Source: Bradyrhizobium sp. SK17 (GTDB lineage Bacteria; Pseudomonadota; Alphaproteobacteria; Rhizobiales; Xanthobacteraceae). From it: DNA of 64,000 bases. The translations under genes were made by a program, and so were the position numbers. The first letter of the stretch is position 1. Each line of letters starts with the position of its first letter. The notes beneath the pieces are model-generated. The model worked only from the letters and a program-made list of their open reading frames with translations. It searched no databases and was not told where the DNA came from. This document shows positions 1 through 64,000 of this stretch, piece by piece. Location of the stretch: NCBI RefSeq assembly GCF_002831585.1, contig NZ_CP025113.1, positions 6,339,001 to 6,403,000 of the forward strand. The letters are read 5' to 3'.

Positions 1-537
1 AGTCTCCTGGCGCGCCCAATCCTGTTGCAGCTCGAACAGGTACTGGCACGACGTGATCGGAATGGCGCCGGCCTGAACCGCGCGGTCCATCGAGCGGTTG
101 TGCGCCTCGATCGAGAGGTCGCCGCAAGCATCCGCCGGGATGTAGATCTCGTAGCCTTCCCTCAGCATGTCGAGCGTCGGAAACATCACGCAGGCTTCCG
201 TCCAGAGGCCGGCGATGACGAACTTCTTGCGCCCGGTCGCTGCGACCGCCTTGCGGAAGCCGCCATCGAGCCAGGAGTTCATCGAGGTGCGATCGACGAT
301 GTCGTGGTTCGGGAACAGCTCGGTGACTTCGGGCATAAACGGCCCGGAGAACGTATCCTTGGCCACCGTCGTGAGCACGGTCGGAATCTTGAACAGCTTG
401 GCCGTCTTGGCCAGGATCTGGATATTGTTGAACACCACCAGCCGGTCGTGCGACTGCACGCCCTGGTACATCGCCGGCTGATAGTCGATCAAGGCAATGG
501 CGCTGTTCTGCGGGGTGAGCATTTCGAGCTTCGACAT
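1..537 (-). CDS. Isochorismatase-family cysteine hydrolase (partial, C-terminus outside window)
   Basis: The leftward reading frame gives an isochorismatase-like fold of the YcaC/nicotinamidase group. All three expected catalytic positions are visible: Asp in 'IALIDYQPAMY' near the N-terminus, Lys in 'TTVAKDTFSG' near residue 60, and Cys in 'AGLWTEACVMF' near residue 112. Such enzymes hydrolyse amides or similar bonds through a Cys thioester. The substrate cannot be told from sequence. Two ATGs occur in tandem (540 and 537). AAGGAG lies six bases upstream of the second, which I prefer. The last residues lie beyond position 1. The gene is downstream of, and probably co-transcribed with, the alpha/beta hydrolase at 656-1480. 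Confidence 0.88.
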   Translation of the reverse strand, partial: MSKLEMLTPQNSAIALIDYQPAMYQGVQSHDRLVVFNNIQILAKTAKLFKIPTVLTTVAKDTFSGPFMPEVTELFPNHDIVDRTSMNSWLDGGFRKAVAATGRKKFVIAGLWTEACVMFPTLDMLREGYEIYIPADACGDLSIEAHNRSMDRAVQAGAIPITSCQYLFELQQDWARQET

Positions 538-629
538 CATGGTCTCCTTGGTAGAATCAGGCCGCAGCCGACGAGGCTGAGAGCCACATGGATCTGGAGA
601 AAGACAGGCGTCGGGATGCCCCACGTCAT
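537..629 (-). pseudogene. 30-codon remnant of a small membrane protein, coupled to the isochorismatase gene
   Basis: A short ORF starts at an ATG preceded by GGGGAGG and reads MTWGIPTPVFLQ, then a hydrophobic stretch (VALSLVGCGLIL) that stops abruptly. Its TGA overlaps the first ATG of the isochorismatase gene (ATGA), so translation could be coupled. From memory, rhizobial genomes encode longer multi-helix proteins with a very similar first 20 residues, which suggests the 3' part was deleted here. That is inference and not checked. It could instead be a working leader ORF. Confidence 0.4.
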
Positions 630-655
630 CTCGAATCCTCCCCGGGGGTCCTGAG

Positions 656-1480
656 TCAGCCCTTGATGAACGCCAGCAGATCGGCGTTGATCGTCTCGGC
701 CTCCGTGGTCGGCATGCCGTGCGGGAAGCCCTTGTAGGTCTTCAGCGTGCCGTTCTTCAGCAGCTTGGCCGAGAGCGGGCCGGAATCCGCGTAGGGCACG
801 ATCTGGTCGTCGTCGCCATGCATCACCAGCACCGGCGCGTTGATCTTCCTCAGATCCTCTGTGAAGTCGGTCTGCGAGAACGCGACGATGCCGTCGTAAT
901 GCGCTTTCGCGCCGCCCATCATGCCCTGCCGCCACCAGTTCTGGATCACCGCCTCGGACGGCTTCGCGCCCGGCCGGTTGTAGCCGTAGAAGGGTCCAGC
1001 GGCGACATCGCGATAGAAGCCCGAACGGTTGGTTGCGACCTGCGCCTGGAAATCGTCGAACACCGCTTTGGGCAGGCCGCCAGGGTTGTTCGGCGTCTGC
1101 ACCATCAGTGGCGGCACCGCCGCGATGATCGCAGCCTTCGCCACCCGGCTCTCGCCATGGCGAGCGATGTAGTGCACGACCTCGCCGCCGCCGGTGGAAT
1201 GACCGACATGGATGGCGTCCTTCAGGTCGAGGTGGGAGGTCAGCGCCGCGAGATCGTCGGCATAATGGTCCATGTCGTGGCCATCGGCGACCTGAGCGGA
1301 ACGGCCGTGACCGCGGCGGTCATGGGCAACGACGCGAAATCCGCGATTGAGGAAGTACATCATCTGCGCGTCCCAATCATCGGACGACAGCGGCCAGCCA
1401 TGGCTGAACACGATCGGCTGACCCGAGCCCCAATCCTTGTAGAAGATCTCGACTTGATCCTTGGTCGTAATCGTGGGCAT
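656..1480 (-). CDS. Alpha/beta hydrolase, cofactor-free haloperoxidase/esterase type
   Basis: This is a 274-residue single-domain alpha/beta hydrolase of the 'non-heme chloroperoxidase' family. The oxyanion-hole region is [12 protein letters not shown] (about residues 25-36). The nucleophile elbow is GHSTGG (Ser near 98), the acid is in VLVMHGDDD (near 220), and the catalytic His is in GFPHGMPTT near the C-terminus. Family members are esterases or perhydrolases that can support halogenation in vitro; the natural substrate is unknown. No signal peptide is seen, so it is probably cytoplasmic. GGAGAG lies six bases before the ATG. It is the first gene of a short leftward operon with the remnant ORF and the isochorismatase-like hydrolase. 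Confidence 0.9.
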
Positions 1481-1673
1481 CGGCCGCTCTCCGCGTGTCC
1501 CGTCACGGACGCTGTTGCGGAATTCTTATTGCGGACGCCTCCCCGCGCCGAATAAATCGTTGCAAAAAATCGATCCTGCCAGGCGACCATTGCGCGGAAT
1601 TTTTTGGAAAGTTTTATTTGGCTGCGTCCAGATGCCGCTGAAGACTTGCGCGCGATCAACGGACGGAGCTCCG

Positions 1674-2105
1674 ATGAACGGCAATCTGCACCAGCTTGGC
1701 GATGACTTGCGTCTGCACCTCCTTCAACTTCAGGTCTGCCTGAACGGCATCAACGGCTTGCTGACCGGTGGCCCGGTCGCGAACCAGCCCGAATTCACCA
1801 CCCGGCTGGACGCCCTGCGCGCCATGATGAAGGATCGTTCGGAGCGCACCGTGGAGCTCCGGGAGATCATGCGGCAAAGCCTCGAGCGAGACGCGGCGTT
1901 CGCACCCGAGACAGTGACCAGGTGGATCGGCAGGCGTCAGACCGCGCAGCTCCATGCCCGCGCCGATCAGATCGAACAGACAGCAACTGTTGCCGTTGAG
2001 CTGGCGATGCTGGCCGCGATCGAGGCCGAACGTATCACGATGAGCGCGGTTCTGGCCCGTCGGGAAGCGATGGCGGTGCAGGTGCAGCGGGAACACCCCC
2101 GTTGA
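1674..2105 (+). CDS. Hypothetical helical protein, 143 aa
   Basis: The frame starts at an ATG preceded by GGACGGAG and predicts a mostly alpha-helical, charged protein (MNGNLHQLGDDLRLHLLQLQ at the N-terminus, then repeated Arg/Glu/Ala-rich helices). There is no signal peptide, membrane segment or motif that I recognise. The in-frame upstream extension starts within the promoter region of the hydrolase on the other strand and is not supported. The overlapping leftward 192-codon frame (1656-2234) lacks a ribosome site and protein-like composition. Function unknown. Confidence 0.55.
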   Translation: MNGNLHQLGDDLRLHLLQLQVCLNGINGLLTGGPVANQPEFTTRLDALRAMMKDRSERTVELREIMRQSLERDAAFAPETVTRWIGRRQTAQLHARADQIEQTATVAVELAMLAAIEAERITMSAVLARREAMAVQVQREHPR

Positions 2106-2214
2106 TCCCGGTTCACGCTCAGGGTCCGTCAAGGACCAATCACCCGCGCGGGATGGACACCATACGCCCCCCAGCGTAATGGAGCAGTTTGCGAAGCCAA
2201 TGACGGCCTGACGG

Positions 2215-5064
2215 ATGCCTGAATACTCCAGCAAGTCCGAGCGTACTTATCTTTTCGGGCCGTTTCGCCTGTCTGCCTCCAAGAGGACGCTGTTCGAGGG
2301 CGACCGCGTCGTCCGCCTGGGCAGCAAGGCCATCGAGATATTGATCGCACTCGTTGAGCATGCCGGCGAGCTTGTCGGAAAGAACCAGCTCGTCGAGCTC
2401 GCCTGGCCTGATACGCATGTCGTCGATGCGAACCTCACGGTTCAAGTCGCCGCGCTCCGCCGCGCGCTGGGCGAGGACGAGACCGCCAACCAGTACATCG
2501 TCAACAGTCCGGGCCGCGGCTATCGCTTCGTGGCGCCGATACGCATTCTGGACGAGGAGCAGCCGGCTGGAGACAATCCGGCGGCACGCCAGGCGCATAA
2601 TCTTCCGGCACAGATCGTTCGGCTGGTCGGACGCAACGACGTGCTCGAGGCGATGAAGCGCAAGCTGGCGGAAGGCCGCCTCGTCAGCGTCGTCGGCCCG
2701 CCCGGCGTGGGCAAGACCTCGGTCGCGCTTCGACTGGCGGAGTCGCTGCTGCCGCAATTCGAGCACGGCGTCTGGCTGGTCGACCTCGCATCGATCACCA
2801 GTCCATCATTGATACCCAGCGCGTTGACGTCGGCCCTGCCGACCGAATTTCGATCGAACGACGTGCTGTCGGGCTTGGCTGCGGCGTTGCGCTACAAGAC
2901 CATGCTGCTGGTCTTCGACAATTGCGAGCATCTGATCGATGGCGCGGCGGCAGCCATCACCGAGCTGCTGCGCGCGGCCCCCGGAATCAGGGTGTTGACG
3001 ACGACGAGAGAGCCGCTTCGCATCGAGGGCGAGCAGGTCTGCCGTCTTCCGCCGCTCGACGTTCCTCCGGCAACCACCGGCCTTGGCCCAAAGGATGTGC
3101 TTGGCTATCCTGCGGTTCAGCTGTTCGTTGAGCGCGCGGCAGCCATCGTCAATGATTTCGAACTGACCGATGCCAATGCGGACCTCGCCGCACAGATTTG
3201 CCGCAGACTAGACGGGAATCCGCTCGCGATTGAAATGGCCGCGGCGCGTGTCGACACGTTCGGCGTCAAGGGGCTGGCGAGCCGGATCGACGATCGAATG
3301 CATCTGCTCTCGGAGAGCCATCGCGGCACGCCAGCGCGTCACCGCACCATCGCGGCCGCACTCGAATGGAGCTATCAGCTGCTGAGCGAGCGGGAGCGCT
3401 ATGTTCTCCGCTGTCTCGGTATCTTCGCGGGAAGTTTCACGCTCGACGCTGCGGTCGCGGTGGTTCCCGTGGCGGAGCAAGGCGACACGGCGTCGATTCT
3501 GGCGGACCTGGTTTGCAAGTCGTTGCTTTCGGTCGATATCGGGGCGGACGTCGCCAGATTTCGGCTGCTCGAGATCACCCGCGCCTTCGCGCTCGCCAAG
3601 CTGCTCGAGACGTCGGAGCGGGACGAACTTGCCACCCGCCTCGCGTCCTGCCTTGCAGACGCGCTGCGCAAATGCGCCGCTGGCCCCGGCCGCGTTCAGG
3701 AGCTTCAGGCCGCGATTCAGGAGCTCGACAATGTGCGCGGCATCCTGAATTGGGCCTTCTCGTCACCTGCCCACGCGCGGACCGGTGTGGACCTCACCGC
3801 CTGCGCCGTACCGGTATGGCTGGAAAATGGACTGCTGACGGAATGCACGGGTTGGACGACCAGGGCGATCGATGCCCTCGAGCCGGCGGAGTTCGGCGGT
3901 CGTAACGAGATGATCCTCAAGGCGGCGCTTGGCCTGTCGGTGATGTTCACCACCGGCATGACCGGGCTCGCGCGCGAAGCTCTGGATCGATCTGTCGTAC
4001 TTGCAAAAGCGCTCAGCGACCGGGAATGGCAGCTCAGGGCGCAGATGGGGCTTGTCGTCTTCTTCCATCGGCGGGGCGACCTGAAGAGCGCCCTGGCGGC
4101 GACCGAAGCGGTCGAAGCACTGACGGCGACGGTCGAGGAGCCGCTCGCCGTCGCCATGACCAACAGCGTGAAGAGCGCCTCGCTGTTCCTCCACGGCGAT
4201 CACGCGCAGGCCCTGACATTCGCACACAGGGCGCACGAATACTTCCGGACCCATACCGACGCCTCGCAGATCGGACGCTGGGGGCTCAATCACTCGGTTT
4301 ACGCACAATGCGTCATCGCGCGGACCTACTGTCATCAAGGCTTGCTGGACCGCACCGTCAGGGCATCGATCGCGGCACATTCCGAAGCGGAAGCAAGCGG
4401 AAATCCGACATCGATCTGTCAGGCGTTGTCGTGGTGCGGCGCGTCCCTGTTCCTGTTCCTCGAGCAGTTCGAGCAAGCCGCCACCGCAATCGCGCGCTTG
4501 CAGGAAGTGGCCCACGACAATGATTTGCAGAGTTACTACTACTCGGGAGTGGGCTTCGAAGGCAGAATGCTGTCACTCACGGGCGACATGGAGGGTGGCG
4601 AGCGATTGTTGCGCCGGGCATTGTCGTGGCTGAGCGAGGCTCGCTACGAGAACCTCTACGTCCCGTTTCTAGGGCATCTCGCCGAGCTCCTTGCGTCCGA
4701 CGGCCGCAGCGATGAGGCCATCCTGGCTTCGACCGAATCCCTCGAACGAACCAGGGCCTGCGAGATGTATTGGTGGTTGCCGGAGGCCTTGAGAACCCAC
4801 GCCGATGTGCTTGCTTCGTCCGACGGACCGCACCCCAGATCCGCTGAAGACTATCTGCGCGATGCGATCGAATTGGCGCAGCGCCAAGGCGCGCTGGCCT
4901 ATGAGCTGCGTGCCGCAACTCGGCTGGCGCAGTTGCTCGACCTCGATGGACGACGCAAGGAAGCAACGTCCTTGCTGCACGGGACCATGAGCAAATTGAC
5001 GGAAGGCTTCTCGAGCATCCTGTTCAGGCGGGCACGGGCCGTCCTTGATGGCCTGAACGAGTGA
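2215..5064 (+). CDS. Winged-helix STAND ATPase transcriptional regulator with TPR-like C-terminus
   Basis: This 949-residue protein has three parts. Residues about 10-105 form an OmpR/PhoB-type winged helix (LFGPFRLSASKRTLFEGD, VNSPGRGYRFVAPI). Residues about 140-420 form an NB-ARC-like STAND ATPase with Walker A GPPGVGKTS, Walker B LLVFDNCEHLI and the sensor-like TTREPL. The rest is helical and alanine-rich, as in TPR arrays. Family knowledge: such proteins are one-component regulators in which ligand or partner binding to the repeats gates ATP-dependent assembly and DNA binding. No obvious target lies alongside; the nearest downstream element is tRNA-Gly on the opposite strand. No good Shine-Dalgarno precedes the ATG, but the winged helix starts immediately after it, so the start is probably right. 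Confidence 0.88.
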   Translation: MPEYSSKSERTYLFGPFRLSASKRTLFEGDRVVRLGSKAIEILIALVEHAGELVGKNQLVELAWPDTHVVDANLTVQVAALRRALGEDETANQYIVNSPGRGYRFVAPIRILDEEQPAGDNPAARQAHNLPAQIVRLVGRNDVLEAMKRKLAEGRLVSVVGPPGVGKTSVALRLAESLLPQFEHGVWLVDLASITSPSLIPSALTSALPTEFRSNDVLSGLAAALRYKTMLLVFDNCEHLIDGAAAAITELLRAAPGIRVLTTTREPLRIEGEQVCRLPPLDVPPATTGLGPKDVLGYPAVQLFVERAAAIVNDFELTDANADLAAQICRRLDGNPLAIEMAAARVDTFGVKGLASRIDDRMHLLSESHRGTPARHRTIAAALEWSYQLLSERERYVLRCLGIFAGSFTLDAAVAVVPVAEQGDTASILADLVCKSLLSVDIGADVARFRLLEITRAFALAKLLETSERDELATRLASCLADALRKCAAGPGRVQELQAAIQELDNVRGILNWAFSSPAHARTGVDLTACAVPVWLENGLLTECTGWTTRAIDALEPAEFGGRNEMILKAALGLSVMFTTGMTGLAREALDRSVVLAKALSDREWQLRAQMGLVVFFHRRGDLKSALAATEAVEALTATVEEPLAVAMTNSVKSASLFLHGDHAQALTFAHRAHEYFRTHTDASQIGRWGLNHSVYAQCVIARTYCHQGLLDRTVRASIAAHSEAEASGNPTSICQALSWCGASLFLFLEQFEQAATAIARLQEVAHDNDLQSYYYSGVGFEGRMLSLTGDMEGGERLLRRALSWLSEARYENLYVPFLGHLAELLASDGRSDEAILASTESLERTRACEMYWWLPEALRTHADVLASSDGPHPRSAEDYLRDAIELAQRQGALAYELRAATRLAQLLDLDGRRKEATSLLHGTMSKLTEGFSSILFRRARAVLDGLNE

Positions 5065-5257
5065 CGCGACACGGAAGCTGTTCCCTGGCTCGTCCCTCCC
5101 GGGAACGAGCTCGATCGGGCCGTGGTCGTTCCGGAGGACAACAAGCGCGGCCGGTCGATGAGCGCATGTCGACCTCTACCTACCGATTCGCTGCCGGGCG
5201 GCCACGACGACAGGCCGCTTGAAACGAGCGGCGCCAGATCACACGACATTTGGAGGT

Positions 5258-5331
5258 TGGAGCGGGTGAAGGGAATCGAACCCTCGTATTCAGCTTGGAA
5301 GGCTGCTGCTCTACCATTGAGCTACACCCGC
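5258..5331 (-). tRNA. tRNA-Gly (anticodon TCC)
   Basis: The reverse strand folds as a complete cloverleaf. The acceptor GCGGGTG pairs with CACCCGC, followed by discriminator T and an encoded CCA. The D-loop is AGCTCAATGGTAGAGC, the anticodon loop CTTCCAA gives anticodon TCC, and the T-arm is GAGGGTTCGATTCCCTT. Length is 74 nt including CCA. Confidence 0.97.
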
Positions 5332-5460
5332 ATCTCGGGATCACCTAACACGGTCGGACGGCCGTCTCAACTGCTTCGGCGTGCGTCCTTGTGCTCCGGT
5401 AAACAGCTAATTTCCGTACAATTGGCCTCGTTCCGTGCCCGAACCGGCCGGATGGCGGCC

Positions 5461-5489
5461 TTAACAGTGACGGATTCGCCCCCTATATT
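5461..5489 (+). promoter_or_regulatory. Sigma-70-type promoter of rreB
   Basis: TTAACA (5461-5466) and TATATT (5484-5489) are separated by 17 bases. A start near 5496 would give a transcript of about 170 nt ending at the terminator at 5635-5667. That is close to the 165-nt small mRNA described for rreB in Bradyrhizobium. Confidence 0.7.
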
Positions 5490-5523
5490 AGATGTCCCAT
5501 CAACAAAGAAAGGAGGTGATCTA

Positions 5524-5568
5524 GTGTCTTGTCTCAAGCGCTGTCACCTCGCTGGGATCGCCCGCTAG
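5524..5568 (+). CDS. rreB: rreB, 14-residue peptide with extended Shine-Dalgarno sequence
   Basis: A GTG-initiated 14-codon ORF (MSCLKRCHLAGIAR) is preceded by 5507-5524, which reads AGAAAGGAGGTGATCTAG. This is complementary over about 17 bases to the 3' end of alphaproteobacterial 16S rRNA, allowing one G-U pair, against the usual 4-6. I recognise it as rreB (ribosome-regulated expression in Bradyrhizobiaceae), reported as a 165-nt mRNA with a GTG start and a unique long ribosome-binding site. There, translation was weak and replacing the start codon changed transcript stability, pointing to regulation at the ribosome. Promoter and terminator are both visible, so the gene is monocistronic. 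The peptide's function is unknown. Confidence 0.88.
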   Translation: MSCLKRCHLAGIAR

Positions 5569-5634
5569 GACCTGAGCAATCAGCCTGGCATCGGGGCGCT
5601 CTCAGCCCTGGACCAGCGAGACAACGAAAGTTCG

Positions 5635-5667
5635 GGCGCGGCGGAAGCAATTCCGCCGCGCCTTTTT
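5635..5667 (+). terminator. Rho-independent terminator of rreB
   Basis: A perfect 12-bp stem GGCGCGGCGGAA / TTCCGCCGCGCC with loop GCAA is followed by five T. It ends the small rreB transcript unit. Confidence 0.93.
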
Positions 5668-5821
5668 GCGTTCGGAGTATGGTCAACCGGCCGGGTGGAA
5701 TCGGTTGTGCGCCAGCCTGCCGCGACACAAGACCGGTCCGATCCGCTACAGATGAAATGTCGGCTGGGGCTGTCGTCAGACGTCCTTGGATCTGCCACAG
5801 CACAATCGAGGAGCACCATCG

Positions 5822-6208
5822 ATGCTTTATGCCATCCTGGCCTATCACGTCGAAGACGAGGTCAAGTCCTGGACCGCTCAGGAGGACGCCACCGTCATGG
5901 CCGGCCTGCTTGAGGTCCACGAAAAGCTCAAGGGCCGGCTCGGTCCGGCGGTGCGCCTCGGCGACACCCGCAAGGCCAGCACCCTGCGCGGACCTGGCCA
6001 CGGCACGGTGATCGATGGCCCGTTTGCCGAGACCAAGGAGCAGCTGCTCGGCTTCTATGTCATCGATTGCACCGATGAGGACGAGGCGATCGCCGCCGCG
6101 CGCGAGCTGCGCCGGGCCAATCCATCGGCGGTCTACGAAATCCGCGCGACCAAGCTGTACACGCCCGGCGCGCCGTTTCCGCGATCGGCCGGCGCCGGCG
6201 ATGCCTAG
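5822..6208 (+). CDS. YCII-family (DGPF) protein
   Basis: The 128-residue protein starts at an ATG preceded by GAGGAG and has the YCII/DGPF signature: MLYAILAYHVED at the N-terminus and VIDGPFAETKEQLLGFYVID in the middle (residues about 61-80). These dimeric ferredoxin-like-fold proteins are often encoded beside ECF sigma factors, but none is present here. Upstream in-frame codons (from 5786) lack a ribosome site. Its role is unknown; small-molecule lyase or binding activity is suggested only by the family fold. Confidence 0.88.
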   Translation: MLYAILAYHVEDEVKSWTAQEDATVMAGLLEVHEKLKGRLGPAVRLGDTRKASTLRGPGHGTVIDGPFAETKEQLLGFYVIDCTDEDEAIAAARELRRANPSAVYEIRATKLYTPGAPFPRSAGAGDA

Positions 6209-6210
6209 AA

Positions 6211-6305
6211 CATGATCCGGAAAAGTGCGAAGCGGTTTTCCGAAAGGATCATGCGAAAATAGCAATCCAAAGCGCGATGGCGATTCAAACTCATCTCATC
6301 GCGCT
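6211..6305. repeat. Rhizobial dispersed palindromic repeat (two hairpins)
   Basis: CATGATCC...GGATCATG (6211-6253) encloses the typical AAAAGTGCGAAGCGGTTTTCC core. A second inverted pair AGCGCGATG/CATCGCGCT occupies 6271-6305. An inverted, diverged copy of the same composite element lies at 50137-50210. It sits between the convergent genes at 6208 and 6313 and may act as a bidirectional RNA-processing or termination structure. Confidence 0.7.
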
Positions 6306-6312
6306 TTAGCCT

Positions 6313-6720
6313 TCAGCGGCTGGAGCGCTTCGGCAATTTCGGGAGCTTGCTCGGGTCGAATTTCGGCGTGGGCAGGTTCGCGTCGGGCTCGGCCGAAACC
6401 TCCTGACTGGGCATCAGCGTCACCTCGAAGGCGAGGTCGGGCACCGCATCGGCCTTTCCCTTGCAGATCGCGATCGGGCCATTCCAGACCCCCTCGAGGC
6501 GGACCACGAGATCGTCGGTTCCGAACACCGTCGCATGGCCTTCGCTGTGCCGCCTGGTGGTCAGCACGGCCGTGAAGCGTTCGCCGTCCACTTCGTAAGT
6601 GCCGTCGTAGAGCATGATGCTGTCGCGGCCCCACAGCCTGCCGTCGGCGACATGCACGATGCCGGTGCCGTCCGCGAGCGACGTGCGAAACCACGCCGCA
6701 TAAGTGCCGTTCTTGAGCAT
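6313..6720 (-). CDS. GrlR-like regulatory protein
   Basis: The 135-residue product begins MLKNGTYAAWFRTSLADGTG and continues with DGRLWGRDSIMLYDGTYEVD and HATVFGTDDLVVRLEGVWNG. This is a lipocalin-like beta structure resembling the GrlR family (first known as a negative regulator of type III secretion genes in enteric bacteria). Homologues are common in rhizobia without linked secretion genes, so that role should not be assumed. GGAG precedes this ATG by nine bases; the longer frame to 6753 is less likely. The tail (PKFDPSKLPKLPKR) is Lys/Pro-rich. Confidence 0.6.
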   Translation of the reverse strand: MLKNGTYAAWFRTSLADGTGIVHVADGRLWGRDSIMLYDGTYEVDGERFTAVLTTRRHSEGHATVFGTDDLVVRLEGVWNGPIAICKGKADAVPDLAFEVTLMPSQEVSAEPDANLPTPKFDPSKLPKLPKRSSR

Positions 6721-6814
6721 GGAGCCTGTCTCCACCCGCCCCTTTCGCCCCACGATCTGGGCACCGTTGCGTTAACAAGGGATGAAGGAACCCGGACTTC
6801 TCACGGCCCTGCGC

Positions 6815-7612
6815 TCATTGGCCGTCGATCTGCCGCCCCATGATGGCGATCGCCTTCTGATAGACCTGCGCCGCGTTCCACGCCTCGATCGCGGCGAAGT
6901 TGGGTTCTCCCGGCTGATAGCCCGCGCCGGCGCGCCAGCCATGGGCGCGCAGGAAATTAGCCGTCGAGCTCAGCGCGTTGGCGGCGACGTCGAGATTGCC
7001 GGTGCCATAGGCGAGGACATTCTTCGGCATGAACTGGGTCTGGCCGATCTCGCCATGCATCGAGCCGCGCGTGCTCCCGGACAAAGTGCCGCGGTCGATC
7101 AGCTTCAGCGCGGCATAGAGCTGGTCGGTGAAGAAGTCCGGGCGTCGGCAGTCATAGGCAAGCGTCGCGATCGACGACAGCATGTTCTGGTTGCCGCGCT
7201 GGCTGCCGAAACCGCTCTCCATGCCCCAGATCGCGATCAACGGTCCCGGCGGCACGCCGTAGCGCTGCTGGATCGAGGCGAACATCGCCGCCTGCGACTG
7301 CTTCAGCGAACGGCCGCGCGCCACGATGGTCGCCGATCCCCGCTTGGCCATGAACTGCTCGAGCGACAGGCCGAAGCTGCGCTGGCCGCGATCCGCGGCA
7401 ATCGTCGCGCTGGCGTAATGGGCCTGCATCAACGCGCCGATTGCGGTTTCCCCGACGCCCTTGGCCCTTGCCTCGCCGGCGAATTGCTCCTTCCAGGCTT
7501 CGAACCCGCCCGGCCCGTTGCCGCACTGCGCCGCGTTCGCCTCTGCGCCCAGCGTTGCAACCATCACGACAACGGCAAGCGCCGATGCCGCAATCTGCCA
7601 GCCCCTGGTCAT
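6815..7612 (-). CDS. Lytic murein transglycosylase (MltB/SLT_2 type)
   Basis: The 265-residue precursor has a signal peptide (WQIAASALAVVVMVATLGAEANA) and a soluble lytic-transglycosylase domain. The catalytic Glu lies in IAIWGMESGFGSQRG (near residue 145), followed by LSSIATLAYDCRRPDFF and the substrate-groove motif HGEIGQTQFMP. It would cleave the MurNAc-GlcNAc bond of peptidoglycan in the periplasm, giving 1,6-anhydro ends. GGAGGAGG precedes the ATG at 7612; an in-frame TTG six codons upstream is less likely. It appears to be transcribed alone. Confidence 0.9.
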   Translation of the reverse strand: MTRGWQIAASALAVVVMVATLGAEANAAQCGNGPGGFEAWKEQFAGEARAKGVGETAIGALMQAHYASATIAADRGQRSFGLSLEQFMAKRGSATIVARGRSLKQSQAAMFASIQQRYGVPPGPLIAIWGMESGFGSQRGNQNMLSSIATLAYDCRRPDFFTDQLYAALKLIDRGTLSGSTRGSMHGEIGQTQFMPKNVLAYGTGNLDVAANALSSTANFLRAHGWRAGAGYQPGEPNFAAIEAWNAAQVYQKAIAIMGRQIDGQ

Positions 7613-7851
7613 CCGAAACCTCCTCCGCAAATGTGCCGCCGCCCTTGCGGGCGCCGCGCCGACGATGGCCGGATACAGATGACCCGGAGATGAACGTTCC
7701 GCCTCAGATTCGGCCGCAGACCGTCACGATATGTCGCCGGCAGCGGATTGACCATCCCGGCGGTCTCGGGCTCGCCGGGACATTTGGCCCCTGCGAGGCT
7801 CCGGCGGATCCGCAGCGACGGTGCCCGGCGCAGCCGCGCGCAACCCGGCGC

Positions 7852-7881
7852 TTGACATTGACGTTAATGACAAGGTGCTAG
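7852..7881 (+). promoter_or_regulatory. MerR-type promoter/operator for merR-VOC operon
   Basis: TTGACA (7852-7857) and TGCTAG (7876-7881) are 18 bases apart, slightly longer than the optimal 17. The stretch 7852-7873 is an imperfect 22-bp palindrome (18 of 22 positions symmetric). A long spacer containing a dyad is characteristic of promoters untwisted by MerR-family regulators, so the next gene is probably autoregulatory. Confidence 0.6.
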
Positions 7882-7905
7882 GCCAGCCCTCGGCAGGAGA
7901 TCGCG

Positions 7906-8256
7906 ATGAGGATTCAGGAAGCGGCCCGTCATCTCGGCGTGAGCGCCCGGGCGCTTCGGCACTATGAAGCGGCCGGCCTGGTGGTGCCGCGCCGGACGTC
8001 GAACGGCTATCGAAGCTATGCGGCGTCGGAGATCGAACGGGCTGCGTGGGTGAGAGACCTGATCGCCTCGGGTTTCTCGACCCGCGAGTTGCGCAATCTC
8101 CTGAGCGCGCTTGACGGCGGCCGCCGTGGGGCGCGCGTGAGCTGCTCCACCGTGATGCAGGACAAGCTCGACCAGATCGATCGTGCGATCGCGGCGCTCC
8201 GCATCCGGCGCCGTGCCCTGTCGCAACGGCTGACCAGATCGGATCGCAACGGATGA
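7906..8256 (+). CDS. MerR-family transcriptional regulator
   Basis: The 116-residue protein opens with the MerR winged helix-turn-helix (MRIQEAARHLGVSARALRHY, then GLVVPRRTSNGYRSYAASEIERA) and has a C-terminal dimerising helix with an Arg-rich end. It is short, without a separate ligand domain; a Cys occurs in the dimer-helix region (VSCSTVMQDKL). AGGAG precedes the ATG. The VOC gene follows after 18 bases, so the two form an operon. The ligand is not evident. Confidence 0.9.
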   Translation: MRIQEAARHLGVSARALRHYEAAGLVVPRRTSNGYRSYAASEIERAAWVRDLIASGFSTRELRNLLSALDGGRRGARVSCSTVMQDKLDQIDRAIAALRIRRRALSQRLTRSDRNG

Positions 8257-8274
8257 GGACATGAGGGCCCAGCG

Positions 8275-8661
8275 ATGAAGATACTCAACATCCTGGCGCG
8301 GCGTTATTTGCCGCTGGAAGAGCTCGATCAGGCCGTCGCGTTCCACGAAACCCTGATCGGCCAAACGGCGCGCCTTCGCTTCGACTATCCGGAGTATGAT
8401 CTGAGGCTCGCGCAGGTCGCCTCGATCCTGTTCATTGCAGGCACCGAACAGAGCCTGAAGCCATTCACGGCGACGCATCTGACCTTTCTGGTCGACGACA
8501 TCGACGCATTCGCCGCGCATCTCCCCCACGTCGGCGCCGCGATACTGGACGGCCCCAAGCCGGTCCCGACCGGTCGCAACATGCTGGTGCAGCATCCGGA
8601 CCGGACCCGTGTCGAATATGTCGAGCACCGCGACAAGCATCCGGCCGACGTGCTGCCATGA
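8275..8661 (+). CDS. VOC (glyoxalase/bleomycin-resistance fold) protein
   Basis: The 128-residue product has paired beta-alpha-beta-beta-beta modules typical of vicinal-oxygen-chelate proteins, with THLTFLVDDIDAFAAHLPHV and MLVQHPDRTRVEYVEH as the most recognisable segments. Candidate metal or substrate ligands include the His in 'ATHLTF' and the Glu in 'RVEYVEH'. The first module is weaker. It is co-transcribed with the MerR regulator at 7906, so it is probably the regulated effector (a lyase, dioxygenase or binding protein). Substrate unknown. Confidence 0.78.
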   Translation: MKILNILARRYLPLEELDQAVAFHETLIGQTARLRFDYPEYDLRLAQVASILFIAGTEQSLKPFTATHLTFLVDDIDAFAAHLPHVGAAILDGPKPVPTGRNMLVQHPDRTRVEYVEHRDKHPADVLP

Positions 8662-8673
8662 GCACGGCGACGG

Positions 8674-8901
8674 CTACGGCACGTCGCCGCGCCTGAGCGG
8701 GCCGACGGTCTGCGGCCGATTGAGGAAGAACTCGCGGTTGCCGAGCGCCGCCTCCGCATACTGATCGATCGCAACGATGATCGCCTGCACATGGTGAAAG
8801 CACCAGCCTTCCCGCGCTGCCATGTGCCGGACCTCGGCAAGCGCCTTGATCCAGGGCGCGTGACTATCGCTGTCGTTGAAATACCGAAGCGGCTCTCTCA
8901 T
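8674..8901 (-). CDS. Small hypothetical protein, third gene of putative SOS operon
   Basis: The 75-residue frame starts at an ATG preceded by GGAGGAAAG and reads MREPLRYFNDSDSHAPWIKAL, then a helix with VQAIIVAIDQYAEAALGNREFFLNRP. I recognise no domain. It overlaps the preceding frame by 38 bases, which supports operon organisation with 8864-9064 and 9057-9350. The three genes share the promoter at 9379-9407. Confidence 0.6.
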   Translation of the reverse strand: MREPLRYFNDSDSHAPWIKALAEVRHMAAREGWCFHHVQAIIVAIDQYAEAALGNREFFLNRPQTVGPLRRGDVP

Positions 8902-9064
8902 CTTTCCTCCGGCAAATCACGTCCTCGAGCTCGGCGCGCTTGCGCGACAGCAGCAGCTGCATCGACGCTCCGTCGCGCCCCGCCCGCCTGAGCTGGTTCA
9001 CGGATGACTCGAGCTCGCGCAACTCGGCGCGCAGCCGCCGCGTTCTCAGCGCGTCATCACGCAC
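8864..9064 (-). CDS. Small coiled-coil hypothetical protein
   Basis: The 66-residue, GTG-started frame (RDDALRTRRLRAELRELESS) is almost entirely a charged heptad-like helix with a central RRAGRDGASMQLLLSRKRAEL, suggesting a short coiled coil. It overlaps the upstream gene by 8 bases and the downstream one by 38. Such tight packing favours a real translationally coupled gene, although the Shine-Dalgarno is weak. Function unknown. Confidence 0.5.
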   Translation of the reverse strand: MRDDALRTRRLRAELRELESSVNQLRRAGRDGASMQLLLSRKRAELEDVICRRKDERAASVFQRQR

Positions 9065-9350
9065 GCGCTTCGGCGATCAGCTCACGCTTCGCCGGGCGAA
9101 CGAAGGCGGTCACCGTCACACGACGGCGCGGCGCGACGCTCGCATGCACTATGATCGGCGTACGGTCGCCCAGGACATTGCGCTCCTCGACCAGCCGGCT
9201 CATGACCAGCCGCATCTTCAGCAGGTCCCCGGCGACGAAGGCACAGTCCACATCCCGGTTGACCTGCTCCCGCATGATCGCCTCGGCTTCCATCATGCTG
9301 ACGCGCAACGCCCTGATCTGCCTGCGAATTTCGCTGATACGGTTGTCCAT
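9057..9350 (-). CDS. Helical hypothetical protein, first gene of putative SOS operon
   Basis: The 97-residue protein begins MDNRISEIRRQIRALRVSMM and forms two amphipathic helices (ending near MRLVMSRLVEERNVLGDRTP), then a beta-rich basic tail (VAPRRRVTVTAFVRPAKREL). AGGAG lies seven bases before this ATG; 19 extra upstream codons lack a ribosome site and would overlap the promoter. No known domain is recognised. It heads a three-gene leftward operon directly downstream of a LexA-type site. Confidence 0.6.
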   Translation of the reverse strand: MDNRISEIRRQIRALRVSMMEAEAIMREQVNRDVDCAFVAGDLLKMRLVMSRLVEERNVLGDRTPIIVHASVAPRRRVTVTAFVRPAKRELIAEARA

Positions 9351-9378
9351 GGCCGGCTCCTGTTCACGGTAGGAGGCA

Positions 9379-9407
9379 AATAGAACAAAACAAGAACATG
9401 AAGTCAA
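9379..9407 (-). promoter_or_regulatory. Promoter with alphaproteobacterial LexA (SOS) box
   Basis: On the reverse strand TTGACT (9407-9402) and TCTATT (9384-9379) are 17 bases apart. Between and overlapping them lies GTTC-TTGTTTT-GTTC (9397-9383), an exact match to the direct-repeat LexA operator GTTC-N7-GTTC of alphaproteobacteria. LexA bound here would block the operon at 9350-8674 until DNA damage. Confidence 0.68.
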
Positions 9408-9731
9408 GCGGCAGCGCGGATCGTAACGCGCTTTCTCGCAGACACACGCACGGCCAAGTTCCCACCGCCGGAGCCGGGATCCGATAGGTCATTCACGAAA
9501 GCGATCATGCTGGACGAACGAGCGAGCAATGGCGCGAAAGGGTGCAGCGAGGGATCGTGGCATACGTGCGCAAGCTCAGGATGAAGTTGCGGCAGTCCGT
9601 CGCAGCTGACGACTTCTGCCATTTGACGTCTTGCTGGAGCCGTATCCGCGGATCATCTGACGTGTCCGGCATTCGGGAAATTTCGTCGGCGACAAACAGC
9701 CGACATATGACTGTGGAACAATGCCTCTTAG
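9408..9731. other. Intergenic stretch without recognised gene
   Basis: About 320 bases between the LexA-type promoter and the inverted repeat at 9732. Short frames on both strands (for example 9404-9622 leftward and 9542-9796 rightward) lack ribosome sites and protein-like composition. I see no repeat family or RNA structure that I can name. Confidence 0.5.
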
Positions 9732-9757
9732 AACTTGTCTACTTGATTAGACAAGTT
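9732..9757. promoter_or_regulatory. Perfect 10-bp inverted repeat upstream of NUDIX gene
   Basis: AACTTGTCTA and TAGACAAGTT are perfect inverted repeats separated by six bases, ending 39 bases before the NUDIX start codon. There is no T-run, so an operator for a dimeric regulator is more likely than a terminator. A stable mRNA leader hairpin is also possible. Confidence 0.55.
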
Positions 9758-9796
9758 AAACTGGGATCGATTCTGTTTTCGATCATTGCGCAGTAG

Positions 9797-10192
9797 ATGG
9801 CCAAATCCTCCAAGCTGGTTGCTGCCAAGCGCGGCAAGGTTCTTCTGGTTCGACGCCGATCTGACGGGCTGTGGATGTTCCCCGGCGGCCGCCGGCGCGC
9901 GCGCGAAACCGTGAAGGATTGCCTCAAGCGCGAGATCAAGGAGGAGCTGCCAAAGCTCAAGCTCGGCCGGCTCAGTCTCTGGAAGGAAGTCACCGCCAAG
10001 AACAAGCGTTCCGGCCGCAGGATGAGCGACGCCATCTTCATCGCCAAGAACGCCAAGGGAAGGCTCGCGATCGGCGACAAGAAGGAGATCGACCGCGCCG
10101 CCTGGCATAAGCCACGGGGACTTCGCCTGACGCCGACCTCGCGCTATATCCGCGACCGGCTGTTTCCGAGAAAGCAGCAGCGTCGGAGATAA
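9797..10192 (+). CDS. NUDIX hydrolase
   Basis: The 131-residue protein contains a NUDIX box beginning at GGRRRARETVKDCLKREIKE (residues about 34-53). It carries the Gly, the Glu after five residues, and the REI-KEEL metal-binding core. The N-terminal strand KVLLVRRRSDGLWMFPGG is typical. The C-terminus is strongly basic (FPRKQQRRR), which may favour nucleic-acid or polyphosphate substrates. Family members hydrolyse nucleoside diphosphate-linked compounds; the actual substrate cannot be assigned. It is a lone gene. Confidence 0.88.
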   Translation: MAKSSKLVAAKRGKVLLVRRRSDGLWMFPGGRRRARETVKDCLKREIKEELPKLKLGRLSLWKEVTAKNKRSGRRMSDAIFIAKNAKGRLAIGDKKEIDRAAWHKPRGLRLTPTSRYIRDRLFPRKQQRRR

Positions 10193-10358
10193 GACGGCGG
10201 AACATCCGCTGCCGAGGGCGAGTATCCCGGCTCTCGAGTTTGACGCCCGCGACGGCAAGTCTTGCTGATTTCTTGGGCTTCACCCATCGTCGACGCATGC
10301 TAGGAATGGCGCGATCCGTGTCGTATCGGACCACGACATAAACCAGAATGCCGTCAGA

Positions 10359-11654
10359 ATGACCTTCCCCTCCAACCGCCAGCGGCGGCTGTTCCGAATC
10401 GTCTCCGTGCGTTGGCAGCGCCGCGCCATCTTCCTGCTCGGCGGCGTCGCGGTGGGAGCCGCGGCCGTCGCCCTCGCCGAGCTCGCCGATCTGGCGCAGA
10501 TCGCCTTCTCCGCGCTGGTGTCACATTTCCGCTATGCTTCGCTGGCGTTGACGCCGATAGGCTTCGCGCTCTCGGTCTACCTGACCAATCGCTTCTTCCA
10601 GAACGCGCAAGGCAGCGGCATTCCGCAGGCCATCGCGGCACGCCATCTGACCGACCAGACCGCGCGCAACAGTCTCGTCTCGCTGCGCATCGCGGCCGGC
10701 AAGATCCTGCTCACCCTGTTCGGCCTGCTCTGCGGCGCCTCGGTCGGGCGCGAGGGACCGACGGTCCAGATCGGCGCCTCGATCATGTTCGCGCTCGGCC
10801 GCTTCTCGCCCCGGCGCCAACCCGGCCTGATCCTTGCCGGCGCTGCCGCCGGCGTCGCGGCGGCCTTCAACACCCCGCTGGCCGGGATCGTGTTCGGCAT
10901 CGAGGAAATGAGCCGCGCCTTCGAGACGCGAACCTCCAGCCTGATCATCGGCGCGGTGATCGCCGCGGGTCTCACCTCGCTCGCGCTGATGGGCAACTAC
11001 ACTTATTTCGGCACCAGCGCGACGGCGCTGCGCAACGGCGCCGACTGGCTCGCGGTGCCGCTCTGCGGCGTGGCCGGAGGCCTGGCCGGCGGTCTGTTCA
11101 GCCGCATTCTGATCGCGATGGCGCGCGGATTTGCCAACCCGATCGGACGCACGATCAAGAGCCATCCGGTCGGCTTTGCCGCGATCTGCGGCTTCGCGGC
11201 GGCGATCTGCGGGATCGCCTCGGACGGCGCGGTCTACGGCACCGGATATCAGCAGGTCAAATCCGCCCTGGAAGCCGGATCGCAATTGCCCGGAAGCTTC
11301 AGCGTGTGGAAATTCCTGGCGACCACCTTCGCCTCGATCAGCGGCATGCCGGGCGGCATCTTCGCGCCCTCGCTTGCGGTAGGCGCCGGGCTCGGCTCCA
11401 ACATCGCCCCGCTGTTTCACGGCGCGCCGCTGCCGGCCATGATGCTGCTCGGCATGGTCTCGTATTTCGCAGGTGTGGTGCAGGCCCCCATCACGGCCTT
11501 CGTGATCGTCACCGAGATGACCGACAATCACGCCATGGTCGTGCCGCTGATGGCGGCGGCGCTGATCGCGCATGCGAGTTCGCGCCTGATCTGCAAGGAA
11601 GGCGTCTATCACGCCCTCGCCAAGGGATTCACCGACCGGGCTCAACCGCCATAG
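10359..11654 (+). CDS. ClC-family chloride channel / H+-Cl- antiporter
   Basis: The 431-residue membrane protein carries the ClC selectivity-filter motifs in order: GSGIPQAIAARH (about residue 86), GREGPTVQIGA (about 129, with the gating Glu of the GREGP signature) and GMPGGIFAPSLAVGAG (about 330). About ten hydrophobic helices are visible, and no C-terminal CBS domains are present. Prokaryotic relatives exchange chloride for protons and help in acid resistance. The start codon has only a weak ribosome site. The last 13 bases overlap the convergent cyclase gene. Confidence 0.93.
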   Translation: MTFPSNRQRRLFRIVSVRWQRRAIFLLGGVAVGAAAVALAELADLAQIAFSALVSHFRYASLALTPIGFALSVYLTNRFFQNAQGSGIPQAIAARHLTDQTARNSLVSLRIAAGKILLTLFGLLCGASVGREGPTVQIGASIMFALGRFSPRRQPGLILAGAAAGVAAAFNTPLAGIVFGIEEMSRAFETRTSSLIIGAVIAAGLTSLALMGNYTYFGTSATALRNGADWLAVPLCGVAGGLAGGLFSRILIAMARGFANPIGRTIKSHPVGFAAICGFAAAICGIASDGAVYGTGYQQVKSALEAGSQLPGSFSVWKFLATTFASISGMPGGIFAPSLAVGAGLGSNIAPLFHGAPLPAMMLLGMVSYFAGVVQAPITAFVIVTEMTDNHAMVVPLMAAALIAHASSRLICKEGVYHALAKGFTDRAQPP

Positions 11655-12829
11655 GCAAACAGTTCGATCGGCTCGCTGAAGCCGCGCACGGCATGTTCGC
11701 CGACATGCTCGAGGGCGAAATCCTGCTCGACTAGATCGGCGAACGCGCGCGACAGCAGCACGTTCCTCTTCAACTGCTTGGTGAGGGCCTCGAGGCGCGA
11801 GGCCATGTTCACCGCGGGGCCGATTACGGTGAAGTCGAGCCGGCTGCGCGATCCGATGTTGCCGTACATCACGTCACCGACATGAACGCCGATGCCGTAG
11901 TTCATCGGCGCCCGGCCCATCATGCTGTTCTTTTCGCTCAGCGCCGCCATCGCCTCGCGCGCTTCGGACACCGCGTGCAGCAGGTTGGCGCAGGCTTTGG
12001 GCTCGCTCAGCGGGAAGATCGCGAGCAGACCGTCACCGATGAATTTCAGGATTTCACCGCCATGCCGCGCGATCGGCTCCGACATCGCGTCGAAATAATC
12101 GTTCAGGAGATCGATGACGTCGTCGCGCGGCCAGGAGTCCGAGATCCGGGTGAAATCCCGCAAGTCGCAGATCATGATCGCGGCGCGCACCGTGGTGCCG
12201 CTGCCGCGCCTGGTGGCGCCGGCCAGGATCATCTCGCCGGCATGGGTGCCGACATAGGTCTCGAGCAGCGTCCGCGCCAGCCGGTTCTTCATCCGGATTT
12301 CGCTGACCAGCGCCAGCACCGGCAGCACCTTCAACAGGCCTTCGATATGCGCGGCGTCGAAACCGCCGGAGCGATCGGTCGCGAAGGTCACGACATGACG
12401 CTTGCCCAGCGTATGCAGCAGCGGCCACGCCACATAGTCGGTCAGGCGCTGCGCCCGCATCTCGTCGTAGAGCGCGTGCTTGCGGCCCTGCGACGGTTCG
12501 CGTTCGAGGTTCTCGCGGACTTCGGTGGCGCTCTGATGAATCTCGTAGACCGGGCTGCCGATATATTCCGACCGCTGCTGCACCTCGTAGTCGATCCGCG
12601 TGATCTCGGCCTCACGCATCCCGTCGCTCCAGACGATCCGGGCGCCGAGCCATTGCGGGTGCTGGATCAGGAGATTCATCGTCGCCCGCTTGATCGGGAT
12701 GCCGGCGCGCTGTAGCCGGATACAGAGTTCGGCGAAGATGTTGTCGACGAAGCGCTCGTCGCGCGTCTCGTTGGTCAGCCAGCGCACCACGCCGTCGGAC
12801 TGTGATTCGATGGTGGCTGGCGCATTCAT
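11642..12829 (-). CDS. Class III adenylate/guanylate cyclase
   Basis: The 395-residue protein has an N-terminal region of unknown fold (about 1-190), then a class III nucleotide cyclase domain. Metal-binding Asp is in AAIMICDLRDFTRISD and the loop is FIGDGLLAIFP. The nucleotide-binding region reads YGIGVHVGDVMYGNIGSRSRLDFTVIGPAVNMASRLE. Arg and Asn of the transition-state motif (VNMASR) are present, so it is probably active and makes cAMP. The chosen ATG follows GGAG; the frame extends 66 codons further but without support. No membrane segments are seen. It is convergent with the ClC gene. Confidence 0.85.
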   Translation of the reverse strand: MNAPATIESQSDGVVRWLTNETRDERFVDNIFAELCIRLQRAGIPIKRATMNLLIQHPQWLGARIVWSDGMREAEITRIDYEVQQRSEYIGSPVYEIHQSATEVRENLEREPSQGRKHALYDEMRAQRLTDYVAWPLLHTLGKRHVVTFATDRSGGFDAAHIEGLLKVLPVLALVSEIRMKNRLARTLLETYVGTHAGEMILAGATRRGSGTTVRAAIMICDLRDFTRISDSWPRDDVIDLLNDYFDAMSEPIARHGGEILKFIGDGLLAIFPLSEPKACANLLHAVSEAREAMAALSEKNSMMGRAPMNYGIGVHVGDVMYGNIGSRSRLDFTVIGPAVNMASRLEALTKQLKRNVLLSRAFADLVEQDFALEHVGEHAVRGFSEPIELFAYGG

Positions 12830-13296
12830 GGCTGGCTCCGGAGCGGCGCTTTGGATAGGCGGTATGTCGTGCTTCCACACGTCGACGTCAACGCCACCTG
12901 CGGTAACGTGATCGGATGAATCGGGTGGCCGGGCAAGGCCCGGCATGACGGCGCATTGCCAAAATATCGAAAACAACCCCATGCAAAGCAACCGGCGTTC
13001 GACCAGGCTCCTTGACATGTCGGGCAACTCACGGGTATATTTCTAATATTCCGAAATTTTTCAGACACACTCGCGCAAGGAACGGGCCCGGCACGGCTCA
13101 ACTGGTTAGCGATCGATTAATTGCGACGCGCGGACGTTGCATCACGAACACACTGCGTTTCGTTTCACCGCGAGCACGGCAACCTTCATTTGTCAGCATA
13201 CGGTGAGTCACCTAGCGTGACGCCCATCTGCGGCTGGCGAAGGTTTGCCGAAATGCAACCCTGCCAGGCGGCGGCAAGAACAAGGGGCTGGGCACC
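12830..13296. other. Intergenic region between cyclase and autotransporter
   Basis: About 470 bases. They include half of a common rhizobial palindrome (GGCCGGGCAAGGCCCGGCATGACG near 12927-12950), an AT-rich promoter at 13012-13041 and a long apparent 5' leader. No convincing ORF is seen inside it. Confidence 0.5.
13012..13041 (+). promoter_or_regulatory. Putative promoter of the autotransporter gene
   Basis: TTGACA (13012-13017) and TATATT (13036-13041) are spaced by 18 bases and followed by AT-rich DNA. Initiation near 13048 would leave a 5' leader of about 250 nt before the start codon at 13297. Confidence 0.5.
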
Positions 13297-16200
13297 ATGC
13301 GCGAATGCATCGGCGCTGCGACGATCGCACGACACTTTGGTGACACCACATGCAATCCACGCCGGACGGTAGCGTCGTCCCTCGCCCGCGCACATTTCCA
13401 TCGGCTGCTGTTGCTGAGCACATCGGTCGCGGCGCTCTCGGCACTGTCAGCGGGCACGGCGGCGGCACAGACCTGGACCGGCGCCACCAATAACGACTGG
13501 ACGGTGGGCTCGAACTGGTCCGGCGGCACAGCGCCGACGTCCGGAACCAACCCCAATATCGTGGCCGGTTCAACCGTCGTTCTCGGCGTGACCCCCGGGG
13601 CGACCAGCACGACCGGCAATATGAATATCCGCGACGTGGCTGGCGGAACCACCAGCCTCACGATTCAGAACGGCGCCACGCTGACGTCCAATCTCAATGT
13701 TTCCATGGGCGATGTCGCAGGTGGGTCGACAAATCTGACGGTGACGGGTGCCGGATCGCAATTGACGACCGGCGCGCTCACCGTCGGTAGCACCGGCACC
13801 GGCGTCGTCAACGTCACGGACGGCGCGACACTAAACGCGACGGTCAGAGTCATCCTCGGCACACCGGTTGGGGGCACGGGCACGCTCAACGTGCGCAACG
13901 CCACGGTGATGCTGGGCGGCTTTGGCTTTACCATCAGCAATGCGCGCGGTCAGATCAACTATGACAATGCGACGCTCCGCGCGCGCGTCAATACCACCAA
14001 TGCCTCCGCCGGAACGGCGGCCCAGAACAACATCGCCGCAGGCGGACTGACGATCGATACCAACGGGTTCACCGTCCTCGCCCCGGTTGGCTTCAGCGGG
14101 GTCGGCGGCTTGACCAAGACCGGAGATGGGATCTTCTCGTTCGGCGGCGCCGGCAACAGCTACACCGGCGAGACGGCGATCCAGCAAGGCACTTTCAGGC
14201 TGTCCGCCCTCGCCGGCTCAGGCAATGCCCTCGCCAGTTCGAGCCGCGTGGTCGACAACGCGACCTTCGATCTTTCGATCGTTACCGACCCCAACGTGCA
14301 CATCCAGAGTCTGGCCGGCAGCAGTGCCGGCGTCGTCACGCTCGGCACCAAGGACCTGATCATCACCAATGCCAACGACAGCTTCGCTGGAACGATCAGC
14401 GGCACCGGCGGCGTACAGCTCATCGGCGGCACGCAGGCCCTCTCCGGTGTGCAGGCCTACAGCGGCGCGACCACGATCACAGCGGGCACGCTGGCGCTGA
14501 CCGGCGCCGGCGACATTTCCGCATCGAGCCAGGTGATCGCCAACGGCACGTTCTCCATCGCGGGGCTGTCCGGCGCAGGCACCAGCATCCAGCGCCTGTC
14601 GGGCAGCGGCAGCGTCGATCTCGGCGCCAGGACGCTGACGTTGACCGCCGCGAACGATACGTTCGCCGGCGTGATCGGCGGCAACGGCGGGCTGACGCTC
14701 GCCGGCGGCACCGAGACGCTGTCTGGCACCAACACCTATGCCGGCGTCACCACGATCTCGGCCGGCACGCTGGCGCTGACCGGCACCGGCTCGATCGGCA
14801 ATTCGAGCCATGTGGTAGCGAATGCGGCGTTCGACATCTCCGGCCTCAGCGGCACCGGCACCAGCATCCAGAGCCTCGCCGGCAGCGGCAATGTCGCGCT
14901 GGGTGGCAAGACGCTGACCATCACCAACGCAAGCGACACTTTCGCGGGCGCGATCGGCGGCACCGGCGGGCTCGCGGTCACCGGCGGCACCCAGGCCCTG
15001 TCCGGCGTCAACAGCTACAGCGGCACGACCACGGTGTCGGGCGGCACGCTGCAAGCCGGCGCGGCCAATACGTTCAGCGCCGCGTCCGCCTTTGTCGCCA
15101 ACGCCGGCGGCGCCTTCGACCTCAATGGCTTCAACCAGACCATGGCATCGCTCGGCAATGCCGGCACCATCAGGTTTGGCGCGGCACCCGGCACCACGCT
15201 GACGGTCGCCGGCAACTATGCCGGCAGTGGCGGAACACTGCTGTTCAACACCGTGCTCGGCGGCGACGGCTCGGCCACCGACCGCCTGGTCGCGGGCAGC
15301 ACGTCGGGCACCTCGACCGTGCGGGTCAACAATGTCGGCGGCGGCGGCGCGCAGACCGCCGACGGCATCAAGCTGATCGACGTCACCGGCGCCTCGAACG
15401 GCAGCTTCACGCTGGCCGGCAACTACACGCTCCAGGGCCAGCAGGCGATCGTCGCCGGCGCCTATGGCTACACGTTGCAGAGGAACGGCATCTCGACGCC
15501 GTCGGACGGCGACTGGTATCTGCGCTCCAGCCTGGTCAATCCGGCGACGCCGATGCCGGCCGGCCCGCTCTATCAGCCCGGCGTGCCGCTCTACGAGAAT
15601 TACGCCCAGGTGCTGCTCGGCATGAACGCGCTGCCGTCGTTGCAGGACCGCGTCGGCAACCGCTATTGGGGCGGCGGCCCGAGCGACGCGATGGCGCGGA
15701 TGGGCGTCGCACCGCCGGCGCAGGCGGACAGTTCAGGGACGCAATCGGCGTTCTGGGGCCGCGTCCAGGGCGGCCAATCCAGCCTGCAACCGTCGAACAC
15801 CACGGGCGCGACCACCAGCAGCGACGACTTCAAGGCGCAGGCCGGGCTCGACGGACTCGCGCTCGAGAACAGCTATGGCCGCCTGATCGTCGGGCTCACG
15901 CTGCAATACGGGCTGACCACGGCCTATGTGAACTCGCTGTTCGGCAGCGGCCGGATTCGCGCCCAGGGCACCGGCGTCGGCGCCACCGCCACCTGGTATG
16001 GCGACAACGGCGTCTATCTCGACGGCCAGATGCAGACCACGTTCTATCGCGCCGATCTCACCTCCGATCTCGTCGGCAGCATGACCCACGGCAATGAAGG
16101 CCTCGGCTATGCGTTCAGCGTCGAAGGCGGCAAGCGCATCACTATCGGCAACGGCTTCTCGCTGACGCCGCAGGCGCAGCTCGCCTATTCGAAGGTCGAT

Positions 16201-16572
16201 TTCGACGGGTTCGCCGACCGCTTCGGCGCGCTGGTCTCGCTCGCCAATGCCGACAGCCTGCTCGGCCGCGTCGGTCTCATGCTCAATCACCAGAAGAGCT
16301 GGTATGACGGCACGAGCATCGTCCGCTCCGACCTCTACGCGATCGGCAATCTGCACTACGAATTCCTCGACGGCAGCAAGGTCGACGTCTCCGGCACCAG
16401 CTTCGCCAGCGCCAACGACCGGCTGTGGGGCTCGATCGGCGGCGGCGGCAGCTACAGCTGGGCCAATGGCCGCTACACCTTGTTCGGCGAAGCGACCTAT
16501 CGCGCCAGCCTCCAGGACGCCGCGGCGAACCACGGCTACAAGGGCAGCGCGGGATTCCGCGTGGTGTGGTGA
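13297..16572 (+). CDS. Type Va autotransporter with PATR-repeat passenger
   Basis: The 1,091-residue protein has an extended N-terminus, then a signal peptide (FHRLLLLSTSVAALSALSAG) with likely cleavage after TAAA. The passenger (about 60-780) is a Gly/Ser/Thr/Ala-rich beta-helix with passenger-associated transport repeats such as GGLTKTGDGIFSF...SYTGETAIQQGTF. Three long tandem units of 93-95 residues lie in its middle. The autotransporter beta-barrel (about 810-1091) begins near FWGRVQGGQSS and ends FRVVW with the terminal aromatic residue expected for BAM-dependent insertion. No protease or lipase catalytic motif is visible, so an adhesin or structural surface role is likelier. No good Shine-Dalgarno precedes 13297, so the exact start is uncertain. 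Confidence 0.88.
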   Translation: MRECIGAATIARHFGDTTCNPRRTVASSLARAHFHRLLLLSTSVAALSALSAGTAAAQTWTGATNNDWTVGSNWSGGTAPTSGTNPNIVAGSTVVLGVTPGATSTTGNMNIRDVAGGTTSLTIQNGATLTSNLNVSMGDVAGGSTNLTVTGAGSQLTTGALTVGSTGTGVVNVTDGATLNATVRVILGTPVGGTGTLNVRNATVMLGGFGFTISNARGQINYDNATLRARVNTTNASAGTAAQNNIAAGGLTIDTNGFTVLAPVGFSGVGGLTKTGDGIFSFGGAGNSYTGETAIQQGTFRLSALAGSGNALASSSRVVDNATFDLSIVTDPNVHIQSLAGSSAGVVTLGTKDLIITNANDSFAGTISGTGGVQLIGGTQALSGVQAYSGATTITAGTLALTGAGDISASSQVIANGTFSIAGLSGAGTSIQRLSGSGSVDLGARTLTLTAANDTFAGVIGGNGGLTLAGGTETLSGTNTYAGVTTISAGTLALTGTGSIGNSSHVVANAAFDISGLSGTGTSIQSLAGSGNVALGGKTLTITNASDTFAGAIGGTGGLAVTGGTQALSGVNSYSGTTTVSGGTLQAGAANTFSAASAFVANAGGAFDLNGFNQTMASLGNAGTIRFGAAPGTTLTVAGNYAGSGGTLLFNTVLGGDGSATDRLVAGSTSGTSTVRVNNVGGGGAQTADGIKLIDVTGASNGSFTLAGNYTLQGQQAIVAGAYGYTLQRNGISTPSDGDWYLRSSLVNPATPMPAGPLYQPGVPLYENYAQVLLGMNALPSLQDRVGNRYWGGGPSDAMARMGVAPPAQADSSGTQSAFWGRVQGGQSSLQPSNTTGATTSSDDFKAQAGLDGLALENSYGRLIVGLTLQYGLTTAYVNSLFGSGRIRAQGTGVGATATWYGDNGVYLDGQMQTTFYRADLTSDLVGSMTHGNEGLGYAFSVEGGKRITIGNGFSLTPQAQLAYSKVDFDGFADRFGALVSLANADSLLGRVGLMLNHQKSWYDGTSIVRSDLYAIGNLHYEFLDGSKVDVSGTSFASANDRLWGSIGGGGSYSWANGRYTLFGEATYRASLQDAAANHGYKGSAGFRVVW
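14236..15078 (+). repeat. Three tandem 279-285-bp units inside the autotransporter passenger
   Basis: Units begin near 14236, 14521 and 14800. Each encodes SS-x-V-(I/V)-x-N-(A/G)-x-F..., an 'IQ(S/R)L(A/S)GS' turn, 'NDTFAG.IGG.GGL', 'GT(Q/E)(A/T)LSG' and 'TTI(T/S)AGTLALTG'. The last two units are the most alike, consistent with stepwise duplication. Confidence 0.8.
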
Positions 16573-16624
16573 GGTCGAAATGCGAGGGCAGGATGAGATG
16601 ATGTCGCAAGGCGACGGCGCTGCG

Positions 16625-16774
16625 CTCCCTCGCCCCGTTCTTACGGGGAGAGGGTTTGGGGTGAGGGGCTTGCTGCGCGAATTCGGCGACAATTGTGGGT
16701 GCGGAGACTCCCCCTCACCCGGAACGCATCTAGCGATGCGTTCCGACCTCTCCCCGTACTCGGGGCGAGGTGAA
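16625..16774. repeat. REP-like palindromic element (CTCCCC/CCCTCACCC type)
   Basis: About 150 bases made of nested inverted repeats rich in CTCTCCCC, GGGTGAGGGG and CCCTCACCC, with an inner hairpin around GAACGCATC/GATGCGTTC. A related copy lies at 49955-50107. It follows the autotransporter stop codon. Confidence 0.7.
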
Positions 16775-16828
16775 GCTCCGACGCCGATCCAGGTTCAACC
16801 TGATCCCGTCATGCGCTAGAATGCAGCC

Positions 16829-17287
16829 ATGACCGAGAGCCCGCCCCTGCTCGATTTCGATCCGGCATTTTGCCGCCGGGTCGCCAAATGGGGCGCAGCG
16901 ATCTGCCTGACATGGCTTTCGATCGCCGTTTGCATTCTCGCCCTGGTCGATCCGACCGGCGGCGCGTGTCCCGGCTGGATCATCCCAAGCAAGAATGGCC
17001 AAGGCACCTCGCTGTGGGCGCTCGTGGGCCTCTTTACGGCGTTCCCCGCCCTCTGGCTTTGCTTCATTCTCGTTCGCTGGCCGGGCTTCACGAGGATAGT
17101 GCGGGAGTCCGGCCAAGCCAACTACAAGCGCTTCCTGGAGACGAAAGGATGGGACGACCCGAGCAAGGCGGCCTCCGTCATTTTTCCTTTCGACCTCGTA
17201 TTCGTGGCGATCATCGCGGGCTTGTGCCTGTTTTGCTCAATCCCGATTTGGACGATGATCCTGCCATGCCTTCCGATCGGGCGATGA
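16829..17287 (+). CDS. Hypothetical membrane protein with three predicted TM helices
   Basis: The 152-residue protein has three hydrophobic segments: WGAAICLTWLSIAVCILALV (about 21-40), WALVGLFTAFPALWLCFILV (about 63-82) and IFPFDLVFVAIIAGLCLFCS (about 118-137). A polar loop (NYKRFLETKGWDDPSKAAS) lies between the last two. There is no motif I recognise. It is probably an inner-membrane protein of unknown role, lying alone between the autotransporter and the convergent amidohydrolase gene. Confidence 0.65.
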   Translation: MTESPPLLDFDPAFCRRVAKWGAAICLTWLSIAVCILALVDPTGGACPGWIIPSKNGQGTSLWALVGLFTAFPALWLCFILVRWPGFTRIVRESGQANYKRFLETKGWDDPSKAASVIFPFDLVFVAIIAGLCLFCSIPIWTMILPCLPIGR

Positions 17288-17302
17288 TCCGGTCTTGTGC
17301 GC

Positions 17303-18547
17303 CTACCCGCCCAGCCTGTCGACCTCAGCCTTGCCGGCCTTCATCACCAGCGGGATGTGCTCGCCCTGGCCGAGCAGACACGTCACGTCGCGTAGCGGAT
17401 TGCCGTCCACGACCAGCAGATCGGCAAACGCTTCCGGCGCGATGCGGCCGAGCTTGCCTTCCATGCCGAGCACTTCGGCGCCCACGACGGTCGCACTCGC
17501 AATCACCGCCTGCGGGCCGAGCAGTTCGGCGCGAATCCGGAATTCGTCGCTCTGCAAACGCTGTGATGGCCCGAGCAGGTCGGTGCCGAACCCGATCTTG
17601 ACGCCGGCCTCGCGATAGATCGCGAGCGAGCGCAGGCCGGCATCGCGGACGTCGGCGATCTTGGCGACGCTCGCGGCAGGGAGGCCGTATTTCGCGCCCT
17701 CGTTCGCCAATGCCTCGTAGGTGACCAGCGTCGGCACGACATAGGCGCCTTGCTCGGCCATCAGCCGCGCGGTCGGAGGATCGATCAGATTGCCGTGCTC
17801 GATGGTGCGCACGCCGCAGCGCACCGCGCGCTCGATCGCTTCCGCAGTATAGGCATGGGCCAGCACATAGGTGTGCCGCGCCTTCGCCTCCGCGACGATG
17901 GCGCGGATCTCGTCCTCGGAATAGCCGTAGGCGCCGATCGGATCGGTCGGCGACGCGACGCCGCCGGAGGCCATGATCTTGATCTGGTCGGCGCCCATTT
18001 GCAGCTCCTCGCGCACCGCCTTGCGCACCGCATCGACGCCGTCGACGACGCGCGCGATCGCGCCGACCCGCACGCAGCAGGAGCAGGTCGGGTCGGCCAG
18101 ATAGTCCGAACGCGCCCGCCCGTCGCCATGGCCGCCGGTCTGGCTCAGCGCGCGGCCGGAGACGAACAGCCGCGGACCATCGGTCAGGCCGGTGTCGATC
18201 GCCTGCTTCAGCGCATAGCCGGCGCCGCCGGCATCGCGAACGGTGGTGAAGCCGCGCTTCAGCATGCCGCGCAACAGCATGGTCGAGCGCAAGGTCACCA
18301 GCACGTTGGCCATCCGCGCCTGCTGCGACAGATCGAGCTCGACGGCGACCGCGTGCACATGCAGGTCGATCAGGCCGGGCATCAGGGTCTTGCCCCTGAG
18401 ATCAATGACCCGATCGGCCGAAGCGTCGATCGGTCGATCAGACACCTCCTTGATCAAGCGATCCTCGACCAGCACGTGGTGTCCTTCGAGCAGATCGGAG
18501 CGCAGCGGATCGAGCAGCGCGGCATTCTTGAAGAGGGTGGTTGGCAT
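17303..18547 (-). CDS. Amidohydrolase-superfamily metal-dependent hydrolase
   Basis: The 414-residue TIM-barrel enzyme shows the superfamily ligands: HxH in MPGLIDLHVHA (about residue 62), a probable carboxylated Lys in ADQIKIMASGG, His in YVLAHAYTAEA, His in IEHGNLID, and Asp in IGFGTDLLG. It resembles the Xaa-Pro dipeptidase/imidazolonepropionase-like group, which hydrolyses cyclic amides, carbamates or dipeptides. The gene lies 29 bases downstream of the MFS gene in the same direction, so import and hydrolysis of one compound is a reasonable inference. The substrate is unknown. Confidence 0.88.
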   Translation of the reverse strand: MPTTLFKNAALLDPLRSDLLEGHHVLVEDRLIKEVSDRPIDASADRVIDLRGKTLMPGLIDLHVHAVAVELDLSQQARMANVLVTLRSTMLLRGMLKRGFTTVRDAGGAGYALKQAIDTGLTDGPRLFVSGRALSQTGGHGDGRARSDYLADPTCSCCVRVGAIARVVDGVDAVRKAVREELQMGADQIKIMASGGVASPTDPIGAYGYSEDEIRAIVAEAKARHTYVLAHAYTAEAIERAVRCGVRTIEHGNLIDPPTARLMAEQGAYVVPTLVTYEALANEGAKYGLPAASVAKIADVRDAGLRSLAIYREAGVKIGFGTDLLGPSQRLQSDEFRIRAELLGPQAVIASATVVGAEVLGMEGKLGRIAPEAFADLLVVDGNPLRDVTCLLGQGEHIPLVMKAGKAEVDRLGG

Positions 18548-18576
18548 GAGAGTCTCCTGTCAGGACGCCGCCGTGG

Positions 18577-19932
18577 TCACGCGGTCTTGCTTGCGATTTC
18601 TTCCAGCGATCGGCCCCGCGTCGGCACGCCCATCAGCACGACAGTGAGTGCGCCGATCAGCAGCACGGACGTGGTGACGCCGAACACGCCGGCAAAGCCG
18701 AAATTCGGATAGAGATAGCCGACCAGGATCGGGGCCGCGATGGCGCCGATCCGCCCGATCGCAGATGCGAGCCCGGCTCCGGTGGTACGGATCGCGGTCG
18801 GAAACACCTCGGCGGTGTAGGCATAGACGCCGGCATAGGTGCCGTTCATGAAGAACGACAGCAGCAACCCCGCCGTCATGATCTCACCATCGCTCTTGGC
18901 AAAAGCGAGCCCGAGCGCGCTGACGCCGCCGAGCAGCATGTAGGACGCGATCGTCGCCTGCCGTCCGATCCGCTCGTTGAAGAACGCGGCGGTGAAATAG
19001 CCGGGCACCTGCGCGCAATACATCGCCAGCGAATAGCCAAAGCTCTTGGTGATGCTCATACCGTTCTGCACCAGGAGGCCGGGAATCCAGACGAAGAAAG
19101 AGTAGTAGCTGAAGGTGATCGACAGCCACATGATCCAGGTCATGGTGGTGATGCGGGCCTGGCGGCCGGCCAACAGCGCGGCAAAATTGCTCAGCAGCGT
19201 TCCTGACGAGACGGCAGGCAGCGCCGGTTCGGCGACCGGCGCCGGCAGCACCTGGCCCTCGCGCGCAAAGCTCGCCTCGATCCTGTCGAGCACCGCGCTG
19301 GCTTCCGTTTCCCTGCCCCGGCTTTCCAGCCAGCGCGGCGATTCCGGTAATGACCTGCGCCACCACAGCAGCATCACGACCGGCACGGCGGTGATGACGA
19401 GCACGATGCGCCAGCCATTCTCGTAGGCCGGCACGATGAAATAGCCGAGCAAGGCAGCGGCGACGAAGCCGAACGAGAAGAAGCCGGCCAGCGCGCCGGT
19501 GAAGGCGCCGCGGTAACGCCGCGCCACGAATTCCGCGAGGTAAGGCGCGATGATCGCGCTCTCCGCGCCGGTGCCCATGCCGGCGACGACGCGCGCGGCG
19601 AAGAACGCCGGCCAGCTATCGACCGCCGCGCTGACCAGCGAGGCCGCGCAATACAGCGCCAGCGCCGACATCATCACCGCGCGGCGGCCGATCAAGTCGC
19701 CCAGCGTCCCCGCCAGCAGCGCGCCAAACAGATAACCGACGAAGGTGCTGCTGCCGAGCACGCCGGTCTCGACATTGGTCAGGCTCCAGGCGGTGCGCAG
19801 CACCGGCAGGATGAACGCCAGCACCGCGGCATCCATCGCGTCGAACAGATAGCCCAGCCCGCCCATCAGCAGCAGGTGCACATGGAAACGCGCGAACGGC
19901 AGGCGCTCGATGCGCGCCGAGATCATGGACAT
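18577..19932 (-). CDS. MFS transporter (aromatic acid/sugar porter-like)
   Basis: The 451-residue protein has twelve predicted helices and the MFS signature loops: GYLFGALLAGTLGDLIGRRA (helices 2-3), SPRWLESRGRETEA after helix 6, and ERIGRQATIASYM in the second half. It resembles the AAHS and sugar-porter groups that import organic anions or sugars. GGAGGGGG precedes the ATG at 19932, preferred over the further upstream start. It is the first gene of a two-gene operon with the amidohydrolase and is divergent from the LysR gene. Confidence 0.9.
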   Translation of the reverse strand: MSMISARIERLPFARFHVHLLLMGGLGYLFDAMDAAVLAFILPVLRTAWSLTNVETGVLGSSTFVGYLFGALLAGTLGDLIGRRAVMMSALALYCAASLVSAAVDSWPAFFAARVVAGMGTGAESAIIAPYLAEFVARRYRGAFTGALAGFFSFGFVAAALLGYFIVPAYENGWRIVLVITAVPVVMLLWWRRSLPESPRWLESRGRETEASAVLDRIEASFAREGQVLPAPVAEPALPAVSSGTLLSNFAALLAGRQARITTMTWIMWLSITFSYYSFFVWIPGLLVQNGMSITKSFGYSLAMYCAQVPGYFTAAFFNERIGRQATIASYMLLGGVSALGLAFAKSDGEIMTAGLLLSFFMNGTYAGVYAYTAEVFPTAIRTTGAGLASAIGRIGAIAAPILVGYLYPNFGFAGVFGVTTSVLLIGALTVVLMGVPTRGRSLEEIASKTA

Positions 19933-20060
19933 GAAATCCCCCTCCGCGCCCCGCGGTTCGGCACGCGCCGCGGGGTCATTGGCGGCAATGATAGACAAAT
20001 CATGATTATCGGAATAATTTATAATTGTTATCTAGCACATCACCAATGTGAATATCGCCC
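19933..20060. promoter_or_regulatory. AT-rich divergent control region between MFS and LysR genes
   Basis: The 128-base gap contains a markedly AT-rich block (about 19993-20037) with a dyad ATAA-N10-TTAT inside AATAATTTATAATTGTTATC. LysR-type regulators usually bind interrupted AT-rich dyads in such divergent gaps and repress their own gene while activating the other one. The position fits; the exact site is an inference. Confidence 0.45.
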
Positions 20061-20981
20061 GTGTCCTTCCGTACCCTCGACCTCAACCTCCTGAAAGTCT
20101 TCGAGGCGCTGATGACCGAGGGCAGCGTCACCCGCGCGGCGAGCGCGCTGACGATGACCCAGCCCGCGGTCAGCAACGCGCTCGCCCGCCTGCGCGACGC
20201 GCTCGGCGATCCCCTGTTCGTGCGCACGGCCACCGGGATCCGCCCGACACAGCGTGCGGTGGCGTTGTGGGAGCCGATCGGCGACGCGCTGGAAAACGTG
20301 CGCCACGCGCTCGACGAGGACGCGTTCGATCCGCGGCGCGCCGAGGCCGAATTCAGCCTGTCGATGTCGGACTACGTCGCCTCGCTGGTGATGCCGCGGC
20401 TGCTGATCCGGTTCAGCGAGGTGGCGCCGTCGGTGCGCATCCACACCATGCCCAACACCATCCTGGAGATCGGCGACCGGCTCGAGGACAACCGGGTCGA
20501 TTGCGTGCTGAGCGTCTATGTCAACGAGGCGCAGCATCCGCCGGCCGCGATCCGCTCACGCTCGCTGTGGACCGTCGAATATGCCTGCATGATGCGGAAG
20601 GATCATCCGCTGGCCAGGCAGAAGCGGCTGAGCACGCGCGGCTTCCTCAACGCCGGGCATGTCGATGTCAGCCTCGCCGGGCGGACGCTGCCGACCTACG
20701 ATCAGTTCCTCGCCTCGCGCGGGCTGTCGCGCAACCTGGTCGCGACCGTCAACCATTACAACGCCGCCTACGAGATCGTCCGGCAGTCCGACCTGATCGC
20801 GGTGCTGCCGCGCGATCTCAGCGCGCAGTCGCGCCACGCGCCGCATCTGCACGCCGTGCCGGTACCGCTGCCAGCCCCGCCGCGCGTCGTCAGCCTGTTC
20901 TGGCACCAGCGCAACGACACCGTCCCGGCGCAGCGCTGGCTGCGCGAGACGCTGGTGGAGATGTTCGGGAGGATGGAGTGA
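20061..20981 (+). CDS. LysR-family transcriptional regulator
   Basis: The 306-residue protein has the LysR winged helix at residues 7-65 (LDLNLLKVFEALMTEGSVTR, MTQPAVSNALARLRDALGDPLF), then a periplasmic-binding-like effector domain (from about 95: EFSLSMSDYVASLVMPRLL). The N-terminal style is that of the NodD/DntR/LinR branch, often responsive to aromatic compounds. A GTG start is used because no in-frame ATG lies before the helix-turn-helix. It is transcribed away from the MFS/amidohydrolase operon, its most likely target. Confidence 0.9.
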   Translation: MSFRTLDLNLLKVFEALMTEGSVTRAASALTMTQPAVSNALARLRDALGDPLFVRTATGIRPTQRAVALWEPIGDALENVRHALDEDAFDPRRAEAEFSLSMSDYVASLVMPRLLIRFSEVAPSVRIHTMPNTILEIGDRLEDNRVDCVLSVYVNEAQHPPAAIRSRSLWTVEYACMMRKDHPLARQKRLSTRGFLNAGHVDVSLAGRTLPTYDQFLASRGLSRNLVATVNHYNAAYEIVRQSDLIAVLPRDLSAQSRHAPHLHAVPVPLPAPPRVVSLFWHQRNDTVPAQRWLRETLVEMFGRME

Positions 20982-21015
20982 AGGTCTGGTAGCGGCTGCG
21001 GCGAGCCGTGCGCGA

Positions 21016-21405
21016 TCACTGCTTGGTGTCGCCGTCGCTCGTCTTCAGTTCGTATTTGGCCGTCCCGGTTATCGAAAAGCTGGGCGGGCCATCCTTCTGC
21101 ATCGACTGCAATCTGAAAATGTTGACGGACGTCACTCGGCAGTTCGCGTCATACACCTTCGCGAGGATCGGGCACTGGTCCTTGGCCTCCTGGTAGAGAT
21201 CCCGCCTGATCTCGTTCAGGGCCGTTTCACGGTCGCCCCCCTGCACTGACGCAGGAGGCACGGCAACGCTCTTGAGCGTCACAGTGATGTCCATCAATCC
21301 GCGCGGCGGGACAGGCGACGCCGTATTGAACGTGACCTCGGCCTGCGCCGAAGAGGCTGCAAGCAACGACAGGATTCCACATGCGATCGCTGAGACAACG
21401 CGCAT
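21016..21405 (-). CDS. Periplasmic hypothetical protein
   Basis: The 129-residue precursor starts MRVVSAIACGILSLLAASSA with a signal peptide cleaved near AQA-EV. The mature part, with two Cys (KDQCPILAKVYDANC), is predicted to be a small beta/alpha domain, possibly disulfide-bonded. GGAGG precedes the ATG by six bases. A much longer in-frame extension runs into a palindromic repeat and is spurious. No family is recognised. Confidence 0.65.
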   Translation of the reverse strand: MRVVSAIACGILSLLAASSAQAEVTFNTASPVPPRGLMDITVTLKSVAVPPASVQGGDRETALNEIRRDLYQEAKDQCPILAKVYDANCRVTSVNIFRLQSMQKDGPPSFSITGTAKYELKTSDGDTKQ

Positions 21406-21970
21406 TCCAGACCTCCACGAGACTTCGCGAGCACCTCCCGCGTCAGGGAGGGCTATCGCATATGCGCTCGATTTCCCCACAAAGTCCGTCATGTCCGGCC
21501 TTGTGCCGGGCATCCACGTCTTAGTCTCCGCGTGAGAAAGACGTGGATGGCCGGGACAAGCCCGGCCATGACGAATGTGGAGACAGCAAAGCCGCTCGCT
21601 GCCATATGCGATTGCCCTTACCGCGTCAGGGAGAACGTCGATATCCCAGTCGCGGATTGTTGCGGAAGTTTGGCATCGCAACCAGAGGCAGCATCGTGAA
21701 GGCCGACGATCACGCGAACTTGCGCTGGTGCATGGCCGTGCGTGATTGCCGACGACAGAGCCCGCTCTCGCTCATTTCGTTTTTGATGCAGCTTGGCTGG
21801 CTTGCCGAGCCAACGTTCGTGGAAGTGGCGACACGCTTCGCCTAACGGGCCAGTGGCATCGATCCAGCCCGCCTGCGCCCTCCGGGCTTCGGCGCGGCAG
21901 CCTTCGCTCACTTCGCTACGATGGAGTCTTGCTGGCCTGCCTAGCCGTAGCTCGCGAAGCGAGCGAAGGC
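21406..21970. other. Repeat-containing intergenic region upstream of tRNA-Tyr
   Basis: About 565 bases on the 3' side of tRNA-Tyr and upstream of the periplasmic protein gene. It holds the palindrome at 21487-21573 and, near 21890-21965, short CTTCGCT/AGCGAAG-type inverted repeats. No convincing ORF is seen in the remainder. Confidence 0.5.
21487..21573. repeat. Rhizobial long palindrome (CATCCACGTCTT/AAGACGTGGATG)
   Basis: A near-perfect dyad with arms CGTCATG-CCGG-CTTG-CCGGGCATCCACGTCTT and its complement around a 14-base loop. Spurious translations of this element give the 'RHGRACPGHPRL'-type peptides common in Bradyrhizobium annotations. Confidence 0.8.
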
Positions 21971-22056
21971 TGGTGGGGGAGGCAGGACTCGAACCTGCGA
22001 AGCCATGAGGCGGCTGATTTACAGTCAGCTCCCTTTGCCACTCGGGACACTCCCCC
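21971..22056 (-). tRNA. tRNA-Tyr (anticodon GTA)
   Basis: The reverse strand gives a class II tRNA of 86 nt. The acceptor GGGGGAG pairs with CTCCCCC, the anticodon arm is CTGACTGTAAATCAG (GTA), the variable arm is long (CCGCCTCATGGCTTCG), the T-arm is CAGGTTCGAGTCCTG, and CCA is encoded. Confidence 0.97.
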
Positions 22057-22249
22057 GTCCAACAGCGTCGAACCAGCCGCGCGAGTGGCGGCGGACCGGT
22101 CATCGAAATGACGCTGATAACCGGCCGACCCGAAGCGGGTGCGCGGTCGGGCGCGTTTATGGGCGAAGGCGGTCCCCAAAGTCAACCAAGCCAGGCGCCT
22201 ATTTGCCGGTTAAATTGCCAATATTCGACACCCGTGACACAAGCCTCCC

Positions 22250-23077
22250 ATGAGCGATCGCGACCGCAGACCCAATTTCCGAGGCAAGGGCGGTAAACCC
22301 TTCCAGAAAGGGCCGAAATTCGGCCGCCCGCAGGCCCGGCGGGAGCGCGAATCCGGTTCCGACGGACCGGTGATTCTGTACGGCTGGCACACGGTGGCGG
22401 CGGCATTGGCCAACCCGGAGCGCCAGATCCGCAAGCTTTACCTCACCGAGAACGCCGCCAAGCGGCTCGCCGAGGAGAATATCGCGACCCGGGTCGCCCC
22501 GGAGATCGTCCGTCCCAGCGACATCGACCGCCGCCTCACCCCCGATGCCGTGCATCAGGGCCTGTTGGCGGAGGCCGATCCCCTGCCCTCGCCCGGCATC
22601 GACACGCTGGCGCTGGAGGGCATCGTGCTGGTGCTCGACCAGATCACCGACCCGCACAATGTCGGCGCCATCCTGCGCTCGGCGGCGGCGTTCGCGGTGA
22701 AGGCGATCGTCACCACTGCGCGGCACAGCCCGGAGGCGACCGGCGTGTTGGCGAAGGCCGCCTCCGGCGCGCTCGAGCTGGTCCCGATGGTCACGGTGCA
22801 GAACCTGGCGCGCGCGCTGAACGAGCTGAACGAGCACGGCTTCCAGACCGTCGGCCTCGACAGCGAGGGCAGCGAGGACCTCGGCAAGGTTCCGCTGCAA
22901 CAGCCGCTCGCGCTGGTGCTCGGCGCCGAGGGCAAGGGCCTGCGGCAGTTGACGCGCGAGACCTGCCGCGTCGTCGCCCGCCTCGACATGCCCGGCGAGA
23001 TCAAGAGCCTGAATGTGTCGAACGCCGCCGTGCTCGCACTCTATATCGGCGCCAGCCGGCTTGGGCTGATGGGCTAG
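22250..23077 (+). CDS. rlmB: 23S rRNA 2'-O-ribose methyltransferase, TrmH/SpoU family
   Basis: The 275-residue protein has a basic, disordered N-terminal tail (to about 38), a substrate-binding subdomain (ILYGWHTVAAALANPER onward) and a SPOUT knot. The three SpoU motifs are DQITDPHNVGAILRSA (about residue 130), LVLGAEGKGLRQLTRE (about 222) and LDMPGEIKSLNVSNAAVLAL (about 245). By family it transfers a methyl group from SAM to the ribose of a 23S rRNA guanosine (Gm2251 in E. coli). The RlmB assignment over other SpoU enzymes rests on overall layout. A palindromic element follows the stop codon and may serve as terminator. Confidence 0.87.
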   Translation: MSDRDRRPNFRGKGGKPFQKGPKFGRPQARRERESGSDGPVILYGWHTVAAALANPERQIRKLYLTENAAKRLAEENIATRVAPEIVRPSDIDRRLTPDAVHQGLLAEADPLPSPGIDTLALEGIVLVLDQITDPHNVGAILRSAAAFAVKAIVTTARHSPEATGVLAKAASGALELVPMVTVQNLARALNELNEHGFQTVGLDSEGSEDLGKVPLQQPLALVLGAEGKGLRQLTRETCRVVARLDMPGEIKSLNVSNAAVLALYIGASRLGLMG

Positions 23078-23084
23078 AGCCTTT

Positions 23085-23176
23085 CCCGTTCCGATGAAAT
23101 CGGAACGGGGCTCCAGGTTGTTGTCTTCGCGTTTTCTTCACGCGAACCGGTCTCCACTTCGCTCGAAAACGCTCTC
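23085..23176. repeat. Palindromic repeat downstream of rlmB
   Basis: An 11-bp stem CCCGTTCCGAT/ATCGGAACGGG with loop GAA (23085-23109) is followed by the ACGCGAACCGGTCTCCACTT-type core often seen beside such hairpins in rhizobial genomes. It lies between convergent rlmB and the TetR gene and could stop transcription from both. Confidence 0.65.
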
Positions 23177-23188
23177 GCTCGCGGCATC

Positions 23189-23812
23189 TCACTTCTTCCG
23201 CGTGCGAGCACCAGGAGCGAGCGGACCCGCAAGCAGCCCCGAGGCGAGGTGCGTGAAGGCGTCCACGGCCTTCGGCAAGACGGCTTTGGGATTGTTGCTG
23301 GCCGCGACCCAGAGCGCGGCATTGAGTGCCGCGCCATTCAACAGTCGCGCGACTGCTTCGGCGTCGATCGGCTTGAGGATGCCCCGCGAGATCAACCGTT
23401 CGACCGTCTGCTTCGTCACTTGCAGGCAATGGCTCTGGCTGGGCCATTGCGACGGATCCCCGAGCACCGCTGGGCCATCGAGCAGCACGATGCGCTGGAC
23501 CTCGGGATCGAGCGCCATCTCGATATAGGCCACCCCTTCCGCCAGCAGCCCCTGCCAGTCGCCTCCTGCGCGGGCGCCGATCGCCTGCGCGCGCGCCGCC
23601 ATTTCGCCGTCGATCTCGTTCACCACCGCCGACAGCAGTCCGCGCTTGTCCGCGAAATTATGATAGAGCGCGCCCCGCGTCAGACCGACCGAAGCGGTCA
23701 ATTCATCCATCGAGGCTTCGGCATAGCCATCCCTGGCAAAGGCCTTTCGCGCAGCCGCGATCAGCTTGGCGCGGTTCTCTTCCATCGTCTCGATGCGTCG
23801 CTTTGCCGCCAC
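23189..23812 (-). CDS. TetR-family repressor
   Basis: The 207-residue protein has a TetR helix-turn-helix at residues 14-60 (AKLIAAARKAFARDGYAEAS, VGLTRGALYHNFADKRGLL). An all-helical ligand domain follows, resembling the TetR_C group with VQRIVLLDGPAVLGDPSQW. The C-terminus is basic (PGARTRKK). It is divergent from the RidA gene, with three matching palindromes in the gap, so it most likely represses both genes. The inducer is unknown. Confidence 0.9.
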   Translation of the reverse strand: MAAKRRIETMEENRAKLIAAARKAFARDGYAEASMDELTASVGLTRGALYHNFADKRGLLSAVVNEIDGEMAARAQAIGARAGGDWQGLLAEGVAYIEMALDPEVQRIVLLDGPAVLGDPSQWPSQSHCLQVTKQTVERLISRGILKPIDAEAVARLLNGAALNAALWVAASNNPKAVLPKAVDAFTHLASGLLAGPLAPGARTRKK

Positions 23813-23834
23813 CGGTCACCCTCATCGAATTCAC

Positions 23835-23901
23835 ATACGCAACGTATATGGATTGACATACGCTCCGTATGCCAACTAATGTACTGGCATACGCGGCGTA
23901 T
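23835..23901. promoter_or_regulatory. Three TetR operator palindromes and rightward promoter
   Basis: ATACG-NNN-CGTAT occurs three times: 23835-23847, 23858-23870 and 23889-23901. The middle copy lies inside the 17-base spacer of a promoter with TTGACA (23854-23859) and TAATGT (23877-23882) directed at the RidA gene. Bound repressor would occlude that promoter and probably the divergent one. Confidence 0.8.
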
Positions 23902-23989
23902 ATCAAATGCGATAGCGGCGGCACGCGAAGGACGTATCGGCGGGCTGCGCATCCACACCGCCAACACACGGAAACGAAAGGATCAAGCG

Positions 23990-24400
23990 ATGGCGCAGCG
24001 CGAGGCGATTTTCCCTGCCAACGCCAACCGGCATGCCCTCTACGAAGCCCACGGCTATTCAGCCGCGATCCGGTCGGGCGACCTCGTCTTCGTCTCCGGT
24101 CAGGTCGGCAGCCGTCTCGATGGCTCTCCCGAGCCTGATTTCGAGCGTCAGGTCCGGCAGGCATTCGACAACCTTCGCGCAACGCTTCACGCGGCGGATT
24201 GCAGCTTCGACGACATCGTCGATCTCACCACGTTCCACACTGATCCCGAAAATCAGTTCAAGACCGTCGCGGCAGTCAAGAATGAGATGTTCGCCACGCC
24301 GCCCTTCCCCAACTGGACCGCGGTGGGCGTGAATTGGCTCGCCGGCTTCGATTTCGAGATCAAGGTCATCGCCCGCATGCCGCATCGCGCAGCCGCATAG
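23990..24400 (+). CDS. RidA/YjgF-family protein
   Basis: The 136-residue protein starts at an ATG preceded by AAAGGA and has the RidA fold: DLVFVSGQVGSRLDG, VRQAFDNLRATLHAADCSFD, DIVDLTTFHTDPENQFKTV, and C-terminal NWTAVGVNWLAGFDFEIKVI. Canonical RidA deaminates reactive enamine/imine intermediates using an Arg near residue 105. Here that region reads PNWTAVGVNWL, without the usual 'R' of the R-x-x-V motif, so it may be a binding or different-activity paralogue. Its expression appears to be controlled by the adjacent TetR protein. Confidence 0.85.
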   Translation: MAQREAIFPANANRHALYEAHGYSAAIRSGDLVFVSGQVGSRLDGSPEPDFERQVRQAFDNLRATLHAADCSFDDIVDLTTFHTDPENQFKTVAAVKNEMFATPPFPNWTAVGVNWLAGFDFEIKVIARMPHRAAA

Positions 24401-24480
24401 ATCTCCTCACCGATCACCAAAGAGAAGCGCCCGCTCGCGTGACGCGAACGGGCGCTGATGTTTCGACGGATCGGTCGAGA

Positions 24481-24945
24481 TCAGTAATAGCGGCGCAGCA
24501 CGCGGTGGCCGTAGTGATAGGCCGGCGCGCGATGCGCGTAGCCGTAGCGATAGCCGTAGTGCGCACGGTAGGGCCGGTAGTGGTGGCGATAACCGTAGTG
24601 GCGGTAGCCATAGTGGCGATAGCCGTAATAGGGGCGGCCATAGCCTTCGCGGTAGTACGGACGCGGCGCCCAGTTGCCCGGACCGCTGTAGGTCGGTCCC
24701 TGGTTGACGTAATAGTACTGCTGGGTCGCGTTGGGATAGGCCGCATCCGGGTCAGGCAGGCGTTCGACGGCGCCGTATCCGGCATAGCCATAGCCGTAGC
24801 CGTAGCCGCCGCAGCCACCACAGCCATAGGTCACGGCAGGCGCGGCGTAGACCGGCGCACCGCAAGGGTTGAAACCGCACGCCATCGCGGGCGCGGTCAG
24901 CATGACGGCCACCGCCGCAATCAGTCCTTTGATCATTTGACGCAT
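24481..24945 (-). CDS. Secreted Gly/Tyr/His/Arg-rich low-complexity protein
   Basis: The 154-residue precursor has a signal peptide (MIKGLIAAVAVMLTAPAMA) followed by two low-complexity regions. The first is Gly/Tyr (CGGCGGYGYGYGYAGYG); the second has repeated YGYRHYGYRHYGYRHH units. AGGAGAG precedes the ATG. Such Tyr/Gly/His-rich exported proteins are frequent in Bradyrhizobium. Function is unknown; metal binding or an envelope structural role is conceivable from composition only. Confidence 0.65.
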   Translation of the reverse strand: MRQMIKGLIAAVAVMLTAPAMACGFNPCGAPVYAAPAVTYGCGGCGGYGYGYGYAGYGAVERLPDPDAAYPNATQQYYYVNQGPTYSGPGNWAPRPYYREGYGRPYYGYRHYGYRHYGYRHHYRPYRAHYGYRYGYAHRAPAYHYGHRVLRRYY

Positions 24946-25034
24946 TACTCTCTCCTGATGCTCTCTGTTCGTCGCGTAGCTCTTGATGGCTATTCAGCGC
25001 CCCCGGTTGAGGGCTCTTGATTGGACAGTTGGTT

Positions 25035-25508
25035 CTAAGGGCCTCTCGGACGCGGTGGCCGCGGCATCGCCCCGGGGAGCGGCTGCGGTCCGTTGAACTG
25101 CGGCGCGTAGATCACCGGCGGCGGATCGACCGGCTCGTTGGACTGCGCCGGCAGCGGCGTAGACCGCGCCGACCAGGATTGATGGTAGCTTTCGGCCGGC
25201 TTGGGCAGGCTGCGATTGGCCGGCGGCTCGATCTCGAGCCGGCCATAGCCCGGCATGCGGCCGAGGCTCGGATAATAATGGCCGACATTCGGCTGGGGAT
25301 CGATCGGGCGGCCGCCATAGACGGTCGGCACCAGCGACTCGTTGCGGGCGAGCCCCATCGCGCCTTCGACCACGGCGTAGGAGGCGTCGACGCCGTTGAT
25401 GATGATCGGCACGCCGGGCCGCGAGGGCACGACGATGTCGAAGCCGCCGCCGGCCGACGCCGCCGAGGTCATCGCAGCCAATATCACCAGCGCCAGTCGT
25501 CCGCGCAT
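25035..25508 (-). CDS. Secreted proline-rich hypothetical protein
   Basis: The 157-residue precursor begins MRGRLALVILAAMTSAASA (signal peptide), then GGGFDIVVPSRPGVPIIING, then a Pro/Ser-rich tail ending PGAMPRPPRPRGP. The mature domain contains VPTVYGGRPIDPQPNVGHYY. An upstream in-frame GTG adds two residues only. No known domain is recognised. It runs in the same direction as the Tyr-rich gene 89 bases downstream and may be co-transcribed with it. Confidence 0.6.
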   Translation of the reverse strand: MRGRLALVILAAMTSAASAGGGFDIVVPSRPGVPIIINGVDASYAVVEGAMGLARNESLVPTVYGGRPIDPQPNVGHYYPSLGRMPGYGRLEIEPPANRSLPKPAESYHQSWSARSTPLPAQSNEPVDPPPVIYAPQFNGPQPLPGAMPRPPRPRGP

Positions 25509-25677
25509 GTTCACCCAGCGTCCCGAATTGTTCCAGGCTCAGCCTAGTCCAATGCCTTGGCGGAAGGGTTAAGGCCGCGGGCCAAACTGCCGGTAAGCCT
25601 AATGCGTAAGCATCGGCATCGGCTCAATGCGGCCGCGCCCGCTCAGACATCGTTAACGGCTGCGTCCTCGGTGATCG

Positions 25678-26394
25678 TCAGGCCAGCACCTCGTCGAACA
25701 GGCCTTGCATCGCCGCCCAGGAGCGGCGGTCGGCCCGCGCGTCGTAAAGCGCCGAGCTCATGATCGAGCCGTCAGCGGACGGGTTGGTGAAGCCGTGCAG
25801 CACGTTGCCGTAGCTGGTCACCTGCCAGTCGGCGACCTTGCCGGCGCGCATCTCGTTCTCGAAGGCTGCGACCTGTTCGGGCGGCGCCAGCGGGTCGTCG
25901 GCCCCGGTCAGCACCAGCACGCTCGCCCTCACCGCACCAGCCGCTGCCGGCTGCGTGGTCGAGAGCACGCCGTGGAAGCTGACGACGGCCTTGAGGTCGG
26001 CGCCGTCGCGCGCAAGCTCGAGCGCGACGGTGCCGCCGAAGCAGAAACCGATCGCCGCGCATCTCGTGGCATCGACCTCGGGCAGCGCGGTGAGTGTCGC
26101 GAGCGCCGCGCGGGCCCGCGCGCGAAGCCTGGCGGGATTTGTCCGCAAGCCGCCGATCAGCGTCATCGCCTGATCGAGGTTGGCGGCCTGCTGCCGATCG
26201 CCGAACATGTCGGCCGCCAGCGCGACATAGCCATGCCCGGCAAGTCTGCGCGCCCGCTCCATCGCGAAATCGCCGAGCCCGAGCCCCTCGTGGAAGACCA
26301 GCACGCCGGGACGCCTTGCGCCCGTGTCGCTGACGGCCAGATAACCGCGCAGATGGGCGTCGCCGCCGGCGTAGTCGATGTCGCGTGTGTGCAT
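25678..26394 (-). CDS. Dienelactone hydrolase family protein
   Basis: The 238-residue alpha/beta hydrolase has the DLH triad: nucleophile Cys in AAIGFCFGGTVALEL (about residue 117), Asp in VLTGADDPLAPPEQ (about 170) and His in GNVLHGFTNPSA (about 203). An early motif is VLVFHEGLGL. The family prototype opens dienelactone in chlorocatechol breakdown, but many homologues have other ester or lactone substrates. No ring-cleavage genes are nearby, so the substrate is open. No signal peptide is seen. Confidence 0.9.
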   Translation of the reverse strand: MHTRDIDYAGGDAHLRGYLAVSDTGARRPGVLVFHEGLGLGDFAMERARRLAGHGYVALAADMFGDRQQAANLDQAMTLIGGLRTNPARLRARARAALATLTALPEVDATRCAAIGFCFGGTVALELARDGADLKAVVSFHGVLSTTQPAAAGAVRASVLVLTGADDPLAPPEQVAAFENEMRAGKVADWQVTSYGNVLHGFTNPSADGSIMSSALYDARADRRSWAAMQGLFDEVLA

Positions 26395-26544
26395 GCCATT
26401 CTCATCAAAAGCGCCATGATCCGGAACGCGTCATGCGCGGACCCCGGCGGAACTTCACACCGGTTTGATCGCGAGGCAAGGCCGCGCAGGAACACGCGCC
26501 GGATCGCGAGATTAGCTTCTCACCACGACGAGAGGAGACTTCGC

Positions 26545-26973
26545 ATGACACAGCTCAAGATGCTCGGCGCAGCAGCCCTGCTCGCTTCGGCGCTCGCCGC
26601 CCCGGCGATGGCGCAACAGACCATCGGCTCCGCCGCGCGCTGCTCGAATGCCTATCCGGATGCCCGATGCCAGACGATGGCACCAGGCGCCACCGCAACC
26701 ACCTATCACCACCGCACCACGCGGCGCGACCGCGACTGGCAGGACAGCTACAACCGCTATGACCCCGGCCCGTTCGCGCCGGTCGACGCCGCGGCCGGCG
26801 TGGTCGGCGGCGCGGTTGGAACAGCGGCCGCCATCGCCACCGCGCCGTTCGGCGGCCCCGAATACGCCCGCAGCCCGATCGGCGGCGAGGAATATGCGCG
26901 GCAGAACGGATTTGTCTGCACCCCCGGCACCTGGTTCCGCGGCAGCGACGGCCTCCGGCATCCCTGCCAGTAG
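26545..26973 (+). CDS. Secreted hypothetical protein
   Basis: The 142-residue precursor starts at an ATG preceded by GAGAGGAG and has a signal peptide (MLGAAALLASALAAPAMA-QQ). The mature part is short and polar with four Cys (AARCSNAYPDARCQTM near the start, FVCTPGTWFRGSDGLRHPCQ at the end) and a hydrophobic Gly/Ala-rich middle (AAAGVVGGAVGTAAAIATAP). This may be a glycine-zipper-like membrane-interacting segment. Function unknown. Confidence 0.65.
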   Translation: MTQLKMLGAAALLASALAAPAMAQQTIGSAARCSNAYPDARCQTMAPGATATTYHHRTTRRDRDWQDSYNRYDPGPFAPVDAAAGVVGGAVGTAAAIATAPFGGPEYARSPIGGEEYARQNGFVCTPGTWFRGSDGLRHPCQ

Positions 26974-27129
26974 CCGACGCACAGCGCTGACGGCGAGAAG
27001 GCGGCCTTCAGGCCGCCTTTCTGCTGCCTGGCGCAGCGCGATCGATGCGAACCTTCCACGGTCCGGGCTTCTGGTTCTGGCTCTGGCCCGCCAAGTCTGC
27101 TATGCGAGCCCGCAAATCATTCCCCTTTC

Positions 27130-27204
27130 GCCGGCTTAGCTCAGCGGTAGAGCAGCAGTTTTGTAAACTGAAGGTCGGGGGTTCAATCCCCTCAGCCGGC
27201 ACCA
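27130..27204 (+). tRNA. tRNA-Thr (anticodon TGT)
   Basis: A complete cloverleaf of 75 nt. The acceptor GCCGGCT pairs with AGCCGGC, the D-arm is AGCTCAGCGGTAGAGC, the anticodon stem-loop CAGTTTTGTAAACTG has TGT, the T-arm is GGGGGTTCAATCCCC, the discriminator is A, and CCA is encoded. Confidence 0.97.
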
Positions 27205-27278
27205 GCCTTCGGCTTCTCCGCCGCGCCTCGCCCCAGCGGGCACCCGCCAGCGACAGGATCGTCGGTCACCGGGACGAA

Positions 27279-27306
27279 AAAAAGCCCGGCTTGAGCCGGG
27301 CTTTTT
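27279..27306. terminator. Bidirectional rho-independent terminator
   Basis: The stem AAAAAGCCCGGC/GCCGGGCTTTTT with loop TTGA is flanked by A- and T-runs. It can end the tRNA-Thr transcript rightward and the PEP-CTERM gene leftward. Confidence 0.88.
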
Positions 27307-27324
27307 CAATGCGCGGATGATGCT

Positions 27325-28056
27325 CTAGGCGAGCACTTGCTGCTTGCGGTTTCGGCGATAGGCCAGCGAGCCGACGCCGAAGAACCCGAGGATCATCATT
27401 GCCCAGGTCGACGGCTCGGGAACGGCAGCCGTCAGTGCCACGTCGGCGCTGACGTCGAGCTGCGCGCCGGTCCGTTCACGATCGGCGTAGAAGATTTCCA
27501 GCGTATTCACGCCGGCGTTTGCGTTGCCTGCGAACGTGACGTCGGTGATCGCGTGAATGCCGGGATTCTGTCCGATCAGGACGCCGTTCAGGTAGACGAA
27601 GGCGTCGTCGTCCGAGCCGACCGTGAAGTGGACCGTTCCGGCTGACGACAGCGAGAACGTGCCCTTCAGCACCGCGGTTTCAAACGCGGCGGCATCGTTG
27701 GTGCCGGTGCTGTTCGGGGCGTACATCGTGCTGCTGTAAGGCAGCGAGACCGTGCCGGTGCCGGTCTGGATGACCGTTGCCGACGGTGTCCACCACAGCA
27801 ACTGGCCGGTGGAATGATCATACATCGACACGCCCGGGCTGGACGTGCTGACGACCGGCCGGTCGTTCACCAACCCGCTGCCGATCGCGACATTCGGCGT
27901 GCCCGAGCCGCCGAAATCGGGCGCACCGGACCCGTTGTTGAGGACTTCGTAGTAGGTGGCACTCAGCGTGCCGGTCACGGGATCGGCCTTCGCGGCGACC
28001 GATACCACGGTCGAAAACAGAGCAGCAACGCCGACGATCAGAAACGTATTTTTCAT
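27325..28056 (-). CDS. PEP-CTERM sorted exported protein
   Basis: The 243-residue precursor has a signal peptide (FLIVGVAALFSTVVSVAAKA) and a beta-rich body containing a PA14-like region (GTVHFTVGSDDDAFVYLNGV). The C-terminal sorting signal is VPEPSTWAMMILGFFGVGSL followed by YRRNRK. By family, such signals are processed by an exosortase and the protein goes to the cell surface or extracellular matrix; no exosortase gene lies in this window. GGGGAG precedes the ATG at 28056, four codons inside the longer frame. Confidence 0.87.
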   Translation of the reverse strand: MKNTFLIVGVAALFSTVVSVAAKADPVTGTLSATYYEVLNNGSGAPDFGGSGTPNVAIGSGLVNDRPVVSTSSPGVSMYDHSTGQLLWWTPSATVIQTGTGTVSLPYSSTMYAPNSTGTNDAAAFETAVLKGTFSLSSAGTVHFTVGSDDDAFVYLNGVLIGQNPGIHAITDVTFAGNANAGVNTLEIFYADRERTGAQLDVSADVALTAAVPEPSTWAMMILGFFGVGSLAYRRNRKQQVLA

Positions 28057-28127
28057 TGTACTCCCCATTTAAAATATTTGCGTGAGAGGATTTGACGCGC
28101 TTTAAACCCCTCCATTTAATTCAATTA

Positions 28128-28155
28128 ATATTACGCGGGTGCGACATTCTGTCAA
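28128..28155 (-). promoter_or_regulatory. Promoter of the PEP-CTERM gene
   Basis: On the reverse strand TTGACA (28155-28150) and TAATAT (28133-28128) are 16 bases apart in an AT-rich gap, about 70 bases before the start codon at 28056. The rest of the 300-base gap to 28361 shows nothing I can identify. Confidence 0.65.
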
Positions 28156-28360
28156 CTCGCGTTAACTATTTTGCAGGCGAGCCTCTCCACACTGACCCGG
28201 GCCGTCGCGGATGCGCGCGCCCCGCACCTCGACAGAAATCTCCGCAGAGAATCTTGGCAGGAATCGTGGGGAGATGCCCGTAGGATCACCCATCCTGCGT
28301 CTTGTTTCTGTCCTTGCAGGCCAAAACGGACTATGCAGAATGCGGGATGGGACTCTGCCA

Positions 28361-28549
28361 ATGACCTATTTGATCCTTGCCCGTGATGGCACCAGCCAAA
28401 TCGTGCTGAAGCGCGACAATGAAGACGCGGCCGAGAAGAAGGCGCGCGAGCTGAAGGAGATGGGCTGGTTCGAGGTCGAGGTCCGCGAGGACAAGGCGGG
28501 GGACGGCGTCCCGGCCGCGCTGGGTGATCGCTCGCAGATCCTACAGTGA
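28361..28549 (+). CDS. Small hypothetical protein, 62 aa
   Basis: The frame reads MTYLILARDGTSQIVLKRDN, then a helix DAAEKKARELKEMGWFEVEV and a polar tail. This strand-strand-helix-strand pattern looks like a genuine small alpha/beta protein. An in-frame ATG seven codons earlier is possible. No family is recognised. It precedes another small gene (28591) by 41 bases. Confidence 0.55.
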   Translation: MTYLILARDGTSQIVLKRDNEDAAEKKARELKEMGWFEVEVREDKAGDGVPAALGDRSQILQ

Positions 28550-28590
28550 ACCTTTGCCCGATGGCCCTTACCCATGTGTAAGGAGCCACC

Positions 28591-28776
28591 ATGTCCGACA
28601 CAGCACATTACCGCTTCCAGTCCGATCAGGCGCGACGGCTGGCCCGTCAGGTCACCGACGCGATGGTGCGCGAGAAGCTGCTTGAAATGGCCGAGGAGTA
28701 TGGCCGCTACGCCGACATGATCGAGGCCGGCGTCACCGCGCCAACCATCGCGGAGGCGACGGCCTTGCCGGGCTGA
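28591..28776 (+). CDS. Small hypothetical helical protein, 61 aa
   Basis: An ATG preceded by AAGGAG opens a short helical protein (HYRFQSDQARRLARQVTDAM, then EKLLEMAEEYGRYADMIEAG). The pattern is typical of small cytoplasmic proteins seen throughout Bradyrhizobium, but I know no function. The strong ribosome site supports translation. Confidence 0.65.
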   Translation: MSDTAHYRFQSDQARRLARQVTDAMVREKLLEMAEEYGRYADMIEAGVTAPTIAEATALPG

Positions 28777-28942
28777 GAACCCTCGCCCGCTCCGATCGCT
28801 GCTATGCCTGGCTCACTTGGCACCTGCCCTGGGTGCCTTCGAGTCTGATTCCAACGCTGACTTTCAGCGCGCCGCCAAGACCGCGCGAAAACGCGTCAGG
28901 ATTTGTCCGGAACATGATGCGCCCTCACGTATTTCCTTTCGC

Positions 28943-29161
28943 ATGAGGACTCGCGAGGCCGACCGCAATATCGCGCTTCTGGGCGCCGCTACGCTGCTGA
29001 GCGTGGCCGCCGCCGGAATCGTCGCGCTGCTGGATCCGGGGTCCGCGCCGGCAAGCGCCATGTCCCGGCCGGCCACGAATCGGGCGCCAGCGGACGATCA
29101 AATACCGATCCGTATCGTCGGTACCCCGTTCGTCCCAAACACCAATCCTGGCCAACGCTGA
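28943..29161 (+). CDS. Small membrane-anchored hypothetical protein, 72 aa
   Basis: From this ATG the product has one hydrophobic helix (IALLGAATLLSVAAAGIVAL, about residues 10-29) and a polar tail ending IRIVGTPFVPNTNPGQR. The longer frame from 28817 adds residues unlike protein sequence. Similar short tails with an RIV/RVVG-FVPN pattern occur in other small rhizobial ORFs, from memory. The ribosome site is weak. Confidence 0.45.
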   Translation: MRTREADRNIALLGAATLLSVAAAGIVALLDPGSAPASAMSRPATNRAPADDQIPIRIVGTPFVPNTNPGQR

Positions 29162-29295
29162 CCGCCTTCGCGGCCGCTACGTGTCACAATTATGTCACCG
29201 CGCCTGCGAAACAGGCGTCTTCGTCAACCATCATGATGGCCGATGCTTGATTCCGCGGAGTTGCTTTGCTGGAATCCGCGCGCTTAGGGTGCGCC

Positions 29296-29862
29296 ATGAA
29301 GTGGATGAAGGAACGCGATCTTCTGATCGCGCAGACAATGGCTTTCGTTCAGTCGGTGAAGGGCAAGCTGCCTGACGCCGGGGCGCCGACGTCTGCCCAG
29401 ACGCCCGCTCAACAAACCACCGCCCCATCGGCCGCGGCACCCCAGCCGGGCCCCGCGCAGCCGACGATCCCGACGGCCGAGACCGAAGCCAGGACCACCT
29501 TGGAAGCCAGGACCACTTTGGAAACAACGCCGGTGTCGGGGATCAAGCCTGCCGCCGAGACCCCAAGGATGGTCTCACCTCCCTCGCTTCCGGTACCCAC
29601 CGTGATCGAGGGCCTGCCGCCGGCGCCGCCGCCCTTGACGGTGACCGTCGTCGAGGTCCCGCCGCCGCCGGCTCAGCTTCCGCAGTTCGCCAAGCTCGAT
29701 ATCCGCGGCGACTTCGGATCCGAAGTGAGGGAGCGGGTTGCCAGCTTCCGCGCGCAGCAGCAGCGCTTCCTGAAGGAGCGCGAGGAATATTGCACGACGA
29801 CCATGGCCAAGGTCCGTGCGGCGATCCGCGACAACAGCGATTTGCCGCGCTCGGGCAAATAG
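29296..29862 (+). CDS. Proline-rich hypothetical protein, 188 aa
   Basis: The N-terminal helix MKWMKERDLLIAQTMAFVQS is followed by about 100 residues rich in Pro, Ala and Thr with a tandem (ART)TLEARTTLETT. The C-terminal helix is EVRERVASFRAQQQRFLKER, then EEYCTTTMAKVRAAIRDN. The middle is probably disordered. I chose the ATG at 29296 over an in-frame TTG ten codons upstream. No signal peptide or known domain is seen. Confidence 0.6.
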   Translation: MKWMKERDLLIAQTMAFVQSVKGKLPDAGAPTSAQTPAQQTTAPSAAAPQPGPAQPTIPTAETEARTTLEARTTLETTPVSGIKPAAETPRMVSPPSLPVPTVIEGLPPAPPPLTVTVVEVPPPPAQLPQFAKLDIRGDFGSEVRERVASFRAQQQRFLKEREEYCTTTMAKVRAAIRDNSDLPRSGK

Positions 29863-29918
29863 ACGGCTCACTCCCCGATCGTGTCATGCCCGGCTTGCTT
29901 GGGCCGCGAGCCGTCGCG

Positions 29919-30767
29919 TCATGCCGCGCCGATCTTCTCCAGCACCGGCAGCAGGTGTTTGAGAAACTCGCCTGGATTCTCGCTCATCGGAAAATGGCCG
30001 AAGCCCTTCATGATGGTGGCCTCGCAACCGGCGATGCTGCTCGCCACCGCCAACGTCTCTTCCGGCGTGCAGGAGTAGTCGTATTCACCTGACAGCAGGA
30101 ACAGCGGGCAGCGCCTGGTATCGATCTCGGCGACGCGGGCGCGGATGTCGCCGTCGATCTTGTAGAAATAGAGATCGCCTTTGAACACGCCGGGGCCGCC
30201 TTGCATGTAGTGCCAAAGCGTTTCCCACCGCTCACTGTCCGGCGCGTCCGGCCCGACCAGCCCCGAGACGATCGCCGCCGCAACCTCGCCGCCATGGACG
30301 TCCGGCCGGTGCAGGAAGTTCAGGTCGTAATAGGGATCGACATGCGCACCGGCTTGCAGGCCGATGATGGCGCGGAAACGTTCTGGATGCTCGAGCGCCA
30401 GATGCAGCGCGATCCGACCGCCGATCGAGCAGCCGATCACGATCGGCTTGTCGAGCTCGAGCGCGTCGATCACGGAGAGGATCATCGCCGTGTATTGCGC
30501 CGAGGTGAGCTGGTACTCCTCGTCGTGCCAACCTTGCGGCGGCGACGACTTGCCGTGCCAGGGCATGTCGAAGGCGATGACGCGATGGTTGCGGGTGACA
30601 CTGATATCGTTCATCAGGCCGCGATACTGTCGCCCGTCGGCGCCCGCGGTGTGCAGACAGAGCAGCGGCGTGCCCTCGCCGGCCTCCTCGACATAGATGC
30701 GGTGCGGCCGGCCCGACAGTTCGAGATGCATGTAGCGGCCGACGATCGGTTCGAATCTGGCGCTCAT
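29919..30767 (-). CDS. Alpha/beta hydrolase
   Basis: The 282-residue protein has the alpha/beta hydrolase core: PLLCLHTAGADGRQYRGLM, nucleophile elbow IVIGCSIGGRIALHLALEH (Ser near 118), acid in FLLSGEYDYSCTPEET and His in MKGFGHFPMSENP. The elbow is G-C-S-I-G-G. The start overlaps the preceding gene's stop (ATGA), so the two are translationally coupled. Substrate unknown; the coupling to an SCP2-like protein hints at a lipophilic ester. Confidence 0.87.
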   Translation of the reverse strand: MSARFEPIVGRYMHLELSGRPHRIYVEEAGEGTPLLCLHTAGADGRQYRGLMNDISVTRNHRVIAFDMPWHGKSSPPQGWHDEEYQLTSAQYTAMILSVIDALELDKPIVIGCSIGGRIALHLALEHPERFRAIIGLQAGAHVDPYYDLNFLHRPDVHGGEVAAAIVSGLVGPDAPDSERWETLWHYMQGGPGVFKGDLYFYKIDGDIRARVAEIDTRRCPLFLLSGEYDYSCTPEETLAVASSIAGCEATIMKGFGHFPMSENPGEFLKHLLPVLEKIGAA

Positions 30768-31132
30768 GCGTGAACTCCCGCGCGGCGCAGCTTGCCGAGC
30801 GCCTCCTTGAAGTAGCGCAGGTTCGCCATGAAGACTTGCAGTTCGCCCTCGGCCTTCAGCACACGGCGCTTGATCAGCGCCATCAGGTCGTTGGAGCCCG
30901 GCGGCGGCCGCCGCTCGCAGAACTTGTCCCACTCCTCGTCCGAGGTGCGCAGCGCGAACGCCGATGACGGCATCACGAATGGACCCTTGGTCACCGCGAC
31001 GATCCGGCCCTCATGGATCGCGATCAGCCAGGCGGCCTTGCCGATCTCGAGCAGGAAGGTCGTGGTCAGATAGCGGCCGCGTCGCACCAGACCGGGGTCG
31101 CCGTTGACCCGTTCCTTCAGCATCTCGATCAT
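30764..31132 (-). CDS. SCP2-like small protein coupled to alpha/beta hydrolase
   Basis: The 122-residue product begins MIEMLKERVNGDPGLVRRGR and contains the strand pattern TTFLLEIGKAAWLIAIHEGR followed by a basic helix pair (LMALIKRRVLKAEGELQVFM). The pattern resembles sterol-carrier-protein-2-like domains, which bind hydrophobic ligands, but the match is by eye only. GGAG precedes this ATG; a longer frame to 31222 is possible. Four-base overlap with the hydrolase gene. Confidence 0.6.
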   Translation of the reverse strand: MIEMLKERVNGDPGLVRRGRYLTTTFLLEIGKAAWLIAIHEGRIVAVTKGPFVMPSSAFALRTSDEEWDKFCERRPPPGSNDLMALIKRRVLKAEGELQVFMANLRYFKEALGKLRRAGVHA

Positions 31133-31297
31133 GTCAGCTCCACCCGATGGCGGCTCGCCTGCGCCGGGCGCAGCGTGCGCTTGTTCTGGTGGCATTGAGG
31201 GAAGGAATGGAGGGGCCGTCAATTGTCACCGGCGTCGCGCGGCCCCGGCGTTTTCGCCGTGGGTCGCCACGTCAGGAGTTTGACTGAAGCCGAGAGC

Positions 31298-31405
31298 CTA
31301 GAGCCAGGACCAGACCAGCGCCACGTTCGCGGCACAGGCCGCGAGCAGTGCGAGCGCGAGAGCGCAGTGCACGCGTTCATGGGGGGTCTGAAGGATCGCT
31401 CTCAT
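31298..31405 (-). CDS. Candidate 35-aa single-pass membrane microprotein
   Basis: A short leftward frame reads MRAILQTPHERVHCALALAL and continues with a hydrophobic helix ending in ANVALVWSWL before TAG. It has a basic N-terminus, one transmembrane segment and a Trp-rich end, as real small membrane proteins do. The ribosome site is poor. It is the only candidate gene in the 31133-31627 gap; the rest of that gap holds CCCGGG-type short inverted repeats (31432-31475) and nothing else I can name. Confidence 0.4.
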   Translation of the reverse strand: MRAILQTPHERVHCALALALLAACAANVALVWSWL

Positions 31406-31627
31406 GGATTGGAGCATCCGGCGATTCTACCCGGAGAGTCCCGGGGATTCTTTTTTCCCGGGTTTACCAGCCATTAAGGACTCAGGGTTCGCCGGGGAAA
31501 GGTCCGAAATGACTCACATTTTCAGATGCTTACCCGGGAATGCGCTCACGGTTCCGTGATTGGAACGGCAATCTCGCAGGAAACCGGGAACGCCGGCCGG
31601 CGTTGTCGGTGTTTGGGGGACCGACCG

Positions 31628-31879
31628 ATGCCGTATGCGCTGTTCTATCAGGACGCCAAGCTGAGCAAGGCCTATCCGACCGAGGCCGACGTGTGGAAGC
31701 TCGCCAGGAAATCCGGGCTGGTGGTGGATGCCGTCAGCGAGGAGGAGACGGCCGCGCCGCGTCCGGTGCTGGACAACAACTACGAAATCCGGCCCTGCCA
31801 GCTCGAGCCGAATGAGGACCCGGTCCAGAACAAGGCCGATGCCGATCGTGAAGCGCGCCAGGAGCCGCGGTTGAATTGA
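31628..31879 (+). CDS. Small hypothetical protein, 83 aa
   Basis: An ATG preceded by GGGGGA starts MPYALFYQDAKLSKAYPTEA, followed by DVWKLARKSGLVVDAVSEEE and an acidic/polar tail. The compact strand-helix-strand start looks like a true small domain. Codons upstream in frame (to 31526) lack protein character. No family is recognised. Confidence 0.6.
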   Translation: MPYALFYQDAKLSKAYPTEADVWKLARKSGLVVDAVSEEETAAPRPVLDNNYEIRPCQLEPNEDPVQNKADADREARQEPRLN

Positions 31880-31941
31880 AGACACCGATGGGGCCGGCGC
31901 GCGGGTACGGGCCGGAGGCGCGAGTGCGATCGGTGTTGCCC

Positions 31942-32181
31942 TTACGGCGTCGCCGTTGCCAGCGAGGCCTGTTCGGCGGCCAGCGAGACGCAAATCTTGC
32001 GCCGATGCAGACCCCGGATCGCGCCCGTCACCTTCAACACCTTGCCGGCCGCGCAGGACGCGTCCTGAACGAACACGACCTCGTAGGGCGCAAGCGCCAA
32101 GGGTTCGGATTTGAGGATGGTCTGGGCAAGACACGGCACGGAGACCGCAGAGAGGATCAGCCCTAACGCAAAGCTACGCAT
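31942..32181 (-). CDS. Small secreted hypothetical protein (possibly DUF6719-like)
   Basis: The 79-residue precursor starts MRSFALGLILSAVSVPCLAQ (signal peptide), then ILKSEPLALAPYEVVFVQDA, SCAAGKVLKVTGAIRG and KICVSLAAEQASL. Two mature Cys could form a disulfide. It resembles a short family found across Bradyrhizobium (I believe DUF6719, not verified). Periplasmic; function unknown. Confidence 0.6.
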   Translation of the reverse strand: MRSFALGLILSAVSVPCLAQTILKSEPLALAPYEVVFVQDASCAAGKVLKVTGAIRGLHRRKICVSLAAEQASLATATP

Positions 32182-32313
32182 GTTTGTTTGTCCACCAGCC
32201 CGGCAACCGCACAATACCGCATCACGATGAAAGTTCCGTGCAATGCAGGAATTATTTTTTGCATTGCACGATCAGGCGTGAATATCGGCTGAATAAGCAA
32301 GCGTCGGGCCAAC

Positions 32314-32344
32314 AAAAAAGGCCGACCCGAAGGCCGGCCTTTTC
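32314..32344 (-). terminator. Terminator of the outer-membrane barrel gene
   Basis: The stem AAAAGGCCG/CGGCCTTTT around an ACCCGAAGGC loop, with A- and T-runs on both sides, lies 24 bases past the stop of the barrel gene. It can act in either direction. Confidence 0.75.
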
Positions 32345-32367
32345 GAATTCGGTAAAGGACGTCGCAA

Positions 32368-33084
32368 TCAGTAGCGGGAGCCCACCGGACCGCCCCAACC
32401 GAAGCGGTAGTTGACCCCGAGCTTGACGGTATGCTCGTCGTTCCGGAAGCTCGCGCCGACGATGTCGGCCGGCCCGCCGGTGAAGGTGGTCTTGCCGAAA
32501 TTGTAATACTGGTACTCGGCCTTCGCCGACCAGTTCGGAGCGAACATGTATTCGAGGCCGGCGCCGACCGTATAGCCGTCCTTGTGGCCGCCATCGGTGG
32601 TGAACGCCGCTGGCACGCCGCCGACCGACGCCGTGATGTTGTTGTTGTCGCGCCAGGCATAACCGCCCTTGGCGTAGAGCAGCGCCGGACCCCAGGTGTA
32701 GCCGAGGCGGCCGGTCACCGAGCCGATCTGGTCGGTGTTGCCGGTCACGACCGTTCCGGCGGGGAACGTCAGGCCATTGTTCGACGAGCTCGGCAGCCAG
32801 GAATACTGCGCCTCGATACCCATCACCCAGTTGGGGGCGAACTGATAGTCGAAGCCACCCTGCACGCCACCCAGGAAGCGCGCATCGCTGCCCATCAGGT
32901 TGTTGCCATCGGTGAACGCGCCGCCGACATGGCCGCCGATGTAGAAACCGGTCCAGTTGTAGACCAGCGCCGGGGCGGTATAGGGCGGCGGGGCCTTGGT
33001 ATAGGTGCGGGCCGGCATGTCAGCCGCGAACGCCGGGCCCGCAAAAGCGGCCAGCGCGACTGTGCCCAGCAAAAACTTCTTCAT
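32368..33084 (-). CDS. Outer-membrane beta-barrel protein (Omp31/OmpA-like porin family)
   Basis: The 238-residue precursor has a signal peptide (MKKFLLGTVALAAFAGPAFA) followed by ADMPARTYTKAPP, the usual leader of rhizobial Omp25/Omp31-type barrels. Eight amphipathic strands alternate, e.g. WTGFYIGGHVGGAF, GGVQGGFDYQFAPNWVMGIE and AKAEYQYYNFGKTTF. The protein ends with LGVNYRFGWGGPVGSRY. These abundant proteins stabilise the outer membrane or form small pores. It has its own terminator, and nearly 300 bases of upstream DNA without another gene. Confidence 0.93.
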   Translation of the reverse strand: MKKFLLGTVALAAFAGPAFAADMPARTYTKAPPPYTAPALVYNWTGFYIGGHVGGAFTDGNNLMGSDARFLGGVQGGFDYQFAPNWVMGIEAQYSWLPSSSNNGLTFPAGTVVTGNTDQIGSVTGRLGYTWGPALLYAKGGYAWRDNNNITASVGGVPAAFTTDGGHKDGYTVGAGLEYMFAPNWSAKAEYQYYNFGKTTFTGGPADIVGASFRNDEHTVKLGVNYRFGWGGPVGSRY

Positions 33085-33375
33085 CTCTGATCCCCGTTAC
33101 GACGTTGCGCTGTTAAGACAAACAACGTGACCTCAATTGGGTTGCTTTGGGGCAATGCCGCACCTGTGAAGTTTCCGTACTGTGACGGGGTCGCAACAAC
33201 GCCCGTTTGTTCCTTGGCACGGAAGGTTTTTTCACCGGTTAAGCAACCGCATTTCGGCTGCATATAAGTCGCGGGCGGCTAAGTTGCAGTTCAAGGCTCC
33301 CCGAAAAGTGATCGGAGTTCGCTAACGATCCGGTCAGACCTGCCGGTCGGGCACGCTGCGACAGGCCGCCGCGCG

Positions 33376-33816
33376 TCAGCGCGTCATTTTTTCCAGCTCC
33401 GGGAATGCCGCATAGGACGCGCCGGCGCAGGCCTCGGCGGCGTTGTCGAGGATGCGGTCGAGCCGGCCGTCGACGAACAGGACGCCGCGCTCGCGGGCTG
33501 GGCGGTAATTGCCATCGGTATCCCTTGCGCTGTAGCGAAGGCAGACCACGTAGCGCAGCCGGCCGCCGACCGTGCGCTGCACCGGCTCGGCGATCCCGGC
33601 TTCGCGGACCCCGACCGGATTGTTCAGGTAAGTTCGCATGAAGGCGAGGATCTGGTCGCGGTACCTGTCCGGAAACGGCTGGTTGGCGACGCCGCGATCG
33701 TCGGTGAAGGTGGTGGAGCTGCCGCCGTCATCGCTGGTGAGGCAGCCGGCGAGCGGAATCGAGAGCAGCGCGATCGCCGCCAGTTGTGCCAGAATCCGCA
33801 AACGTCGTTGTGTCAT
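33376..33816 (-). CDS. Lipoprotein, hypothetical
   Basis: The 146-residue precursor has a lipobox LAGC at residues 23-26 after an Arg-rich start and hydrophobic core (LAQLAAIALLSIPLAGC). The mature region includes NQPFPDRYRDQILAFMRTYL and LRYVVCLRYSARDTDGNYRP, then GVLFVDGRLDRIL. It is a small alpha/beta domain conserved, as far as I recall, in rhizobia. Function unknown. With Ser/Asp after the lipidated Cys (C-L-T-S-D), outer-membrane sorting is plausible. Confidence 0.75.
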   Translation of the reverse strand: MTQRRLRILAQLAAIALLSIPLAGCLTSDDGGSSTTFTDDRGVANQPFPDRYRDQILAFMRTYLNNPVGVREAGIAEPVQRTVGGRLRYVVCLRYSARDTDGNYRPARERGVLFVDGRLDRILDNAAEACAGASYAAFPELEKMTR

Positions 33817-33886
33817 GAGTCCCCGGCCGTCTGTTTAGACCGCCGCGCGGCCGAAGGGAATTCGCAACTCGGTTATTGCTGCCGGC

Positions 33887-34405
33887 TCATTCTTTCGCAC
33901 GCTGGAGCCGCGACGCGGCATCGTCGTCGAGCACATCGCTTCTGATGCTGTCGGCAAATTTGCGCATCAGTCGAACCAACTCCTGCACGTCGCGCATGTC
34001 CCAGCCTGTGAAGACGGCATCGGCGAGCCGTTCGCGGGCGGCGTCGACGGCATCCGTCATCGTCTTGCCTTTCGGCGTCACGATCGCCTCGCGGACCCGG
34101 CGGTCGCCGGCGCCGGCCTGGCGTGCGACGAGGCCGAGGTTTTCCAGCTTGGCAATCTGCCGGCTGACGGTGGTGTAGTCGCGTCCGACGCGGTCGGCCA
34201 ACTCGACCACCCCGATTGGACCGCGCCGTTCGATCACGACCAGCAGCGGAAACAGCGCCCGCTCCAGCGAAATGCCGGCCTCGCGAACCATCTGCTCGTC
34301 GCGCTGCGGCCGGTTCATCACCCCGACGATGTCGATCAGGGCCTCATGCAGAGCCCGTACCGTTTCACGATTATGTGTATTTTGCACCCTTTTCGTTGAC
34401 GACAT
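33887..34405 (-). CDS. MarR-family transcriptional regulator
   Basis: The 172-residue protein has a MarR winged helix: LFPLLVVIERRGPIGVVELA, VGRDYTTVSRQIAKLENLGL and the wing ARQAGAGDRRVREAIVTPKG. Helices for dimerisation flank it. The C-terminus is helical and charged. It lies 44 bases from the divergent flavin monooxygenase gene, and the gap holds a palindrome; it likely represses that gene until a phenolic or similar ligand binds. Confidence 0.9.
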   Translation of the reverse strand: MSSTKRVQNTHNRETVRALHEALIDIVGVMNRPQRDEQMVREAGISLERALFPLLVVIERRGPIGVVELADRVGRDYTTVSRQIAKLENLGLVARQAGAGDRRVREAIVTPKGKTMTDAVDAARERLADAVFTGWDMRDVQELVRLMRKFADSIRSDVLDDDAASRLQRAKE

Positions 34406-34419
34406 CCAGGCCCTCCAAT

Positions 34420-34438
34420 TATGTGCATACTACACATA
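34420..34438. promoter_or_regulatory. Palindromic MarR operator candidate
   Basis: TATGTG-N7-CACATA lies in the 44-base divergent gap, immediately before the monooxygenase ribosome site GAGAGGA. A related half-site TATGTGTATTTTGCAC occurs inside the first codons of the regulator gene (34374-34389), suggesting a second binding position. Confidence 0.6.
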
Positions 34439-34449
34439 TGGAGAGGACC

Positions 34450-35943
34450 ATGACACAGGAATTCGCAGCTGACGTTCTGATCATCGGCGCGGGCGCCGCC
34501 GGCCTGACGCTGGCAATCGAGCTGGCGAGGCGGGGGATTCGCTTCCGCCTGATCGAGCGGATGGATGCCCCCTTTCACGGCTCGCGCGGCAAGGGCATCC
34601 AGCCCCGGACCCTGGAAATCTTCGAAGATCTCGGCATTGTCGACCGCATTGTCGCGGCCGGCGGTCCCTACCCGCCGCAGCGCGAGCACCATGCGGACGG
34701 CGGCTTCACCGACAGCGAGATGATAGAGCGTAGCGATCCGACGCCGACCGAGCCCTACCAGGTTCCGCTGATGATCCCGCAATTCCTCACCGAGGGCGTG
34801 ATGCGCGAGCGGCTGCGCGAGCTTGGCCACCAGGTTGAATTCGGCTGCGAGCTGACCGGCTTCACACCGGATGAGGGCGGCGTGACGGCGGTTCTAGCCC
34901 GCGATGGCGCCGAGGAGACGATCCGCGTGCGCTACCTGATCGGCGCCGATGGCGGTCGCAGTTTCGTGCGTCATGCGCTCGATATCGGTTTCCCCGGCAA
35001 GACGCTCGGCGTGCGGGCGGTGGTGGCCGATCTCGCCTTGAGCGGTCTCGAACGCGATGCCTGGCACCGCTTCCATGAGGGTTCGATGGAGCGCCAGATC
35101 GCGCTGTGCCCACTTGCCGGCACCGAGCTGTTCCAGTTGCAGGCGCCCGTCCCGCTCGAGGGCGATGTCGACCTTTCGGCCGAGGGACTTGCCCGAATGA
35201 TCGCAGCGCGCAGCGGCCGCAACGACATCCGGATTGACGCTGTGGCGTGGGCGTCGGCCTACACCATGAACGCAAGGCTCGCCGATCGCTATCGGATCGG
35301 CCGTGCATTCCTGGTCGGCGATGCTGCACACATTCATCCGCCGACCGGTGGCCAAGGCCTCAACACCAGCGTGCAGGATTCCTACAATCTCGGCTGGAAG
35401 CTGGCCGCCGTGATCGCCGGCGCACCGGATACGTTACTAGATAGCTATGAAGCGGAGCGGCGTCCGATCGCGGCCGGAATGCTCGGCCTGTCGACCAAGC
35501 TGCTCGACGCCAACAAACGCGGCGACATGCGGCGCGGCCGTGAAGTGCATCAGCTCGACCTCAGCTATGGCGGATCCCCGCTCGCACTGGAGCTGCCTGA
35601 ACGTCCCGGCGGCCTGCTCGCGGGAGACCGTGCCCCCGACGCGCAGTTGCGCGGCGCCGCCGGTCAGCCGAAGCAGCTGTTCCAGCTCTTCAAGGGGCCG
35701 CACTGGACGCTGATCGGTCACGAGGTGGCGCGTGATGCGGTCGCGCCCCGCCCTCACCTGCGCATCCACACCACCGGACCGCGCGGCGACATCGTGGACG
35801 ATGCCGGCGCGTTGCGCAAAGCCTATCAGCTTGACGCCGGCGACTGGGTGCTGGTGCGGCCCGACGGCTATGTCGGCGCGATCGTCGGTTCGGAAGCGCT
35901 CGACACGCTGGAGGACTATCTGCGGCGTGTCGGCCTTAATTAG
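34450..35943 (+). CDS. FAD-dependent aromatic monooxygenase (PheA/TfdB type)
   Basis: The 497-residue flavoprotein has the dinucleotide fold VLIIGAGAAGLTLAIELARR at the N-terminus, the DG motif YLIGADGGRSFVRHAL (about residue 165) and the GD motif FLVGDAAHIHPPTGGQGLN (about 290). The C-terminal region is thioredoxin-like (LLAGDRAPDAQLRGA to DWVLVRPDGYVGAIVG). It belongs to the group of NAD(P)H-dependent hydroxylases acting on phenols, polyketides or antibiotics such as rifampicin or tetracyclines. It follows GAGAGGA; the upstream in-frame part overlaps the regulator and is not real. Probably controlled by the divergent MarR protein. Confidence 0.9.
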   Translation: MTQEFAADVLIIGAGAAGLTLAIELARRGIRFRLIERMDAPFHGSRGKGIQPRTLEIFEDLGIVDRIVAAGGPYPPQREHHADGGFTDSEMIERSDPTPTEPYQVPLMIPQFLTEGVMRERLRELGHQVEFGCELTGFTPDEGGVTAVLARDGAEETIRVRYLIGADGGRSFVRHALDIGFPGKTLGVRAVVADLALSGLERDAWHRFHEGSMERQIALCPLAGTELFQLQAPVPLEGDVDLSAEGLARMIAARSGRNDIRIDAVAWASAYTMNARLADRYRIGRAFLVGDAAHIHPPTGGQGLNTSVQDSYNLGWKLAAVIAGAPDTLLDSYEAERRPIAAGMLGLSTKLLDANKRGDMRRGREVHQLDLSYGGSPLALELPERPGGLLAGDRAPDAQLRGAAGQPKQLFQLFKGPHWTLIGHEVARDAVAPRPHLRIHTTGPRGDIVDDAGALRKAYQLDAGDWVLVRPDGYVGAIVGSEALDTLEDYLRRVGLN

Positions 35944-36088
35944 CACGCTCCCTGCAAGGGACTGAACGCACTCCGGCCCGCCGCCATTGGGGAAGCAATG
36001 GACAGGCGGGCCGGTTCTGCATCCTGAGGGCGCAGCGGGGCAATGTGGATCGAACGACGCCCTCCGGATCAGGTTCAGTCGCGCTCGA

Positions 36089-36418
36089 TCAGCCGCGCTT
36101 GGCCGGCACGACGTGCTTGGTCGCGACCTTGGCCGAGACGTGCTTGGAGACGTGCTTCGGCGCCTTCACCTTCAACATGCCCATGTGCTTGTGGTGGCGG
36201 TGATGGCGATAGTGCTTGTGGTGATGGCGGCCCATCTTGGCATTGGCGTTGCGCACCTTCGACGGCAGCTGCTCGCTCTTGATCACCGGAGCGGCCTTGG
36301 TCGCCGGGGCAGTCGTGGTCACCGGCGCGGGCGTTGTGGTCTTGCCGGCCTCGGTGGCGAACGCCGGCGCTGCGATCACGGACATGGCGAGCAGCGCGGC
36401 GGAAATGGTCTTCAGCAT
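36089..36418 (-). CDS. Secreted His/Lys-rich protein
   Basis: The 109-residue precursor has a signal peptide (MLKTISAALLAMSVIAAPAF), a Thr/Pro/Ala segment (GKTTTPAPVTTTAPATKAAP) and a highly basic end with HHHKHYRHHRHHKHMGM and repeated KHVS/KHVV motifs. GAGGAGG precedes the ATG. Composition suggests binding of metal ions or anionic surfaces; the function is unknown. Confidence 0.65.
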   Translation of the reverse strand: MLKTISAALLAMSVIAAPAFATEAGKTTTPAPVTTTAPATKAAPVIKSEQLPSKVRNANAKMGRHHHKHYRHHRHHKHMGMLKVKAPKHVSKHVSAKVATKHVVPAKRG

Positions 36419-36704
36419 GGTGGTCCTCCTCGTCGGGATCGAGAGGTCTCCGGCCGGATGGTCGGCCTCACCGATCAATGCACGTGACCTTATGGGCCGG
36501 GCACTGAACCCGTTCTGAAGGGGGCTGACGGAATTCATTCATGTGAATGACATCTCTGTCATGTTGCCCAGCCCGCCACGGCTGGCACGGCATCACGCAA
36601 TCGTGGGGTTGGCCGGGAATGTTCTGCACCCCCGGGTGTTCAAGTCAGCAGGCTTGGGTGTACGATTGCCGAGCACGATCAGGAACGATCAGGAGCAACC
36701 AGGA

Positions 36705-37250
36705 ATGAGCAAGACGACAAAGTTTGTGGGCCTCGCAGTGCTCTCGATGACGCTTGTCGCCGGGCCGGTGATCTCGGCCTACGCCGCGGGCAGCGACAAT
36801 CCCTCGCCGCCGGCCTCCGACAGCGGCAAGGGCAAGAAGTCGACCAAGAAGGACAAGAGCTCCGCGATCGACGATCAAAAGTTCCTGGCCGGCTATCACG
36901 CCGCCTACGCCACGATCTACGACAAGCACGACTATGCCGCCGCGATCGAGCAGCTCAAGGCGCTCGGCCAGGACGACCGTGCCGACGTCGCCAATTTGAT
37001 CGGCTACTCCTATCGCAAGCTCGGCGACTACAAGGTCTCGCAGATCTGGTACGAGCGCGCGCTGAAGGCTGACCCGGCCCATGTGCGGACCTGGCAGTAT
37101 TACGGCCTCTGGCAGGTCGAGCAGGGCAACCGCGACCAGGCGCAATACCATCTCAACCGCATCGCCCAGCTCGCCGGCACCAACAGCGAGGAATACCGCT
37201 CGCTCGCCGCCGCGCTTGAGAAGCCGCCCGGCACCGGGCTGGCCTACTGA
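36705..37250 (+). CDS. Exported TPR-containing protein
   Basis: The 181-residue precursor has a signal peptide (FVGLAVLSMTLVAGPVISAY), a Lys/Ser-rich linker (GKGKKSTKKDKSS) and TPR units (FLAGYHAAYATIYDKHDYAA, ANLIGYSYRKLGDYKVSQIW, WQYYGLWQVEQGNRDQAQYH). Such proteins mediate periplasmic protein contacts. AGGAGCAACCAGGA precedes the ATG. A terminator follows at 37271-37307. Confidence 0.82.
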   Translation: MSKTTKFVGLAVLSMTLVAGPVISAYAAGSDNPSPPASDSGKGKKSTKKDKSSAIDDQKFLAGYHAAYATIYDKHDYAAAIEQLKALGQDDRADVANLIGYSYRKLGDYKVSQIWYERALKADPAHVRTWQYYGLWQVEQGNRDQAQYHLNRIAQLAGTNSEEYRSLAAALEKPPGTGLAY

Positions 37251-37270
37251 GCCCAACGCTCTGACGCATG

Positions 37271-37307
37271 AGCCGGCGCTGGTCGTCACGACCGCGCCGG
37301 CTTTTTT
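37271..37307 (+). terminator. Rho-independent terminator after TPR gene
   Basis: The stem AGCCGGCGC/GCGCCGGCT around an inner GGTCGT-CACGACC hairpin is followed by a T-run, 20 bases after the stop of the TPR gene. Confidence 0.85.
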
Positions 37308-37324
37308 GCTGGCGAGCGCAGCGG

Positions 37325-38233
37325 CTACGGGCGCTGCAACCCGGCGGTCCGTGCCGCATAGGCATCGAGCACGTCGTCGGCACTGTAGGCCGGACGCGCC
37401 GCGAATTCATCACGCAGGCCGAGCCGCGCCGACGTCCTGAGCCGTGCGGCGGTGGCCTCGGTCATGATCGGCTGCAAGCCGATCTCGCGCAGCCCCTCCG
37501 CAACGCCGTCCATTTCGACCGCGCGTCGCTCGGCGTGCAGCACATCGGTGCGCACGCACATGTCGACGAATTTGCTGTAGCGCGTCGCATCCATCGGCTC
37601 GCAGATGCCGCGCAGCGCCTCGCCGCGCACGCCCGCCAGCGAGGCGGCGGTGAGCGCCTCGACGATCAGCGCCTCCATGCCCTTGGTCACCACGCTGCGA
37701 AGCATCTTCACCGCGGCTGCGGTGCCCGCGTCGGGGCCGGCGTGCTCGATCGCAAAGCCGAGCGGCGCAAACAAACCGGCGAAGCGCTCGGCGCCATCGC
37801 CCGAGCAGTATAGCGGCACCGCCGCGCCATAGATGCTGACCGCGCCCATCAGGTTGGCGTCGACGAAGGCACCGCCGTTGGCCAGCACGGCATCCGCTGT
37901 CAGCCGCTTGGCCTTGGGCGTCGAGGCGTTGATGTCGATCACCAGCATCCCCGGCCGGACCAACGCGGCAATCGATTGGCCGACCGGCATGGCGGTCGCG
38001 ACCACGACCGCGGAGAACACTATGTCGGCGCGCGTCATCAGCTCGCGCAGGCTGTCCACCAGCTCGACGCCGTGCGCGGCGGCGATACTCCGGAACGCTT
38101 CCGAATACGGTGGACGATTGGTCGTTCCCTCGCAAAACACCAGCGGTGGTGGAACACCCTTCCCCGCCAGATGTGCCGCGAAGCACCGGGCCGCTTCTCC
38201 GAAGCCGACAAAGCCGATTGTCTTTTGGGTCAT
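37325..38233 (-). CDS. NAD(P)-binding dehydrogenase, 6-phosphogluconate/3-hydroxyisobutyrate type with DUF1932-like C-terminus
   Basis: The 302-residue protein has an N-terminal Rossmann motif (TIGFVGFGEAARCFAAHL), the GDH-family signature (PGMLVIDINASTPKAKRLTA) and an all-helical C-terminal domain with the catalytic-type Lys in AAAVKMLRSVVTKGMEAL. The C-terminal domain resembles DUF1932. By family it oxidises beta-hydroxy acids or acts as an imine reductase-like enzyme. The ATG at 38233 is chosen because the Rossmann motif follows directly. It lies 82 bases downstream of the MFS gene, probably in one operon. Confidence 0.82.
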   Translation of the reverse strand: MTQKTIGFVGFGEAARCFAAHLAGKGVPPPLVFCEGTTNRPPYSEAFRSIAAAHGVELVDSLRELMTRADIVFSAVVVATAMPVGQSIAALVRPGMLVIDINASTPKAKRLTADAVLANGGAFVDANLMGAVSIYGAAVPLYCSGDGAERFAGLFAPLGFAIEHAGPDAGTAAAVKMLRSVVTKGMEALIVEALTAASLAGVRGEALRGICEPMDATRYSKFVDMCVRTDVLHAERRAVEMDGVAEGLREIGLQPIMTEATAARLRTSARLGLRDEFAARPAYSADDVLDAYAARTAGLQRP

Positions 38234-38315
38234 GGCAACCCCACGCGTCACGCGATCGCTCAGCCGGTGCGAAGCAAGAACCATGCCCGACACCTTCCCA
38301 CGAATCGCCACACCG

Positions 38316-39533
38316 TCATGAGGTCGCGGTGATCTCGAACACCGGCCGGCGGCGGCCGAGGATGGCGAGCAGCACCAGGGCGCAGACCGAGCAGGCGATC
38401 GCGAGCTCGAGCACGGCGTTGCCGCCGAACCGTGTCAGCAGATAGGCGAGCGTCGGCGGCGACGCCGCCGAGATCAGGTTCAACGGCAGCGCGATATGGG
38501 ACGAGGCCTTGGCGAATTCGCTCTTGTCGTAGAACGCCAGCGGGATGGTCGCGCGCGCAACCGCGAGCGCGCCGCTGCCGAGACCGTAGATCAGGATGAA
38601 GGCCGCAATCGCCCAGTGGCTGCCGTGGCCGGCGATCAGAATCAGCATCGCGACCGGCAGCAGTGCGCCGGCGACCAGTCCCGTGCTGATACCGTCCCAG
38701 CGGCCGCCGCCGAGGAAATCGATCGCGCGCGCCGAGACCTGCACGATGCCGAGCATCGAGCCGAACGCGATCGCCTCCGGCGCCGACAATCCCTGCGCCT
38801 TCAGAAGTTCCACCAGTACCGCACTGAAGCCGAAGCTGACGAACGCGTTCAGCGCGATCGCCGCGACCACAAGGAAAAACGTGCTTCTGGCCGGCGGCGG
38901 CGCGGCCGACCGGTGCGATGACGGCGCGGCTTCGGCGTCATCGACCGCACGGCGCGGCAGCCCGAACGTGTAGAGCGGCAGGCAGACCAAAATCATCGTC
39001 GCGGCATAGACCAGACAGGTGCCGTGCCAGCCGATCGCCGCGGTGAGAAACCCTGTCGTCGGCCAGAAGATGCTGCTGGACAATCCGGTGACCAGCATCA
39101 GCGCGCCGATCGCGCCCTTCGCGTTCCGCCCGGCCACCTCGTTCAGCATGATGTAGGCGGCCGTGCTCAGCGCCGCGCTGCCGGCGGCGCCGAGGATCGC
39201 CCAGGCGGTGAAGTACAACACCACCTCGCGGGCACAGGCCAGCACGACGAAGCCGAGCGCGGCGACGGCGCTGCCGATCATCATGACGCGCCGCGCGCCG
39301 ACCCGCCGGAACGGCCCGGCGAGCAGCGGCCCGCACAGGCCCATGGTCACATAGAAAACCGAGGTGCCGGCAAACACCATGGGGAGCGGGATCCGCAGAT
39401 CGGCCGCGATCTGGTGGCCGGCGATGGCCGGCAGGCCGAGGGTGCCCCACCCGAACACCTGGGCGACGGCAAGGACGAGGAGAACGCCGGCGAGTTGCCT
39501 GTCCATGCCAAGGACCCGTGCCCGGTCCGCCAT
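38316..39533 (-). CDS. MFS transporter (monocarboxylate-porter-like)
   Basis: About 405 residues with twelve predicted helices. The N-terminal helix reads LAGVLLVLAVAQVFGWGTL and the loop 2-3 motif is GPLLAGPFRRVGARRVMMIG. A central polar loop contains RAVDDAEAAPSSHRSAAPPP. The pattern resembles MCP/oxalate-formate-type transporters that carry organic acids. Several Met codons compete at the start; I give the one at 39533, with 39506 also possible. It is upstream of, and co-oriented with, the dehydrogenase gene. Confidence 0.85.
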   Translation of the reverse strand: MADRARVLGMDRQLAGVLLVLAVAQVFGWGTLGLPAIAGHQIAADLRIPLPMVFAGTSVFYVTMGLCGPLLAGPFRRVGARRVMMIGSAVAALGFVVLACAREVVLYFTAWAILGAAGSAALSTAAYIMLNEVAGRNAKGAIGALMLVTGLSSSIFWPTTGFLTAAIGWHGTCLVYAATMILVCLPLYTFGLPRRAVDDAEAAPSSHRSAAPPPARSTFFLVVAAIALNAFVSFGFSAVLVELLKAQGLSAPEAIAFGSMLGIVQVSARAIDFLGGGRWDGISTGLVAGALLPVAMLILIAGHGSHWAIAAFILIYGLGSGALAVARATIPLAFYDKSEFAKASSHIALPLNLISAASPPTLAYLLTRFGGNAVLELAIACSVCALVLLAILGRRRPVFEITATS

Positions 39534-39663
39534 CGTCATTCCCACCACCGCATTTCGACCCAAAAGGCCGGGTTAGCCGAACTGGCGTGACGGTATCATG
39601 ACTGCGGCGGTCCGGCCGGGCACAGGCCGGCCAGCATCCCCAGGGATTACGGATAATGAGGGA

Positions 39664-39945
39664 TTACGGATAATGCTCGAGACGCCGGTCGGGCTTCTGC
39701 CGATGGCTCGCACCCACCGTGTTTCCGGGCGTTGCCGGGTCCGGCCTGCCCGCACGCGCCGCCGTCCCGTCCGGCTGACCGCTGTCGCCGGTCGTCTTGC
39801 CGGCGTTCGGCGCCTGGCCGGTGGTGGTGACATTGGCGGCGGTCTGCCCGGCCCCGGCCGAACCGGTCGATGGACCGGAGCTCTGCGCCAACACGGTCCC
39901 CGACAGCACCAGAGCCGCCATCAGTATTGCCGCGTTGACTGTCAT
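39664..39945 (-). CDS. Small secreted low-complexity protein, 93 aa
   Basis: The precursor starts MTVNAAILMAALVLSGTVLA (signal peptide), then a Gly/Ser/Thr/Ala-rich disordered region (SSGPSTGSAGAGQTAANVTT) and a basic end (GASHRQKPDRRLEHYP). The ATG follows GAAGGG. Many rhizobia encode such short secreted polar peptides; the function is unknown. Confidence 0.55.
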   Translation of the reverse strand: MTVNAAILMAALVLSGTVLAQSSGPSTGSAGAGQTAANVTTTGQAPNAGKTTGDSGQPDGTAARAGRPDPATPGNTVGASHRQKPDRRLEHYP

Positions 39946-40118
39946 GGAGGGCCCTTCTGCGCGCGAATGATGCACAGCAACGCGCCAGTGCCGATCGCGT
40001 TCCAACGCCGCCGCGGCAGAGTTAACCCCAACGACCGCTTCCGCAGGGGCCCGTCCGCGAAGGAGCGACCATATCGGGCAACGCTGGCAGGGCCCCGATC
40101 CGGGCTTACCTAGGCAAC

Positions 40119-40343
40119 ATGCAACGCATCTCCACCCTGACCTGCCCGGCTTGCGGCTTCGCCAAGACCGAGACCATGCCGACCGACGCCTGCCAGTTCT
40201 TCTACGACTGCGTGGGCTGCGGCATCCGCCTCAAGCCGAAGCCCGGCGATTGCTGCGTGTTCTGCTCCTACGGCTCCGTGCCGTGCCCTCCCGTCCAGGC
40301 GGACGGAAAATGCTGCGGTGATGCCGCATGTAGCGGCCAATGA
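40119..40343 (+). CDS. Cysteine-rich GDCC-motif protein, antisense to the end of cusA
   Basis: The 74-residue product has twelve Cys arranged as TCPACGF, DCVGCGIRLKP, GDCCVFCSYGSVPCPP and GKCCGDAACSG, close to the conserved GDCCVFCSYG family. The Cys pairs could bind zinc, copper or mercury; family members are often found near metal-resistance genes. The last 76 bases overlap the 3' end of cusA on the other strand, so the two convergent mRNAs would be complementary there. No recognised ribosome site; start supported by the ordered CPxCGF motif right after it. Confidence 0.72.
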   Translation: MQRISTLTCPACGFAKTETMPTDACQFFYDCVGCGIRLKPKPGDCCVFCSYGSVPCPPVQADGKCCGDAACSGQ

Positions 40344-43300
40344 GAACCTGACCGGCCGGTGACCGCACTGCCCTTCACGATGGCGAAGATCGCGGGGATC
40401 ACGATCAGCGTCAGCAAGGTCGACGAGATCATCCCGCCGATCATCGGCACCGCGATGCGCTGCATGATCTCGGAGCCGGTGCCGGTGCTCCACAGGATCG
40501 GCAGCAGCCCGGCCATGATCGCAACCACCGTCATCATCTTGGGCCGGACGCGCTCGACCGCGCCCGCGATGATCGCGCGGTGCAGATCGTCGCGGCCGAC
40601 CGCCCGTCCCTCGGCGGCGCAGCGCGCCCTCGCCTCGTCCAGCGCATGGTTGAGATAGATCAGCATCACGACGCCGGTCTCGGCGGCAACGCCGGCAAGC
40701 GCAATGAAGCCAACCGCGACCGCGACCGACAGGTTGAAGCCGAGCGCCCACATCAGCCAGAGGCCGCCGACCAGCGCGAACGGCAGCGACAGCATCACGA
40801 TCATGGTCTCCGCCACCGAGCGGAAGTTGAGGTAGAGCAGCAGGAATATGATCGCGAGCGTCACCGGCACCACGATCTTGAGTCGGGCGGCGGCGCGCTC
40901 GAGATATTCGTAGCTCCCGCTCCACACCACATAGGTGCCGGGCGGGAACTGGACAGCGGCCTGCACCGCGCGCTGCGCATCCGCGACGTAGCCGCCGAGG
41001 TCGCGCTCACGGATGTCGACATAGATGTAGGTCGCAAGCTGCCCGTTCTCGGTGCGGATCGAGCTCGGCCCGCGCGCGGGCTTGACGTCAGCGACTTCGC
41101 CAAGCGGCACCGCACCGCCGGCCGGCATCGACACCAGCACGTCGCTGGCGATTGCGCCGGGATTGTCGCGTAGATCGCGCGGATAGCGCATGTTGACCGT
41201 GAAGCGCTGCCGCCCCTCCACCGTCGTGGTGACGGTCTGGCCGCCGAGCGCGGTCGCGATCGTGTCCTGAACGTCCTGCACCGCGATGCCGTAGCGCGCC
41301 AGCGCCTCGCGGTTCGGCGCGATCTCGAGATAGTAGCCGCCAAGGCTGCGCTCGGCATAGGCCGACGAGGTGCCCGGCACGGTCTTGAGCACCTGCTCGA
41401 CCTGCCGCGCGAGCTGGTCGATCGTGCCGAGGTCGGGGCCGATCACCTTGACGCCGACCGGCGTGCGGATACCGGTCGAAAGCATGTCGATGCGCGCCTT
41501 GATCGGCATGGTCCAGGCATTGGAGACGCCGGGGAATTGCAACGCCTTGTCCATCTCGGCGATCAGGCCGTCGAGGGTGAGGCCCTTGCGCCATTCTTGC
41601 TTCGGCCTGAGGTTGACGATGGTCTCGAACATCTCGGACGGTGCCGGATCGGTCGCGGTCGCGGCGCGCCCGGCCTTGCCATAGACCGAGGCGACCTCCG
41701 GAAAGCTTTTGATGATGCGGTTCTGCATCTGCATTAGTTCGGATGCCTTGGTCACCGAGATGCCCGGCAGCGTGGTCGGCATATAGAGCAGCGTGCCCTC
41801 GTTGAGATCGGGCATGAACTCGGTGCCGAGCTGCCGCGCCGGCCAGATCGAGACCGCGAGCGCGCCGAGCGCCAGCAGGATCACCAGCGTCTTGGCCCGC
41901 AACACGCCGTTGATGACCGGACGGTAGATCCAGATCAGGAAGCGGTTGATCGGATTCTTGTGCTCGGGGATGATCCTGCCACGGACGAAGATCACCATCA
42001 GCGCCGGCACCAGCGTCACCGACAGCAGCGCGGCCGCCGCCATCGCAAACGTCTTGGTGAAGGCGAGCGGCGAGAACAGCCGGCCTTCCTGCGATTCCAG
42101 CGTGAAGATCGGCATGAACGACACGGTGATGATCAGCAGGCTGAAGAACAGCGCCGGCCCGACTTCGGCCGCGGCCTCGATCAGGATCGACACCCGCGAC
42201 TGGCCGGGCTTGGCGCGCTCCAGATGCTTGTGCGCGTTCTCGATCATCACGATCGCGGCGTCGATCATGGCGCCGATCGCGATCGCGATGCCGCCGAGGC
42301 TCATGATGTTGGAGCCGATTCCGAGCAGCTTCATCGCGCCGAATGCCATCAGCACGCCGACCGGCAGCATCAGGATCGCCACCAGCGCGCTGCGGACATG
42401 CAGCAGGAACACGATGCACACCAGTGCGACCACCACGCTCTCCTCGAGCAGCGTGCGCTTCAGCGTGTCGATCGCCGCATAGATCAGGTTGGAGCGGTCA
42501 TAGACCGGCACGATCTCGACCGATTTCGGCAGGCTGGTCGCGATCTCCTTGAATCGCTTCTTGACGTTCTCGATCACGTCGAGCGCGTTCACGCCGAAGC
42601 GTTGCAGCACGATGCCGCTGGCCACCTCGCCCTCGCCGTTCAGTTCGGCGATGCCGCGCCGCTCGTCCGGACCAAGCTCGACGCGGGCGACGTCGCGCAG
42701 CAGCACCGGCGTGCCGTTGTCGGTCTTCAGCACGACATTGCCGAGGTCGTTGATGTCCCTGAGATAGCCCTTGCCGCGAATAACGTACTCGAATTCGGAC
42801 AGCTCGACGGTGCGGCCGCCGACATCGGCGTTGCTGGCGCGGATCGCATCGCGCATCCGCTGCATGGTGATGCCGCGGTCGCGCATCCGCTGCGGGTCGA
42901 GGACCACGTTGTACTGCTTGACGAAGCCGCCGACGCTTGCGACCTCGGCGACGCCCTCCGCCTTGGCCAGCGCGAACTTCAGGTTCCAGTCCTGGATCGT
43001 GCGGGTGTCGGCGAGATTGAGCTGCTTCGACATCACGGAATATTGGTAGACCCAGCCGACCCCGGTCGCATCGGGGCCGATGGTCGGCGACACCCCGGCC
43101 GGCAGCCGCGACGCCGCGCCGTTGAGGAATTCGAGCACGCGCGAGCGCGCCCAGTAGAGGTCCGTGCCGTCCTCGAAGATGACGTAGACGAACGACACGC
43201 CAAAGAACGAGAAGCCGCGCACGACCTTGGATTTCGGCACCGTCAGCATCGCCGTGGTCAGGGGATAGGTGACCTGGTCCTCGATCACCTGCGGTGCTTG

Positions 43301-43465
43301 CCCCGGATATTCGGTGTAGACGATGACCTGGGTGTCCGAGAGATCGGGGATGGCATCGAGCGGCAAATGCAGCAGCGCATAGAGCCCCGCGGCCGCCGCG
43401 AAGCCGGTGCCGAACAGCACCAGCAGCAGATTGCGCGCCGACCAGGTGATGACGCGGGCGATCAT
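40268..43465 (-). CDS. cusA: CusA-type heavy-metal RND efflux permease
   Basis: The 1,065-residue inner-membrane protein matches the HME-RND family from end to end: N-terminal helix, LPLDAIPDLSDTQVIVYTEY, the TM4 relay Asp (IAIAIGAMIDAAIVMIENAH) and duplicated porter domains. The three methionines that form the Cu(I)/Ag(I) site of E. coli CusA appear to be kept in GTLLYMPTT, PSEMFETIV and RIDMLSTG. It exports Cu(I)/Ag(I) using the proton gradient, together with CusB. The start overlaps the cusB stop by four bases. The last roughly 25 residues are poor in family character and overlap the antisense Cys-rich gene. Confidence 0.93.
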   Translation of the reverse strand: MIARVITWSARNLLLVLFGTGFAAAAGLYALLHLPLDAIPDLSDTQVIVYTEYPGQAPQVIEDQVTYPLTTAMLTVPKSKVVRGFSFFGVSFVYVIFEDGTDLYWARSRVLEFLNGAASRLPAGVSPTIGPDATGVGWVYQYSVMSKQLNLADTRTIQDWNLKFALAKAEGVAEVASVGGFVKQYNVVLDPQRMRDRGITMQRMRDAIRASNADVGGRTVELSEFEYVIRGKGYLRDINDLGNVVLKTDNGTPVLLRDVARVELGPDERRGIAELNGEGEVASGIVLQRFGVNALDVIENVKKRFKEIATSLPKSVEIVPVYDRSNLIYAAIDTLKRTLLEESVVVALVCIVFLLHVRSALVAILMLPVGVLMAFGAMKLLGIGSNIMSLGGIAIAIGAMIDAAIVMIENAHKHLERAKPGQSRVSILIEAAAEVGPALFFSLLIITVSFMPIFTLESQEGRLFSPLAFTKTFAMAAAALLSVTLVPALMVIFVRGRIIPEHKNPINRFLIWIYRPVINGVLRAKTLVILLALGALAVSIWPARQLGTEFMPDLNEGTLLYMPTTLPGISVTKASELMQMQNRIIKSFPEVASVYGKAGRAATATDPAPSEMFETIVNLRPKQEWRKGLTLDGLIAEMDKALQFPGVSNAWTMPIKARIDMLSTGIRTPVGVKVIGPDLGTIDQLARQVEQVLKTVPGTSSAYAERSLGGYYLEIAPNREALARYGIAVQDVQDTIATALGGQTVTTTVEGRQRFTVNMRYPRDLRDNPGAIASDVLVSMPAGGAVPLGEVADVKPARGPSSIRTENGQLATYIYVDIRERDLGGYVADAQRAVQAAVQFPPGTYVVWSGSYEYLERAAARLKIVVPVTLAIIFLLLYLNFRSVAETMIVMLSLPFALVGGLWLMWALGFNLSVAVAVGFIALAGVAAETGVVMLIYLNHALDEARARCAAEGRAVGRDDLHRAIIAGAVERVRPKMMTVVAIMAGLLPILWSTGTGSEIMQRIAVPMIGGMISSTLLTLIVIPAIFAIVKGSAVTGRSGSHWPLHAASPQHFPSAWTGGHGTEP

Positions 43466-44901
43466 GGCCTGCCTCCATCCATCATCTCGCTTCCGCCCGC
43501 CGCCTGCTTGCCGCCGGCCTCGGCAAAGCCCTTGATCGCGGCCTTCAGATTGCTTTCGGCATCGATCAGGAAGGTCGCCGAGGTCACCACTGCGTCGCCC
43601 TCGGCAACACCGTCGCGGATCTCGACATAGCCGTCGCCGCGCCGGCCGAGCTTGACCTCGCGCGGCTCGAACCGCCCGTTGCCGCGGTCAAGCAGCACGG
43701 TCTGCCGGCTGCCGGTGTCGAGGATGGAATTATCGGCAACCGTCAGCACCGGCGCCGCGCTGCCGGTGTCGATCTCGGCATCGACATACATGTCCGGAAG
43801 CAGCGCGAGATCGGCGTTCTCCAATTCGATCCGCACCCGCGCGGTGCGCGTCTCCTTGTTGACCTGCGGATAGATCATGCTGATCTTCCCCGCGAACGCA
43901 CGGCCGGGATAGCTGCGCGCCCGCACCATGACCTGCTGCCCGACCACGATGTTGCCGAGGTCGCGCTCGGCGACGTCGAGCAGCGCCCACACGACGGAGA
44001 CGTCGGCGATCCGGAACAGCACGTCACCTGGCTGCGCACGCATGCCCTCGATCGCAGCGCGCTGCAACACGATGCCGTCGCGCGGCGACGACCACGGAAT
44101 TGCGATCGGCACCGTGCGGCTCTTCTCCATCTCGGCAATGACGGCCTCGGGGACGTCGAGATTGGTCAACCGCTGCTTGGAGCCTCGTCCGTAAGGCTCG
44201 ATACCTGCGGTCGCCTTCGACGTGATGGTCGCGACATATTCGGCCGCGGCGGACGATATCGCCGGGCTATAGACCTCCATCAGCGGCTGCCCCTTGGTCA
44301 CCCGGCTGCCGGTGGTGACGTCGGCCACCTTCTGCACATAGCTCTCGGCGCGCATCGCGATCACCGAGACGCGCCGTTCGTCGAGCTGGATCGTGCCGGG
44401 CGCGCCGACCAGGGTACGGATGCGCCGCATCTCGGCCGGCTCCGACTTGACGCCGGTGCGCTGGACCTTGCCGGGCGACAGCGTGATCGAACCATCGTCG
44501 CTGTCCTCGCCGTCATAGACCGGGATGTAGTCCATCCCCATGGAATCCTTCTTCGGCACCGGCGAGGTGTCGGCAAGTCCCATCGGGTTGCGATAATATT
44601 TGACCTTGCGATCGCTGGGCGCGGCCGCAGCTTTCGGCTGCGCGGGCTCGCCCGAATGCGCGTCAGCCTCGGGAAAAACCGGCAAGTAGTCGCGCCCGTC
44701 GGGCGTCTGCTTCGGCGTCGCCGAGTAGAGCGGCTTGCCGTCGGGATCGCGGTAATAGATCGGCGCAGCACTCTCTGCTGCGCGCGCAGCGGAGACGATG
44801 GCAGTGATCGCGAGGCGCGGCGGCAAACCGCGAAGGTTCCATGCGACGCCGGCCGCTGCGACGATCGCAGCGGCAGCACCGGCCCAAACGAGACGCCTCA
44901 T
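43462..44901 (-). CDS. cusB: CusB-type periplasmic adaptor with two heavy-metal-binding motifs
   Basis: The 479-residue membrane-fusion protein has an N-terminal membrane anchor (about 5-25) and two heavy-metal-binding-domain repeats of the form YY-(R)-(D/N)P-G...D-x-DY-PV (residues about 50-75 and 101-127). Then come the hairpin/lipoyl and beta-barrel domains (GSRVTKGQPLMEVYSPAISS; VMVRARSYPGRAFAGKISMI). It links CusA to an outer-membrane channel and may hand metal to it. No cusC-type channel gene is present in the window. It overlaps both neighbours by four bases, showing translational coupling. Confidence 0.92.
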   Translation of the reverse strand: MRRLVWAGAAAAIVAAAGVAWNLRGLPPRLAITAIVSAARAAESAAPIYYRDPDGKPLYSATPKQTPDGRDYLPVFPEADAHSGEPAQPKAAAAPSDRKVKYYRNPMGLADTSPVPKKDSMGMDYIPVYDGEDSDDGSITLSPGKVQRTGVKSEPAEMRRIRTLVGAPGTIQLDERRVSVIAMRAESYVQKVADVTTGSRVTKGQPLMEVYSPAISSAAAEYVATITSKATAGIEPYGRGSKQRLTNLDVPEAVIAEMEKSRTVPIAIPWSSPRDGIVLQRAAIEGMRAQPGDVLFRIADVSVVWALLDVAERDLGNIVVGQQVMVRARSYPGRAFAGKISMIYPQVNKETRTARVRIELENADLALLPDMYVDAEIDTGSAAPVLTVADNSILDTGSRQTVLLDRGNGRFEPREVKLGRRGDGYVEIRDGVAEGDAVVTSATFLIDAESNLKAAIKGFAEAGGKQAAGGSEMMDGGRP

Positions 44902-45299
44902 TGCTCGGCCGTGACGACGAGCTTGTTTTCAACCGAGCCGGTCTCGCCCTGCACCTTGGCGCCGAGCGATAATTGCCAGCGGCCGGCCATGCCGAAGGTC
45001 GCCTTGAGCCGGTAGGTGCCGGGTTCGGTCGACGGCATCGGCGTCACCTTGGTGGCCATCTCCTGCATGCCGTCGGGCGCCATGTCGAGCCGGGTCGAGA
45101 AGATGATCGCATCTGGAACGGATTTTCCGGTGCTCTTGTCGAGCAGCCGTACCGTAACGACACGATCGGCCCCGGCCTTGACGGTCGGCTGCACGAGCTG
45201 GAATTCGTAGTTCTTGATCTCGGCATGAGCGGGCGCGTGGGCCAGGGCAACGCCGATCAGCGCGGCCGCAGCGGCGCGCGCGAGGTGGAGAGACTTCAT
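44898..45299 (-). CDS. FixH/YtkA-like periplasmic protein of the cus operon
   Basis: The 133-residue precursor has a signal peptide (LARAAAAALIGVALAHAPAH-A) and an immunoglobulin-like beta domain (VTVRLLDKSTGKSVPDAIIF, MQEMATKVTPMPSTEPGTYR, TFGMAGRWQLSLGAKVQG) typical of the FixH/YtkA group. Several Met (DMAPDGMQEM, TPMP, FGMAG) could ligate Cu(I). GAGGATC lies before the ATG. Its stop overlaps the cusB start, so it belongs to the operon; a periplasmic copper-handling role is inferred. Confidence 0.78.
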   Translation of the reverse strand: MKSLHLARAAAAALIGVALAHAPAHAEIKNYEFQLVQPTVKAGADRVVTVRLLDKSTGKSVPDAIIFSTRLDMAPDGMQEMATKVTPMPSTEPGTYRLKATFGMAGRWQLSLGAKVQGETGSVENKLVVTAEQ

Positions 45300-45400
45300 G
45301 GGTGATGATCCTCGATAGGTCTGATGAACCGCGTGAACGGCATGCAAGGCGCGCGCACCGTCAGGCGCACGCGTCAGCGATCAGGCGCTGCAAGCGCCCG

Positions 45401-45817
45401 TCAGACGTTGGATCGAGGTGGCTGATCCGGAGGCTTGGCGCCAAGCCCGTCAAGCAGACGGTCGTCGCCCGCCGCAAAGGCGTTCTGCGACGGATCACGC
45501 GCGATCAGCGAGGCGGCCCCGGCAGGAAGCGGTAGCGAGACACTCAGCATGCACAACGCAAGGAACGGACAATCGTCGCAGCCCTTGCTCTTGGTCTGGT
45601 CCGGACAGCACGGCATGCCGTCCGCCATCGCCTGCGCCGAGATGGCTCCGTCGGGCATCGCATGACCCGACATGGCCTGATGGTCAGTCATCGCCTGTGT
45701 CGCGGCAACCTGCGCATCCGGCATCATCCGGGCGAATGCCGGCGCCACGGGCGCGAGCAACAGCCCGGTCGCGACAAGCAGCAGTACCCAGAGATTGGCG
45801 ATCCGCCTCAGATGCAT
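45401..45817 (-). CDS. Met/His/Cys-rich exported protein at the head of the cus operon
   Basis: The 138-residue product has a hydrophobic N-terminus (LWVLLLVATGLLLAPVAPAF), a Met/His-rich stretch (MTDHQAMSGHAMPDGAIS), a Cys motif GMPCCPDQTKSKGCDDCPF and a second hydrophobic helix. It resembles small membrane proteins often found first in metal-efflux operons (DUF2946-like), though this is by eye. Probable periplasmic or membrane metal-binding protein. It is 101 bases upstream of the FixH-like gene. Confidence 0.7.
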   Translation of the reverse strand: MHLRRIANLWVLLLVATGLLLAPVAPAFARMMPDAQVAATQAMTDHQAMSGHAMPDGAISAQAMADGMPCCPDQTKSKGCDDCPFLALCMLSVSLPLPAGAASLIARDPSQNAFAAGDDRLLDGLGAKPPDQPPRSNV

Positions 45818-45967
45818 GCCCGCTTGTCGCACGGATCAGCGGAACCTGCAAATCCGCGCAACTTCACGATCGCGCCAGCTGCGCATCGTCCAAAGGCGTG
45901 CAAGACCCGAACGCGCAGATGATGACACCGCGCATCTGGTATCTTGAGCTTAGAACCATCCTTTGAC

Positions 45968-45993
45968 GTCGTCCTGGCGTAAGCTAGGACGAC
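45968..45993. repeat. Short palindrome between cus operon and S10 peptidase gene
   Basis: GTCGTCCT / AGGACGAC with a 10-base loop; this palindrome family (GTCGTCCTGGC...) is frequent in Bradyrhizobium intergenic DNA. It lies 46 bases past the stop of the peptidase gene and may act as its transcript end. Confidence 0.6.
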
Positions 45994-46039
45994 GACAACA
46001 TTTGCCGCACGCGACGCAGTCCCACGCCACCCATCCCCC

Positions 46040-47631
46040 TCACTTCATCAGCGCCTCGACCTCCTTGCGGAACGCCTGGCGCGAGCCGTCGCGGGAGTAG
46101 AACATGTGGCCGCCGGGATAGACCACGAGCCTGGTGCGGCTCGGACCGGCAAACGCCGGCAGCTGGTCGAGAATGATCTTGGAGGCGAAGTATGGCGTGG
46201 CGAGATCGAACAGGCCGTGGCCGATCAGGAGCTTCAGCTTCGGATCGAGCGCGAGCATCTGGCGCAGCTGCGTCACCGACTCGGTCGGATTGATGCCGTG
46301 ACCGAACTCCCACGCCTTGTTCACGCTTTCGCTGAGCAATTGATAGGAGCCGTCGGGCCGCCAGTTCAGCTTGCGGGTGGTGAGATCGACCGCGGCGCTG
46401 GTCAGCGGCGCCATCAGGGGATCGCCCGACGGATCGTTGAAGTGGAAGTAGCTGGAGTCCGGATAGGGATCGAACCCTTCGACCGAAGCGTCGTAGCGGC
46501 CGGTCACCTTGCCGTTCTTGCGGTCGAACTCGCGGCGGAATTCGCCGATGTCGAAACGGCCGGCAAGCCTGCGGCTGATCGCCTGATCGATGCCGGTCAG
46601 GCTGGCGACCTTGTCGGCCAGCCGCGTGGTGGCTTCGCTGTCGGCCTGACCCTTGACCAGATCGAGCAGGAAATCGCCGGACGCATAGCGCTCGACGTCG
46701 GCGAGATCCTCGCGCTTGACCGGTCCCTTGGCCTGCCGCGCCACCGCCGTCATGGTCGGCAGGCTCGCGACATATTGCAGGAGGCTCGAGCCGGTATATT
46801 CGCGGAAATCCAGCACCGGCGAGATCAGGATCAGGCCGCGCGGGCCGACGCCCTGCTGCATTTGCAGATTGCGCACCACCTTGGGCCCGCGGATGCCGCC
46901 ATAGCTCTCGCCGACGACGTATTTCGGCGAGGTCAGCCGGTCGAATTTCTCCAGCCAGCGGCGGATCACCAGCGCGACCGAATTGGCGTCGCCGTCGACC
47001 GTGAAGAAGCGCTTGCGCGCATCCTCGGAGCTGGTGACGAAGCGGCTGTAGCCGGTGCCGACCGGATCGATGAACACCAGATCGGTGAAGTCGAGCCAGG
47101 TGTCGGCATTCGGCTGCAACTCGGGCGAGGCCGAGGACACCGCGCCGTCGCCATCGAACGGCAGCCGCCACGGCCCGACATTGCCGAATTGCAGCCAGGC
47201 CGACGCCGAGCCCGGCCCGCCGTTGAACAGGAACGTCACCGGTCGGTTGGCCTTCTCGGCGCCGTCGAGCTGGTAGGACGTGTAGGCGATATCGGCGAGC
47301 GGCTCGCCCTTGTCGTCGAACACGCGGATCGAGCCCGCGGTCGCGCTGAAGGCCAATGTGCGCCCCGGCAGCGCCACTGATTGTTTCGTGGTGGAGTCGG
47401 GCGGCAGGCGATGTTGCTCGGGCGCCGATGCGTTGCCGGCGGCGTTGGCAGCGGGACCGCCCCCTCGCCGCGCCCTGCCCGGCCCTTCTGGCCGCTCGGG
47501 TTCTGACCGCCCGGCGCCTGTGCGCTCGGCGACGGCTGCGGCTGCGGGGTCTCGTCGTCGGCCCGCGCCGCGGTCGCAAGGCAGGCCATCAGCAACGCAG
47601 CCGCGCACCGTGTCGCAAAACCGTTAGCCAT
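46040..47631 (-). pseudogene. Serine carboxypeptidase (peptidase S10) with apparent -1 frameshift
   Basis: Two frames together make one protein. The first (from 47631) gives the signal peptide MANGFATRCAAALLMACLAT and a Pro/Gln-rich linker. The second, running to 46040, gives the S10 peptidase domain: FLFNGGPGSASAWLQFGNVG, the nucleophile Ser in YVVGESYGGIRGPKVV, Asp in LIGHGLFDLATPY and His in VYPGGHMFYSRDG. They meet at a run of five G (47464-47460, reverse strand). A sixth G would join them as GEGGGPAANAAGN. Either a base was lost (mutation or sequencing error) or slippage restores the frame. The catalytic domain is otherwise intact, so a functional periplasmic carboxypeptidase is likely if the shift is an error. 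Confidence 0.82.
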
Positions 47632-47793
47632 GTCATTCACTCCCTGGGCCGACCTTTACGCATACCATCATCAAACTGCGATAGCTTGGCGACACCGGCA
47701 AGGCATCCGGTCCGTTCCCGGACCATCTCGACAAGGCCGCCCGGGATGTATAGACGAGCGCGGCGTAGTCCGTGCCAAACGAGTTCGTGAGCG

Positions 47794-48573
47794 ATGGCCA
47801 GCTCCAAGCGGTATGACAAGATCGCCTTCGTCGCCAGCGCCAGCGCAGAAGCGCAATCGGCGCTCGAGCAGCTTTCGGCGATGTACGGCAACCATCAGGC
47901 CGGCGATGCCGACGTCGTGGTCGCGCTCGGCGGCGACGGATTGATGCTGCAAACGCTGCACGCCAACATGCGCACGGGAAAGCCGATCTACGGCATGCAT
48001 CGTGGCACCGTCGGCTTCCTGATGAACGAGTATTCGACGCATGATCTGCGCACCCGGCTCGCCGCCGCGCGGGAGTCGCTGATCAATCCGCTCTTGATGC
48101 GCGCCACCGACATCCACGGCACCGTGCATCTGCATCACGCCATCAACGAGGTCGCGCTGTTCCGGCAGACCTACCAGGTCGCCAAGCTGCGCATCCTGAT
48201 CGACGAGCATGAGCGGATGGCGGAGCTGATGGCCGACGGCATCCTGGTGGCGACGCCGGCCGGATCGACCGCCTATAACCTCTCCGCCCAGGGCCCGATC
48301 CTGCCGATCAACGCCGCGCTCTTGGCACTGACCCCGATCAGCGCATTCCGGCCGCGGCGCTGGCGCGGTGCGCTGCTGCCCAACTCCGCCTTCGTTGTGA
48401 TCGAGGTGATCGAGGGCGACAAGCGCCCGGTCGCCGCGGTCGCCGACCACGACGAGGTCCGCGACGTCCGCCGCGTCGAGGTGCTGTCCGACAAGACGAT
48501 CGCGATGCGGATGCTGTTCGACCCCGGCCACTCGCTCGAGGAGCGCATCCTGCGCGAGCAGTTCGGCTACTGA
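47794..48573 (+). CDS. nadK: NAD kinase
   Basis: The 259-residue protein contains the NAD kinase GGDG motif ([16 protein letters not shown]), the NE/D segment [12 protein letters not shown], and the [20 protein letters not shown] loop that binds NAD. It phosphorylates NAD to NADP with ATP or polyphosphate and is essential in most bacteria. The short form (without an N-terminal extension) is usual in alphaproteobacteria. It is cytoplasmic and divergent from the S10 peptidase gene. No clear Shine-Dalgarno precedes the ATG. Confidence 0.95.
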
Positions 48574-48686
48574 CGGCGACGCGTTCCTTGCTCCCCTTGC
48601 CGGCAACCAATCATTAACCCTGGGGAGGATATGGTTAACGTCGGGTAATACCGCGTTGGCCCGGTATGCCCTTTCGGGACCGGACC

Positions 48687-49232
48687 ATGTATCGCATCGA
48701 TTTCAACAAGCTGCGATTTCTGATTTGCGACGACAATCCGCACATGCGCCGCATCCTGCGGACGCTGTTGCATTCGTTCGGCGCACGCGAAGTCTATGAA
48801 GCCGAGGACGGCGCCACCGCGCTCGAAATGTATACGCATTACGTGCCCGACATCGTCATCACCGACTGGTCGATGCCGATCTTCGACGGGCTCGAGCTCG
48901 CGCAGATGATCCGGCAGCCGGAATCCAAGGGCAATCCCTACGCCCCGATCATCATGCTGACCGGCCATTCCGAGAAGCGACGCGTCACCGTGGCGCGCGA
49001 TGCCGGCGTCACCGAATTCCTGGCCAAGCCGATCTCGGCCAAGGGCCTCTACCAGCGCATCATGAACGTGGTCGCCAATCCGCGCCCGTTCATCAAGACC
49101 AAGACTTATTTCGGCCCCGACCGCCGCCGCAACACCACCAACACCTATATCGGCCCCGAGCGCCGCGGCAGCGGCGAGGTCGAGGTGTTGCAACAGCCGT
49201 CGCTGCTCGAGAAGGCGCGCTCGACCATCTAG
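48687..49232 (+). CDS. Receiver-domain response regulator without output domain
   Basis: The 181-residue protein is a CheY-like receiver (residues 10-130). It has the acidic pair FLICDDNPHMRRIL, phospho-acceptor Asp in IVITDWSMPIFDG, Thr in IIMLTGHSEKRR and Lys in TEFLAKPISAKG. A 50-residue tail carries two GP(D/E)RR motifs (YFGPDRRRN, YIGPERRGS). No DNA-binding domain is seen. The Hpt gene starts 9 bases downstream, so the two probably form a phosphorelay unit. The ATG at 48687 is preferred over 48666. Confidence 0.9.
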   Translation: MYRIDFNKLRFLICDDNPHMRRILRTLLHSFGAREVYEAEDGATALEMYTHYVPDIVITDWSMPIFDGLELAQMIRQPESKGNPYAPIIMLTGHSEKRRVTVARDAGVTEFLAKPISAKGLYQRIMNVVANPRPFIKTKTYFGPDRRRNTTNTYIGPERRGSGEVEVLQQPSLLEKARSTI

Positions 49233-49241
49233 GACATCGCC

Positions 49242-49820
49242 ATGGCGAAAGACAAACCCGGGACCATCGAGGTCCAGAGCTTCGGCACCCACCATGTGAT
49301 CACGCAGCCGAACCCGCTGCGCAAGATGCTGTTGCGCGTGCCAGAGAGCGATCTCGACGATCCGGTCGGCCGCGCCGAAAAGGCGCTCGCCGGGCTGTCG
49401 GGCGAGTTCAAGGAGTGGATGACGATCGAGGCCGACCGCCTTTCCGCCGCGTACGCCACGGTGCTGCGCGAGGGCTTCAATAACAAGACCCGCGAGGAAC
49501 TGTTCCGGGCGGCGCACGACATCAAGGGCGACGCCGCGACATTCGGCTATCCGTCGGCGGCCGCAGCCGCCGAGAGCCTGTGCCGCATCATCGAGCACGC
49601 GCCGGATCTCGCCGCGGTGCCGGCCCAACTGATCGCCCATCACATCAACGCCGTGCAGGCGATCGTGCGCAACCGCACCAAGCTCGACACCGCCGTCGTC
49701 GCCGGCGTGCTGAGCAAGCAGCTCCGCGGCATCGCCGACGAATTCCTGACCCACGCCAACCGCGACCGCCCCGAGCATCTCGAGGCGATCCTGGCGCCGA
49801 GCATCGTGCCGGGCGAATAA
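49242..49820 (+). CDS. Histidine phosphotransfer (Hpt) domain protein
   Basis: The 192-residue protein contains an Hpt four-helix domain with the phospho-accepting His in FRAAHDIKGDAATFGYPSA (about residue 91) and helices EEFKEWMTIEADRLSAAYA-type before it. The N-terminal roughly 40 residues are unique. It is encoded directly after the receiver protein; no histidine kinase is adjacent, so phosphate must come from a kinase elsewhere. Confidence 0.87.
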   Translation: MAKDKPGTIEVQSFGTHHVITQPNPLRKMLLRVPESDLDDPVGRAEKALAGLSGEFKEWMTIEADRLSAAYATVLREGFNNKTREELFRAAHDIKGDAATFGYPSAAAAAESLCRIIEHAPDLAAVPAQLIAHHINAVQAIVRNRTKLDTAVVAGVLSKQLRGIADEFLTHANRDRPEHLEAILAPSIVPGE

Positions 49821-49954
49821 GCGCGCCGAACGGCCACGACTTCATCATCAATTGCCGGAAACGCGGCCCGTCTGAAGCGAGACGAGATGAGGTTGAACCG
49901 TCATCTCGCTCTAAAGCCTGATGAGATTAGGTTGAACTGGAACGGCATCGAAGG

Positions 49955-50107
49955 TTCACCTCTCCTTTGGGAGAGGTCGATTTGCGCAGCAAATCGGGTG
50001 AGGGGTTACGGTTTATCGAGAGAGCAAGAGCCCTCACCCGGATTGCACTGGACGATGCTTCGCATCGCCATGCGCAATCCGACCTCTCCCCAGCGGGGAG
50101 AGGTGAA
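49955..50107. repeat. REP-like palindromic element
   Basis: The inverted ends TTCACCTCTCC/GGAGAGGTGAA enclose GGGTGAGGGG, CCCTCACCCGG and an inner GATGCTTCGCATC hairpin. It is related to the element at 16625-16774. The stretch before it (49860-49945) contains two AGATGAGGTTGAAC/GAGATTAGGTTGAACTGG direct repeats. Confidence 0.7.
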
Positions 50108-50136
50108 CCGAGACCGCGCAAAACCGATTCAACAAA

Positions 50137-50210
50137 AACTCATCTCGCTTTAGCTTCCTGTTTGCGCATGATCTTCTCGGAAAACTGCTTCGCACTTTTC
50201 CGAACCATGC
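50137..50210. repeat. Inverted copy of the rhizobial GCATGATC repeat
   Basis: CTCATCTCGCTTTAGC precedes GCATGATCTTCTCGGAAAAC, then GCACTTTTCCGAACCATGC. This is the reverse orientation of the composite element at 6211-6305. It ends two bases before the stop codon of the DUF2336 gene. Confidence 0.65.
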
Positions 50211-50211
50211 T

Positions 50212-51393
50212 TCAGGCCGCGACGAGGTCGTCCTCGTAGGGCAATGCCGCGAGCGCGTCTTCGGCGGCGAGCTCCTCGCAGAACATCCGCGCGTCCTCGC
50301 GTGCCGATTCGGTCGCGAAGCGCCGCAGCAGGATCAAGAGCGGCTCGGCCGCCGTGTGATCGGTCTCGCAATGCGTCAGCACGCGCTCGACCATGCGGCG
50401 ATGCAGCCGCGCCGCACCGTCGCCGCTGTCGACATAGCCGACCTCGTGGCTGGCCTCGAGCGCGACGCGGAACGCCGCATAGGTCGATTCCGGCAGGCCG
50501 GCGCGCCGCAGCAGCGCCGACAGGCCGTTGCCGCCGCGATCGTTGAGCAGCGCGGAGACGCGGCCATAGGGCAAGCCGGACAATTCGGCGAGCGCCGCTC
50601 CAAACAGATCGAGATTGCCCGACAGCAGCGCGCGCAGGATCAGTCCGGCGGTGAGCTGGCCGGTGGCGCGCAGATGCGCGATCAGGTTCTGCATGTCGTC
50701 GCCGAACGCACGTGCGGCGATGTTCACCGTGGAGCGCTCTTTCGCCTCGCCGGCGATCCGCTCGGCGCGGTCGGTGCCGAGCCAATTTCGCGCCACGACG
50801 AATTGCGCCAGTGTGTCGGAGAGCTTTGCGACCAGCGCCAGCCGCGTCGCCGACGGCAAATCCTCCAGCGCCAGCATCGATTCCCGGATCGCCGCCAGAT
50901 GGCCGTGACGCTCGACGATGCGGTCCCAGGAGAACGCCGCGAGCCCGGCATAGGGATTCTCGATCAGTTCGAGCGCGGCCGCGGCCGAGCCGACCTCGGC
51001 GATCGCGGCGGCAACGGACGCCGGCAGGTCGACGCGGCGTGCGATCGCGCACTGCATCTCGTCGCAGCCGGTCGCGACGATGTCGACAAGGTCAGCGTCG
51101 ATCAAGAGCGGCGAATGTTCCAGCAGCGGCAGCGCGATCGCCGGCTGGTCCGCGGCCAGCGCCTGCACGATCGTGGCCGGCGCCTCGGCACTGTGCGCAA
51201 ACACCTCGGCCATCGCCTGCCGCACCAGCGGCGACGGGTCGTCGAGCAGCATCAGCAGCGCGCCTTCGGCCGCGATCCGGTCGTCCTCGGTGAGATCTGA
51301 AATCAGCCACGCCCGGGCCAGCGCCCGCGTCGCCTCTGCCCGCTCGCCTGCCGGAGCGGTCCTAATCCAACTAATGAACTGCCGAACGATCAT
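50212..51393 (-). CDS. DUF2336 domain protein
   Basis: The 393-residue protein is built of alpha-helical HEAT-like repeats matching the DUF2336 layout (LLMLLDDPSPLVRQAMAEVF, ALPLLEHSPLLIDADLVDIV, LTAGLILRALLSGNLDLFGA). DUF2336 proteins are widespread in alphaproteobacteria, and several are linked with signalling or motility, but the biochemical role is unresolved. No catalytic motif is visible. Monocistronic and convergent with the Hpt gene across the repeat block. Confidence 0.85.
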   Translation of the reverse strand: MIVRQFISWIRTAPAGERAEATRALARAWLISDLTEDDRIAAEGALLMLLDDPSPLVRQAMAEVFAHSAEAPATIVQALAADQPAIALPLLEHSPLLIDADLVDIVATGCDEMQCAIARRVDLPASVAAAIAEVGSAAAALELIENPYAGLAAFSWDRIVERHGHLAAIRESMLALEDLPSATRLALVAKLSDTLAQFVVARNWLGTDRAERIAGEAKERSTVNIAARAFGDDMQNLIAHLRATGQLTAGLILRALLSGNLDLFGAALAELSGLPYGRVSALLNDRGGNGLSALLRRAGLPESTYAAFRVALEASHEVGYVDSGDGAARLHRRMVERVLTHCETDHTAAEPLLILLRRFATESAREDARMFCEELAAEDALAALPYEDDLVAA

Positions 51394-51555
51394 GGTCCTG
51401 CCGGCTTACGCAACGTAACGGCATCGACATACGACGCCACTACAAGGAAAAATAAACCATGACGCTTAACAAAGGGTTCACCATAAACGTTTGGGATTAT
51501 TGCCGTTTCGTTAATGCGGCCAGGACGCGCAGTGGTCCCCGCAGAGCGCCGGGTG

Positions 51556-52563
51556 CTAGCTGCTGCTGCTGTAGGTCCCGTTGGGATCGCTGAACAGGTC
51601 GAGCCGGCCGGGCGCGCGGACCTTCGGCGTCGCCGACGTGGTCAGCGCAGAGGAGCTGCCCCACAGTTCCTGCACCGTCGGCGAGATCGGTTGCGGGCGG
51701 TCGCCACCCTGATAGAGCGAGCGGAAGGCCGGCGCCGGCTGGGCCGAGGCGACGGCGGAGGTCGTTCCTGCCGACGTGGCCGCGCGGGCGTCCGGGAAAG
51801 TCGAGAGATAGGACGCGGTGTCCATGGTCAGCGCCGGTGTCGGCACAGCGCTCGCGATCGCGTAGGGACTCATGGTGTCGCCGCCCGCCGCGGCAAAGGC
51901 AGTGCGGGTATCCTTGGAATTCGCTGCCGCGGCATAGCGCGTGGTCAGCACCGAATAGACCTGGCTGACGCTGCGCGCATTGCCCGACTTGTCGTAGAAG
52001 ATCGACTGGTTGGCGGCCGCCGCCTTCGGAAACATCGCGGCCGCGTTGGCGCTCGGACTGTCCTCGGCACCCGAGATCAGCTTGCCGGCGCCGCCGACCC
52101 CCATGAAATGGGCCATGTAGAGCTCGGCATCGGTCGGGCGACGGCCGAGCGTTCCGGTGAGCTTGAAGCTGTTGGATTGCGTCAGCACCGCCGCCATCGA
52201 CGACGCGGCATCGGGATCGTCGCGCAGCTTCATGATCGCGTTGCGCGCGGTGGGATCGCTGACCGAATAGCTGCCGTCGGAATTCTTGGTGATGGCGTTG
52301 GCGTACTGGCCGTAGCCGAGCTGGCTGCCGGCCTCCTTGACGGTGCCGAGCCAGGTCTGGTCGATGAATTGATAGAGCCCATGCGCCGACGATGTCGTGG
52401 CGCCGGCCCGCGGATTGAAATTGGATTCCATCTTCGCGGTCGTGAGCAGATATTCGAAGCTCGTGCCGGTGGTCGCGGCCGCCTGCTTGATCGAGCTCGC
52501 GACTTGCAGACGCGAGGGATCGACACCTGTCGCAGCCGTGGCATTGAAGAGGTCGACCGCCAT
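51556..52563 (-). CDS. Lytic transglycosylase (SLT-like), no classical signal peptide
   Basis: The 335-residue protein has an SLT-type core near the N-terminus: FEYLLTTAKMESNFNPRAGA with catalytic Glu near residue 45, SSAHGLYQFIDQTWL, and later AELYMAHFMGVGGAGKLIS. The C-terminal 130 residues are Ser/Ala/Thr/Pro-rich and probably disordered. No hydrophobic signal segment precedes the domain, unlike the enzyme at 6815-7612, so export may rely on another route or the protein may act in lysis or assembly of an envelope machine. Start chosen at the second Met. Confidence 0.8.
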   Translation of the reverse strand: MAVDLFNATAATGVDPSRLQVASSIKQAAATTGTSFEYLLTTAKMESNFNPRAGATTSSAHGLYQFIDQTWLGTVKEAGSQLGYGQYANAITKNSDGSYSVSDPTARNAIMKLRDDPDAASSMAAVLTQSNSFKLTGTLGRRPTDAELYMAHFMGVGGAGKLISGAEDSPSANAAAMFPKAAAANQSIFYDKSGNARSVSQVYSVLTTRYAAAANSKDTRTAFAAAGGDTMSPYAIASAVPTPALTMDTASYLSTFPDARAATSAGTTSAVASAQPAPAFRSLYQGGDRPQPISPTVQELWGSSSALTTSATPKVRAPGRLDLFSDPNGTYSSSS

Positions 52564-52681
52564 CGATCCGGTGCCTTGCCGGGCGCCGGCAATCGGCACC
52601 CAAGTCCTGTCAACCTGCCGCAATTATGGTTAATGGCACGTTAAGAGCGCCCCGTCGGGGAGGAAGCCGGCCTGGACTGCG

Positions 52682-53110
52682 CTACTTGCGATAGACCTGC
52701 GCCGGATCGAACAGCCGCTCGGCATCGACGAAGGACAGGCTGACGTCGCCGCCCTCGCCCTTCACCGCCCGGTAGAAGCAGGAGCGACGTCCGGTGTGGC
52801 AGGCGGCGCCGATCTGCTCGACCTTGATCCACACCGCGTCCTGGTCGCAATCCGTCCGGATCTCGACCACGCGCTGGGTCTGGCCCGAGCTCTCGCCCTT
52901 GCGCCACAGCGCATTGCGCGAACGGCTGAAATACCAGGCTTCGCCGGTCGCGATCGTCTTGCGCAGGGCTTCGTCGTTCATATGCGCGACCATCAGCACG
53001 TCGCCGGTCGCGACATCGGTCGCGACGCAGGTCACGAGACCTGCCGCGTCGAATTTGGGCTCGAAGCCGAGCCCCTCTTCGCGGTCGTGATCGTGGGTCG
53101 ATGCGGACAC
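52682..53110 (-). CDS. hisI: Phosphoribosyl-AMP cyclohydrolase
   Basis: The 142-residue protein has the family signatures: [40 protein letters not shown] and the zinc/metal Cys region [20 protein letters not shown] followed by [10 protein letters not shown]. It hydrolyses the adenine ring of phosphoribosyl-AMP in histidine synthesis. The ATP-pyrophosphatase part (HisE) is not fused. A GTG start at 53110 follows GAGG; longer frames upstream run into folE and are unlikely. Confidence 0.93.
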
Positions 53111-53138
53111 GGCAAACCTCGCTCGAGAAAACGCGAGG

Positions 53139-53819
53139 TTACCGGTTCGGTCCTCGCACCAGGGACAGGAAACGCTGCTGCTCCGCCGGATTGTCGCGGA
53201 ACATGCCGGTGAAGCGGCTGGTGAAGGTCGATGCACCGTGCTTGGCGACGCCGCGCACCGACATGCAGGTATGCTCCGCCTCGATCAGCACCGCAACGCC
53301 GCGCGGCTTCAGGATCTCGTCGATCGCGGCCGCGACCTGCGCGGTGAGATGCTCCTGGGTCTGCAGGCGGCGGGCGAAGATGTCGGTGAGCCGCGCCAGC
53401 TTGGACAGGCCCACGACGCGCTCCACCGGCGTATAGGCGATATGCGCCTTGCCGTAGAACGGCATCATGTGATGCTCGCACTGCGAGGTGAATTCGATGT
53501 CGCGGACCAGCACGAAGTCGTCGTAGCCGGCGGTCTCGCCGAAGGTCCGGTTCAGCACCTCGGCCGGCGCCTGATGGTAGCCCTGATAGAGCTCGTCATA
53601 AGCCTCGACGACACGACGCGGCGTGTCGAGCAGGCCCTCGCGATTGGTGTTCTCGCCGATATAGGCGAGCAGCGTCTTCACGGCCTGCTCGGCCTCGGCC
53701 CGCGACGGGCGCGGCTGGTCGGCACGGACCGCAGCCCCCATGAACTCGGAAGGATCGAGCTCGGCGGACTTCGCGTCGGTTGGCTTGTTGGGGCGAATCG
53801 ATTTGATCAAGGCGTCCAT
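53139..53819 (-). CDS. folE: GTP cyclohydrolase I
   Basis: The 226-residue enzyme has the full FolE domain after a roughly 40-residue N-terminal extension. It shows [20 protein letters not shown] (zinc Cys and His), [31 protein letters not shown] and [13 protein letters not shown] with the second zinc Cys. It converts GTP to dihydroneopterin triphosphate for folate. GGAGAAG precedes the ATG at 53819. It is 28 bases upstream of hisI in the same direction, so they may be co-transcribed. Confidence 0.95.
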
Positions 53820-54058
53820 GTCTTCTCCGTTCGACCGGCCCTGGCACTGCCCTCGGGCCGGATGTGTCACCGGGCAGACGGGGCGGATCGTCGAACCGCC
53901 GGGCGCCTGAGTCCCATCTTTGTAGCACCGCCCCGGCGAAAGTGGACCGCGGCGGCGGCATGGCCGGACTATGTTTCCGGCGCTGCCGTTCATATATAGG
54001 ACGATGAAACCCAGCCGCCAAGAGCGCCCGGCGCGGCCGGAACCAGGCACCTGTCCCC

Positions 54059-54505
54059 ATGCTGAACGACATTTACAACAAGCGGATCATCGAGTTGGCC
54101 GGCAATATTCCGCGCCTCGGACGGCTCGCGGACCCCGACGCCAGCGCCACCGCCCATTCCAAATTGTGCGGCTCGACCGTCAAGGTCGACCTCAAGATGG
54201 ATGGCCCCGTGGTGACGGACTTCGCCCATGACGTGAAGGCCTGCGCACTCGGCCAGGCCTCGTCCTCGATCATGGCGAGCCACGTGGTGGGCTCGACCGC
54301 CGACGAGCTGCGCGAACTGCGCGAGACCGTTCGCAAGATGCTGAAGGAAAATGGCCAGCCCCCGCAGGGCGGCAAATGGGCCGACATCGCGCTGCTCGAG
54401 CCGGTGCGCGACTACAAGGCCCGCCACGCCTCGACGCTGCTGACCTTCGACGCCGTGGTCGATGCCATCGGGCAGATCGAGGCCAAGACGAAACAACCGG
54501 CCTAG
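54059..54505 (+). CDS. IscU/SufU-like iron-sulfur scaffold with altered ligands
   Basis: The 148-residue protein aligns with IscU/SufU. The first Cys is in [16 protein letters not shown] and the second in [20 protein letters not shown]. The third site reads [10 protein letters not shown] instead of the usual H-C-S, so the His is present but the third Cys is Ala. The Asp after the first Cys (CGD) is Ser. It may be a scaffold variant or an accessory protein rather than a canonical cluster assembler. It stands alone, divergent from folE and convergent with the protease-like gene. Confidence 0.82.
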
Positions 54506-54509
54506 GCAG

Positions 54510-55427
54510 TCACTGCGAAGGCTGGACCTGCGCCGGCGCGGCGGTGCCGCCGGTCGGCACCACGGCCTCGGCGGTCTTGGTCGCCTTCGCGACCTGCGGC
54601 TGCAATTCGCCTTCCACCGCGCTGCTCAGGAAGCGATCGCTGTTCTTCGGCTTTGCCTCAGCGACCGGGATCGCATCGTCCTGACGCGGCAGCACGTCGG
54701 CGACCGCATCGGTGGTGACGAGATTGGTCAGCCGCAGTTCGGCCGCCGACAATTCGTGCAGGTCTTCCCACGGCGGCACGCTGAGCGCGAGCGACAGCAG
54801 CTCACCGGCGCCGCCCATATCGAAGGTGTATTTGGCAAGACGGCCGATATCGCGCTCGACGATCATCAGGTCCTGCGCGGTGTAGCTCGCGGCCTTGGCA
54901 TCGTCGGCGCGGTCGCCCATCCAGATCTGATGCACACGGACGTGCGCGGCCGGCGGCACGTAGCGGGTCTTGCCCGACAGCAGCAGGAACACGCACATCG
55001 ACTCGCAATAGGCATCGGGCAAAACGCTCGCACGGTCGCCCTGCGCCGCCTGGCTGACGACGCTGGTGCCGACCGTCGTCAGCGCCCCGAGACCACGGAA
55101 GCGGCGGCCGAGCGTGATCGCGTCGTTGACCGAGCCACCGCTGGAGTCGAGCACGATGGTGGCGCCGCTGAGTTGGCGACCGCGTGCGAATTCGTCGAAA
55201 TCCTTGGGACTATCCGCCGTGATGATACCGACCGCCGATACCCATCCGCGGCAATTCGGCTGGCAGGCAATCCAGCTGAACTTCATCGGCAGCTTGCGTT
55301 CTTCGAGCGTCGAACTCGCCTGCGCGGAACTCCCCGCCGTGGTGACGGTACCGGATACTGCAAAGCAAAGCGCAGTTGCGCCGACCAGCGCCAAACTGCG
55401 CAACGAGAGCGACTTGACGAGCCTCAA
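54510..55427 (-). CDS. Periplasmic ClpP-fold serine-protease-like protein
   Basis: The 305-residue precursor starts at a TTG preceded by GGAAGGA and has a signal peptide (RSLALVGATALCFAVSGTVT). The mature domain resembles periplasmic ClpP-like proteins (COG3904 type): ATIVLDSSGGSVNDAITLGR with a candidate Gly/Ser turn and DAYCESMCVFLLLSGKTRYV at the usual nucleophile position, where 'SAC' is expected and here reads 'ESMC'. HVRVHQIW supplies a His. An ATG 26 codons upstream is an alternative. Activity unknown. Confidence 0.75.
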   Translation of the reverse strand: MRLVKSLSLRSLALVGATALCFAVSGTVTTAGSSAQASSTLEERKLPMKFSWIACQPNCRGWVSAVGIITADSPKDFDEFARGRQLSGATIVLDSSGGSVNDAITLGRRFRGLGALTTVGTSVVSQAAQGDRASVLPDAYCESMCVFLLLSGKTRYVPPAAHVRVHQIWMGDRADDAKAASYTAQDLMIVERDIGRLAKYTFDMGGAGELLSLALSVPPWEDLHELSAAELRLTNLVTTDAVADVLPRQDDAIPVAEAKPKNSDRFLSSAVEGELQPQVAKATKTAEAVVPTGGTAAPAQVQPSQ

Positions 55428-55670
55428 TTTGGTTCCTTCCCCCAAGCCCCTGACGGTGCAGGCGTTGGCTACGGCCCCATCGGCAATACGCCACGATTCT
55501 GTCATCGGCGCGTTATGGGAACGGTAGCCTTGCTGACCTGGAGCGTCCATAGGACCCTTGCTGCAGCGCCACCCTGCGCGGTGGGATAATTGCGAACTGT
55601 GGCGTAAATATCCGCAGCAGCACGGTTCCGCGGCTTGGAACCCCCGCAAGACTACGTACATGATTGCGCG

Positions 55671-56024
55671 ATGCACCCGACAGATCATTCGACGTCACAC
55701 GCCACACGATGCACGGAATGTGCCACCGGCATGCGCCGCCTGCCGCGCAATCTGGGGCGCGCCCTGATCTGGATCTACCGGCATACGCTGTCGCCGCTGG
55801 TTGGCTACAACTGCCGGCACCTGCCGACCTGCTCGGTCTACGGCGATGAGGCGATCGAGCGATTCGGCTTGTGGGGCGGTGGGTGGATGACGCTGGCGCG
55901 GCTGCTGCGCTGCCGGCCCTGGGGCACATCGGGAATCGACAACGTGCCTGCGGCAAAGCCGCCGGGCGCACATTGGTATCTGCCCTGGCGCTACGGCCGC
56001 TGGCGTGGCGTCAACGACAATTGA
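55671..56024 (+). CDS. yidD: Membrane protein insertion efficiency factor YidD
   Basis: The 117-residue protein contains the YidD core ALIWIYRHTLSPLVGYNCRH, LPTCSVYGDEAIERFG and LARLLRCRPWGTSGIDNVP, with its conserved Cys residues. YidD is a peripheral membrane protein assisting the YidC insertase. No yidC, rnpA or rpmH is adjacent here; in many alphaproteobacteria yidD is also detached. The first 20 residues (HPTDHSTSHATRCTECATG) are an unusual extension; a start at 55731 without it is possible. Confidence 0.88.
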   Translation: MHPTDHSTSHATRCTECATGMRRLPRNLGRALIWIYRHTLSPLVGYNCRHLPTCSVYGDEAIERFGLWGGGWMTLARLLRCRPWGTSGIDNVPAAKPPGAHWYLPWRYGRWRGVNDN

Positions 56025-56136
56025 TGATTGCTGCGGCGCTTCCAAAAGTGGCGCGCATTGCTGCCCGGCGGAACTGTGGCGATACTTGGCGCGTTGTTTC
56101 GGTGCCCCCTTGCTACCCCCTGGGGAGGAAACAACG

Positions 56137-56304
56137 ATGCGCTGGAAAATCAGCCACAACGGTCACGATCCCCGGCAGATCGATTTGCTGGCGGTGCTTG
56201 CCCTGCTCGTCGTGATCGTCGCCGCCTACGGCTACTTCACCCACAGTCCCAGCAAGCCGAGCACGACGGCGTTCATCGTGCCCAGCCAGAGCGTGAGGTG
56301 GTGA
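56137..56304 (+). CDS. Small single-pass membrane protein, 55 aa
   Basis: An ATG preceded by GGGGAGG opens MRWKISHNGHDPRQIDLLAV, a hydrophobic helix (LLAVLALLVVIVAAYGYF) and a short polar tail. The strong ribosome site supports translation. Likely an inner-membrane microprotein of unknown role. Confidence 0.65.
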   Translation: MRWKISHNGHDPRQIDLLAVLALLVVIVAAYGYFTHSPSKPSTTAFIVPSQSVRW

Positions 56305-56311
56305 CGCGGCT

Positions 56312-57520
56312 CTAGCGCGAGCCCCAGAAATCGTCGGACGGCTGCGGTCTCGGCGGACGAGGTTTGCGCGGCTTCGGGCTCGGTGAAAGCGCGGGCGCCT
56401 GCTCGCCTGGCGGCAGCGCTTCTGCGGTCGTTCCGTCGCCGGGCAATCTCACCGACAGCAGCAGGTTCGATTCATTCGGCCGCCAGCGATAGCCGATGCC
56501 GAAATCGATCGGCCGCGCGCGGCTGAACAGCTCGGCATAGGACTGCTGATAGAGGCCCGGAAACTTGTCGATCGGACCGAGGTAGCGGCCGAACGGCGCG
56601 AACCGCCACATCTTCGGGCTGTATTGCGCCAGCGGAATTCCGGAATCGTCCTGGATGATGGTCGCGCTGTTGGCGAGGATGAACTTGCGGACCGTCGAGA
56701 AGTCGCCGAGGTGCATCAGATAGGAGGCGCTCTTGATCAGGCTGTCACCGGGCGCAAGCGTTGCGCAGAACTTCAGGAAACCGCTCGCCTTCAGGCCGGA
56801 ATTGGAGAGATCGGTCGAGAAATAATACAGCGTCTTCTCGACGCCATCGGCGCCGGCAAACACGATGCGCGTGCCGCGCGCCTTGCTGCTCGCCAACTCG
56901 TTGCCTCCAACGGTGAGTGCTCCATTGGCATCGAGCGCCACCGGCTTGACGTCGCGGATCGTCATGCCGGAGCGCGCGAGGAACACATAGAGGATCGGCA
57001 GGGTGCCGCTGACCTCGGCGACATCGAGGTCGGTCTTCATCTGCCTGGTAACGAAGAAGGAGAAATTCAGTAGCGACCACAGCGAGCGCTCGACGCTGTC
57101 GAGCGCGACGGCGACGGTGTCGGACGGCAACGAGGTCAGATCGGATACAGCGCCGGTCGGCTCCAGGCCACTCAGCACATAGGTCGTGGCACCGGAATAG
57201 AACGCATTGGCGTAGAGGAAGTCCGGTCCTGCGAACATGTAGAACATGGTCGGCCTCGCCGCGGGGAGATTGGCGCCGGACCAGTTCCGGATCCGGGACA
57301 ATTGCTGTTGTTCGAGCTGAGCGAACGCCGTGTCGAAGAACTGCGCGTGGCGCTGCCAGGCGGGATCCGTCGTCAACCGCAGCAACGGCGAATTGGCTGA
57401 GGGCTGCAAGCCGGCAAGGAAGCGCGCCGTATCATTCGCCGTCACTTCGGCAGCCCGCACCGCCGGCGCCAACAGCACCAGGGCCAGCGCCACGATGGCA
57501 ACGGACAACGATATTCTCAT
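56312..57520 (-). CDS. Exported hypothetical protein with Pro-rich C-terminus
   Basis: The 402-residue precursor has a signal peptide (SVAIVALALVLLAPAVRAAE). The body contains NLPAARPTMFYMFAGPDFLY, SSLPSDTVAV-type turns and TLYYFSTDLSNSGLKASGFL. The end is Pro/Lys-rich (PKPRKPRPPRPQPSDDFWGS). It has no catalytic motif I recognise and no membrane anchor beyond the signal. Conserved periplasmic proteins of this layout occur in Bradyrhizobium, but their function is unknown. Confidence 0.75.
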   Translation of the reverse strand: MRISLSVAIVALALVLLAPAVRAAEVTANDTARFLAGLQPSANSPLLRLTTDPAWQRHAQFFDTAFAQLEQQQLSRIRNWSGANLPAARPTMFYMFAGPDFLYANAFYSGATTYVLSGLEPTGAVSDLTSLPSDTVAVALDSVERSLWSLLNFSFFVTRQMKTDLDVAEVSGTLPILYVFLARSGMTIRDVKPVALDANGALTVGGNELASSKARGTRIVFAGADGVEKTLYYFSTDLSNSGLKASGFLKFCATLAPGDSLIKSASYLMHLGDFSTVRKFILANSATIIQDDSGIPLAQYSPKMWRFAPFGRYLGPIDKFPGLYQQSYAELFSRARPIDFGIGYRWRPNESNLLLSVRLPGDGTTAEALPPGEQAPALSPSPKPRKPRPPRPQPSDDFWGSR

Positions 57521-57729
57521 TTCAACTCCAGACGCGATGATCGGGCCGCTTCACAGGATGGTGCAGGCCCGCATGCCGCTCGAGGGCAACGCATGATTGA
57601 TGTTGGATTATACCGCAGGTTGCCGTAAAATTTGCAGTGATCCCGTTACGAATCCGTCTGTTTCTGCCTGCGGCTGGGTCCTGTCTACACGCCAGGCTTC
57701 ATATCCGGACATCGTTTTCGAGCGCGACC

Positions 57730-58737
57730 ATGTTCACAAGAAGTTTGATCACGATTGTCCTGGCGATATCGAGCCCGTCGCTCGCCCCGCGGCCGCTGTA
57801 CGCCGAAGACGGTCAGGTCTCGACGCATGCCCCGCAAGCCTGCTGGGTTGCCGCGGACCTGGCCGCGCGGGACGGCGAAGACACCATCGTCAAGGAGAGG
57901 ATCGAGCCGCCGCTCCCGCAACCCGCTTCGGTCGACGCCGCACCGGCCGAACCTCGCGCGTTGGGCAGCGTACGCAGTGTCCGCCTGCCACCCGGAAAGA
58001 AGCTGATCGCGCTGACCTTCGACTTGTGCGAGGGCGTCAATGAGGTCGCAGGTTATCAAGGCAAGATCGTGGACATCCTACGGGACCACGGGGTCAAGGC
58101 CACCTTCTTCATGAGCGGCAAATGGATGATGACGCACAAGGTGCGCGCCCAGCAGCTGATCTCGGATGCCCGCTTCGAAGTCGGCAATCATACCTGGGAG
58201 CATCGCAATCTGCGCCTGTTGTCCAGTCCAGACGCGGCGGAGGAGATCAGGAAAGCCGATCAGGCCTATGACGAGCTCCGCCAGGACCTCGAGGGACGCA
58301 AATGCGCCGTGCCCGGACGCCGGGGGATGGCCGACGAAATTGCTCCGAAATCGATGAGCCTGTTCCGGTTTCCCTACGGAGCATGCGATTCCAGATCGCT
58401 CGCCACCGTTGGCCGGCAGGGTCTCGTGCCGATCCAGTGGGACGTGTCGTCGGACGATCCCGACTGGAAGGAGCGCCCGGACGCCATGACGAAGAAGGTG
58501 CTGGACAATGTGCACCCGGGATCGATCGTGCTGTTTCATGCCAACGGCCGCGGCTGGTACACCGACGATGCGCTGCCGGACATCATTTCCAGCCTGAGGA
58601 AGCAGGGCTACGACTTCGTCACCGTGACGGAGCTGCTCAAGGCGGGCGAGCCGGTGATCAGTTCGTCCTGCTACGACCAGACCGTCGGAGACACCGACCA
58701 GTATGACGAGTTGGCGCGCCAGATCGAGGCGCATTGA
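57730..58737 (+). CDS. Polysaccharide deacetylase (NodB homology domain)
   Basis: The 335-residue precursor has a hydrophobic N-terminus (SLITIVLAISSPSLAPRPLY) and a NodB domain. The first motif is ALTFDLCEGVNE (Asp pair region, here TFDLCEG rather than TFDDG), the metal His motif is EVGNHTWEHRNLR, then LFRFPYGACDSRSL, WDVSSDDPDW and the catalytic His in IVLFHANGRGWYT. It probably removes acetyl groups from an envelope or exopolysaccharide. The altered TFDD motif resembles the PuuE/PgdA-like variants. No nod genes are nearby. Confidence 0.88.
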   Translation: MFTRSLITIVLAISSPSLAPRPLYAEDGQVSTHAPQACWVAADLAARDGEDTIVKERIEPPLPQPASVDAAPAEPRALGSVRSVRLPPGKKLIALTFDLCEGVNEVAGYQGKIVDILRDHGVKATFFMSGKWMMTHKVRAQQLISDARFEVGNHTWEHRNLRLLSSPDAAEEIRKADQAYDELRQDLEGRKCAVPGRRGMADEIAPKSMSLFRFPYGACDSRSLATVGRQGLVPIQWDVSSDDPDWKERPDAMTKKVLDNVHPGSIVLFHANGRGWYTDDALPDIISSLRKQGYDFVTVTELLKAGEPVISSSCYDQTVGDTDQYDELARQIEAH

Positions 58738-58774
58738 GGTCACGGCCGTGCCCGCCCCACGGCAGCGCAACGCG

Positions 58775-61700
58775 CTATTGCGCCGAAATATCGTGCAGGA
58801 CCGATTTCGTATACGAGATGACGTCGTTGCCATTCTCGAAGTATGGCGCGACATCGACGTCGCCAGCGCCGGAGCCGGTCGCCATCAGGGTGCCGCGTGC
58901 GGTCTTGATCACCGCCAGGTCGAGCAAGCTGCTGCGATAGTCCAGTTTGGTCACCAGTTGGCCCGAAGCCACGTCAGTGACGATCAATGAATTGTCGTCC
59001 GATACGCTGACGATCGATTTGCCCGATGGTGAGAACTTTGCCGACGTCACATAGGGCGATCCGTGATGATTGATATCCCTCGGTTTGCCGCCCGCCAGGT
59101 TCCAGATATCCACGTCGTAGAATTGAGACGATGCGACCAGCGCCGTCTCATCCGGTGAGAAGTCGAGAGAGTTCACGTCTCCTCTATGGCCGCTGTAGAA
59201 GCGCGGCTGCTCTCGATTGCGAAGGTCGAACACCTCGATCGGACAAATTCCCGCACTGACGGCGACCAGATGCTCGCTGCCGGACATTGCGATGTGCACT
59301 TCGGAACCAGCCGAGGCGCAGTCCTTGTCGGTCGGTTTCGACGGCAGCTTCGCAGCGAGCGACAGCCCCCCGGTCTTCGACGTTGGACAGCTCCACTGTG
59401 TGTCTCCCCGCAATGGGCACAGCATGACGCTTGCCGCCTCGCCGTTTCGCAGCTCGACTGCCAGCAGGGCGCCGGACGCACTGATCGCGACGCCGCGGCC
59501 GGTCGGGACGGGATCGCCGGGCAAGGCGATCGTCCGGATCGCCCATTCGGCATCGTCTCGCCTGGTCCAAACCGTGAGCAGCGGCTCGACGCCACTTGCG
59601 ATGATCACGTTCGGTGACTGGAACAGCACCTGGTTGAAGTTCGGCTGAGCCGGGTGGCTCGCTCCGTCCGACCGGCCGGATGGAAGCGCCTTCGGCAACT
59701 TGCCCACGGATTTCACATAGACTGCGGCCCGGTCGGTAAAGGCGACCTCTTCCCGGGAGGGATTGAGCGCGACCGAATTGATACGTCGAGGCCGCTTGTC
59801 GTCGCCCGGCGGCAAACGGTAGCTCAGTTCCGGGATGTTCGCCCTGCCGAGCAGCGGCGTCCACACCCGCGCGGTGCGATCAAGTGACGACGTGACCAAC
59901 ATCGTCGATGCAGAATTGAATCGGACGGTCCGCAACGCATTCAGGTCATCCGCCGAAACTCCCGGCTGTAGGCGTCGCGAGCCGCTGCGTGATGCGAACG
60001 TGTCCGCAGCGATCTTGTTCAGCAGACGCCAGGTGCCGGTCTGATAGACCCGCACCGATCCATCAAAATCTGCGGTCGCGAGCAGGCTGCCGTCCGGACT
60101 GACGTCGAGGTCCCAAATGGCATTGTCATGCTCAAGTGCAAACGGCAATGGTTTCGCGGTTCGCGACGACGTGTCGACATCCCATATGGTGACCTTGGCG
60201 TCGTTGCCGGCAGACAACAGGATCGGCTTGTCCGATAGAAACTTGACCGACTTCACCCTGCCCCTCGCCGACTCCTCCGGACAGAACGGGTGATCCAGGT
60301 CATCGAGCCGCAGGAAGCAGATGCGTCCGTCTCCCAGCCCCACCGCGATCGTTTGTTTGGCACGATCGATGTCGACGGCCCAGATATCCGCCGGCGGGAG
60401 CGTCTTCGTCAGGTCGATATCCTGCTTCAAGGTCCAGCGTAGCGGATCGCCCCCCTTCGCTCCGCCGGGTTGCGCCGGCACGGACCGGGATCGCTCCCAG
60501 ATCGCGATGTTTCCCGCTCGCGACGACGTCACGAGCAGCATGCCGTCGGCTGAAAACACGATCTTGAAAACGCTGTCGATACCATGCGGGTTCGCGCGCT
60601 TGATTTGCAGGGCATCGAAGCGATTATCCGCGCTCGTCAGATCGAGCAGCACGACCGCCCCCTGATTGAATCCGACCGCTGCGACGTCGCCTTGCGGCGA
60701 GACGGCGAGCGATCGGCCCTGCGCCCGGTTGCCGTCAGGGTCGCGCTGGCCGAAATCGACCTCACGCAAGACGGTCCGTTCCGTGGTGACCGCCCATTGA
60801 TGCAGAATGCCGGTCTTGTCGATCGCAAGCACCGATTTTCCATCGGCGGCAAAATCGGCGGCATGCACCTCGTCTGCGGCACTGAACCGATACAGTTCGT
60901 AGACCTGCTGCAACTTGCTCCATACGACGCCGAAACTGGCTTCGCCGAGGGAGACCGCCTCGAGTGCGGTATTGACTTGAGAAATGCGCGTGTATTCGGG
61001 CGGGAGGCTCCAGGCCGCCAGGTTGGCCGCAGCCCTCAGCTTCTCCCGCTCGGCAACTTCCCTCTCGCGGGCCTTGGCGTTCATGATCTGCAACGACACA
61101 AGCGAAACGCCTGCCAGGATCCCAAGCACGAGGACGATCGAAGTCAGCACGAACAGCCATTGTTGCCGCTTCGAGGCGTCCAGCAACGCCACGATCGACT
61201 TGAAGATCGCCTCTGGCGCCATCCGCCGGGCGCTGCTGTCGGGCGACGCCGGCCAATCGACATTGCCGAGATAGCGGGCCGCCCAGTCCGAATTCGGACG
61301 GGCCTTGTCGAACCATGACTGGTACTGGCCACGCGCGACCCATTTCAGGGCGATCCGTGCGAGCAACCTCTCGAAGGTCGATTGATTGTCCGGGGCGCCG
61401 CTCCAGTCGCGCGCCAGGCGCGCCAGCGACATGATGTTGTCGCCCGATCTCTTCTCGTCGAGCAGCCATTCCGCCTGCAATGGCTGCCAGAGGCGCAGGA
61501 TGCACTCATGGGTGACGTCGACGGTGTCTTCCCTGGCGAGATGAGGATCGTAGCGAAGATAGGCCTCCTCGCGGGTCACGAACGCGCGAACGACGGCGCG
61601 GGTATCCTCTTCCGAGGCGCCGATGATCTTCGCGAGCGTTCCGAGCTTTTGCGGCTGGCGGATGTCACGGTTTCGGCTGTCGACCGCGGTCAGCGCACAA

Positions 61701-62728
61701 AATGCCTGCCGCGCCGCCGGCTTCAGTCGATCCTGCAAGGTATCGTAACGCCGCGTCAACCGATCCGACAGGGTACGGCGCAGCGCAAGCCGCCCTTCCG
61801 CCGACATCAGGTCGAGCTTCTCGGGAAGGCCGAAGACCTGGACGAAGTCGGCGAGCCCGATGATCACGTCCTTGTGGCCTTCGGCCGACGTCTTCGCCGC
61901 GTAGAGCACCCGCAACGCGTGCTGCATCAGCGGAAGCTTGTCGAGTTCGTCCTCGAGGCAGTTCAGCAGCCATGTCGAAAGGTCCGGCAGGATCTGGCCG
62001 CCCCACAGCGTGATCGGCCCCTCGATCGCCTGCTGGATCTGGTAGCGATCGAGCACCGGCGTGAGAAACTGGCTGTCGTTGATCAGCCGCACCAGTCCGG
62101 GATAGCGCGAGCACTTCTCCAACTCGTCGGTGCGGATGGTGATGACGATATAGATCTTGCCGCTTGCCGCCGCCGTCTTCAGCAATATGTCGACAAGGTT
62201 GACGGCCGCCTCGGAGTCCGACTGGGCATAGCGGAACAACTCCTCGAACTGATCGACCAGGATCATGATCGGGCGCGTGCCGATCCCGGCGACCAGATCG
62301 AGCACCGTGTTCAGGTCGCTGGTGCGCCGCTGGGCGATGACGTGGCCCTCGAGAAAGTCCCTGATCTGCGCCGACCGTTCGCCCGTCCCGCCCCCGGTAT
62401 CCTCCTCGACCTCGCCGACAACCGCATCGGCAATGCCGCGAAACAGATTGTCGACCGGATTGTTACCCGGGTGCAGGTCGCAGAAGATCCAGTCGGATCC
62501 CCGGCCAGACAGGAAGCCGGCCTCCAGATGGTTCATCAGCCCGGTCCGCGCCAGGGACGACTTGCCGCAACCGGAGGATCCGGTGATGCAAAGGAAATGG
62601 CTGCTCGAAAGCTTGACGATCATCTCGCTGATATGATCGTCACGACCGAAGAAGATGTCGCTCTCGTCCTTCCGGAACGCCCGCAATCCCGGGTAAGGCT
62701 CAAGACTGCTGGTGTCGCCGGGTTCCAC
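58775..62728 (-). CDS. nSTAND1 ATPase with transmembrane helix and WD40 sensor domain
   Basis: The 1,317-residue protein begins PYPGLRAFRKDESDIFFGRD, the hallmark of the nSTAND1 NTPase module. Walker A is ITGSSGCGKSSLARTGLMNH (about residue 48-67) and Walker B is IMILVDQFEELFRYAQ (about 160). A helical winged-helix-like part follows, ending near residue 520. One transmembrane helix (WLFVLTSIVLVLGILAGVSL, about 525-545) precedes about 750 residues of WD40-type blades (e.g. TSSRAGNIAIWER, AGNDAKVTIWDVD, SSLDRTARVWTPL, SSQFYDVDIWNLA). A GTG start one base after the upstream stop is preferred; a start at 62794 inside the TIR gene is possible. By analogy STAND proteins sense through the repeats and oligomerise with ATP. 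The TIR gene upstream would be the effector. Confidence 0.85.
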   Translation of the reverse strand: MEPGDTSSLEPYPGLRAFRKDESDIFFGRDDHISEMIVKLSSSHFLCITGSSGCGKSSLARTGLMNHLEAGFLSGRGSDWIFCDLHPGNNPVDNLFRGIADAVVGEVEEDTGGGTGERSAQIRDFLEGHVIAQRRTSDLNTVLDLVAGIGTRPIMILVDQFEELFRYAQSDSEAAVNLVDILLKTAAASGKIYIVITIRTDELEKCSRYPGLVRLINDSQFLTPVLDRYQIQQAIEGPITLWGGQILPDLSTWLLNCLEDELDKLPLMQHALRVLYAAKTSAEGHKDVIIGLADFVQVFGLPEKLDLMSAEGRLALRRTLSDRLTRRYDTLQDRLKPAARQAFCALTAVDSRNRDIRQPQKLGTLAKIIGASEEDTRAVVRAFVTREEAYLRYDPHLAREDTVDVTHECILRLWQPLQAEWLLDEKRSGDNIMSLARLARDWSGAPDNQSTFERLLARIALKWVARGQYQSWFDKARPNSDWAARYLGNVDWPASPDSSARRMAPEAIFKSIVALLDASKRQQWLFVLTSIVLVLGILAGVSLVSLQIMNAKAREREVAEREKLRAAANLAAWSLPPEYTRISQVNTALEAVSLGEASFGVVWSKLQQVYELYRFSAADEVHAADFAADGKSVLAIDKTGILHQWAVTTERTVLREVDFGQRDPDGNRAQGRSLAVSPQGDVAAVGFNQGAVVLLDLTSADNRFDALQIKRANPHGIDSVFKIVFSADGMLLVTSSRAGNIAIWERSRSVPAQPGGAKGGDPLRWTLKQDIDLTKTLPPADIWAVDIDRAKQTIAVGLGDGRICFLRLDDLDHPFCPEESARGRVKSVKFLSDKPILLSAGNDAKVTIWDVDTSSRTAKPLPFALEHDNAIWDLDVSPDGSLLATADFDGSVRVYQTGTWRLLNKIAADTFASRSGSRRLQPGVSADDLNALRTVRFNSASTMLVTSSLDRTARVWTPLLGRANIPELSYRLPPGDDKRPRRINSVALNPSREEVAFTDRAAVYVKSVGKLPKALPSGRSDGASHPAQPNFNQVLFQSPNVIIASGVEPLLTVWTRRDDAEWAIRTIALPGDPVPTGRGVAISASGALLAVELRNGEAASVMLCPLRGDTQWSCPTSKTGGLSLAAKLPSKPTDKDCASAGSEVHIAMSGSEHLVAVSAGICPIEVFDLRNREQPRFYSGHRGDVNSLDFSPDETALVASSQFYDVDIWNLAGGKPRDINHHGSPYVTSAKFSPSGKSIVSVSDDNSLIVTDVASGQLVTKLDYRSSLLDLAVIKTARGTLMATGSGAGDVDVAPYFENGNDVISYTKSVLHDISAQ

Positions 62729-62729
62729 C

Positions 62730-64000
62730 TTATCGCGCCTCGCGCTGGGCAATGACGACGCCGAGCTTCGCCAGGAAGCTCGAAATCTCGGCATTGTCGA
62801 CCTGGTCGGTAACGGTGATCACATGGACGTTCGGGCCGCGCGGGAACGGCAGCGCCGTGGGCGGCGCCCCATTCCCCACCGCGAGCTCGAGCTGGCTGAC
62901 GTTGAGCTCTCCCGTCGGCCGCCGGATCAACCTGAAATGCGCCTGGGTCCGCTTCTGTCCCTCGGTGCTTTTGCCGTAGGCGAGGATCAGGGCGTTGTTG
63001 TCGGCGACTGCGTTCGCCAGCGTCTGTCCGGTCAGGTCGTAGTCGAGATGATCGACGTTGACGTGGTCCGCCAGCGCGTCGGCGATCTTCTGCGCGAGTT
63101 CGCTGTCGGGGCGCGCCGCGTCGATGACGACAAAAGGCGCCGCAGGATTGCGGCCACGAAATTTTCCGGCACGACGCTCGTCGGACCGCCGCTGCGCGGC
63201 AAGGTCGTCGAGCTTCTTCAACAGATATTCCTCGAACTCGACGAAATTTCCGATCTGGCAATCGCTGATGCTCTTGAGAAAGGCGCCGTAGTCGGATTCG
63301 AGATCCTCGACATCAAAGCTGGCCGACCGCCAGAGGAATATCGGCTTGCCAGCCTGCCGAGCCATGTCACATTGGGCGCGGACCAGGCGCAAATCGGATC
63401 CAGGCACGAGCTTCCCCGGACTAGCCCCGAGCAGCTGAACGTATGCGTCGCATTTGGCCAGCGCGCGCTTGAACGCGGCGGCGAACGTATCGCCTTCGCG
63501 AACATCGAGCTCCGGATCGAATGCACGGACCACGAGCTTGTTCGCTTCCATCGTGGTGGCGAGCCGCTGCGTTTCCGGTTTGACGTCGGTTGCCGGATAC
63601 GCAACGAAGACGGCCGTGCCGGTCTGATCCGACTGGTCGTTGGTCCGGGCATCCTGATCGTTGGGGGCTTCCGGCGGCAGCATCAGGGCGCGCGCCTTGA
63701 GGCCTGCCACGACCTGTTCGAGCGCCGCGCCATACTCATCCCTGGTCGCGGTATCGTTCGGCAATGGATAACCGTATCTCACCGACCTCTTGTTGCGGTC
63801 CGGCCCCCAGAACTTGACGAAGATGATGTCCTTGACCGCGTTTCGATACTTCCTGATGCGGTCCTCGTCCTCGTTGAGCGACACCGGCTCGATTTCCACC
63901 AGAAACAGCGGCTTTCCGAGCTCGATCAACCGTGCGAATTCCGCTTCGCATTCCTCGGAGCGGCTGAACTCCTCCGAGATGAACAGGATCGCGACGTCAC
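62730..64000 (-). CDS. TIR-domain protein with additional TIR-like modules (partial, N-terminus outside window)
   Basis: About 422 residues are visible. The first part is the second half of a TIR domain: VAILFISEEFSRSEECEAEF then ARLIELGKPLFLVEIEPV, where the Glu in the C-E-A-E-F stretch is at the expected NADase position. After a linker, a second TIR-like module begins TAVFVAYPATDVKPETQRLA and continues CDAYVQLLGAS and ARQAGKPIFLWRS. A third, weaker one begins AAPFVVIDAARPDSELAQKI and continues ADNNALILAYGKSTEGQ. TIR domains cleave NAD or make NAD-derived signals. The stop is one base before the STAND gene's GTG, so both are translated from one mRNA. Confidence 0.8.
   Translation of the reverse strand, partial: DVAILFISEEFSRSEECEAEFARLIELGKPLFLVEIEPVSLNEDEDRIRKYRNAVKDIIFVKFWGPDRNKRSVRYGYPLPNDTATRDEYGAALEQVVAGLKARALMLPPEAPNDQDARTNDQSDQTGTAVFVAYPATDVKPETQRLATTMEANKLVVRAFDPELDVREGDTFAAAFKRALAKCDAYVQLLGASPGKLVPGSDLRLVRAQCDMARQAGKPIFLWRSASFDVEDLESDYGAFLKSISDCQIGNFVEFEEYLLKKLDDLAAQRRSDERRAGKFRGRNPAAPFVVIDAARPDSELAQKIADALADHVNVDHLDYDLTGQTLANAVADNNALILAYGKSTEGQKRTQAHFRLIRRPTGELNVSQLELAVGNGAPPTALPFPRGPNVHVITVTDQVDNAEISSFLAKLGVVIAQREAR

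Follow-up and report, generated by a model that had tools for sequence, protein, structure and literature searches.

A pair of genes on the minus strand of the Bradyrhizobium sp. SK17 chromosome, encoding a TIR-domain protein and then an nSTAND1 ATPase with a transmembrane (TM) helix and a C-terminal WD40 region, raises the question of what such a membrane-anchored switch might detect and what its TIR partner might do in response. We followed up an earlier note on a window of 64,000 nucleotides (the whole stretch of DNA analysed, whose numbering is used throughout), which had read the two genes as an effector/switch pair. The function is most likely of the abortive-infection type, envelope-facing and NAD-cleaving, and we lean, by a little more than even confidence, toward reading the pair as a two-gene, membrane-spanning conflict switch that would end in NAD cleavage.

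The TIR gene ends with a TAA stop codon at 62730 and the STAND gene begins with a GTG codon at 62728, leaving the single intervening base that the earlier note had reported. Open reading frames were picked by length, without a gene caller; a 1339-residue STAND frame from 62794 represents merely the longest possible start, and GTG 62728 was taken instead, giving a protein of 1317 residues (58775–62728, minus strand). Extension past the window at the TIR start, as the earlier note had proposed, recovered the whole TIR gene (62730–64214, minus strand; 62730–64000 within the window), which encodes 494 residues from an ATG at 64214 preceded by a GGAGG-like stretch, its first 214 bases lying outside the window. 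An orthologous locus with identical gene order and protein identities of 79% and 73% is present in 1 of 264 other Bradyrhizobium genomes searched, and divergence between the two is two to three times greater at third codon positions than at positions 1 and 2. The kept gene order and the faster third-position divergence together indicate that the genes are real and maintained. Chance reading frames are ruled out by these comparisons and by the domain matches, and a fused TIR-STAND gene or a frameshift artefact by the distinct stop and start codons and the identical layout of the orthologue.

The N-terminal TIR domain (residues 6–137, 63804–64199, of which 63804–64000 lie within the window; minus strand) matches Pfam TIR_2 above the cut-off (E = 1.3e-14), and its catalytic-type glutamate is E92, in SEECEAEF (63939–63941, minus strand), where it occupies the C-x-x-E position. 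It is followed on the same strand by a DUF4062-like unit (residues ~202–285, 63360–63611), with Gln281 at the catalytic Glu position, and by a third TIR-like unit (residues ~357–485, 62760–63146), which is homologous to the second and carries Gln424 in place of a catalytic Glu. In hhalign, unit 2 aligns with unit 3 at a probability of 81; the same program detected no homology between either of them and the first TIR. The DUF4062 match of the SK17 protein itself is below the Pfam cut-off (E = 0.012), and 44 of 79 upstream proteins give one at E ≤ 0.01. Judged by sequence, the effector comprises three TIR-like units, an N-terminal TIR with E92 and then two tandem DUF4062-like units that lack the Glu. 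These two extra units, together with an upstream FGE-fold gene discussed below, were missed by the earlier note because sequence beyond the window was lacking.

Comparison with known folds, by which the earlier note had wished to see its TIR assignment checked, upheld it. The upstream-protein profile matches solved TIR domains, best of all TLR6 and plant TIRs, and also the NAD hydrolase AbTIR, RUN1 and RPP1. A fold search with the model of a relative returned the plant TIR-NLR RPP1 first, with RPP-type TIR and SARM1 among the matches; whole-chain TM-scores in this search were low, unrelated Rossmann-type enzymes were interleaved, and units 2 and 3 were not singled out by the whole-chain comparison.

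The partner protein opens with an nSTAND1 ATPase domain (residues 11–444, 61397–62698, minus strand; Pfam E = 6e-64), whose Walker A lysine (K56) and Walker B motif DQFEE (D159) are invariant in 10 of 10 aligned sequences; the earlier note was thus right to describe both the ATPase motifs and the TIR glutamate as intact. By Pfam and the Walker motifs the protein belongs to the nSTAND1 clade of STAND NTPases, as its partner does to the TIR family by Pfam and profile. A single hydrophobic helix (residues 526–544, 61097–61153, minus strand; mean hydropathy 2.66), set within a predicted helix of about residues 518–571, separates the ATPase from the WD40 region (residues 610–1296, 58841–60901, minus strand; WD40 E = 3e-33). 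The structure model of this region contains 53 strands, or about 13 four-stranded blades that probably form two propellers, and resembles double propellers and APAF-1.

Helices were called throughout from hydropathy alone. On that basis a TM helix lies in the same region in 73 of the 76 relatives whose sequence reaches it, the other three falling below the threshold, so that the single helix reported earlier stands, and we dropped the idea that it is a novelty in itself, since it is the family norm. Lysines and arginines flanking the helix average 5.9 before it and 3.1 after it, with more before it in 67 of 74 family members, in a Wilcoxon comparison that treats related sequences as independent. 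The SK17 protein is one of three exceptions among the 74, with three such residues before and six after and a net charge of +2 on both sides; these flanks point to no clear orientation of its own. The placement of the WD40 blades across the membrane from the ATPase, as proposed in the earlier note, accordingly finds support in the charges of the family and none in those of the protein itself, and from the former we consider an ATPase inside and propellers outside the cytoplasm the most likely arrangement. All six cysteines after the helix are invariant in four homologues, which is only suggestive because six before the helix are invariant too; we therefore dropped cysteine conservation as proof of a periplasmic propeller.

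The split, membrane-spanning layout had been thought unusual; judging from its relatives, it is instead the rule in a broad family. In 67 of the best 80 of at least 565 confirmed loci, nSTAND1 is preceded by an effector-family gene no more than about 250 bases away; 38 of these 67 effector genes were not used for building the effector profile, and several are cut short by a contig end. Closer to SK17, 14 of 14 loci from the genus and order show the pairing too, one of them being also a member of the profile. Record titles of the best 80 of at least 565 loci name six phyla. Because the nSTAND1 search profile was based on sequences of the genus-level and order-level pairs, these 80 are enriched for the SK17 subfamily and do not amount to a census of nSTAND1. 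At 13 of the best 80 of at least 565 loci no effector-family gene was found in the examined upstream frame. Several of the 13 are of a Cyclobacteriaceae type with an apparently lone nSTAND1. Within the genus, at least 14 of 257 genomes carry a pair, two candidates per genome having been scored. The SK17 pair shows the family layout of upstream effector gene, TM helix past the ATPase and propeller C-terminus, in a family that was delimited here, which makes the assignment partly circular. The sensor part is not uniform: WD40 repeats were matched in 62 of 77 C-terminal pieces of relatives (at most 900 residues each, some ending with the contig), 15 of 77 giving none at E ≤ 0.001, and several Bradyrhizobium sensors show TPR or no match.

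A working model can be drawn by analogy with APAF-1 and other STAND proteins. The ATPase and the TIR protein would be cytoplasmic, and the propellers would face the periplasm, where they would bind an envelope-side ligand or damage signal and pass it through the helix. The ATPase could then exchange nucleotide and oligomerise beneath the membrane, and the oligomer might recruit TIR proteins via their two inactive TIR-like units. The N-terminal TIR would cleave NAD, or make an NAD-derived signal, and the cell would stop, most probably as a means of blocking phage or another invader.

An identical machine could serve another purpose, monitoring the cell's own envelope or development in regulated cell death or envelope stress rather than phage infection. 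We consider this unlikely, albeit deserving of weight: the sensor most likely faces the periplasm, a probably exported FGE-fold protein is encoded next to the pair, and the scanned flanking genes are ordinary (MFS transporter, Clp-like, polysaccharide deacetylase), with no defence genes among the seven local proteins searched with Pfam. Against it, the pair is accessory and patchily distributed, being present in the single orthologous locus among 264 genomes, and the block is missing in 2 of 7 relatives, whose flanking genes are there almost adjacent, leaving near-empty sites. In addition, PADLOC gave ThsB, LmuA, Avs1a, phospholipase-effector and type IIG restriction matches near the pairs of some relatives, some of these matches being generic; the results are family tallies in which the exact number of matching members is not countable. 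This survey covered 133 of 168 listed proteins from 26 of 33 chosen loci (at most 420 residues each, with 18 beyond the first 150 and 17 from three near-duplicate loci excluded), set against a small control, not phylum-matched, of 117 proteins from the SK17 window and five other Bradyrhizobium loci. The defence neighbourhood anticipated by the earlier note is thus seen near some homologues and not at the SK17 locus. Carriage as phage or plasmid cargo was considered as well and is unsupported: a search of 72,556 plasmid records gave no match to the TIR protein, and 133 stretches of viral contigs matched nSTAND1 patterns with 0 confirmed.

Within the conflict-switch reading, the output of the TIR protein is open to another interpretation, namely that it acts as an adaptor or signal maker rather than an NAD-depleting killer, producing a Thoeris-like signal of the ADP-ribose type for an unseen partner or serving purely as a scaffold. 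Of the 68 effector-family rows, 62 have Q in the catalytic column of the DUF4062-like unit and 3 have E; in the TIR column only 38 have E, about 30 lacking it (5 of them gaps) and many Bacteroidota rows having another residue. NAD cleavage is for this reason unlikely as the output family-wide. Four short Bradyrhizobium effectors (336–354 residues) match only the start of the profile, to column 232–352 of 496, and the SK17 protein has weak Thoeris-type matches, both below cut-off (ThsB_TIR, E = 0.2; ThcB4, E = 0.0021). Nevertheless, the SK17 protein and its Salipiger and Aliiroseovarius relatives retain both the catalytic-type Glu (E92 in SK17) and the C-x-x-E motif, and no ThsA or other signal receiver was found among the seven local proteins (Pfam), so we hold an adaptor or signalling role to be rather improbable here.

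Equally doubtful is a three-gene system, in which the upstream FGE-fold (C-type-lectin-like) protein would be a periplasmic ligand-binding partner of the propellers. Its gene lies on the same strand, 161 bases upstream of the TIR gene, and encodes a hydrophobic N-terminus, its start codon being uncertain; the protein is probably exported. The gene order is kept in the sole orthologous locus (gap 157), and combinations of FGS domains with STAND proteins have been published, including a TIR gene beside a STAND-FGS gene (excerpts of PMC8195603). However, no FGE match was found beside the Salipiger and Aliiroseovarius relatives, in 12 other Bradyrhizobium pairs or in one further pair (G050), and of the three genes FGE shows the lowest conservation. 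A diversity-generating reverse transcriptase often accompanies FGS-STAND systems, either close by or at another place in the genome. There is no reverse transcriptase near the locus, the single RVT_1 match in the genome lying ~1.75 Mb away; this search and the orthologue comparison likewise leave diversification of the FGE-fold protein by a diversity-generating retroelement (DGR) unsupported. That the helix fails to span the membrane or is inverted, with propellers sensing a cytoplasmic ligand like soluble APAF-1 or Avs, is very improbable: the SK17 flanks, neutral as to orientation, and the three sub-threshold relatives would permit it, and both the recurrence of the helix and the family-wide excess of positive charge on the ATPase side argue against it.

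The favoured conflict switch can be set beside several known systems. Avs and TIR-STAND proteins combine a STAND ATPase with a C-terminal sensor and an effector switched on by oligomerisation, Avs being defined by fusion of the effector to the N-terminus of the ATPase. Here, in contrast, the effector is unfused, a membrane helix is present and the sensor is a propeller; no Avs model matched the pair when three local proteins were run through PADLOC. APAF-1 shares the succession of STAND-type ATPase and WD40 propellers, as well as the fold match, but is soluble and has a CARD/caspase output. Thoeris (ThsB TIR and ThsA) shares the TIR effector, whose partner here is nSTAND1-WD40 rather than ThsA.

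No PADLOC model matched the TIR gene, and no description of a TIR/nSTAND1-TM-WD40 pair was found in the open-licence literature searched. In excerpts of Kaur and co-workers (2021, PMC8195603), nSTAND1 and FGS-STAND systems share the nSTAND1 ATPase, a TIR partner or fused effector and a conflict-system logic; their STAND proteins are fused to an EAD or effector and an FGS domain, whereas in SK17 the STAND has a TM helix and propellers, the TIR protein, with its two additional TIR-like units, comes from a gene of its own, and so does the FGE-fold protein. The DGR-diversified STAND systems of Thiohalocapsa, as excerpted from PMC10907252, are also STAND NTPase conflict systems, which there have C-type-lectin sensors and DGRs without a separate triple-TIR effector; for the DGR 3 target pair, the NACHT/CLec domains are predicted to be cytoplasmic in one target and periplasmic in its counterpart, which means that the idea of a STAND-linked sensor in the periplasm is not new. 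Swarozyc, a DUF4062 TIR-like NADase, and TEP1, which combines DUF4062, NACHT and WD40 repeats (excerpts of PMC13174449, preprint 2026), share the DUF4062-like units; Swarozyc has a catalytic Glu where the SK17 unit has Gln, and the canonical TIR ahead of these units is likely to be the enzyme. Two-gene EACC1 systems (PMC7159879, in part) are also membrane-associated, with a different constant component (EACC1 and caspase).

More broadly, and at slightly less than even confidence, the family may represent transmembrane NLR-like immune receptors of bacteria that form a widespread class without a name. In such a class an extracytoplasmic STAND sensor would be coupled to a triple-TIR effector, encoded separately and having one live unit and two inactive ones, and invaders would be sensed at the envelope instead of phage parts in the cytoplasm. 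To our knowledge, the STAND immune proteins of bacteria that have been examined experimentally to date detect phage parts within the cytoplasm. If the proposal is true, bacteria would employ NLR-like switches at their surface as receptors too, and the one-live-two-dead TIR architecture could help to model the way in which a TIR enzyme is linked to its switch by inactive TIR-like domains. The extracytoplasmic sensor of such a class would be a double WD40 propeller in SK17, whose place would be taken in some relatives by TPR or different sequence.

The window covers bases 6339001-6403000 of an 8.0-Mb contig in an 8.29-Mb genome. With the sequence read to 22 kb past the window, the minus-strand order is an FGE-fold gene, 161 bases, the TIR gene (64214-62730, 494 aa), one base, and the STAND gene (62728-58775, 1317 aa). 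The single base that the earlier note had placed between TIR stop and STAND start is confirmed by the ends at 62730 and 62728. The FGE-fold gene lies beyond the window at 65407-64376 in its numbering (L007:8376-9407:- in the extended stretch), encodes 343 aa if GTG is the start, and is directly upstream of the TIR gene, an arrangement conserved at the sole orthologous locus. Its product has a hydrophobic N-terminus and an FGE-sulfatase/C-type-lectin fold, the longer 443-aa frame matching FGE-sulfatase at E=2.4e-62. Across the FGE region and the gap to the TIR gene (L007 8100-9600), scanning for consensus sites gave a single terminator-like site, within the FGE gene, versus 1.2 expected by chance, and nothing resembling a promoter, which fits one transcript or separate ones alike. 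Elsewhere in the genus, FGE-related domains occur in a 788-aa protein (locus L059), by eye similar to a caspase-FGE fusion, and in a 310-aa protein (locus L060).

The STAND protein, the only one of nine matches in its genome above the nSTAND1 family cut-off, carries this domain at aa 11-444, followed by a single hydrophobic helix (aa 526-544, inside a predicted helix at ~518-571) and by 53 strands, equivalent to ~13 four-stranded blades. Fold matches to its model (mean pLDDT 77.5, pTM 0.52) include a highly repetitive propeller (2ymu), an AIP1 homologue with two propellers (1nr0), full-length APAF-1 (3shf, 3sfz) and many other WD40 proteins. ATP-using domains are expected in the cytoplasm; a cytoplasmic ATPase followed by one spanning helix would therefore leave the propellers outside. 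We counted K+R in the 15 residues on either side of the helix in 74 proteins (73 relatives and the Bradyrhizobium protein), obtaining means of 5.9 before and 3.1 after, with the count higher before the helix in 67, lower in three and equal in four. This family pattern is positive-inside, consistent with a cytoplasmic ATPase. The proposal that the helix sets WD40 and ATPase on opposite faces of the membrane is well supported for the family, with the propellers outside the cytoplasm, but the Bradyrhizobium protein is one of the three exceptions by its own charges, and its topology is inferred. The propeller half contains six cysteines with within-pair spacings of 12, 10 and 25, all conserved and none gained in four homologues, and these pairs would suit disulfides; six cysteines in the ATPase half are also conserved in the four.

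In the TIR protein, Pfam detects one TIR domain (1.3e-14) as well as a match to DUF4062 that stays below threshold (0.012). Across 79 proteins (78 upstream frames of 80 loci plus the Bradyrhizobium protein), 51 match TIR_2 and 44 match DUF4062 (E<=0.01). The model of the effector from the Salipiger relative (501 aa, pLDDT 80.9, pTM 0.66) comprises three alpha/beta units, and by hhalign unit 2 is homologous to unit 3 (probability 81, E 1.4e-6), with no homology to either detected for unit 1. A fold search with this model places RPP1 first, with an RPP-type TIR and SARM1 also among the matches, but whole-chain TM-scores are low, and isomerases and other Rossmann-type proteins stand between the TIR matches. 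In 68 effector-family rows (67 loci with an upstream effector plus the Bradyrhizobium protein), the TIR catalytic column holds E in 38, the Bradyrhizobium protein included, and a different residue such as T, L or N in 25, while five rows are gapped there; the corresponding column is Q in 62 and E in three for unit 2, whereas in unit 3 K (40 rows), Q (12) and R (seven) predominate and E never occurs. In canonical DUF4062 loci of the genus and order, S-[YIL]-T-E-x-E-[YF] is read in five of eight, and seven of eight have a Glu four residues ahead of an Ala, where the effector family has Q. We take this Glu as catalytic from its register with TIR domains and from a passage of PMC13174449 stating that DUF4062 bears the TIR-type Glu. 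The residues at these columns hence suggest a likely enzyme in front (unit 1) and two inactive look-alikes behind (units 2 and 3). Bacteroidota effectors at L079, L084, L085, L094, L097, L109, L117 and similar loci fit the three-unit profile but carry a residue other than E at the TIR glutamate position, so the module may also exist in a form that is not an enzyme. Separately, a 655-aa frame in the same genome (C1:524304-526040), with TIR_2, a strong DUF4062 match and the T-E-x-E motif, is a DUF4062-NADase candidate.

An orthologue of the TIR protein occurs in one of 264 other genus genomes (79% identical, neighbourhood retained), and three more give weak partial matches. More distant nSTAND1 genes were found in 12 further genomes of 257 (E<=1e-30, at most two candidates scored per genome) and in one same-order genome; together with the orthologue, all 14 loci have an effector-profile match adjoining nSTAND1 on the same strand. 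A wide scan of one genome per species (84,980 species) yielded at least 565 relatives, and in 67 of the best 80, which we analysed, an effector-family gene lies immediately upstream. The helix falls 440-640 residues past the PGL motif in 73 of 76 best-locus proteins of sufficient length, and WD40 is detected in 62 of 77 C-terminal pieces, the Bradyrhizobium one included. N-terminal extensions of >60 aa occur in just three of the 80, so effector-STAND fusion is rare, and the split layout, which the earlier note had considered unusual, is instead the family norm. Record titles of the best 80 span Bacteroidota, Planctomycetota, Acidobacteriota, Verrucomicrobiota, Pseudomonadota and Eremiobacterota; the nearest named relatives, Salipiger mucosus (34% identity) and Aliiroseovarius (33%), align over almost the entire sensor and have the TIR gene at the same place. 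A mostly Cyclobacteriaceae-type set (L111, L116, L119, L125, L130, L132, L134, L137) encodes nSTAND1-TM proteins behind an upstream frame other than an effector-family gene, including HEAT-repeat/cNMP-binding and ribosomal L20 matches.

Domain content and TIR-STAND pairing are direct observations, and every part of the pair belongs to known kinds. Sensing, oligomerisation, NAD cleavage and defence we infer from the named relatives APAF-1 and TIR NADases: a signal at the envelope side would be relayed via the helix, the ATPase would form an oligomer, the TIR would become activated, and NAD would be lost. nSTAND1 received its name in PMC8195603, and PMC10907252 had already predicted a STAND system whose sensor is periplasmic. 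Apparently new is the triple-TIR effector as its own gene, paired with a membrane-spanning nSTAND1-propeller protein, as a system; we found no such pair in the open-licence literature searched.

The site was compared in seven relatives from the genus, taking the Clp-like gene at its flank as the anchor. In two, the flanking MFS and YidD genes are ~470 and ~780 bases apart with the block wholly absent; three carry other genes at the site, and two are missing the neighbourhood. With near-empty or differently filled sites in relatives, the FGE-TIR-STAND-deacetylase genes look like an accessory block; their GC is 62-63% versus 65% in the window. The polysaccharide deacetylase gene (57637-58737), which is convergent with the STAND gene, is conserved at the orthologous locus, whereas a search of 24 genomes of the genus gave no match to it at E<=1e-60. 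Clp-protease-like proteins are encoded on both sides of the block (54510-55688 and 67296-68741, window numbering), the former cross-matching other genomes' Clp locus at ~26% identity.

No PADLOC model matches the TIR protein, and the STAND protein gives weak partial matches (mad8 5.8e-6, others weaker). Tabulating the neighbours of homologues, as the earlier note had proposed, turned up some defence genes: 133 neighbour proteins of relatives match 24 PADLOC models (1e-10), including ThsB, LmuA, Avs1a, a phospholipase effector, type IIG restriction and RTasMBL. Some of the matches are generic (IetA, TRIP13, subtilase, caspase). The 117 control proteins, which are not phylum-matched, match four models (mad3 twice, two PycC models, oxidoreductase). 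A few kb from the Aliiroseovarius locus lie both halves of M50, a PADLOC candidate; one half is ThsB-like.
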